Virus record (IMG/VR): IMGVR_UViG_3300044988_000193
Span: 1-28,634 of that record
Reading direction: 5' to 3' (one strand)
Source: a virus
DNA: 28,634 nt
Shown here piece after piece: positions 1 to 28,634 of the stretch (positions are counted from its first letter, which is position 1; each line of letters opens with the position of its first letter). The notes beneath the pieces were generated by a model. It made no database searches, was not told the origin of the DNA, and was given only the letters and a program-made list of their open reading frames with translations. A program made the position numbers and the translations under genes.

Positions 1-2
1 TA

Positions 3-569
3 TTCGGAATTGACGGCATACCTGATAACTTTACCCAATATAGAATTAATGCAGATTGGCCTTCTATTAAACTTGGCATAGAAGTATTAACAAAAACTGA
101 CATTAAGACTGTATGGCAATACATACCATTTTCATTCAATGAAGATACTATCGAGTCTGCTCGGCAATTATCTCAAACTATGGGAGTCGATGAATTTTTA
201 ATATTACCTAGCGATCGATGGGACGAAAACGATAACTTACAATCAACTAACTATGCCGGGGATAGAACCACAGCAATAGTCACATGGAAGAATACACCAG
301 CACAGGATCGAGTTAGTGATGTTGATGCTAAATGTAAAAATTTAAACAATCAACATTACATATCGGCCGACGGCTATTACATGCCCTGTTGTTTTGTAGG
401 AGATCATAGATTCTACTACAAGAGTGAATTTTATAAGAATCGATCGAAATACAATATAAGTACTACTACCATTAGCGAAATATTAGCATCAAATCAATCA
501 AAAGACTTTTACAATTCTGTAGAAGATGCTAAACTTAATTATTGCACTTTTAACTGTCCAAAACTATGA
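3..569 (+). CDS. Radical SAM protein, C-terminal part with SPASM-like domain (5' truncated by window edge)
   Basis: The open frame runs from the first full codon of the window (base 3) to TGA at 567-569, so the N-terminus and the CxxxCxxC radical SAM motif lie outside. The visible 188 residues end in a cysteine pattern C-x12-G-x4-C-C, then YCTFNC near the end, which fits the SPASM auxiliary [4Fe-4S] cluster domain (family pattern C-x9-15-G-x4-C). SPASM radical SAM enzymes usually modify peptides or proteins; the substrate here is unknown. An internal ATG at 180 is unlikely to be the start because coding-like sequence continues upstream. It overlaps the helicase gene by 4 bases (ATGA). A second radical SAM gene lies at 20853-21989 on the other strand. 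Confidence 0.75.
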   Translation, partial: FGIDGIPDNFTQYRINADWPSIKLGIEVLTKTDIKTVWQYIPFSFNEDTIESARQLSQTMGVDEFLILPSDRWDENDNLQSTNYAGDRTTAIVTWKNTPAQDRVSDVDAKCKNLNNQHYISADGYYMPCCFVGDHRFYYKSEFYKNRSKYNISTTTISEILASNQSKDFYNSVEDAKLNYCTFNCPKL

Positions 570-1975
570 GCAAAGAATATTCAGCAGACCTACAAAGGTT
601 ATTTTTAGAAATGATGTTACAAGATCCGCAGAGTTATGTGCGGGTGCAGAACATTTATAATCCCGAAAACTTTGATAGAAGTTTACGTGAAGCTGCTAAA
701 TTTATTAAACAGCACAGTGACGAATATAGAACATTGCCCACTATTGACCAAGTGCAGGCAGTGACTACAGTTACACTTAAAAATGTACCCGACCTAACAG
801 AAGATCACTATAGTTGGTTTATGACAGAGTTTGAGGGATTTACTAAACGTAATGAACTTGAACGTGCTATTCTAGCGGCAGCAGACATGTTGGAAAAGGG
901 CGAGTATGATCCTGTTGAAAAACTTATCAAAGATGCAGTACAGATAAGTTTAACTAAAGACATGGGTATACAATACTTTGAAGATCCTAGAGCTCGTATC
1001 GACCGATATTTTAACAGTGGTGGACAGGTAAGTACTGGTTGGCCACAAATGGATAAGATACTTTATGGTGGCTTTAGTCGTGGAGAACTTAACATCTTTG
1101 CAGGCGGGTCTGGTTCAGGTAAATCGTTAGTTATGATGAACATTGCACTTAGTTGGTTACAAGCTGGGCTAAGTGGTGTGTATGTAACATTAGAGTTGAG
1201 CGAAGAACTATGTAGTCTGCGTACAGATGCTATGCTTACTGGTATGAGTACAAAAGATATCCGTAAGGATATCGAAACAACTGAACTTAAAGTTAAGATG
1301 GTTGGTAAGAAATCTGGACAATATCGTGTTAAAGGATTCCCAGCACAGAGTAATGTAAACGACATACGCAGTTATTTAAAAGAAGTGCAGATACAAACTG
1401 GTATTAAAGTTGACTTTGTTATGGTAGACTATTTAGATTTGGTAATGCCAGTATCTATTAAAGTTAATCCAAATGACCAGTTTATCAAAGACAAATATGT
1501 AGCAGAAGAACTGCGTAACTTGGCTAAAGAACTTAATGTATTGTTGGTAACAGCTTCGCAGTTGAATCGTAGTGCTGTAGAAGAAATTGAATTTGACCAT
1601 AGCCATATTGCTGGTGGTATATCTAAGATCAATACAGCAGATAACGTGTTTGGTATCTTTACAAGTCGTGCTATGAAAGAACGTGGCAGATATCAATTAC
1701 AATGTATGAAGTCGCGTAGTTCAACTGGTGTAGGGCACAAAGTAGATTTAACTTATAATATTGAAACTATGCGCATCACAGACGAGGGCGAAGAATCCGC
1801 AGGCGATGGTAATGGTGCTAGTCGTAATATTAACAATGTATTAAACAATATTAAATCTACATCAACCGTTAATAAAGAAACTGGTGAAATTATGAATGCA
1901 CCAAAGATTAATGCCACAGTTGACAGTAGCAAACTTAAGAGTATGTTGGCTGGCCTAAAGAATAGCGGCGAATGA
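566..1975 (+). CDS. Replicative DNA helicase, DnaB/T4 gp41 type
   Basis: This 469-residue protein has the layout of a hexameric replicative helicase: an N-terminal helical domain (about 1-140) and a RecA-like motor domain. Walker A is GGSGSGKS at residues 180-187 and Walker B lies in VDFVMVDYLDL at about 282-292, followed by a TASQLNRS segment (motif H3-like) and a conserved arginine-containing stretch. T4 gp41 (475 residues) has the same size and unwinds DNA at the phage replication fork with primase gp61. It starts with ATG overlapping the preceding TGA (ATGA) and itself overlaps the next gene by 4 bases, so the three genes are probably translationally coupled. The helicase function is secure; the symbol is left blank because only the T4 name (41) would apply. 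Confidence 0.95.
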   Translation: MSKEYSADLQRLFLEMMLQDPQSYVRVQNIYNPENFDRSLREAAKFIKQHSDEYRTLPTIDQVQAVTTVTLKNVPDLTEDHYSWFMTEFEGFTKRNELERAILAAADMLEKGEYDPVEKLIKDAVQISLTKDMGIQYFEDPRARIDRYFNSGGQVSTGWPQMDKILYGGFSRGELNIFAGGSGSGKSLVMMNIALSWLQAGLSGVYVTLELSEELCSLRTDAMLTGMSTKDIRKDIETTELKVKMVGKKSGQYRVKGFPAQSNVNDIRSYLKEVQIQTGIKVDFVMVDYLDLVMPVSIKVNPNDQFIKDKYVAEELRNLAKELNVLLVTASQLNRSAVEEIEFDHSHIAGGISKINTADNVFGIFTSRAMKERGRYQLQCMKSRSSTGVGHKVDLTYNIETMRITDEGEESAGDGNGASRNINNVLNNIKSTSTVNKETGEIMNAPKINATVDSSKLKSMLAGLKNSGE

Positions 1976-2607
1976 ATCTAGTTTGTTTTTCAAATAACAC
2001 TGGTGGCGGCATCCTGTGTGATTTATTAAATAATAAAACTCCCAGTATGGATGGTTATAAATGTACTGGTGCAGAACATTCTTTATTAAAGATAACTGAT
2101 AGCCCGACAATTTCACGTACTGTAGATGAACCTTCCTGGAATCGTAGGCTGACTCAGCTATTATCTCGCACTAATCAGAATCGATGGATAGGAACTCATT
2201 ATCATCCTAGTGCAATTTCCTTAGCGCCATTTGAAACTGTTATTGCCATTACCACTGAATCTCGTGAAAGTAAACTATATAGATGGTTGCGATATTATAA
2301 CGGATGGTTTAAGCTAGCCGAATCAGATTGGCAAGAAACATCTAACCTAGACCAAATTGACAAAGTTCGTTGCCTAGCAAAAAATGTATTTGAAACATTT
2401 GAATCACACCCACAATGCACTAATGTTGAATTTGCCGATATAGTATCAGGCGAATTTATTTCCAAACATAACCTAAATAAAGAACATTTTGCTGTCTGGC
2501 AACAAAACAATCCGTGGCTGTATAGTGATAGCAATACGTGGGCCGTTGATAGATTTAACGAAGCCGAATATGAAATAATCAATCAAACATCTTTCAAATA
2601 TCTTTAA
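1972..2607 (+). CDS. Hypothetical protein (possible sulfotransferase-like)
   Basis: The product is 211 residues and I do not recognise it with certainty. It opens with LVCFSNNTGGGILCDLL, a beta-strand followed by a Gly-rich turn and helix as in P-loop-type folds, and contains GTHYHPSAISLAPFETVIAIT, which recalls the strand and turn of phage sulfotransferase-like or nucleotide-binding proteins that report 'GTHYHP'-type motifs. That assignment is only a suggestion. It overlaps the helicase by ATGA and is followed by a late promoter at 2606-2613, so it closes the helicase transcription unit. No signal peptide or membrane segment is visible. Confidence 0.7.
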   Translation: MNLVCFSNNTGGGILCDLLNNKTPSMDGYKCTGAEHSLLKITDSPTISRTVDEPSWNRRLTQLLSRTNQNRWIGTHYHPSAISLAPFETVIAITTESRESKLYRWLRYYNGWFKLAESDWQETSNLDQIDKVRCLAKNVFETFESHPQCTNVEFADIVSGEFISKHNLNKEHFAVWQQNNPWLYSDSNTWAVDRFNEAEYEIINQTSFKYL

Positions 2608-2613
2608 TAAATA
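2606..2613 (+). promoter_or_regulatory. T4-type late promoter AATAAATA
   Basis: AATAAATA matches the late consensus (TATAAATA in T4, NATAAATA or CTAAATA in relatives). It lies at the end of the preceding gene, 29 bases before the TTG start at 2643, and begins the late module. Confidence 0.6.
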
Positions 2614-2642
2614 CACTAATAACGATACATTAAGGATCGATC

Positions 2643-2894
2643 TTGCAGAAGAATACAAAAAATATACTGTTTGAACTTGATCAACTGCTCAGACACAAGG
2701 ATAAAACAAATCTGATTGAAAGCAGAGCTAATAACATTATTAATAGTGCTATTAACCTCATCAATCACATCCGTGAAAACTATGATGCCGAGCAAGCTGG
2801 CGAATTAGAGCGACGTCTACTTAATGCAATTAAAGGACAAGACCCAGCAAAATTTAGCCGCGGCATCAGGAAAATGAAAGACGATGAAAATTAA
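2643..2894 (+). CDS. Small hypothetical protein, late module
   Basis: This 83-residue, helix-rich, charged protein begins with TTG at 2643. The start is supported by AAGGA at 2633-2637, at normal spacing, and by the late promoter just upstream. The middle contains ENYDAEQAGELERRLLNAIKGQDPAKFSRGIRK, predicted as amphipathic helices. I do not recognise the family. It overlaps the next gene by 11 bases, so it is probably co-translated with the putative internal head protein and ligase-like gene that follow. Confidence 0.7.
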   Translation: MQKNTKNILFELDQLLRHKDKTNLIESRANNIINSAINLINHIRENYDAEQAGELERRLLNAIKGQDPAKFSRGIRKMKDDEN

Positions 2895-3666
2895 CGAAAT
2901 ATTAGCTGAAGCAAGGTCAGTGAAATTAAAAGGAACTACACCTTCTAGCCGCAGTAATAGTGCGCTAGGATCATTCCTTAGAGGAGCAGGTATGGCACAA
3001 GGTGCCGATGCTGTAGACGCATACGCAAATGCAAATGCCTTTGCTCCTGGTGTTCGACAAACAAAGAAAATTGGAAACCTTGATGCTCAGAGAAAGTTAG
3101 ATGCAAAAACAGCCGCTGCTGAGGCAAAACGAGCAAGATTTATCGCTGTAATAAAACAACAAGCGGATCGCCAAGGATCTATATCAATGACTGATATAGG
3201 AAAACGTATTCCAAAACAAGGCGAATATGCAGATCCGACAAGACGTAGAGAAGCAATTAACAATGTTGCACAAGAATTAAAGCAACAAGGAGTAACAGTA
3301 ACAGCAAGTAACACGCCGACTACTGCGCCCCAAACAACACCCACAACCGATGAGCCATACAGTATAGGCGGACAACAATTAGATCCTACTAAGCCCGGTG
3401 ATAAAGCAATTATTGATAAACTTAAAACTGCACAGGCAACTAAACCTAAAACTGCACCGGCAACTAACCCTAATCAACCTGCAGCAGGAAAATTTGACTG
3501 GGATGAAGAAGTACATACTACAGATGCAAATACACCGGCGCCATCTGGATGGGTGAAGCTTAAAATTCCACCATCAATTCAACCCGGCAAAGAATCTCCG
3601 TATCGCTTAGTACATCAGAAATATGCTCAAGATTGGATAGCTAACGGGTGGGTATTAGCGAAATGA
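2884..3666 (+). CDS. Putative internal head protein with capsid-targeting leader
   Basis: The 260-residue product starts MKINEILAEARSVKLKG. This resembles the capsid-targeting leader of T4 internal proteins I-III (MKTYQEFIAEA type), which the prohead protease gp21 cuts after [LI]-x-E; here the site would be L7-A-E9/A10. After the leader the protein is basic and Ala/Gln-rich (about 30-135). A Thr/Pro-rich linker follows (about 137-200), and a C-terminal globular segment ends in WIANGWVLAK. Basic, low-complexity composition fits a DNA-packaged internal protein, but the mature part matches nothing I know. It overlaps the upstream gene by 11 bases and the ligase-like gene by ATGA. Internal head location is inference from the leader. 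Confidence 0.72.
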   Translation: MKINEILAEARSVKLKGTTPSSRSNSALGSFLRGAGMAQGADAVDAYANANAFAPGVRQTKKIGNLDAQRKLDAKTAAAEAKRARFIAVIKQQADRQGSISMTDIGKRIPKQGEYADPTRRREAINNVAQELKQQGVTVTASNTPTTAPQTTPTTDEPYSIGGQQLDPTKPGDKAIIDKLKTAQATKPKTAPATNPNQPAAGKFDWDEEVHTTDANTPAPSGWVKLKIPPSIQPGKESPYRLVHQKYAQDWIANGWVLAK

Positions 3667-4919
3667 AGTTATTTGAAATTAAAAAACAAACACCGCAATG
3701 GTTACTTGCTGAAGCCGCAGGAGCAAAAGCAGTAAATCCGCATCTTGACCACTTGGAAGATTTAATCTTTAACAGTGGCTATGCAGGTGCGCATGCGGCA
3801 TTGGATTATGTAGAAAGTCTACGTGTGATGTTAGCAGAAGGCACAGGTACCACAACACAACTAACAGTTAAATGGGACGGCAGTCCGGCAATCATCTGCG
3901 GTATTGATCCTAGCGATAGTAAATTCTTTGTTGGTACTAAATCGGTGTTTGCCAAAGGTGAACCAAAACGTTGTAAAAAAGCTGCAGACATTGACAACTG
4001 GTACAGCGCACAACCAGAGCTTGCGGCTAAACTACTAGCATCATTAAAATATCTAAGTAAGTTAGGTATTGGCGGTGTGGTACAAGGCGATCTGATGTTT
4101 ACAGAAGGCGATGTAAGCATAGTAGCTATCAACAATGAAGATTGTTATGTGTTTACTCCAAATACAATTACCTATGCAGTACCAGTTAATAGTCAATTGG
4201 GGCAACGTATTGCAAAAGCCAAACTTGGCATTATATTCCACACTAGCTACGAAGGCGATTCATTAGAATCAATGACTGCAAATTACGGAGTTAATGTAAC
4301 TGGATTAAATCAAACCTCCGCAGTGTGGTTCGATGATGCAACGTATAAAGATTACACCGGAGTTGCTAGTTTAACACCGAGTGAAAATACCAGTATACAA
4401 AAACAAATTGCTGCTACACAGGCGACAATAGAAAAGATTGGACAAGCCCGCTTTGATATTATCCTAAATAATAAAGACTTTGCACGTAGTATAAAGCCAT
4501 TTATCAATCAAATGGTTAGACAAGGCTCACAAGTAGGCGAACCAATGCAGTTCTTACAAAAGTTTGTTGACTATTATAACAGCGAATTGATGAAAGACAT
4601 TGAGAATTTGTCGGGTGGTATTGCCGGTCGTGCGGCGCAGGCTCGCCTAGTGAAGATTAAAGAAAAAGAACAATGGGTAGCAGATAACGCTAACAACCTA
4701 TTAATTATACTTGCTACGTACAAACGAGTTATCGAACTTAAACATGCACTAATGCGTAAACTACAACAGGTGGACAGCATTGGCACATTTCAAAAGACTA
4801 ACGACGGTTATAAAGTAACTGCTCCAGAGGGGTTTGTTGCAATAGGACACGACGGTGGCGCAATTAAGTTAGTTGATAGACTCGAATTCAGCAGAACTAA
4901 CGCATTACGCCGTGCCTAA
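3663..4919 (+). CDS. Ligase-like covalent nucleotidyltransferase with capsid-targeting-type N-terminus
   Basis: The start chosen is ATG 3663, in an ATGA overlap; an in-frame ATG 15 bases upstream is less likely. The product has 418 residues. It carries K70-W-D-G-S-P, matching motif I (KxDG) of DNA/RNA ligases and capping enzymes, whose lysine takes the nucleotide. Further fits are FFVGTKSVF (83-96 region), GGVVQGDLMF (137-146, motif III-like), and EGFV followed by AIKLVDR near the C-terminus (389-406, motif IV/V-like). Related T4-like phage proteins carry a DUF label (DUF6267, from memory). The N-terminus MKLFEIKKQTPQWLLAEAAG contains L-A-E/A, a gp21-type processing site, suggesting packaging into the head. 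The substrate (DNA, RNA or protein) is unknown. Confidence 0.85.
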   Translation: MKLFEIKKQTPQWLLAEAAGAKAVNPHLDHLEDLIFNSGYAGAHAALDYVESLRVMLAEGTGTTTQLTVKWDGSPAIICGIDPSDSKFFVGTKSVFAKGEPKRCKKAADIDNWYSAQPELAAKLLASLKYLSKLGIGGVVQGDLMFTEGDVSIVAINNEDCYVFTPNTITYAVPVNSQLGQRIAKAKLGIIFHTSYEGDSLESMTANYGVNVTGLNQTSAVWFDDATYKDYTGVASLTPSENTSIQKQIAATQATIEKIGQARFDIILNNKDFARSIKPFINQMVRQGSQVGEPMQFLQKFVDYYNSELMKDIENLSGGIAGRAAQARLVKIKEKEQWVADNANNLLIILATYKRVIELKHALMRKLQQVDSIGTFQKTNDGYKVTAPEGFVAIGHDGGAIKLVDRLEFSRTNALRRA

Positions 4920-4954
4920 AAACAAACATTATTGCATAGAATTTTTATGCAGAT

Positions 4955-4962
4955 GATAAATA
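4955..4962 (+). promoter_or_regulatory. T4-type late promoter GATAAATA
   Basis: GATAAATA lies 42 bases upstream of the ATG at 5005. The leader ends in a strong ribosome binding site, TTAGGAGAAATAAC, identical to the one before the paralogous gene at 5487. Confidence 0.65.
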
Positions 4963-5004
4963 AAAGTATGCGCGAAAGCGTAAAATAAATTTAGGAGAAA
5001 TAAC

Positions 5005-5373
5005 ATGGCTACACCAGCAGCAGTAAATCCAGCAGCAACAACGTTAAACGTTGAACAAGTAGGTCGTAATATTAGCTTTTTCACAGTTGACTACATCAAT
5101 GCAGTTGACGGTTCAGATGGTCCAGGCGAAACACAACAATTGGTATTAAATGCAATCCAAACATTGCACACAATTATTGCTATCGGACCTTTAGCTGATA
5201 CTAACACACAACAAACGTTTGCTATCGAAGGTGATTTATACACACCTACAAATGGTCAAACATTACAAGCAACTATCCGTGATATCGGTTCAACTGGCGG
5301 CGTTGATATTTCAAATGCAACAGTTACAGCAACTAAACTTGCTATCTTAACAGCAGCAGCAGTTGCAGTTTAA
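5005..5373 (+). CDS. Small probable virion protein, paralogue of 5487-5804
   Basis: This 122-residue protein has a strong ribosome binding site (TAGGAG), its own late promoter and a rho-independent terminator directly after it. Such a monocistronic arrangement is typical of an abundant phage structural protein. The segment GRNISFFTVDY aligns with GRPLTFYTVGL of the next gene, and a following LVLNAIQTLHTII aligns with LVRAIETVGSIE, so the two are probably paralogues. It is rich in Ala, Thr and Val, with no Cys, and probably beta-rich. A decoration or minor head/tail protein is possible; the exact role is unknown. Confidence 0.75.
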   Translation: MATPAAVNPAATTLNVEQVGRNISFFTVDYINAVDGSDGPGETQQLVLNAIQTLHTIIAIGPLADTNTQQTFAIEGDLYTPTNGQTLQATIRDIGSTGGVDISNATVTATKLAILTAAAVAV

Positions 5374-5393
5374 TTAATAATTAAACAACAAAT

Positions 5394-5416
5394 AGCACTC
5401 TTCGGAGTGCTTTTTT
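5394..5416 (+). terminator. Rho-independent terminator with TTCG loop
   Basis: A 7-bp stem AGCACTC/GAGTGCT encloses the very stable TTCG tetraloop and is followed by a T run. It lies about 20 bases after the stop of 5005-5373 and separates it from the next late promoter. Confidence 0.9.
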
Positions 5417-5438
5417 GTGACTTCAATTTGTAAATTAT

Positions 5439-5446
5439 GCTAAATA
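5439..5446 (+). promoter_or_regulatory. T4-type late promoter GCTAAATA
   Basis: GCTAAATA, followed by CTATTATACG, lies 40 bases before the ATG at 5487 and directly after a terminator, so it must serve this gene alone. Confidence 0.65.
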
Positions 5447-5486
5447 CTATTATACGCAACTAGCGTGAAAAATTAGGAGAAATAAC

Positions 5487-5804
5487 ATGGCAACATTATT
5501 AACAAGAGCAAAAGGCGGCGCATACCCAATTGGTTCAGTGGACCAAACATTAGTAACAGGTCGTCCGTTAACATTTTACACTGTGGGATTAACAGGTGTA
5601 CATACAAATTATTCAGCAATCGACAGTGATTTTGAAAAATTGGTACGTGCAATCGAAACAGTGGGTTCAATTGAACTGTTAGGTACACCAGGCGGTGACG
5701 CTTTCCGTGTAGCTATTTCGGGTGCAAACAAAACAGCAGGCGAGTTAGAAACATTGTTAGCAGCGGCAGTAGCAACTACTACAGTAGCATCATACACATT
5801 CTAA
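5487..5804 (+). CDS. Small probable virion protein, paralogue of 5005-5373
   Basis: The product has 105 residues and begins MATLLTRAKGGAYPIGS. It has the same ribosome binding site context (TTAGGAGAAATAACATG) as the upstream gene and again lies between a late promoter and a strong terminator. The shared block is GRxLTFYTV plus FEKLVRAIETVGSIELLG. The C-terminus is Ala/Thr-rich (ETLLAAAVATTTVAS). No enzymatic motif is visible. High-level late expression as a single-gene transcript is inferred from the signals; capsid decoration or a similar abundant structural role is a guess. Confidence 0.75.
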   Translation: MATLLTRAKGGAYPIGSVDQTLVTGRPLTFYTVGLTGVHTNYSAIDSDFEKLVRAIETVGSIELLGTPGGDAFRVAISGANKTAGELETLLAAAVATTTVASYTF

Positions 5805-5821
5805 TATAATGTGTAATTTAA

Positions 5822-5849
5822 AAAGGCAGTTTTTACACTGCCTTTTTTT
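5822..5849 (+). terminator. Rho-independent terminator
   Basis: A 9-bp stem AAAGGCAGT/ACTGCCTTT with a 6-base loop (TTTTAC) is followed by T residues. It lies 17 bases after the stop codon at 5804 and just before the next late promoter. Confidence 0.9.
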
Positions 5850-5854
5850 ACGAC

Positions 5855-5862
5855 TATAAATA
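5855..5862 (+). promoter_or_regulatory. Perfect T4 late promoter TATAAATA, leaderless geometry
   Basis: TATAAATA is the exact T4 late consensus. Only 5 bases separate it from the ATG at 5868, so the predicted transcript start falls at or next to the start codon. The upstream terminator leaves no other obvious promoter. Confidence 0.8.
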
Positions 5863-5867
5863 TTACT

Positions 5868-6290
5868 ATGGAAACATTGTATCGATATTACGCATATACC
5901 CTAATAGATATAACCGAAACTAATGTACTAACACAGTCAGCAGAACAGCAGAAGCAACGCAATCAACAACGTAATTGGGAAACAATAAACCAGTTGTTAA
6001 GTTTGCGAGCACAGTTAATGGAATTTAATTATCTATCTGTGGTCACTGATGATGTGGCTAACTATTCATTTGGTATTAACTATACGGGTCTGCATAAAAT
6101 TTGGTCATTTGACTTTGCGGTTGAACGAGAAGATGTCTATGCATTTAACCATGATAGGTATGGTATACTCAAAGACGATTTTAAAATTGCACCTATTATA
6201 CTTGGATTAGACGAAACAGCCAAACCACCACTACCGTTATTCTACGCCAGCGGTGTAGATAAAAATATCTATTTTAAAACACGCAGTTAA
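5868..6290 (+). CDS. Conserved T4-like phage protein, probable virion component
   Basis: This 140-residue protein begins METLYRYYAYTLIDITETNVL and contains QRNWETINQLLSLRAQ. I recognise this as a conserved small protein of T4-like marine phages ('YTLIDIT...QRNWET' block), usually listed as virion-associated or hypothetical. The second half has YDRYGILKDDFKIAPII-type beta segments and no catalytic motif. The ATG lies 5 bases after a perfect late promoter, with no Shine-Dalgarno sequence possible in the transcript, so translation may be leaderless. The function is unknown. Confidence 0.75.
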   Translation: METLYRYYAYTLIDITETNVLTQSAEQQKQRNQQRNWETINQLLSLRAQLMEFNYLSVVTDDVANYSFGINYTGLHKIWSFDFAVEREDVYAFNHDRYGILKDDFKIAPIILGLDETAKPPLPLFYASGVDKNIYFKTRS

Positions 6291-6305
6291 AAACTACATA
6301 GTATA

Positions 6306-6313
6306 ACTAAATA
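6306..6313 (+). promoter_or_regulatory. Candidate T4-type late promoter ACTAAATA
   Basis: ACTAAATA fits the late motif and lies in the 115-base gap before 6406. The distance to the start (92 bases) is longer than elsewhere, so a promoter nearer the gene (around CTATATAAAAGAG, 6384-6396) cannot be excluded. Nothing else is seen in this gap. Confidence 0.5.
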
Positions 6314-6405
6314 TTAGTTGATGCAACAACAATAATCATGGCACATATTAAGGCATAAACTAGGCTCAACGAATACGCATCGCTACTATATAAAAGAGAG
6401 CGATA

Positions 6406-6672
6406 ATGGCAAGTAAACCTACAGAAATCGAGAAGCAAAATTTAGAAGCACATGTCGAACTATGCGCCGTAAGGTACGGTAGCTTGGAAACTAAATTAAA
6501 CAACTTGGAACAGCGCATGGATAAACTTGAGCTGCATCTGATTGACATCAAAAACAGTCTAACTGATAAAATATCAGGTGGCGACAAACAAACCATCAGC
6601 ATCTTCACAACTATGATGGGCGTTGTATTAGCTGGACTTATTGGTTTTATTGCTCGCTCAATCTTTAAATAA
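6406..6672 (+). CDS. Small coiled-coil protein with C-terminal membrane anchor
   Basis: The product has 88 residues. Residues about 10-60 form a heptad-like coiled coil (LETKLNNLEQRMDKLELHLIDIKNSL). Residues about 65-84 are a hydrophobic helix (IFTTMMGVVLAGLIGFIARS) ending in a short positive tail, FK. This tail-anchored layout is common among small phage membrane proteins near lysis or structural modules, including holin accessories and xhlA-like proteins, but the family is not certain. The ribosome binding site is AGAGAG ahead of the ATG. It is separated by short gaps from its neighbours and could be expressed alone. Confidence 0.7.
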   Translation: MASKPTEIEKQNLEAHVELCAVRYGSLETKLNNLEQRMDKLELHLIDIKNSLTDKISGGDKQTISIFTTMMGVVLAGLIGFIARSIFK

Positions 6673-6693
6673 AACTCTGCAATGCCATCCTGT

Positions 6694-6701
6694 AATAAAT
6701 A
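6694..6701 (+). promoter_or_regulatory. T4-type late promoter AATAAATA
   Basis: AATAAATA followed by CTTTATAGGATAACATC lies 17 bases before the ATG at 6719; the leader contains a TAGGA ribosome binding site. Confidence 0.65.
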
Positions 6702-6718
6702 CTTTATAGGATAACATC

Positions 6719-6928
6719 ATGAAAATTGTTGAACTTACAAACAAACTATTACTAACAATCACAAACGAAGAACACGAACTACTAGAACAGTTCACGGGCG
6801 ACGCTAGTATTGCTAAAAGTCAATTAGACGAACGCGAACAAATGATCGCAAATCAACTCACAGTCAAAGATGTACTGTTAAGAACAAATGAAGCCGGAAA
6901 AATCTACTACAAAAAACGTATTGACTGA
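6719..6928 (+). CDS. Small hypothetical protein, late module
   Basis: The 69-residue product starts MKIVELTNKLLLTITNEEHELLEQF and ends KIYYKKRID. It is helix-rich and acidic in the middle with a basic tail. The MK-x-x-E start resembles several proteins in this module, but no [LI]-x-E/A cleavage site is evident. It has its own late promoter and an AGGA ribosome binding site. Its end overlaps the next gene by 41 bases if that gene uses ATG 6888. The family is not recognised. Confidence 0.65.
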   Translation: MKIVELTNKLLLTITNEEHELLEQFTGDASIAKSQLDEREQMIANQLTVKDVLLRTNEAGKIYYKKRID

Positions 6929-7379
6929 GATCGACGTTGAAAAGATACGTAGGTTTACAGAAGCAGAGCTGGCTAAACATAGTAAAGGTCCGCTACCATT
7001 CTGCTATCAATTAGGTGCAGATACATTAATTGTTGGCAAGTATAAAATAGTAAAGATTACGGATAAAAATTGGCGAATAACTAAAGATAATGAGCAGGTA
7101 TTTGACTTTTTTAACAGAAAAGACGCTATATTTTATTGCATTGCCTTACACAAGCACAAATATGAATTGGCACAAGAAGTAAGAGTTAATGATAATTTAA
7201 TTGGTGTACTTGAATTCGACGCAATCTTATACAGGTATCGTTATAAACAGGCACAACAAAAGAACGATGACTGGAATATTGCATTATATTCTAATAAATA
7301 CACTGAAACTATGTTACGTATTGAAGAATCAAAGAAACAATTGAAGAAGTCTATTGTTTTGATAAATAATATTAAATAA
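6888..7379 (+). CDS. Hypothetical protein, probable virion component
   Basis: The protein has 163 residues from ATG 6888. An in-frame TTG at 6921, next to the upstream stop, is an alternative start giving 152 residues. It contains KYKIVKITDKNWRI and FNRKDAIFYCIALHKH, suggesting a small alpha/beta domain, then a helical, basic C-terminus (IEESKKQLKKSIVLINNIK). Similar proteins occur in T4-like marine phage structural modules, but I cannot name a function. Cys appears at two separated sites with no metal motif. A late-promoter-like AATAAATA inside it (7293-7300) may be chance. Confidence 0.7.
   Translation: MKPEKSTTKNVLTEIDVEKIRRFTEAELAKHSKGPLPFCYQLGADTLIVGKYKIVKITDKNWRITKDNEQVFDFFNRKDAIFYCIALHKHKYELAQEVRVNDNLIGVLEFDAILYRYRYKQAQQKNDDWNIALYSNKYTETMLRIEESKKQLKKSIVLINNIK
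7361..7368 (+). promoter_or_regulatory. Candidate T4-type late promoter GATAAATA
   Basis: GATAAATA lies within the 3' end of the preceding gene, 32 bases before the ATG at 7401, which has its own AGGAAG ribosome binding site. Confidence 0.55.
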
Positions 7380-7400
7380 TTGCATTAGGAAGAATTAACC

Positions 7401-8078
7401 ATGAAACTATCAGAAATGTCACAGACATCTGCAAAAAAAATTAATAAAGTATTAGAAAGCCGTTTTGGCTTTGCTATTGATTATGATAAATTGTCTATTA
7501 CCAAAGCTCAACGCTTAGGTGAAACAATATCGTTGAATCTAAACAAAATCCGTCATAGTGCGGATTTTCACACTGCGGAAACAAATCCACGTTATATGGA
7601 ATTGTTAACTGTACAAGAAGGCCTAAATACTTGGCTTACTGAACAACATCAACAACTAAATGAAGGCGAAGTTGGCAATGCAGAAGTATTGTTAGCTGCC
7701 AAAGATATGGTTGATAGTGTTCAGGACACCATTGAGAAAGTTGGTAAAATGCAAAATGAACAACTTCCACAATTACTTGACAGCATCCGTGACCAAATTG
7801 GTAGTGAACAAGCTGATGCATTTAAAAATGCAGTTGGTGCTACATTAGATCAACTAATGCAAAACTTACAATCTGCACGTGAAGGTGTTGACACTGGTGT
7901 ACGTGTATTAAGCGGTGAAGCAGTTGATCAACCAATGGCTTTGCCAGGTGATGAACTAGGTGCTGAATTACCTCCACCACCAGAAAGCGATTTTGATGCT
8001 GAAGAACCAGCTGATGGTTTTGCAGCTACTGATGCCGCTGTTGGTGGAACTGAAACATTAGGTAGAGAATTGCGCTAA
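7401..8078 (+). CDS. Probable virion structural or prohead core protein
   Basis: This 225-residue protein is strongly helical from about 35 to 170. It has long amphipathic stretches (EVLLAAKDMVDSVQDTIEKV, QLLDSIRDQIGSEQADAF) and then an acidic, Pro-rich tail (ELPPPPESDFDAEEPADG) ending in LGRELR. Length, helicity and acidity recall prohead core or scaffold proteins of T4-like phages, and homologues are usually listed as structural. The start MKLSEMSQ resembles the MK-x-x-E starts nearby but lacks a clear gp21 site. It overlaps the next gene by one base (TAATG). No catalytic motif is visible. Confidence 0.75.
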   Translation: MKLSEMSQTSAKKINKVLESRFGFAIDYDKLSITKAQRLGETISLNLNKIRHSADFHTAETNPRYMELLTVQEGLNTWLTEQHQQLNEGEVGNAEVLLAAKDMVDSVQDTIEKVGKMQNEQLPQLLDSIRDQIGSEQADAFKNAVGATLDQLMQNLQSAREGVDTGVRVLSGEAVDQPMALPGDELGAELPPPPESDFDAEEPADGFAATDAAVGGTETLGRELR

Positions 8079-8470
8079 TGCGTTTACGTGAATTTGCTCA
8101 CGGCCCAACAAACACTCCAGAGTCTAACCTAGTTACTGCTCTGGAGTTATTACGTCACCGTTCGCAAGACAAATCAGCATCGGCAACAATCAGCACACAA
8201 AGTCTTATTAATCTAGTGTTGAACACAGATCGTACATTCAGCTACGATGCACTAGTTGATGCAAATGAAAACAATCCAGCAGTAAAAAATCTAATCAAAA
8301 GTTTCAATCAAGATCAAGTTGTTCTTGCTCCGCTACAAGGTAGTGAAGAAGAACCTACAACAACTAACACTAATAGTGCAGAACAAAATACATTCCAAGC
8401 ACCAGTAGATGATGTTACTAGCATGGCTAAACGTGCCGCTAAAACACGTGGTGCACCTGTAGCACAATAA
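8078..8470 (+). CDS. Hypothetical protein, coupled to the upstream structural gene
   Basis: The 130-residue protein starts MRLREFAHGPTNTPESNL. Its N-terminal half is helical (LVTALELLRHRSQDKSAS, SLINLVLNTDRTFSYDALVDANE) and its C-terminal half is a disordered Thr/Asn/Glu-rich segment ending in a basic stretch, AKRAAKTRGAPVAQ. The TAATG junction with 7401-8078 suggests translational coupling and a shared role in virion assembly. I recognise the general type from T4-like phage structural regions but not a function. Confidence 0.7.
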   Translation: MRLREFAHGPTNTPESNLVTALELLRHRSQDKSASATISTQSLINLVLNTDRTFSYDALVDANENNPAVKNLIKSFNQDQVVLAPLQGSEEEPTTTNTNSAEQNTFQAPVDDVTSMAKRAAKTRGAPVAQ

Positions 8471-8492
8471 CTAAAACACATTGACCTACCAC

Positions 8493-8500
8493 TATAAATA
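8493..8500 (+). promoter_or_regulatory. Perfect T4 late promoter TATAAATA before iscU
   Basis: An exact late consensus lies 36 bases before the iscU start, in a 66-base gap after the structural gene pair. It implies that IscU is made late in infection. Confidence 0.75.
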
Positions 8501-8502
8501 GT

Positions 8503-8522
8503 ATAGTATATTAGTATACTAT
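8503..8522 (+). other. Inverted repeat / 5' leader hairpin before iscU
   Basis: ATAGTATA (8503-8510) and TATACTAT (8515-8522) pair perfectly around a 4-base loop, TTAG. The hairpin sits just after the late promoter and 4 bases before the AGGAGAG ribosome binding site, so it would be at or near the 5' end of the transcript. It is all A/T apart from one G/C pair, so it is weak. It could be an mRNA stabiliser, an operator or chance. Confidence 0.45.
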
Positions 8523-8536
8523 TATAGGAGAGTATT

Positions 8537-8911
8537 ATGGCATATTCAACTGCTGTGTTAGATCACTACGAAAATCCTAGAAATGTTGGTAAACTCGACG
8601 CCGCTGCATCAGACGTTGGCACCGGCATGGTAGGAGCTCCGGCCTGCGGTGATGTAATGAAGTTGCAAATACAAGTAGAAGATGGTATAATAATAGATGC
8701 AAAGTTTAAAACCTATGGTTGTGGCAGTGCAATTGCTAGTTCTAGTCTAGTAACAGAACTGCTTAAAGGTATGACTCTAGATGAAGCATCTGCAATTAAA
8801 AATTCAGCAATAGCAGAAGAACTTGCATTACCTCCAGTAAAGATTCACTGTAGTGTACTGGCAGAAGATGCTATTAAATCAGCAATAGAAGATTATAGGA
8901 AAAAACAATAG
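8537..8911 (+). CDS. iscU: IscU-type iron-sulfur cluster assembly scaffold
   Basis: The 124-residue product matches bacterial IscU in length and motifs. It has the start YSTAVLDHYENPRNVG, the cluster ligands C37 (in PACGD, with D39), C62 (in YGCGSAIASSS) and C105 (in KIHCS). It also has LPPVK at 98-102, the site bound by the HscA chaperone in bacterial IscU. All residues needed for cluster assembly are present, so it should work with host IscS, HscA/HscB and ferredoxin. It is the first gene after a perfect late promoter and has an AGGAGAG ribosome binding site. A DUF1289-type gene follows with a one-base overlap. Phage-borne IscU is an auxiliary metabolic gene; its codon and base use look like those of its neighbours. 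Confidence 0.95.
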   Translation: MAYSTAVLDHYENPRNVGKLDAAASDVGTGMVGAPACGDVMKLQIQVEDGIIIDAKFKTYGCGSAIASSSLVTELLKGMTLDEASAIKNSAIAEELALPPVKIHCSVLAEDAIKSAIEDYRKKQ

Positions 8912-9218
8912 TGAAAGAAGTCGAAGTCCATGTATTGGTGTTTGTCAATTAATTGACGAAGTGTGTCGCGGCTGCGGTAGAACAACAGAAGAAGTAAAAT
9001 GGATTCGATTCGAAGATGTGATGTCTATAGATAAAATAATTGTTCATTATTTAAATATATCCAGTGATTTAGTAGTACCTATCAGTCAATCACTTATATG
9101 GCAAGATACTGACAGACCTTCTAAAGATTGGTTTTATGATAAGATTAGCAAATTCCCTAATGCTGTGGCATGGATCGAAAATCATATCGATTCGCAAATC
9201 ACAGTACAGACTATATAG
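8911..9218 (+). CDS. DUF1289-type Cys-rich protein with extra C-terminal domain; start region out of frame
   Basis: The frame ending at 9218 reads RSPCIGVCQLIDEV, then CRGCGRTTEEVKWI (bases 8922-9005), which is the DUF1289 signature (SPCxxVC ... CxGCgRT). It is open back to 8889 but has no ATG, GTG or TTG upstream of that motif. The expected start, GTG 8911, overlaps the iscU stop and follows AGGA at 8897-8900, but is in a different frame. One extra A near 8914-8916 would give V-K-R-S-R-S-P-C. So there is either a one-base deletion (real or sequencing), a -1 slip, or a non-standard start; GTG 8961 would cut the motif. About 70 residues of unknown type follow the Cys motif, longer than typical DUF1289 proteins. 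A metal or Fe-S role is inferred from the iscU neighbour. Confidence 0.6.
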
Positions 9219-9285
9219 TAGTCACCCTATCTATCACTGCTTGTTTTTGCTCTTCGGTAAAATTATATTTATATGCTAGCCATTA

Positions 9286-9293
9286 ACTAAATA
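9286..9293 (+). promoter_or_regulatory. T4-type late promoter ACTAAATA, leaderless geometry
   Basis: ACTAAATA is followed by only 5 bases (TTATT) before the ATG at 9299. It is in the 80-base gap after the DUF1289 gene, where nothing else is seen. Confidence 0.65.
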
Positions 9294-9298
9294 TTATT

Positions 9299-9655
9299 AT
9301 GAAATTTCCAACAATCGAAATAGTAGATAGATATACTATTGCTGTAGTCAAACATGAATATACCCAAGGTGCTAATCAAGAAGAACTCGAATTCTACATG
9401 GCACAAATGCAAGAAATTGGCTTAGATTTACAACACCGACTTATAATTGAATTAATTGATCATCATAGATACGTTTGGTCATTGGAAGATGATTTTAAAA
9501 AGAATCGTATAGACAACTTACCTTTAGAAGAAATTGGTCGACGTGCATTACATATCAGAGATATCGGACATACGAGAGTTACTATTAAAAATACACTAGC
9601 TGAATTACTGGATGACCCGGTTAGAGAAATTAAACGTGATCATATTACAGAATGA
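9299..9655 (+). CDS. DUF6165-like small protein
   Basis: The 118-residue protein begins MKFPTIEIVDRYTIAVVKHEYT and contains HRYVWSLEDDFKK, then LEEIGRRALHIRDIGHTRVTIKN. This order (VDR-x-TI-x-x-x-K, W-x-x-EDD, A-x-x-IRD-x-x-x-x-R-x-x-x-KN) resembles DUF6165 (ELLDKITIL ... LWDIED ... ND-x-R-x-x-IK), a family often found beside sugar-modifying enzymes. The match is from memory and is tentative. It has a late promoter 5 bases before the ATG and overlaps the glycosyltransferase-like gene by ATGA, so the two are probably functionally linked. Confidence 0.7.
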   Translation: MKFPTIEIVDRYTIAVVKHEYTQGANQEELEFYMAQMQEIGLDLQHRLIIELIDHHRYVWSLEDDFKKNRIDNLPLEEIGRRALHIRDIGHTRVTIKNTLAELLDDPVREIKRDHITE

Positions 9656-10692
9656 TTTACAGATTAAATGATGACCATACAATTACTGAATTCAGTGATG
9701 TGTGGGTGGAGTACATCCTTACTCGATATATACCAGATAATAGTCTATTAGTGATAACACCCATTTTTGATTTTACTACTGGTATTCTTCAGATTACACA
9801 AATTGATCGAGAAATTATAGAAAATCATTCTGGTTGCATAATTGTTGATTCGTCGGGATGGGTAGCAGATACTAATCAATTATATCAAAATATTTTACAA
9901 TTAAATTTAACTGTACCATTTTATCTATTAACGGGAGAATTTACCTATTGTAATCATCCGCCTGCCAATACACATATAAAATTTTTTCCGTTTTGGACAG
10001 TATGGGCAAGTGCGCCGCATGCTATAGATGGTAATTTTAAAAATTATAATTTTTCTCAACAGCCTAAAAAATATAAACTTAGTTGCTTAAACGGCATGCC
10101 TTGGCAGCATAGAAAATGGGTGTATTTACAACTTGCACATAAACCGTATTTTAATGATATGGTGTTTAGTTATGGCAATCGAGATGATAATATTTCGTGT
10201 AATAATTTCAATGAATTCCGATTAACCGACGAAGAAAATAATAAATTTGCACAATTACCAGCTAAATTTAAATTTACAGACAGGGATCAACATACTAAGA
10301 TTGATATAACTATCGATCATCCAGCATATTTAGAAACATATATTAATCTAGTCACTGAAACTACTATAAATGGAAAATTCTCTATGCTCAGTGAAAAAAC
10401 ATTTAAACCAATTGTTGCTGGGCAATTATTCATATTAGTTGCTGCCGCCGGCGCAGTACAATTTTTACGAGATATCGGCATTGATACATTTGATGATATT
10501 ATTGATCATAGTTATGATACTCTAGTAGATAATAGATTGCGATTATTAGCAGTTATAGCACAAGTTGATCGTTTAATGACATTAGATCTTGATGAGATAT
10601 ACGCACAAATTAAACCTAGATTACAACGCAATTCGGAATATATTCGATCTGAAGAATTTAGGCAACAATTTTCTTTGACCTTTGACAATTAA
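9652..10692 (+). CDS. Glycosyltransferase-like protein
   Basis: The product is 346 residues. The C-terminal block SMLSEKTFKPIVAGQLFILV, then a Gly/Ala turn, LRDIGIDTFDDIIDHSYD and a final helix, is the pattern of phage proteins similar to exostosin or fucosyltransferase-type GT-B enzymes (E-K-x-F-x-x-x-x-x-G-x-x-x-V block). This part would bind the nucleotide sugar. The N-terminal half (YILTRYIP ... CIIVDSSGW ... PFYLLTGEFTYCNHP) is a second Rossmann-like lobe. Substrate could be virion protein, phage DNA or host surface sugar; none is indicated. It is coupled by ATGA to the DUF6165-like gene. An early promoter for the next gene overlaps its 3' end. Confidence 0.65.
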   Translation: MIYRLNDDHTITEFSDVWVEYILTRYIPDNSLLVITPIFDFTTGILQITQIDREIIENHSGCIIVDSSGWVADTNQLYQNILQLNLTVPFYLLTGEFTYCNHPPANTHIKFFPFWTVWASAPHAIDGNFKNYNFSQQPKKYKLSCLNGMPWQHRKWVYLQLAHKPYFNDMVFSYGNRDDNISCNNFNEFRLTDEENNKFAQLPAKFKFTDRDQHTKIDITIDHPAYLETYINLVTETTINGKFSMLSEKTFKPIVAGQLFILVAAAGAVQFLRDIGIDTFDDIIDHSYDTLVDNRLRLLAVIAQVDRLMTLDLDEIYAQIKPRLQRNSEYIRSEEFRQQFSLTFDN

Positions 10693-10703
10693 CCTTATAT
10701 ACT
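10675..10703 (+). promoter_or_regulatory. Sigma70-type early promoter, leaderless geometry
   Basis: TTGACC (10675-10680), a 17-base spacer and TATACT (10698-10703) form a near-consensus promoter, lying partly in the 3' end of the preceding gene. Only 6 bases (AATAGT) separate the -10 from the ATG at 10710, which is where transcription should start. Confidence 0.8.
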
Positions 10704-10709
10704 AATAGT

Positions 10710-11393
10710 ATGCTTATACAAAAATATGATTACACACCCATTAATCGCCAGAGCGAGAATGGAAAAAGACTTTACAGTTTACCAGATGGTAGTAAGGTTC
10801 CTTCAGTAACAACAATCTTAGACAAGACAAAACCACCTGAAGCTAAGTTAGCCTTAGAAAACTGGCGGAAGTCAGTTGGCGAAAAGAAAGCACAGGAAAT
10901 CACTACAGAAGCCGCTAATCGTGGAACACGTATGCACAAGTGGTTAGAAGACTATGTGCAGAACAATCGTCAAATGGGCGAACCCGGCACTAATCCCTAC
11001 AGTATACAAAGCCATAAAATGGCACAAAAGATTGTAGAGGAAGGATTGGTGCATGTAGATGAAGTATGGGGTATTGAAGTGCCTTTATACGTTAGTGGAC
11101 TGTATGCTGGTACAACTGACGCTTGTGGTGTACACAAAGGTAAACCGGCTATTTTAGACTACAAACAGACTAATAAACCTAAGAAAACAGAGTGGGTTCA
11201 GGACTATTTCCTTCAATTATGTGCCTATGGACTAGCACATAACGAAACTCACGGAACAGACATTCGACAGGGTGTTATTCTAATGTGCAGTCAAGACTTC
11301 CAATACCAAACTTGGACAGTTGAAGGCGCTGAATGGGATATGTGGACTGAACGTTGGTTGAAAAGAGTGGAGCAGTATTATAATCTCAGCTAA
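10710..11393 (+). CDS. PD-(D/E)XK family exonuclease (RecB/Cas4-like)
   Basis: The 227-residue protein has the nuclease motifs in order: ANRGTRMHKWLE at 69-80 (RecB-type RG..H), GIEVPLYVSGLYAGTTDACG at 121-140 (Glu and D137), AILDYKQTNK at 147-156 (D150-x-K152), and QDYFLQLCAYGLA at 164-176 (QxxxY motif). These make a complete metal-dependent nuclease core. T4-like marine phages carry similar exonucleases, probably for host DNA breakdown or recombination. A strong host-type promoter with almost no leader sits in front, so it is likely an early, singly transcribed gene between late units. Confidence 0.88.
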   Translation: MLIQKYDYTPINRQSENGKRLYSLPDGSKVPSVTTILDKTKPPEAKLALENWRKSVGEKKAQEITTEAANRGTRMHKWLEDYVQNNRQMGEPGTNPYSIQSHKMAQKIVEEGLVHVDEVWGIEVPLYVSGLYAGTTDACGVHKGKPAILDYKQTNKPKKTEWVQDYFLQLCAYGLAHNETHGTDIRQGVILMCSQDFQYQTWTVEGAEWDMWTERWLKRVEQYYNLS

Positions 11394-11396
11394 ATA
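11389..11396 (+). promoter_or_regulatory. T4-type late promoter GCTAAATA
   Basis: GCTAAATA overlaps the stop codon of the nuclease gene and lies 23 bases before the ATG at 11420. The leader has a TAGGATA ribosome binding site. Confidence 0.65.
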
Positions 11397-11419
11397 TAAA
11401 ATATAGATAGGATATTAAT

Positions 11420-12010
11420 ATGGCTGTAACCCAAATCTCCAAAATACAAATCCGCAGAGGACTGCAAGAAAATTTACCACAACTTAGCTCGGCTGAGATG
11501 GGTTGGTCAATCGACGAACAGCGTTTGTTTATTGGTAATGGTACATTAGCTGAAGGTGCACCGGCAGTTGGCATGACTGAAATACTTACTACTCAAAGTA
11601 TGTATAGTGAGTTAGCCCTCATCGAAGCATTACAAGGTAATGTTGCTAACATGACAGCAAATATTAGTACTATTCAATCTAATATTGATAGTCTAGAAGC
11701 AAATGTTGCATTGCATACATTTACATTTCCAGGCAATACACTAGTTGCTGCTAATACTACTATAACATTCGAATCACTTTCTTCTCGCACAATTGATTAT
11801 ACTATTATTCGTGGCTCAACTTCACGAGTTGGTACACTTAAAGTCACTGAGCTGTTAGGCACATCATTGTACGAAGATGATTATGTTGAAACAGCTGACA
11901 CCGGAGTTGTATTAGGATTTCAAAGCGATGTTAATGCAGCGATATTAACCTATACTACAACTAGTGGTGTCGATGCTACATTTAACTATTATATAAAGAC
12001 ATTTATCTAA
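11420..12010 (+). CDS. Tail fibre or baseplate protein with Mtd-N-like domain
   Basis: The 196-residue product opens with SKIQIRRGLQENLPQL, then AEMGWSIDEQRLFIGNGTLA (about 25-44). This is the repeat-like N-terminal domain seen in Bordetella phage Mtd and many phage fibres (IQ-x-RRG ... GE-x-G ... D-x-x-RL-x-IG-x-G). A short coiled-coil-like segment (ALIEALQGNVANMTANISTIQSNIDSLEANV) and a beta-rich C-terminal half with Thr/Ser-rich strands follow. A fibre or adhesin role is likely. Its own late promoter supports a virion function. The gene at 25242 carries a related N-terminal motif. Confidence 0.75.
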   Translation: MAVTQISKIQIRRGLQENLPQLSSAEMGWSIDEQRLFIGNGTLAEGAPAVGMTEILTTQSMYSELALIEALQGNVANMTANISTIQSNIDSLEANVALHTFTFPGNTLVAANTTITFESLSSRTIDYTIIRGSTSRVGTLKVTELLGTSLYEDDYVETADTGVVLGFQSDVNAAILTYTTTSGVDATFNYYIKTFI

Positions 12011-12044
12011 TATAAAACTTGCAAAAAGTTGAAATATTATGTAC

Positions 12045-12054
12045 ACTGTATAGT
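12045..12054 (+). promoter_or_regulatory. Candidate extended -10 promoter for nrdA
   Basis: ACTGTATAGT resembles the ACTGTATAAT element of the early promoters at 22485 and 22938, but there is no good -35 at 17 bases. AGTAAATA at 12058-12065 is a weak late-like match. The 112-base gap 12011-12122 holds no other recognisable feature. Confidence 0.4.
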
Positions 12055-12122
12055 ATAAGTAAATACAACACAACAATCAACAATACAAATTTAGAGCAGT
12101 ACTAAATTACGAGGTTATCAAA

Positions 12123-14447
12123 TTGAGTATCATTCAAGTAATAAAACGTAGCGGTAGCCGTGCCCCACTAGCAGTAGATAAATGGCAAGCCCAGATCACA
12201 AAGGTCTGTGCTGGAATTGCAGATGTAAGTCAGAGTATGATTGAGATCAAAGCACAGCCGCATTTTTATGATGGTATTAGCACACGTGAAATTGATGAAA
12301 TTACACTTCGTGCTATTGTCGATCTTATTGACATTGAACACAATCCAGATATCGGGCATACTAATTATCAATATGTAGCAGGCAAACAACGCCTAAGCAT
12401 GTTACGCAAAGACGTCTACGGTGATTATGAAGTTCCTCGTTTATACGAAATTGTTAAAAAGAATGTAGCAACCGGATTGTACACATCAGAACTACTTGAT
12501 TGGTATAGTGAAGAAGAATGGGACAAGATGGATTCTTTTGTCGACCACACCAAAGATGAAACATATTCATATGCGGCCATTGAGCAACTAATTGAAAAAT
12601 ACCTTGTACGCAATCGTGCAACTAAACAAATTTACGAAACTCCGCAGATACGTTACATAGTCGCCGCAGCCACCGTCTTTCATAAAGAAGAACCTGGTAA
12701 CGCACGTATGCGTTTTATCAAAGAATACTACACCTGCGCTAGTGACAGTTTGTTTACCCTAGCAACGCCTGTTCTCGCCGGCCTAGGCACACCAACTAAA
12801 CAATTTAGTTCATGTGTATTGATCAAAGCGGACGACGACCTAGACAGTATATTTGCATCAGGTGAAATGATGGCCAAGTATGCTAGTAAACGTGCTGGCA
12901 TTGGTTTAGAAATCGGTCGCTTACGTAGTTTAGGATCACCTATACGTGGCGGCGAAATACAACATACGGGTATGATTCCATTCTTGAAGAAATGGTTTGG
13001 TGATCTACGTAGTTGTAGTCAAGGCGGCATTCGTAATGCTAGTGCTACTGTATTCTATCCAATTTGGCATCATCAGTTTGATGATCTTATTGTACTTAAA
13101 AATAATCAAGGTACAGATGAAACACGTGTCCGTCATATGGACTATGGCGTAGTATTATCTAGCTTCTTCTGGCGCAGATTTAAAAACAAAGAAATGATTA
13201 CATTCTTTGATCCTAATGAAGTACCTGACTTATACGAAGCCTTCTACAGTAACACTGAATTGTTTGAAGAACTTTATGTTAAGTACGAGAAACAAAAAAA
13301 TCTACGTAAGAAAACAATGTCAGCTGAAGAAGTATTCAAAGGCGGCATTTTAAAAGAACGTACAGATACAGGACGTATCTATCTAGTGTTTATTGATAAC
13401 GTTATGAAGCAAGGACCATTTGATCCAGAATATCATACCATCTATCAAAGTAATCTGTGTTGCGAGATTTTACTACCCACTAAGCCATTCAAACGCTTAG
13501 ATGATCCAACTGGTCGCATTGCCCTGTGTACACTTGGTAGTATAAATTGGGGTGCTTTCCGCAATCCAGAGGACATGCGACGTGCCTGTCGCATCCTACA
13601 ACGTAGCTTATGTAACATCTTAGACTATCAAGATTTCTTAAGTATACAAAGCCAATTGTCAAACGATGAACTACAACCATTGGGCATTGGTATTACTAAC
13701 TTGGCCTACTGGCATGCTAAACGTAGCCTACAGTACGGTGATAGCGATGCACTACAAGAAGTTAAAAGTTGGATGGAACATCAAGCATTCTACTTAACAG
13801 AAGCTACAGTTGAACTAGCTCGAGAGCGTGGCCCGTGTTTAGATTCAGCAAAAACACGTTACGGTCAAGGACAGTTTCCGTGGGAGAATCGTGCCGCTGG
13901 TGTTAATGAACTTGCTGACTTTACTCCTACTCGTGAACTTGATTGGGAACAGTTACGCAGTGACATGAGATCATATGGTGTGCGTAATGCTACCTTAATG
14001 GCTATTGCACCAGTTGAATCAAGTTCAGTTGTTATTAACTCAACTAATGGTATTGAAATGCCTATGAGTTTAATTTCAGTTAAAGAATCAAAAGCTGGTA
14101 GCTTTACGCAAGTAGTTCCAGAATATCATAAATTGAAAAATAAATATCAATTAATGTGGGAACAGAAAGATTGTGATGCATACTTAAAAACTGCAGCAGT
14201 ACTAGCGGCTTATGTTGATCAATCAATTAGTACAAATACTTTTTACAATCCGGCGCACTTTGCAGATAGAAAAGTACCAACTACATTAATTGCTAAGAAC
14301 TTAATGCAAGCACATATATGGGGTCTAAAGACCTTCTATTATAGCTTAATTAATAAACAAGGTAGTAAGATGGTTGCAGAAGATGTGCCGGAGATGGCAG
14401 AGATTGATTTTGATGATGAAGAAGATTGTGAAGGGTGTAAATTATAA
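12123..14447 (+). CDS. nrdA: Class Ia ribonucleotide reductase, large (alpha) subunit
   Basis: The protein has 774 residues, near E. coli NrdA (761). It has an N-terminal ATP-cone region (about 1-95) and then the barrel with the radical and redox residues by alignment from memory: C231 (E. coli C225), N444 (N437), C446 (C439), E448 (E441), C469 (C462), and a Tyr pair near 735 in FYYSL. The C-terminal DCEGCKL carries the C-x-x-C that relays electrons from glutaredoxin. It makes deoxyribonucleotides for phage DNA synthesis. The start is TTG 12123, supported by GAGG at 12111-12114. The next gene overlaps by one base, and nrdB and a glutaredoxin follow. Confidence 0.97.
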   Translation: MSIIQVIKRSGSRAPLAVDKWQAQITKVCAGIADVSQSMIEIKAQPHFYDGISTREIDEITLRAIVDLIDIEHNPDIGHTNYQYVAGKQRLSMLRKDVYGDYEVPRLYEIVKKNVATGLYTSELLDWYSEEEWDKMDSFVDHTKDETYSYAAIEQLIEKYLVRNRATKQIYETPQIRYIVAAATVFHKEEPGNARMRFIKEYYTCASDSLFTLATPVLAGLGTPTKQFSSCVLIKADDDLDSIFASGEMMAKYASKRAGIGLEIGRLRSLGSPIRGGEIQHTGMIPFLKKWFGDLRSCSQGGIRNASATVFYPIWHHQFDDLIVLKNNQGTDETRVRHMDYGVVLSSFFWRRFKNKEMITFFDPNEVPDLYEAFYSNTELFEELYVKYEKQKNLRKKTMSAEEVFKGGILKERTDTGRIYLVFIDNVMKQGPFDPEYHTIYQSNLCCEILLPTKPFKRLDDPTGRIALCTLGSINWGAFRNPEDMRRACRILQRSLCNILDYQDFLSIQSQLSNDELQPLGIGITNLAYWHAKRSLQYGDSDALQEVKSWMEHQAFYLTEATVELARERGPCLDSAKTRYGQGQFPWENRAAGVNELADFTPTRELDWEQLRSDMRSYGVRNATLMAIAPVESSSVVINSTNGIEMPMSLISVKESKAGSFTQVVPEYHKLKNKYQLMWEQKDCDAYLKTAAVLAAYVDQSISTNTFYNPAHFADRKVPTTLIAKNLMQAHIWGLKTFYYSLINKQGSKMVAEDVPEMAEIDFDDEEDCEGCKL

Positions 14448-15103
14448 TGGACAACTACGAGATTTTTTATAGAACATTTTTGACAGAAATGCCGTGGGTT
14501 GTTCCTGCTAATAATGCATTTGAAGCACAACATCAAATGTTAACAGAACTACTATCTGATGGAATAGAGCCAGAACAACTTGGTAATAATGTTTATAAAC
14601 TAACATCTGAAAACCAATTAACATATTGGATAGGAACCGCAGATGCTGCTAGTGTCGCTATTATTGTCGACACCGAAGTAAATGGCAATTTTTGTAAAGT
14701 TACATTGACCTCGAAAAATCCAGCAATTGCATCTAAAGTATCACCTTATGCTAGTGATTTGTATCTGCTTATTAAACAGGATCTTTCAAATTTAAATTTA
14801 GTTTTTGCTAGTGATAGTATGTTATCTGCTGATGCAGTAAAGTTATGGACAAGAATAGCTAATCAGGGAAATCACATATCTGTATATGATACACAAGCAT
14901 CACAATATGTATTGAACCCAGTTATGTCATCGGATGAATTGTCTAAATATCTCGGCGATCACAATCACAGTCGATATGTATTCGTATTGTCGGAATCTAA
15001 GGAGCAGTATGTAGGAACTCGGCATGCTATTGGATTAATGGAACTTAAACGTAATGCAGGATACCCTTTACACGAATTATTCGAACAATTAAAGAAGAAA
15101 TAA
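14447..15103 (+). CDS. Hypothetical protein between nrdA and nrdB
   Basis: The product is 218 residues and starts MDNYEIFYRTFLTEMPWVVP. It has alternating strands and helices: LTYWIGTADAASVAIIVDT, then DLYLLIKQDLSNLNLVFASDSMLSADAVKLWTRIANQG and YVFVLSESKEQYVG. The block 'S-D-x-x-L-S-x-D-x-x-x-x-W' followed by 'YD' and 'RYVFVLS' recurs in unnamed phage proteins, but I cannot assign a function. Its TAATG overlap with nrdA and one-base gap to nrdB place it firmly within the nucleotide-reduction operon, so it may be an accessory or simply an inserted passenger. No metal or nucleotide motif is visible. Confidence 0.75.
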   Translation: MDNYEIFYRTFLTEMPWVVPANNAFEAQHQMLTELLSDGIEPEQLGNNVYKLTSENQLTYWIGTADAASVAIIVDTEVNGNFCKVTLTSKNPAIASKVSPYASDLYLLIKQDLSNLNLVFASDSMLSADAVKLWTRIANQGNHISVYDTQASQYVLNPVMSSDELSKYLGDHNHSRYVFVLSESKEQYVGTRHAIGLMELKRNAGYPLHELFEQLKKK

Positions 15104-15104
15104 T

Positions 15105-16205
15105 ATGTCACTAGCACAATACAATTTAGCAAAACAAACAAACTATCTACAACGTAAGATGTTCCTTGACCCAGCGGGACCAGTAACAGTACAACGTTTC
15201 GAAGAAGTTAAGTATAACAAGATTGCAGACTTTGAAGCTACAGCACGTGGGTTCTTTTGGCAACCAGAAGAAGTTAGTTTGAGCAAAGATGCTAGCGACT
15301 TTAAGGGTGCTAGTGATGCTGTTAAGCATATCTTTACTAGTAACTTGTTACGCCAAACAGCCTTAGATAGTTTACAGGGTCGCGCACCTAATCAGGTGTT
15401 TGGCCCAGTGGTTAGTTTACCTGAATTAGAAGCATTGATTAGTAACTGGTCATTCTTTGAAACTAACATTCACAGTAAATCGTACAGTCACATCATTCGT
15501 AACATTTACAACGTACCAAAAGATATCTTTAATACTATTCACGATACAGCAGAAATTGTTAGCATGGCAAGTACAATCGGCAACTACTACGATAAGTTAC
15601 ACGTAATTAACTGTCAAGTTGAACTTGGCATGAAAGTTAGTGAAACAGATCACATTAAAGCAATTTGGTTAGCACTACACGCATCTTATGGCTTGGAAGC
15701 ATTTCGCTTTATGGTTAGCTTTGCTACAAGTTTAGCTATGGTAGAAAATCGTATCTTTATTGGTAATGGTAACATTATTAGTTTAATTTTACAAGACGAA
15801 TTACTACACAAAGAATGGACAGCGTTTTTAATCAATCAAGTGATTAAAGAAGATCCACGCTTTGCAGCTATTAAAGCAGAATGTGAAGATGAGGTATATC
15901 AAATGTATCTAGATGTTATTCGTGAAGAGAAAGCATGGGCTGATTATTTGTTCAAAATGGGCCCAGTTATTGGCTTAAACGCTAATATTTTGAAGGATTT
16001 TGTTGATTATACAGCCGTAGATGCACTAAAACAAATCGGCATACGTTACACTAGCCCTGCACCTAAATCAACACCCATTCCTTGGTTTAACAAGCACAGC
16101 GATACTAGCAAAAAACAAACGGCCTTACAAGAAAACGAAAGCACTAACTATGTAATCGGTGTAATGGGCGATGAGATGAACTACGACGATTTACCGACAC
16201 TATAA
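15105..16205 (+). CDS. nrdB: Class Ia ribonucleotide reductase, small (beta) subunit
   Basis: The 366-residue protein has the di-iron ligands by alignment with E. coli NrdB: D88 (in ALDSLQGR), E119, H123, E198 (in GLEAFRF), E232 and H235 (in QDELLH). The radical tyrosine is Y127 (HSKSY). The acidic end DDLPTL would dock onto NrdA. One oddity: E119 and H123 are separated by three residues (E-T-N-I-H), while E. coli and T4 have two (E-T-I-H), an insertion within the ligand helix; flanking spacings are unchanged. It sits one base after the preceding stop and is followed by glutaredoxin. It forms the tyrosyl-radical partner of NrdA. Confidence 0.97.
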   Translation: MSLAQYNLAKQTNYLQRKMFLDPAGPVTVQRFEEVKYNKIADFEATARGFFWQPEEVSLSKDASDFKGASDAVKHIFTSNLLRQTALDSLQGRAPNQVFGPVVSLPELEALISNWSFFETNIHSKSYSHIIRNIYNVPKDIFNTIHDTAEIVSMASTIGNYYDKLHVINCQVELGMKVSETDHIKAIWLALHASYGLEAFRFMVSFATSLAMVENRIFIGNGNIISLILQDELLHKEWTAFLINQVIKEDPRFAAIKAECEDEVYQMYLDVIREEKAWADYLFKMGPVIGLNANILKDFVDYTAVDALKQIGIRYTSPAPKSTPIPWFNKHSDTSKKQTALQENESTNYVIGVMGDEMNYDDLPTL

Positions 16206-16222
16206 TAATAAAAGGAGCCAAT

Positions 16223-16486
16223 ATGTTAACTGTGTATTCAAAAGATTCCTGCCCATTCTGCGAGCAGGCAAAGAATTTATTAACAATGAAAAAAATTGCG
16301 TTTGAAGTAATTAGAGTTGATGAGGATTTAGACGCACGCGAGTTTATTATGAGTCAAGGTCATCGTACAGTACCGCAGATTTATCGTGATGGTAAACTGT
16401 TTGTATCGGGTGGCTATCAAGGTCTACAAAAATTAACCAACGAACAATTAAATGAAATGTTAGGGGAAACAAGTGCTAGTAACTAA
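16223..16486 (+). CDS. Glutaredoxin
   Basis: The 87-residue protein has the glutaredoxin fold motifs: C10-P-F-C13 active site, HRTVPQIYRDGKLFVSGGYQ (about 47-66) with the cis-proline TVP, and the GG-Y-x-x-L end motif. It has an AAAGGAGCC ribosome binding site and follows nrdB by 17 bases. It most likely supplies electrons to NrdA, as T4 NrdC does. The CPFC active site is a glutaredoxin variant of CPYC. The end overlaps the next gene by 14 bases. Confidence 0.93.
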   Translation: MLTVYSKDSCPFCEQAKNLLTMKKIAFEVIRVDEDLDAREFIMSQGHRTVPQIYRDGKLFVSGGYQGLQKLTNEQLNEMLGETSASN

Positions 16487-16784
16487 TAAGTACGACAAGG
16501 ATACACTAGTATCATTTAAATTAGTAAATGGTGATGAAGTTATTGCTAAGGTATTAGAAGAAACTGCCGATGAATTCATTGTATCTAAACCAATGATTGT
16601 AGTGCCAAGCCCACAGGGTATTGGCTTGATGCAGAGCCTATTTACATCTGAGTTAAATAAGAGTATACACATTGATAGACGTCATGTTATGCTACATGCA
16701 CAAACAAGTGGAGCATTAGTAAACCACTATATACAAACAACAACGGGTATTGAACCAGCTGGTGCTGGTGGTATTATAACTTAG
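16473..16784 (+). CDS. Small protein with Sm/Hfq-like N-terminal motif (tentative)
   Basis: The 103-residue product starts with GTG 16473, supported by AGGGGA upstream. It begins with VSFKLVNGDEVIAKVLEETADEF, similar to the first strands of Sm-like (LSm/Hfq) domains, where a G-x-x-x-x-G/A-x-V turn binds RNA. A second part, PMIVVPSPQG ... HIDRRHVMLHAQTSG, would be the rest of the beta barrel. Small proteins of this kind are common in T4-like marine phages. The RNA-binding idea is inference only. It overlaps glutaredoxin by 14 bases. Confidence 0.7.
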   Translation: MLVTNKYDKDTLVSFKLVNGDEVIAKVLEETADEFIVSKPMIVVPSPQGIGLMQSLFTSELNKSIHIDRRHVMLHAQTSGALVNHYIQTTTGIEPAGAGGIIT

Positions 16785-16792
16785 GATTAGGC

Positions 16793-17155
16793 ATGTCGGA
16801 GACAGAAACAACTAGTTTTGTATTTGATCCAGAACAATCAACTTATATTTTGTTTATGGAAAAATCACAGTCAGAGTCTAATTTAGAAATAACTGACTGG
16901 GATCGTAGATTAATTCATCCAACTGCCAACGAATTAAAAATTTTTAATTTCCTTGATAATCATAAAAGAACATTAGTTGTATATATGCAGGATCATTATG
17001 ACGAATATGATCATAATGATCCTACTGTAGCATTGGCTACGTGTATTTGTAATTTACCTGATCCTAAAATTGCCGGCTGGCCTAAATTTTATAATAATTG
17101 GGAATTTGTAGCAGCAGGCAACGATATATTATCGTTAGATTTATCAAAATTATAA
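16793..17155 (+). CDS. Hypothetical protein
   Basis: The 120-residue protein begins MSETETTSFVFDPEQSTYILF. Its clearest features are Trp/Asp-rich segments (TDWDRRLIHPTANELKIFNFL, WPKFYNNWEFVAAGNDIL) and an acidic DHYDEYDHNDP stretch, which could bind cations. It has a TAGGATTAGG ribosome binding site and lies 8 bases after the previous stop and 13 before the next start, so it is probably in the same unit. The family and function are not recognised. Confidence 0.65.
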   Translation: MSETETTSFVFDPEQSTYILFMEKSQSESNLEITDWDRRLIHPTANELKIFNFLDNHKRTLVVYMQDHYDEYDHNDPTVALATCICNLPDPKIAGWPKFYNNWEFVAAGNDILSLDLSKL

Positions 17156-17168
17156 CTTAGGAACAAGC

Positions 17169-18563
17169 ATGGCAGAACATGATATTAGTTTAGTAACTGC
17201 AAAAGCAGGCACAGTTATAGCAGAGAACATGAAAGTTTCTCTGGCCACCGCTGCCGGAGCACTTACTCCTAGTACCATTACTGCCATGGTTGGGATTCAC
17301 AACGGTACGGCATTGAAACTTCCTCAAAGTGTAACTGACGTAGTGAATAAATTAACACCGATTGCAGGCAATATATTACATCCGTTTCATATTGAGGCAA
17401 ACACCGCACTTACAAATTTAACATCGTTGCACACCGGCATGGGGTTTGGCTCAACACCTAATCATGCGGCATTTGGTCAAGTATTAAATCAAACGCAGGG
17501 ACACATTGCCGACTCACAAGAATTAAAAAAAGCAACTGATTTTATATCAAATACATCATTTAGTGATTACGGCACCGGCATTACTAACATGAGTTCGATG
17601 ACTACCCAGGGATTAGATGGCGCACTTGGTGATTTAGGCAATGTGTCAAAAGCATTTACTGCTGCTGGACCAGCATTTGATTTAAAGGATATGTCGAAGT
17701 TTGGTACATCAGCTGGACTTATTGATAAATTAAACAGTGTAAAATTAGGCAACGCCAGTGGAATAAATGGTGCAATTGCTGGTGCCGGCTTAGATTTAAG
17801 TATGCCTGAACACACAGCGCAGGTTGATAAAATCATGGGTTCTATCACTGATCCTAAAGTTATATCTACTGTTACTGAACAACTGAACATTAGCCCGGGT
17901 GGATCTATTGCAAATCTTAAAGATCTAACTGATCTAAGTAAACTAGCACCATCTGGTTCCGGTTTAACTGCGGCTAATTTACCTGACATGAGCGCAATGG
18001 CCAGCAAGTTTAGCGATATGGGTGCAAAATTCTCAAGCCCGGCAGCTGCGGCAGGTATGTGTAGTGCTATTGAAATACCATCTGTTCCTAACTTAGAAGC
18101 ATCGGCACCGTCACTGAGTGGATTAATGAGCGGTATGTCATCTAACATTAATTCGATGGTATCGGGTGGATTACCAATAACAGGCAGTGTACCAAGTATG
18201 ACAGATTTTATGCAACATGTATCAGGCGGTCCAGCTATCGATGCATTTAATAGCGCAAGTATAGATGCTAATTCTATTGCGGCACTTAATACATCAATAA
18301 CACAAACATCATCTGCATTTACTAATATAGGAATTGATTTATCTGCACCGCCATTACCAAGTCTAGGAAGTTCAATGAGCTTTGCTACAAGCCTACATAA
18401 AATAGGTGCTGATACGTCTGGATCCGGAATTACCGATACACTTAAAAACATGGTAAATCCCGATACTACTGGTGGCGATGCTATTGTAGCAAGTCTAGCA
18501 GAAGGTAAAAACAAATCTTTAATGATGGCACAGGGCATAGCTCCATTAAAATTCGGCGGCTAG
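17169..18563 (+). CDS. Large Ala/Ser/Gly-rich probable virion protein
   Basis: The 464-residue protein has low-complexity composition (Ala, Ser, Gly, Thr, Met) and many short repeats of the kind 'SxxTNIGxDLSAPPLPSLGSS' and 'LxDLSKLAPSG'. It has no Trp and few Cys. Such composition suggests an extended tail, tape-measure-like or injected virion protein rather than an enzyme. The C-terminus KNKSLMMAQGIAPLKFGG looks conserved-like. It has a TTAGGA ribosome binding site. Its stop overlaps the convergent early operon by 18 bases, with no terminator between. A 323-residue open frame on the opposite strand within it is a composition artefact. Confidence 0.7.
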   Translation: MAEHDISLVTAKAGTVIAENMKVSLATAAGALTPSTITAMVGIHNGTALKLPQSVTDVVNKLTPIAGNILHPFHIEANTALTNLTSLHTGMGFGSTPNHAAFGQVLNQTQGHIADSQELKKATDFISNTSFSDYGTGITNMSSMTTQGLDGALGDLGNVSKAFTAAGPAFDLKDMSKFGTSAGLIDKLNSVKLGNASGINGAIAGAGLDLSMPEHTAQVDKIMGSITDPKVISTVTEQLNISPGGSIANLKDLTDLSKLAPSGSGLTAANLPDMSAMASKFSDMGAKFSSPAAAAGMCSAIEIPSVPNLEASAPSLSGLMSGMSSNINSMVSGGLPITGSVPSMTDFMQHVSGGPAIDAFNSASIDANSIAALNTSITQTSSAFTNIGIDLSAPPLPSLGSSMSFATSLHKIGADTSGSGITDTLKNMVNPDTTGGDAIVASLAEGKNKSLMMAQGIAPLKFGG

Positions 18564-18797
18564 ATAGTCACTATACTTCAACAAAAACATAGTCTGTAAT
18601 TGATCATCCCAAAAGTCTAAACGTATACTATTATCCCACCCGCTTTCGTTAGCATAATCTCTATGCTCACGTATAGTAAAACCTAGAGTATCTCTTAGTC
18701 GCCAGCTGATCAATACTGTAGCCTGACCGTAATCTTCTACAATCTTAGCTTTTAGTTTTAGCCATTGCCAATTATTAATTGCTAGGGTTTTAGCCAT
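18546..18797 (-). CDS. Early operon small protein, 'ATxFxL[RK]W' family (member A)
   Basis: This 83-residue protein ends the minus-strand early operon. The start at 18797 (MAKTLAINNWQWL) uses a TAATG overlap with the gene before it; a longer in-frame version is unlikely. The C-terminal part IRLDFWDDQLQTMFLLKY matches the family pattern F-x-D-x-x-x-x-T-M-F-x-L-[KR]-[WFY]. The rest is an alpha/beta protein with ISWRLRDTLGFTIREHRDYA. The function is unknown. Its stop lies inside the end of the convergent structural gene. Confidence 0.65.
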   Translation of the reverse strand: MAKTLAINNWQWLKLKAKIVEDYGQATVLISWRLRDTLGFTIREHRDYANESGWDNSIRLDFWDDQLQTMFLLKYSDYLAAEF

Positions 18798-19090
18798 TAT
18801 TTTGCAAACCTTAATGCAAATGCAGTGGCATCTCGACCATGCTTGAAATGAAAACTCCAAAAGCCGTACCACTCAAACATATACCAAACATCGCTATTGT
18901 CTAACCATCTTTCACCGGGCTCAATTTGACCTGTACCTATATGTTGTTCACACCAAGTGGTCAATGGAATAACACCTTGAGGAAATAAATCAAGTTGACT
19001 GGGTCGAGGTCTGGTGATTTCAATTACAGTCCACCCTTCTTCCTGCAGGATTCGTTTTACTTTATGACGTTCTGCCGGTACAGTTCTCAT
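18797..19090 (-). CDS. Early operon small protein, 'ATxFxL[RK]W' family (member B)
   Basis: The 97-residue protein starts at 19090 (MRTVPAERHKVKRIL), as shown by its ATGA overlap; a start 6 bases upstream is possible. It contains TTWCEQHIGTG, comparable with VTWLEQNVGER in member E, and ends WSFHFKHGRDATAFALRFAK, matching the shared C-terminal motif. The Trp/Phe-rich DVWYMFEWYGF segment precedes it. It is likely a diverged paralogue of its neighbours. The function is unknown; small early phage proteins often bind and inhibit host factors. Confidence 0.7.
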   Translation of the reverse strand: MRTVPAERHKVKRILQEEGWTVIEITRPRPSQLDLFPQGVIPLTTWCEQHIGTGQIEPGERWLDNSDVWYMFEWYGFWSFHFKHGRDATAFALRFAK

Positions 19091-19323
19091 GCCCATCTCA
19101 ATACAAATAAAGTTAATTGTTCATCAGTTTCGAATTCCAAAGTCATGCCCTGTTGATGTAATCTGCCCCTGGGCAAGTTATCATCCATCCATGTGTAGAT
19201 TTCTGGTTCATGCTTTAGCCAATAACTAATATCAGCAATAACAAGATAGTGCCATGGCATTTCATCATCAAACGGACCCGAGGCTATAAACCTACGTCCG
19301 TTAGCACCGTCTAGTAAACTCAT
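19087..19323 (-). CDS. Early operon small protein, 'ATxFxL[RK]W' family (member C)
   Basis: This 78-residue protein is linked by ATGA overlaps at both ends. It contains EMPWHYLVIADISYWLKHEP, then a hydrophilic region, and ends MTLEFETDEQLTLFVLRWA, the shared motif with L in place of A-T. No catalytic residues are visible and the function is unknown. The motif at the extreme C-terminus, a strand followed by an amphipathic helix, suggests a small fold shared by the cluster. Confidence 0.7.
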   Translation of the reverse strand: MSLLDGANGRRFIASGPFDDEMPWHYLVIADISYWLKHEPEIYTWMDDNLPRGRLHQQGMTLEFETDEQLTLFVLRWA

Positions 19324-19547
19324 TTAATAATATACCGATCGATTATCTCTAATACACGTTTACGATCTTTACACTCCCACAATTCTTGCCATTGCATATA
19401 ACCAAGGTCACCATCATCTTCCATACTACGACTGATCTTAGGATAGGTGTTAATAACTGCCTGCCCGAGACGATAGTGTGGATTTTTAATTAAGTCAAAT
19501 ATGAACTCTTGTTCAAATTTCTCAAACTCCTGCATGGTTATTTTCAT
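19320..19547 (-). CDS. Small hypothetical protein in early operon, not of the shared family
   Basis: The 75-residue product begins MKITMQEFEKFEQEFIFDLI and ends RKRVLEIIDRYIIK. Unlike its neighbours it lacks the ATxFxL motif. It is mostly helical and acidic (SMEDDGDLGYMQWQELWECKD). It overlaps the downstream gene by ATGA and directly abuts the stop of the upstream one. The function is unknown. Confidence 0.7.
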   Translation of the reverse strand: MKITMQEFEKFEQEFIFDLIKNPHYRLGQAVINTYPKISRSMEDDGDLGYMQWQELWECKDRKRVLEIIDRYIIK

Positions 19548-19748
19548 CTATCCGCCAAACTTTAATAAAAACATTGTAGCCCACTGTTCATCTTCAATTT
19601 CGATAATTCTATCATTATTGAAATACCACCATCCATATCCACCTGTTTGGTTATGCAGAACATACTTACGTTCTCCTACGTTTTGTTCTAACCATGTAAC
19701 CCGGTCTTGAATATTTCCGTAACTTAAATGTCTTATGCTAATCTTCAT
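19548..19748 (-). CDS. Early operon small protein, 'ATxFxL[RK]W' family (member E)
   Basis: The 66-residue protein contains VTWLEQNVGERKYVLHNQ, then a Gly/Trp/Tyr-rich turn (GGYGWWYFNNDRI), and ends IEIEDEQWATMFLLKFGG. It is the shortest version of the cluster's fold and shares W-x-EQ-x-[IV]-G with member B. It overlaps the methyltransferase gene by ATGA. The function is unknown. Confidence 0.7.
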   Translation of the reverse strand: MKISIRHLSYGNIQDRVTWLEQNVGERKYVLHNQTGGYGWWYFNNDRIIEIEDEQWATMFLLKFGG

Positions 19749-20863
19749 TTAGTAAAAACGTAGACGCCCTCAAACTTTTCACGCCCAGCAGTCTTATCGT
19801 TTCCTACCCCTGGGCGAGTATTAAGCATCATCTTAATCGTACCTGAATGTTTAAAGCCTAACTTCTCAGCAGTAGCAATCCAACGTTCGCATACAAAGTA
19901 TTCTTTATTACCATATGACTTGTAGTCTGCAATGTTGGTAGCAAATACACCATCACTGTTTAGGCCTTTGTGTATATTTTTCATAGTAGGCACAACATAG
20001 CCCTCAAACCATTCATCTAATGTGGTATAACGAACCATGCACTGTGTTGGTTCATCACTATACTTCTCTAAGTTAAAGTATGGTGGACTACTAAATGCTA
20101 AGTCAATATCCTCAGGTTCATATTCTTCACTAACTGCCTGTGTGATCAAACCCCTGTTACCAACTGCCTGTTCTATTAACTCGCTCAGGTATGTTAAGTG
20201 CTTGACTGTTTCTGTGTTAGGGTCAATACATTGGTAGTTATAACGCATGTTACTAGTTGTTATACCCAGCATGCGTCCGCCATAGCCCGCACTGTAGTCA
20301 TAGACATTGCCCCATAGTACAGGGCATAAGTGTTCTACGATAGCACGTGCATTTAGACTCTTAAAGTTCTGTACATTCTCACCTGTGACTAACTCCAAAG
20401 CACGACGCAGTGCAGTTGGGCTAACTAGATTGTTACCTTCTCTGTATTCAAAGCATAAATTGATAGCACGACGTAATTTTGCATCATTTAAGAAACGATC
20501 TTTAAGACTATTACTGCCACGACCTTTGGGTTCAGCAGTCATCATATTTGGGAACAAGAATCTATTAATACCCTGTCCTTGATTGTTGCCTAAGTTGATA
20601 ACATTATTCTTAACACTATTTGTAACAGTCTCAGACAAATCTTTAATAGCAGCTATTAATCCTTCTTCTGTGTAATAAACAATCGGCGTAATGTTAATGC
20701 TACGATAGATGTCAAACACCTGCTGTACCGTTGCTTCTGGATCTTTAAGATACTGTTCTTTTGTATAGGTGTCTAATTTATCCTGCACTGATTCGTAGCA
20801 GGTAAACTGCGGTTGAGTTGCGTACTTCGCCACTCCCCAAATATTATGTAAATTATCTATCAT
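19745..20863 (-). CDS. DNA methyltransferase (N6-adenine or N4-cytosine type)
   Basis: The 372-residue protein has the AdoMet-binding motif I, DYSAGYGGR, at about 189-197 and the catalytic motif IV, SSPPYFNL, at about 258-265. Its end (GREKFEGVYVFTK) is usual for phage methyltransferases. The S-P-P-Y motif marks an amino-methyltransferase acting on adenine N6 or cytosine N4. The 180 residues before motif I probably form the target-recognition or helper domain. No restriction partner lies nearby, so it is probably used to protect phage DNA or to regulate. It sits within the early operon and overlaps the radical SAM gene by 11 bases. Confidence 0.85.
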   Translation of the reverse strand: MIDNLHNIWGVAKYATQPQFTCYESVQDKLDTYTKEQYLKDPEATVQQVFDIYRSINITPIVYYTEEGLIAAIKDLSETVTNSVKNNVINLGNNQGQGINRFLFPNMMTAEPKGRGSNSLKDRFLNDAKLRRAINLCFEYREGNNLVSPTALRRALELVTGENVQNFKSLNARAIVEHLCPVLWGNVYDYSAGYGGRMLGITTSNMRYNYQCIDPNTETVKHLTYLSELIEQAVGNRGLITQAVSEEYEPEDIDLAFSSPPYFNLEKYSDEPTQCMVRYTTLDEWFEGYVVPTMKNIHKGLNSDGVFATNIADYKSYGNKEYFVCERWIATAEKLGFKHSGTIKMMLNTRPGVGNDKTAGREKFEGVYVFTK

Positions 20864-21989
20864 TTAAACTGTTCTTATATAATTCTACAAATGTAGTTTC
20901 CCAATTTGTATTTCTAATTTTATCAAGACTGGCTAGATAATCCATCCAGTCGTTGTTTGGTTCTATCTTAGATGAAACATAATTTCTCAATGATGTGACC
21001 CAGTAAAATTTATCAGTGTTAAGTAATGCTAGCTCATCTAGATATGATTGTCTTAAATGTGCACCGGCATATTTAATATCTAATTCTCCATTTACTGTAT
21101 GTACGTGGAATTGTGTAGCGACATCAAAATTAGCTATATTAATACTACACCAATCAATACATTCGCGCAGGCCAAAGATATTATGAAGACCAACGGTGTA
21201 GGCTACATTAATTTTAAGATTAGGTAAACAATTATTCAATTTGATAATATTATTACTTACTTGTTCCCATACTAACGGATTTCTAATATATTCAAACTGT
21301 TCGTTTATACCATCGATACTAAATGACAACGTAACTTCTTTGGCAGTACTCCATAATTGTAACACATCATTGGTAGGATAGCAAGATCCGTTTGTATTGT
21401 ATGATATAGTTACTTCATTGATATTTTGTAATTGTGTTAATACAGAAACATGGTCATTTGTTAAAAGCGGCTCTCCGCCATTGAAGTAAATGTTTTTAAT
21501 ATGGGCTAATTCTAACCCAGTAAGTTGATTCTGTTGTTTATCTATATCGATAATTGTTTCTATACTATCGAATTCTAATAATCGTGCATCGTGAATCCAT
21601 GCACTAGAAAAATGTGGTCCACAAATAATACATTTGGCATTGCATATTGGTAATGTATTATATTCTAAACTTATTAATTTAGGAACATCGGGGGTTTGGT
21701 CAATTTGATTATTTCTATAATAATCTATAGCTACTTGTCGTTTACTTTCGCCACCTATATCTTCAAGAGTCCAACAACTTTGACATTGTGGAGCACGTTG
21801 TCCACTAAGTGATAAATCTCTAATTAAATTAAGATGTTCATTTTGTATAAAATCAATAGGTTGATTTGATACCTTATCTTTTGTAGCAATACAGCACGGA
21901 GATAGTTGATAATACTCATCGCGAGTTCTCTCAACGTAGACACCATGAAAAATCAATGGACAATATGTTTTTGAATTTATATCTATCAT
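20853..21989 (-). CDS. Radical SAM protein with extra Cys clusters (twitch/SPASM-like)
   Basis: The start at 21989 (MIDINSKTYC) is set by an ATGA overlap, giving 378 residues. The radical SAM motif is C-N-A-K-C-I-I-C-G-P, with the usual YFNGGEPLL (Gly-Gly-Glu motif) after it and TLSFSIDG further on. The N-terminal part contains more cysteines (YCPLIFHGV, SPCCIATK, QCQSCW), which would hold an auxiliary Fe-S cluster. Similar 'twitch-domain' radical SAM proteins occur in T4-like marine phages without known substrate. It could act on a host or phage peptide, or a base. The need for Fe-S clusters is notable beside phage IscU. Confidence 0.88.
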   Translation of the reverse strand: MIDINSKTYCPLIFHGVYVERTRDEYYQLSPCCIATKDKVSNQPIDFIQNEHLNLIRDLSLSGQRAPQCQSCWTLEDIGGESKRQVAIDYYRNNQIDQTPDVPKLISLEYNTLPICNAKCIICGPHFSSAWIHDARLLEFDSIETIIDIDKQQNQLTGLELAHIKNIYFNGGEPLLTNDHVSVLTQLQNINEVTISYNTNGSCYPTNDVLQLWSTAKEVTLSFSIDGINEQFEYIRNPLVWEQVSNNIIKLNNCLPNLKINVAYTVGLHNIFGLRECIDWCSINIANFDVATQFHVHTVNGELDIKYAGAHLRQSYLDELALLNTDKFYWVTSLRNYVSSKIEPNNDWMDYLASLDKIRNTNWETTFVELYKNSLNDR

Positions 21990-22189
21990 GCCCACCTCAA
22001 AGCAAACATTGTAGCCTGCATAGGATCTCTAAAATTAAATTCAATTGTACTCCATCTACTATTAGCGTACCACTCACGCAGATCACTGGGTAATTTAAAT
22101 GTGTCAACACACCATTTATATTCTGCAAGTTGAGTCAGGTCACTGTCAACTGCATGTTGCTGTCTAGATAATTGTATGCGTGTGTACAT
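21986..22189 (-). CDS. Early operon small protein, 'ATxFxL[RK]W' family (member H)
   Basis: The start at 22189 (MYTRIQLSRQQHAV) follows from a TAATG overlap, giving 67 residues; the longer frame starting at 22261 overlaps the preceding gene too far. It ends STIEFNFRDPMQATMFALRWA, the clearest copy of the family motif. The rest is helical with a WCVDTFKLPSDLREWYA segment. The function is unknown. Confidence 0.72.
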   Translation of the reverse strand: MYTRIQLSRQQHAVDSDLTQLAEYKWCVDTFKLPSDLREWYANSRWSTIEFNFRDPMQATMFALRWA

Positions 22190-22413
22190 TATTCGTGCTT
22201 TAGATAAAAATAAGTTATGTATTCTTCTGCTTCTTGTCGCCGACGCAGATCCCAGTGCCATGTATCGTAGCTCATACGCTTTACACCCTGGCGCCCATCA
22301 AGTTCTTTGGCCATATCCGTGACAATAACGTCCCACTTCAGTTCAAACTGATTAGGCTCATGTGCTATATACATCACTAGGTGTCCACCATCTTGTTCTA
22401 ATAGGATTTTCAT
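22189..22413 (-). CDS. First early-operon gene; diverged possible family member
   Basis: The 74-residue protein starts MKILLEQDGGHLVMYIAHEP and ends WHWDLRRRQEAEEYITYFYLKHE, a more distant fit to the cluster motif (strand, charged helix, then Y-F-x-L-K-H). The ATG at 22413 lies 6 bases after the -10 of the promoter, so the operon transcript may be leaderless at this gene. It is followed by a TAATG overlap. The function is unknown. Confidence 0.7.
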   Translation of the reverse strand: MKILLEQDGGHLVMYIAHEPNQFELKWDVIVTDMAKELDGRQGVKRMSYDTWHWDLRRRQEAEEYITYFYLKHE

Positions 22414-22419
22414 ACTGTT

Positions 22420-22448
22420 ATTATATACTCTTATAACTCAAAAGTCAA
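22420..22448 (-). promoter_or_regulatory. Strong sigma70-type promoter of the minus-strand early operon
   Basis: On the minus strand TTGACT (22448-22443), a 17-base spacer and TATAAT (22425-22420) give consensus elements. Six bases (AACAGT) then lead to the ATG at 22413. The divergent plus-strand -35 lies only 13 bases away. Confidence 0.88.
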
Positions 22449-22461
22449 TGGAATATTTTGG

Positions 22462-22490
22462 TTGACTTTTTGGTCCAATGACTGTATAAT
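22462..22490 (+). promoter_or_regulatory. Sigma70-type early promoter, copy 1
   Basis: TTGACT (22462-22467), a 17-base spacer and TATAAT (22485-22490), with ACTG directly before the -10. It is almost identical to the promoter at 22915-22943 across about 35 bases. Confidence 0.9.
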
Positions 22491-22522
22491 AGCACTTATA
22501 CACTAAAGCAATGGAGCACACA

Positions 22523-22918
22523 ATGACATACACATTTGATGAAAACTTAGTTAGCGACCTACACAAAGATGCTCGTGGTTCACGCCCAGATGAATACTTT
22601 TGGGAAGAGTGGACCAACATTGATGCGGCCGGTAAACAGTCGATTTGGGAACGTTTATTAAGTGAACTTGATGTTGCTATCGTTGAAGAACAAACCCGTG
22701 AACAATTAGCAATTGATAGCTTTGAAAAGCATGTTGTTTCATTGGAGTCAATTAGTAACTCACGTAAACAATCTATTAGATGGATTGTTGAAGGTTTGAC
22801 TCTTACAGACTCGGATAAAATGTACGGTGGTGATTATATCTGTTACAAGTTAGGTCTACCATACAGTTATGCTAAAGAATTTGATGAAGTATTGCAGGAA
22901 TTGGCACTTTTTGGTTGA
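22523..22918 (+). CDS. Early hypothetical protein
   Basis: The start at 22523 (MTYTFDENLVSDL) is chosen because GGAG at 22513-22516 then becomes its ribosome binding site; an in-frame ATG at 22511 overlaps that site. The 131-residue protein is acidic and helical: DEYFWEEWTNIDAAGKQSIW, EEQTREQLAIDSFEKHV, then a second region with YICYKLGLPYSYAKEF. Related early proteins of unknown function occur in T4-like phages. Its stop codon overlaps the next early promoter. Confidence 0.75.
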   Translation: MTYTFDENLVSDLHKDARGSRPDEYFWEEWTNIDAAGKQSIWERLLSELDVAIVEEQTREQLAIDSFEKHVVSLESISNSRKQSIRWIVEGLTLTDSDKMYGGDYICYKLGLPYSYAKEFDEVLQELALFG

Positions 22919-22943
22919 CTTTTTGGTAAAATGACTGTATAAT
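22915..22943 (+). promoter_or_regulatory. Sigma70-type early promoter, copy 2
   Basis: TTGACT (22915-22920), a 17-base spacer and TATAAT (22938-22943). The -35 overlaps the stop of the gene before. It differs from copy 1 at only two bases between 22908 and 22943. Confidence 0.9.
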
Positions 22944-22976
22944 GCTATACATACACTAACAACACAGGAGCAATAA

Positions 22977-23249
22977 ATGAACGCTAAACAAATTACTACT
23001 GCTTTAATTCAAGGTACTTTTACCAACGAAGAATTAGCCAGCATTATTGATGCTATTAAGTATGCTCGTTTGAACTTAGGCAAAGCAACTAAACGTAGCT
23101 TGTCTGTTGGCGACAAAGTTCGTTTTGCTAGCTCACGTAGTGGCCAAACAATTACAGGCACAGTGCGCAAACTTGCTATTAAAAATATTGTTGTAGATAC
23201 TCCACTAGGTGCGTATCGTGTTCCAGCTAGTATGTTGGAGGCAGTATAA
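22977..23249 (+). CDS. Small early protein with KOW/SH3-like C-terminal part
   Basis: The 90-residue protein has a helical N-terminal half (MNAKQITTALIQGTFTNEEL) and a C-terminal half VGDKVRFASSRSGQTITGTV, followed by VRKLAIKNIVVDTPLGAYRVPASML. The latter is a basic, strand-rich segment like KOW or SH3-type nucleic-acid-binding barrels. The ribosome binding site is AGGAGC. It overlaps the next gene by one base. Binding of RNA polymerase or nucleic acid is a guess. Confidence 0.75.
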   Translation: MNAKQITTALIQGTFTNEELASIIDAIKYARLNLGKATKRSLSVGDKVRFASSRSGQTITGTVRKLAIKNIVVDTPLGAYRVPASMLEAV

Positions 23250-23449
23250 TGAACATTGACGATATGATTATTACTAATAATATCAGTCAGGCAATCTTTG
23301 ATGCTGATATCGCAATTCAAGGTGAGGACACTGCTATTACCAACTGCATCAATTGGCTGGAAGAGTTTGAGTTTAATAATGTTGAATTAGAAATGATGTC
23401 ACAGGCTATTTTAGTAATTTTACGCGAACGCGATAACAAGGAGCAATAA
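23249..23449 (+). CDS. Small acidic early protein
   Basis: The 66-residue product, MNIDDMIITNNISQAIFDAD..., is acidic and helical, with ITNCINWLEEFEFNNVELEM and a hydrophobic helix followed by RERDNKEQ. It begins in a TAATG overlap with the KOW-like gene and is followed one base later by the next small gene. No known family was recognised. Confidence 0.7.
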   Translation: MNIDDMIITNNISQAIFDADIAIQGEDTAITNCINWLEEFEFNNVELEMMSQAILVILRERDNKEQ

Positions 23450-23450
23450 A

Positions 23451-23624
23451 ATGGCAGGCAAAGCAACTTCGGTATACCTAACAGTATCAGTTAAAGAAAC
23501 ACACAAGACAGCATTCCATAAACAATTCTTTAATATGACTGGGTTAAATCAATACGTTGCTACTGACGAATTTAAAGAAAAGTATCCTACTACTGAATTT
23601 TACATTACCAAAGAAACATATTGA
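23451..23624 (+). CDS. 57-residue early protein
   Basis: This short gene starts at ATG 23451, with AAGGAGC ten bases upstream, and ends at TGA 23622-23624. The product begins MAGKATSVYLTVSVKETHKT and ends YITKETY; it is basic in the first half and predicted as strand-helix-strand. Its position, directly after the preceding stop, and its strong ribosome binding site make it real despite its size. Its stop overlaps the next early promoter. Confidence 0.7.
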   Translation: MAGKATSVYLTVSVKETHKTAFHKQFFNMTGLNQYVATDEFKEKYPTTEFYITKETY

Positions 23625-23649
23625 CTTACTACAAAAAGGACTGTATACT
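23621..23649 (+). promoter_or_regulatory. Sigma70-type early promoter, copy 3
   Basis: TTGACT (23621-23626), a 17-base spacer and TATACT (23644-23649), again with ACTG before the -10. An ATG directly after the -10 would not be transcribed, which argues for a later start of the next gene. Confidence 0.85.
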
Positions 23650-23679
23650 ATGTTAAACACTAACACAATGGAACAAGCA

Positions 23680-23889
23680 ATGGTTAATACACTTTATTCG
23701 ATGCAAAATGCTTTTGTAAAACGCAAATTTGACCCAACTAAGAAAGCAGACTTGGCAGTATACAAACAGTTTATCACAACTGGCTCCTGGGGTGATGCGC
23801 CTTGTCCGTTTGAACTTGAATGGCCTGCGCTGAATATTCCCAGCATGATTGAGCGTAAGATTTCAGAATACACTGTGCGCAATATTTAA
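23680..23889 (+). CDS. Small early protein
   Basis: The start at 23680 (MVNTLYSMQNAFVKRKF) gives 69 residues. It is preferred because the leader (ACACTAA at 23657, then AATGGAAC, then ATG) mirrors that of the gene at 22523. ATG 23668 or 23650 are alternatives, and the longer open frame from 23557 overlaps the promoter. The protein is basic at the N-terminus with a PCPFELEWPALNIPSM segment. The function is unknown. A strong terminator follows. Confidence 0.65.
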   Translation: MVNTLYSMQNAFVKRKFDPTKKADLAVYKQFITTGSWGDAPCPFELEWPALNIPSMIERKISEYTVRNI

Positions 23890-23907
23890 ACCTAGTATCA
23901 ACTAACC

Positions 23908-23928
23908 AAAGGCTCTTCGGAGCCTTTT
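23908..23928 (+). terminator. Rho-independent terminator with TTCG loop
   Basis: An 8-bp stem AAAGGCTC/GAGCCTTT with a TTCG loop is followed by TATTTT. It lies 18 bases after the last early gene and before a late promoter, so it separates early from late transcription. Confidence 0.9.
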
Positions 23929-23936
23929 ATTTTGGC

Positions 23937-23944
23937 TATAAATA
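23937..23944 (+). promoter_or_regulatory. Perfect T4 late promoter TATAAATA
   Basis: TATAAATA lies 18 bases before the ATG at 23963, with TAGGA as ribosome binding site. It starts the second late module directly after the terminator. Confidence 0.8.
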
Positions 23945-23962
23945 TTATATTAGGAATCAATA

Positions 23963-24241
23963 ATGGCATCATACTCACTAACTGCTACCAACACAAGTCA
24001 ACAGAGCCCTGTACTTAAGAAGGGAGTTATTATACTGTATTCATCAGTATCGATTTATTTTGTAGTAGGTGAAAATCCTGTAGTTGATCCTAACAAGTGC
24101 GCATTATTACGTGCCGGCGAAAGTAGACAAATGCGCTTTCCTGTTAAGTGCAGTCGAATTGCTGTACAGGCAGTCGGCCAACACGGGGCAGTGACTATAA
24201 CCGAACAAGCTGGCGGAGTAAAAGCTAGCTGTACAGCATAA
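23963..24241 (+). CDS. Small probable virion protein
   Basis: The 92-residue protein MASYSLTATNTSQQSPVLKK... is beta-rich, with IILYSSVSIYFVVGENP and a C-terminal half GHGAVTITEQ-like strand-turn pattern. Its position and late promoter suggest a virion component. I do not recognise the family. A separate late promoter precedes the next gene, so it may be made alone or together with it. Confidence 0.7.
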   Translation: MASYSLTATNTSQQSPVLKKGVIILYSSVSIYFVVGENPVVDPNKCALLRAGESRQMRFPVKCSRIAVQAVGQHGAVTITEQAGGVKASCTA

Positions 24242-24246
24242 GATTA

Positions 24247-24254
24247 ACTAAATA
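24247..24254 (+). promoter_or_regulatory. T4-type late promoter ACTAAATA
   Basis: ACTAAATA, then CACTAAAGAGAATAGTT, leads into the ATG at 24272. An AGAGAA ribosome binding site lies in the leader. Confidence 0.65.
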
Positions 24255-24271
24255 CACTAAAGAGAATAGTT

Positions 24272-24832
24272 ATGTCAGCAAACGGAATATCAACTTTACT
24301 AACCAAAGAACTACGCCAGAAGGCTAAATTAGATTTGGCAGCAACTGATCGTGCTGCCGACGGCAATCCTCGTGCTACTTACGATCTAACCTTATTGCCA
24401 ACACAATATAACGGGAATGTTATTATTGATAATCCCAATGCAGGTGGGTTAGTTACTGGTCGTCCTTGGACAGGAATTGGTACAGACGATCCAGCCAATG
24501 CCGCGGAACCTGATGCCACTGCTTGGGTGTTGATGGATGGTCCTTTCTACAATACTCCCGGAGTTCCAGAGTCGGGATTTGTTGGTGGCCAAAGTTGGCG
24601 CAAGATGGCTCCGATTGGATACTTGCCCTACGGTAGAGAAACATATACTTACGGTGACGAAACAGTAAGGTTTGACGGTACTTGGCTTTATGAAAATACT
24701 ACAATAGGCCTAATTGCTACTGGCGGTACCGAGGGTCAGTGGCCTTGGCAAGCCACATGGACTGGCAATTACAAAGGCACTAAGATAACAGCCGCATACG
24801 TTAAGACAACCAATTATCCAGCGGTACCTTAA
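24272..24832 (+). CDS. Probable virion structural protein
   Basis: The 186-residue protein begins MSANGISTLLTKELRQKAKL and contains ATYDLTLLPTQYNGNVIIDN, then GRPW and YGRETYTYGDETVRFDGTW, with many Tyr, Trp and Gly. This composition and its lack of catalytic motifs fit a beta-rich tail or fibre-associated protein. I remember the ISTLLTKELRQKAKLDLA start in unnamed T4-like phage structural proteins but cannot assign a role. Confidence 0.72.
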   Translation: MSANGISTLLTKELRQKAKLDLAATDRAADGNPRATYDLTLLPTQYNGNVIIDNPNAGGLVTGRPWTGIGTDDPANAAEPDATAWVLMDGPFYNTPGVPESGFVGGQSWRKMAPIGYLPYGRETYTYGDETVRFDGTWLYENTTIGLIATGGTEGQWPWQATWTGNYKGTKITAAYVKTTNYPAVP

Positions 24833-24890
24833 TATATTATGGGCGTTCAACTACCTAATTCAACCAACTACCAGCATCCGCATGGGAATA

Positions 24891-24898
24891 GATAAATA
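24891..24898 (+). promoter_or_regulatory. T4-type late promoter GATAAATA, leaderless geometry
   Basis: GATAAATA is followed by 6 bases (CATATT) before ATG 24905, with no ribosome binding site possible in the transcript. Confidence 0.65.
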
Positions 24899-24904
24899 CA
24901 TATT

Positions 24905-25231
24905 ATGAAAACAGCAGAAATATTACGCAATATACTTAATTTATTAGATGCAGAAGAGCATGAAGCTCAACAGCAACCAGTGGTAGTAAACATCAATAAT
25001 GGTGATACTGCACAAGACCAATCTACAGAAACTCCTGTGGCTGATAATGAATTGGGAGTTATGGTTCCGCCACTACAACAAAAAATAGAACTGCACAAAA
25101 AAGCACACGGTTTGGATAATGTCTATGATCAATCCAATGACGGCACACCCGATGAGCTTACTATTATCAAACGTAACGCAGGTATAGCGTCAATTACTAC
25201 TCCAGACGAAGACGAACCGTTTGAAGGATAA
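24905..25231 (+). CDS. Acidic small virion-module protein
   Basis: The 108-residue product starts MKTAEILRNILNLLDAEEHE, an MK-x-x-E-type helix, followed by a Gln/Val/Asp-rich disordered middle (NNGDTAQDQSTETPVADNEL). The C-terminal end contains LGVMVPPLQQKIELHKKAHG, which resembles linear motifs found near T4-like tail or head proteins. It is strongly acidic at the very end (DEDEPFEG). It has a late promoter 6 bases upstream. The function is unknown. Confidence 0.7.
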   Translation: MKTAEILRNILNLLDAEEHEAQQQPVVVNINNGDTAQDQSTETPVADNELGVMVPPLQQKIELHKKAHGLDNVYDQSNDGTPDELTIIKRNAGIASITTPDEDEPFEG

Positions 25232-25241
25232 GGAGTAATCC

Positions 25242-25682
25242 GTGTCCTTTACCCAAGATTTATTTACCCAAAGACGAAATTTTGAAGATGGCAATACCCG
25301 TATAGGTCAACTTGACCGTATTTGGTATGACGAACATCGTAATGCCTTTTACATCGGTGATGGAACAACACCAGGTGGTAGATTAATTGGCGGAGGCGGT
25401 GGTGCTGGTCTTGGATACAATACCAAACTAATCACCACAGCTAGTTATACAGTTATACAAGATGACTATTACGTTGGCGTCAACTATGCTGGTACCTGTA
25501 CTATTACTCTACCGGTAAGCACCAATGGTGATAAAGTTGTAATTAAAGATGAAAGTGGATTAGCCAGTGTAAATCATATTATACTTGCTGGCAATGTTGA
25601 CAATGATCCAGGTGGTGCTGTCCTAGCTATGGACAATGGAGCCATCCATATGATATACCGTGATGGGTGGAGAATAATCTAA
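25242..25682 (+). CDS. Tail fibre-associated protein with Mtd-N-like motif
   Basis: The 146-residue protein starts with GTG 25242, supported by AAGGAG upstream. Its N-terminal part has TRIGQLDRIWYDEHRNAFYI, then GDGTTPGG, the fibre-attachment type motif seen also at 11420, followed by a Gly run. The rest (TASYTVIQDDYYVGVNYAGT, TITLPVS) is beta-rich and similar to phage fibre or carbohydrate-binding segments. It overlaps the large fibre-like gene by one base (TAATG), so the two probably assemble together. Confidence 0.78.
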   Translation: MSFTQDLFTQRRNFEDGNTRIGQLDRIWYDEHRNAFYIGDGTTPGGRLIGGGGGAGLGYNTKLITTASYTVIQDDYYVGVNYAGTCTITLPVSTNGDKVVIKDESGLASVNHIILAGNVDNDPGGAVLAMDNGAIHMIYRDGWRII

Positions 25683-27427
25683 TGACATATTTGTTTTCGA
25701 GTAATGTAGAAGTAAGCAACGATATTGGCAATCCGTTGCCTATTACAGTAACCAACACCAACGGTAACATAGTAAGTTTGGCAAATCCATTTCCAGTAAC
25801 CTTAGGTAGCAATAGTATACAGATTATTGGTAATATATCAATACCAACTACAGTAAACGTAGCATCAAGTCCAGACGATCCGGTACATACACATATTACA
25901 GAAATTGGTACCAGCGGCAACCTATTAGCATTAGGCATTAATTATATGCCCATCGGCGGCAACGTCAGCATAATAAGCAATGTAACTGTTCTACAAGGTA
26001 CTAATCCGTGGACTGTGAATGGTAGTGTTGGAATTACCAGCATTGGTAATATTGATATAGGTAATACTAGTTTACCTGTCCGTATTCAAGGTAACGTAAA
26101 CGTCAATCCAATTTCAGTTACTGGTATTACATCAAACGTAAACGTCAATCCACTTTCTGCCACAGTGTCAGGTAACATCGGTATACTAAACACCAATGGT
26201 AATATAGTAAGTAACACTAATCCATTCCCAGTAACTGGCAATTTAACTGCCACTATAACCGGAACTAGTACAGTAACACTAGGCACAGGATCAACAGATG
26301 CCTTTGGCAGACTGCGTACTAGCCAACCGTACACATTGTTTGACAGTAGAGCAAGATACTACGATCATAATGACTTCAGTAACGTTAATGCCACTGGCGG
26401 AACAGTAGTTTATGACACCAATAGTTCCACGTTTCAATTGAATGTAACTGCCGCTAATGGTTCTAGCGTTATAAGAGAAACAAAACGAGTGTTTCCTTAT
26501 CAACCAGGTAAGAGCCTGTTAGTTTTAACAACTTTCTGCATGAACACACCTAAAACTAATCTACGTCAGCGTGTGGGATATTTTACTACCAATAACGGTG
26601 TATACTTTGAAAACGACGGAACCTATAACTATCTAGTAATAAGAAGTTATAGTAGCGGTGCGTTGGTTGAGGATAGAGTAAGACAAGATGCGTGGGACAA
26701 TCCATTTGCCGCATTAAATGTAGACAGAACACAGATTTTTTGGATAGATGTAGAATGGTTGGGTGTGGGGTCTGTTCGTTGCGGATTTGTTATTAATGGT
26801 GCTTACGTGCTGTGTCATACGTTTCATCATGCTAACATTATAGGCAATACTACTACATATATGACTACTGCAACATTGCCTGTACGGTATGAGATAACAA
26901 ATACAGCAGCCACTGTTGGAACGAGTATGATGCGTCAAATCTGTTCTACAGTTATCAGTGAAGGGGGATACAATGCCTTTACCTACAGCGAAACCGCAGG
27001 ACGAGGTACTTCGATATTAAGATTGGCAACAGCAGAAACATATTATCCTGTAGTCAGTATTAGATTGGATAGCACGAGATTAGATGCTATTGTGTTGCCG
27101 AGACAGGTCGATGTGCTTAGTCCCACTGTAAACTACTATCGTTGGAAATTAGTGTTGAACCCTACCTTAACTGGTGCTAATTGGGCCGGAACCAGTACTT
27201 CGGGAACTGTTGAATATGACACAGCCGCAACTGCTATATCGGGTGGAATAGAACTACAGGCTGGCTATGTCAGCAGTAGAGAATTATCAGAGTTAGGAGC
27301 AGATGCTTTTGCCTTCCAATTAGGCAGAACACTAGCAGGAGTTAGCGATATAGTCACACTGGCCATGGCAGCAACATCAAACAACGCAGACGTGCTAGCG
27401 CAAATAGGCTGGCAAGAGATTACATAA
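25682..27427 (+). CDS. Large fibre-like virion protein with internal repeats
   Basis: The start at 25682 (MTYLFSSNVEVSNDIGNPLP) follows a GGAG site and a TAATG overlap; an in-frame GTG at 25667 is less likely. The product is 581 residues. Residues about 1-190 are an Asn/Val/Ile-rich repeat region; NTNGNIVS-x-x-NPFPVT occurs at about 25 and again at 170, and NVNVNP occurs twice. After GRLRTSQPYTLFDSRARYY (about 200) comes a larger globular domain seen in T4-like marine phages, with many aromatic beta segments. Fibre, tail or receptor-binding function is inferred. Confidence 0.8.
   Translation: MTYLFSSNVEVSNDIGNPLPITVTNTNGNIVSLANPFPVTLGSNSIQIIGNISIPTTVNVASSPDDPVHTHITEIGTSGNLLALGINYMPIGGNVSIISNVTVLQGTNPWTVNGSVGITSIGNIDIGNTSLPVRIQGNVNVNPISVTGITSNVNVNPLSATVSGNIGILNTNGNIVSNTNPFPVTGNLTATITGTSTVTLGTGSTDAFGRLRTSQPYTLFDSRARYYDHNDFSNVNATGGTVVYDTNSSTFQLNVTAANGSSVIRETKRVFPYQPGKSLLVLTTFCMNTPKTNLRQRVGYFTTNNGVYFENDGTYNYLVIRSYSSGALVEDRVRQDAWDNPFAALNVDRTQIFWIDVEWLGVGSVRCGFVINGAYVLCHTFHHANIIGNTTTYMTTATLPVRYEITNTAATVGTSMMRQICSTVISEGGYNAFTYSETAGRGTSILRLATAETYYPVVSIRLDSTRLDAIVLPRQVDVLSPTVNYYRWKLVLNPTLTGANWAGTSTSGTVEYDTAATAISGGIELQAGYVSSRELSELGADAFAFQLGRTLAGVSDIVTLAMAATSNNADVLAQIGWQEIT
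26093..26152 (+). repeat. Two 18-bp direct repeats in the fibre-like gene
   Basis: AACGTAAACGTCAATCCA occurs at 26093-26110 and 26135-26152, 42 bases apart and in frame, coding the repeated NVNVNP. Confidence 0.85.
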
Positions 27428-27497
27428 GATAATATCAACACTTAACCAAAACTCTTGACTATTATAAACTACCATGTTAAACTATCAGTTACAACTC

Positions 27498-27505
27498 AAT
27501 AAATA
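27498..27505 (+). promoter_or_regulatory. T4-type late promoter AATAAATA, near-leaderless
   Basis: AATAAATA is followed by 7 bases (ATTAACT) before the ATG at 27513. A TTGACT at about 27454-27459 with a weak -10 (TAAACT) is a less convincing alternative. Nothing else is seen in the 85-base gap. Confidence 0.6.
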
Positions 27506-27512
27506 ATTAACT

Positions 27513-28634
27513 ATGTTATTTGGATTATTCATCTTAGCGGTGGCTTTAAGTATTTCAGCCGTGGCCGCATACTATTCCATAGCTGGACTAACAGCTATTT
27601 TTGCCGCGGCTGTAGTGCCTATTATCATTATGGGTGCTGTACTAGAAGTAGGTAAAATTGCCGCTACTGTGTGGCTACACAAATTTTGGCATCGTGCTAA
27701 CATACAGTTTAAACTTTATCTTGTTCCTGCCATTTTAGTGCTGATGCTGATTACCAGCATGGGTATCTTTGGTTTCTTATCTAAGGCACACATGGATCAA
27801 AACATTACGGTAGGCGACAGTGCCGCCCAGGTGCAGATCTTAGATGAAAAGATTAAAACAGAACAGGATAATATCAGCGTAAACAAACGAGCCCTACAAC
27901 AAATGGATGCGCAGGTAGACCAAATGTTGGGTCGCACCACAGACGACCGGGGTGCTAACCGTGCTGTACAAATACGTAAGAATCAAGCTAAAGAACGTAA
28001 ATCATTACAAGCAGACATCTCAACTGCACAAAAGAATATATCAGCACTGCAAGCAGAACGTGCTCCTCTAGCCGCGCAGAATCGTAAAATTGAAGCAGAA
28101 GTAGGTCCAATCAAATACATAGCCGCACTTATCTACGGTGATAATCCAGATGCCAACTTACTAGAACGTGCTGTACGTTGGGTAATTATCCTACTAGTAT
28201 TTGTATTTGACCCATTGGCACTTATCCTTATTCTAGCCGCAGAACAAACTCTTATGTGGGCTAGAGAAGACAAGCGTAAGAAAGAAGATGAATACGAACT
28301 AGATGATGGTCAGCTTACCGACGAACAATACGAAAAAATTAAGCAAGAAGCTGATGTTGACGATTACATTGCAATGCAAAAGTTCTTTGATGATGGCAAG
28401 GAACTAGCTAAGTCAATTGACGACAACGATGGTCGTTTACCTGATAATTATGCTAGCACACAAACATATTTGCATACTCCGTGGGTTTGGCCCGAACGTA
28501 CTTCAGATGAAGGACTGGTACCTAAACAACAACCAGTTGACGAAGATCCTTTAGACATTCCTATACCGGAAGGTGAAGAAATGTGGGCTCAAGAGGCTAT
28601 TGATACAGACACTAGTAAACAAGACTTAGACAAT
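27513..28634 (+). CDS. Multi-pass membrane coiled-coil protein (3' truncated by window edge)
   Basis: The frame stays open for 374 codons to the window end with no stop. Residues 1-50 hold hydrophobic segments (LFILAVALSISAVAAYYSIA, then AAAVVPIIIMGAVLEVG). A third is about 70-92 (LVPAILVLMLITSMGIFGFL). Residues about 105-205 are a long charged coiled coil (EKIKTEQDNISVNKRALQQM ...). Another membrane segment follows at about 230-250 (WVIILLVFVFDPLALILIL) and then an acidic soluble tail. I recognise this as a common unnamed membrane protein of T4-like marine phages. A role in the envelope or injection is possible but not shown. Confidence 0.8.
   Translation, partial: MLFGLFILAVALSISAVAAYYSIAGLTAIFAAAVVPIIIMGAVLEVGKIAATVWLHKFWHRANIQFKLYLVPAILVLMLITSMGIFGFLSKAHMDQNITVGDSAAQVQILDEKIKTEQDNISVNKRALQQMDAQVDQMLGRTTDDRGANRAVQIRKNQAKERKSLQADISTAQKNISALQAERAPLAAQNRKIEAEVGPIKYIAALIYGDNPDANLLERAVRWVIILLVFVFDPLALILILAAEQTLMWAREDKRKKEDEYELDDGQLTDEQYEKIKQEADVDDYIAMQKFFDDGKELAKSIDDNDGRLPDNYASTQTYLHTPWVWPERTSDEGLVPKQQPVDEDPLDIPIPEGEEMWAQEAIDTDTSKQDLDN

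Follow-up and report, generated by a model that had tools for sequence, protein, structure and literature searches.

The locus examined here raises the question of why a T4-like phage should carry its own gene for an Fe-S cluster scaffold, and whether this gene, iscU, forms a late two-gene unit with the DUF1289-type sequence next to it. It lies in the window, which is the whole stretch of DNA that was analysed (28,634 nt of virus record IMGVR_UViG_3300044988_000193, a metagenomic contig). The answer that I consider quite likely is that the window holds a late iscU of a phage lineage within a reduced iscU-DUF1289-iscA unit, and that the iscU gene of sister phages is home to a cassette of endonuclease and ribosomal bypass.

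The uninterrupted iscU gene of the window

The first-pass annotation had assigned the window to a T4-like phage, which was borne out by T4-type replication and nucleotide genes together with late promoters; the genes included a DnaB-like helicase (phrog_19, E=2e-73), the large subunit and small chain of ribonucleotide reductase, and glutaredoxin. The 28,634-nt fragment yielded no T4-type gene for capsid or terminase. The Kyanoviridae phage C48C1 likewise has iscU near a helicase gene. Elsewhere in the window, a minus-strand protein (19745-20863) showed weak similarity to phage DNA methyltransferases (phrog_498) and no Pfam match, and adjoins a minus-strand radical SAM gene (20853-21995). Contig L002 equals the window over ~10 kb, apart from one single change and nine changes within 76 nt (window 6161-6236, inside the frame at 5868-6290) that may represent recombination or a hypervariable patch.

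The encoded IscU is complete, as had been claimed: it matched the NifU_N profile with E=5e-50, its closest solved relative was the IscU-type scaffold 1q48 (E=4e-59), and the functional residues were all present (C37, D39, C62, LPPVK at 98-102, H104 and C105). Judging from these residues, the protein is predicted to bind and transfer clusters; it would probably cooperate with IscS and HscA/HscB of the host, and the clusters would go to phage Fe-S proteins. A different role, in which phage IscU would serve less to provide clusters than to draw sulfur away from tRNA thiolation at IscS, is improbable. This idea draws on a lambda screen in which plaques were larger when iscU, hscA or hscB was missing, a result attributed to IscU and TusA competing at IscS (PMC2900299), but host IscU hurt lambda in that screen, so that extra IscU would be costly, and most relatives pair iscU with iscA, which fits cluster delivery. 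A tree had been suggested for identifying the host donor and was run: the nearest cellular IscU sequences, gamma- and beta-proteobacterial, were up to 84% identical, and a recent host donor was rejected, with none nameable, because cell sequences grouped apart from nearly all phage genes on the tree.

An exact T4 late promoter had also been proposed upstream of iscU. The octamer TATAAATA was indeed found there, although alone it is no evidence of a promoter because its 4 copies in the window compare with 4.9 expected by chance. What makes a late promoter of iscU credible is its conserved position, as a TAAATA core was found no more than 70 nt from the start of iscU in 46 of the 50 unsplit relatives that have DUF1289, but in only 7.8% of background windows. 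With the promoter conserved, it is plausible that a T4-like phage expresses an Fe-S scaffold late and that, as had been suggested, it supplements Fe-S assembly at that stage, although the general idea is not new (PMC5332604). An inverted repeat, TAGTATAG..TATACTA (window 8502-8524), lies between the late promoter and the ribosome binding site of iscU, and TAGTAT..ATACTA-like repeats occur at the equivalent place in many relatives.

The iscU gene of the window had no insert (GCC TGC GGT GAT GTA ATG, uninterrupted), no Shine-Dalgarno-like (SD-like) tract and no stable hairpin, and represents, to judge from its sequence, an uninvaded allele with an empty site. Its features are collected in Table 1.

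Table 1. Positions of the features of the iscU locus within the window
Feature	Position	Strand	Basis or remark
Candidate T4-type late promoter core TATAAATA	8493..8500	+	sequence; core kept upstream of iscU in relatives
Ribosome binding site AGGAGAG of iscU	8526..8532	+	sequence; GGAG at equivalent place in relatives
iscU, 124-aa Fe-S scaffold, uninterrupted allele	8537..8911	+	NifU_N, 1q48, phrog_8429
Codons Cys37-Gly38-Asp39 (TGC GGT GAT)	8645..8653	+	empty insertion site between 8650 and 8651
GTG overlapping iscU stop	8911..8913	+	DUF1289 start in relatives; out of frame with motif here
1-nt deletion site (GAAAG to GAAG)	8923..8925	+	versus relatives; identical in all eight population contigs
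DUF1289 motif and orphan C-terminal extension, no usual start codon	8925..9218	+	PF06945; open from 8889

A damaged DUF1289 copy and the phage iscU-DUF1289-iscA unit

The first-pass annotation had described an intact DUF1289-type gene joined to iscU, and this part of its reading failed. The Cys4 motif (SPCIGVC..CRGCGRT) was recognised by PF06945 (E=3e-9, 37.1 bits against a cut-off of 27), with a match that covers only profile positions 1-31 of 47, and its frame (8889-9218) offers no ATG, GTG or TTG before the motif. In the closest relatives, the start codon of DUF1289 is an ATG or GTG that overlaps the stop of iscU; the GTG found there in the window encodes only MKEVEVHVLVFVN before a stop. 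Aligned with four relatives (L255, L228, L232 and L236), the window copy has one base fewer after the GTG start; relative to its closest relatives it also has a 12-nt deletion near the conserved Trp, and its C-terminus was found only within its own phage population. The 1-nt deletion is shared by all eight contigs of this population, the window included, and is thus not a random sequencing error; the window copy is probably a decaying gene. Continued production from a rare start (ATT 8892 or ATA 8895) or by recoding seems doubtful, though it deserves some weight: the frame is open over 97 codons starting at the SPC motif and has lost none of its four Cys, but the start codon of the relatives is one base out of register, and the additional 12-nt deletion and the orphan C-terminus also count against a product. 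Fusion of DUF1289 to IscU via slippage on the A-run at the iscU end was rejected, since the relatives have separate overlapping genes with ATG or GTG starts.

Whether the adjacency of iscU and DUF1289 recurs in phages and hosts had been raised as a question, and it was found to recur on the phage side alone: iscU lay directly upstream of DUF1289 in 73 of 80 phage contigs found by a DUF1289 profile (its query derived from iscU-adjacent loci and hence biased toward such loci), whereas none of 80 cellular loci had DUF1289 within 4 kb of iscU. The order iscU-DUF1289-iscA, usually with overlapping ends, was seen in 60 of 78 classified phage loci. Since DUF1289 is absent near the 80 cellular iscU genes and yet encoded somewhere in eight of the nine cellular genomes checked, the unit was probably assembled in phages. 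No A-type carrier gene (iscA) was found in the contigs of the window population, fragments of up to 44 kb; with iscA not found and DUF1289 frameshifted, the window locus reads as a reduced form of this common phage unit. The unit has the IscU sequence and the order iscU-iscA in common with the bacterial isc operon (iscRSUA-hscBA-fdx), but 80 phage iscU loci showed IscS in one (L035) and no IscR, HscA, HscB or Fdx. 'Acinetobacter phage MD-2021a' (CAKLQH020000011.1, L260) was discarded as a phage relative; it has a complete iscR-iscS-iscU-iscA-hscB-hscA-fdx operon and looks bacterial.

Phage IscU as such is already known. IscU and A-type carriers were found encoded in T4-like viral genomes that also have genes for radical SAM proteins and glutaredoxin, and that paper already contains the idea that the former serve the latter (Nishimura 2017, PMC5332604); HMO-2011-type phages carry iscU and erpA (PMC9038755). 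The phages studied here resemble them in IscU family and in having radical SAM and glutaredoxin genes in the genome, while DUF1289 between iscU and iscA, DUF1289 damage and split iscU alleles are not mentioned in the available parts of the two papers.

A natural reading of the phage unit is that DUF1289 passes clusters from IscU to IscA or to targets. In line with the suggestion that its place beside IscU may hint at its role, the phage unit with iscA offers a genomic hint to DUF1289 as an accessory of Fe-S transfer; in the open literature searched, the family is named by only four papers. An AlphaFold model of a phage member reached a pLDDT of 78, and no convincing PDB match was obtained by fold or sequence. 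In the Roseobacter phages CRP-207 (L262:2501-2647) and CRP-9 (L264:2501-2635), an unannotated DUF1289 frame just follows ribonucleotide reductase, and in CRP-207 glutaredoxin comes next. In another phage, whose iscU is split, a 224-aa gene with no Pfam match lies between DUF1289 and iscA (L346:2049-2723).

Split iscU alleles in related phages

A first clue to the split alleles was that several phage DUF1289 neighbours had iscU in two frames, with an insert exactly between the codons for Gly38 and Asp39. IMG/VR was scanned with a pattern of TGC-GG, any 2-12 nt and Gly-Asp-Val-Met-[KR]-Leu-Gln, which returned 91 stretches and, with the earlier ones, 103 loci, all of them iscU; these counts include repeats of one contig, the distinct split genes numbering 49 (strict) or 63, all on metagenomic contigs, and the scan patterns required TGC for Cys37, so that TGT alleles were missed. 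The insert was absent from 274 gammaproteobacterial genomes, and no Rfam intron match pointing to a self-splicing intron was obtained for split loci from seven sources. No report of the insert or of a bypass element in iscU was found in the open-access literature searched.

The first codon after Gly38 was a stop (TGA, TAA or TAG) in 101 of the 103 loci and AGG in the remaining two (L474 and L478). Each insert consisted of 1-7 nt followed by a second Gly codon, giving total lengths of 4, 6, 7, 8, 9 or 10 nt, and because these fall in all three frames, a ribosomal hop from Gly to Gly is the sole rule that restores every copy. Take-off and landing codons were identical in 18 of the 49 distinct genes and belonged to the same tRNA class in 26 of 49; the many other landings, which pair at only two of three bases, weigh against a hop. 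Ordinary frameshifting or stop readthrough, differing by insert class, would find weak or slow A-site codons in UGA-C and the rare AGG, and the 6- and 9-nt inserts are in frame. This explanation is nevertheless slightly less probable than the sulfur diversion considered above, as close relatives would have to use +1 shifts, -1 shifts and readthrough at a single site, the residues added next to the active-site Cys would vary, and the constant second Gly codon before Asp39 would be left unexplained.

The split genes also carry the marks of functional genes. Functional residues were all kept in 49 of 49 distinct split genes, the split copy was the sole iscU in each of 24 large contigs (18-367 kb), and both parts are under purifying selection (median dN/dS of 0.07 for the C part and 0.19 for the N part). 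An intein sits at the ligand Cys62 of one split iscU (L489:2194-3540, minus strand; frame ..KTYGC-FVGNTYVNT..GSHN-CGSAIA..), which argues that the second frame is expressed because an intein makes little sense in an unexpressed one. A stop and a frame change normally mean inactivation, and the split copies might accordingly be pseudogenes or assembly errors, but this is very improbable given their recovery from many different metagenomes, the purifying selection on both parts, the stop after Gly38 in nearly every locus, a covarying hairpin, and the intein kept in the second frame of L489. The 367-kb contig with a split iscU also carries an Rfam freshwater-2 RNA (RF02980; L397:7870-7946, minus strand).

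Signals in the RNA distinguish split from unsplit genes. The 60 nt before the take-off Gly codon had a mean folding z of -3.6 in split and -0.1 in unsplit genes, the stronger fold arising via different synonymous codon choice. All unique split flanks form one stem-loop, with a 5' arm at -41 to -31 and a 3' arm at -13 to -3, which ends on the first base of the take-off codon. Two of its core pairs covary while always remaining paired (AU/CG/GC/UA and UA/CG/GC/GU), and the covariation score of 0.229 compares with 0.094 for shuffled alignments (reached in 0/500) and a maximum of 0.071 when the structure was slid. All ten core pairs were present in 49 of 49 split but only 1 of 109 unsplit genes, and an AAGGAG-type, SD-like tract at about -54 to -45 in 47 of 49 against 1 of 109. 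The one unsplit gene with all ten pairs (L031) has an otherwise split-like flank and branches within the split genes in the tree, which suggests a revertant, and the single unsplit gene that has the tract (L228) resembles a recombinant. Since the RNA model R1 includes IscU coding sequence, cellular iscU genes score with it as well; stem pairing is possible there by chance, and the cellular matches inspected had neither insert nor SD-like tract. On the 3' side of the hop site, no RNA structure beyond chance was found.

Endonuclease insertions do split phage genes into pieces that reassemble (PMC2988022), and split iscU could by analogy with NrdA/MobE of phage Aeh1 yield two polypeptides, residues 1-38 and an internally started C-terminal piece. 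An ATG overlaps the stop in the GGA-TGA classes (GGATGA) and is in frame in the 8-nt class, but it is out of frame in the 7-nt class, and the GGT-taac, GGT-tag and GGC-tgac classes have none. A start at Met41 would moreover leave Asp39 and Val40 untranslated. In a second scan, which did not require Gly-Asp-Val before Met41, every iscU hit still had Gly-Asp-Val with synonymous changes, so that Asp39 and Val40 are evidently under protein-level selection in split genes. The hairpin and tract, too, are located before the stop. This makes two reassembling polypeptides unlikely, if the least unlikely of the alternatives to a hop, and bypass is what I infer for split iscU.

The split alleles appear to be mobile. 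A putative HNH endonuclease frame of one family, recognised by eye from an HNH-like motif and without a Pfam match, lies directly upstream of iscU in 47 of the 63 distinct split loci, and its end adjoins or overlaps the start of iscU; no such gene was found upstream in the other 16, and a weak match was seen in 2 of 109 unsplit loci. In L474, a 5' half of iscU cut by a stop at Cys37 is followed by the endonuclease and then by another 5' half, a recoded one that has the tract, the hairpin and the hop site, an arrangement that seems to preserve the insertion event like a fossil. Codons 20-38 of split genes had a median distance of 0.00 to the nearest split and 0.19 to the nearest unsplit gene, while the 3' parts of the split genes differ by about 19%. 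On the tree, the split or unsplit state changes 7-9 times and the insert class 24 times.

Sister phage L255 is 93% identical to the window over kilobases. The two do not differ by a single letter in the promoter and the initial 50-60 nt of iscU; beyond this point, L255 has the tract, the hairpin and GGA-tgaca-GGC. It has no endonuclease upstream of its split iscU, so the insert can apparently spread by gene conversion alone. Two further loci have a frame with a Zn-finger and a Vsr-like endonuclease after the hop site (L382:3581-4354; L418, about 275-1066 nt after Cys37); iscU breaks off at ELALPP in L382, and the Vsr-like frame is a second mobile element at iscU.

Relation to known bypass systems

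It is quite likely, in my assessment, that iscU hosts a second widespread family of homing endonuclease and ribosomal bypass cassettes, gained repeatedly between Cys37-Gly38 and Asp39, whose gap measures only 1-7 nt and whose signals are a covarying 5' hairpin and an SD-like tract, a short-gap counterpart of T4 gene 60. By sequence, the cassette comprises the upstream HNH-type gene and a recoded 5' part of iscU ending in Gly38, a stop, a few nucleotides and the second Gly codon. The ribosome would reach Gly38 with the stop in its A site, the 5' hairpin and the SD-like tract may then act on the mRNA, and peptidyl-tRNA-Gly would release and re-pair with the next Gly codon, with translation resuming at Asp39. 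The hop would restore IscU, and the insert would shield the DNA of its carrier from the putative endonuclease.

This scheme has a precedent in T4, where a homing endonuclease split the topoisomerase gene and the bypassed 50-nt insert may protect against cleavage (PMC5009743; PMC2988022). As in T4 mobA/gene 60, an HNH gene adjoins the gene with the bypassed insert, a stop follows the Gly take-off codon and landing is on Gly, and both systems have a 5' stem-loop, an SD-like element and an insert thought to block cutting (PMC5009743). They differ in the gene that is split, in the gap (1-7 nt against 50 nt in gene 60), in the iscU landing codon, which often deviates in its third base, and in the many independent variants; bypass, established for gene 60, is predicted from sequence for split iscU. 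The Byp elements of Magnusiomyces mitochondria are likewise short inserts in coding genes that ribosomes skip (PMC5009743), but they are mitochondrial, longer and spread over many genes. The iscU cassette, as set out above, pairs its insert with a putative endonuclease. Byp elements are not known to have an endonuclease partner.

The case for programmed ribosomal bypassing has so far come mainly from T4 gene 60 and a single group of mitochondria; that short-gap counterparts exist, with matched codons, has long been presumed (PMC5009743). Split iscU would, if true, be the short-gap counterpart of gene 60 that had been expected, though not found, in the recoding field, and its dozens of natural variants in gap, stop and covarying hairpin make the rules of bypass testable in E. 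coli reporters. It further suggests that mobile DNA has resorted to the combination of endonuclease and bypass repeatedly, and that T4 is no isolated curiosity.
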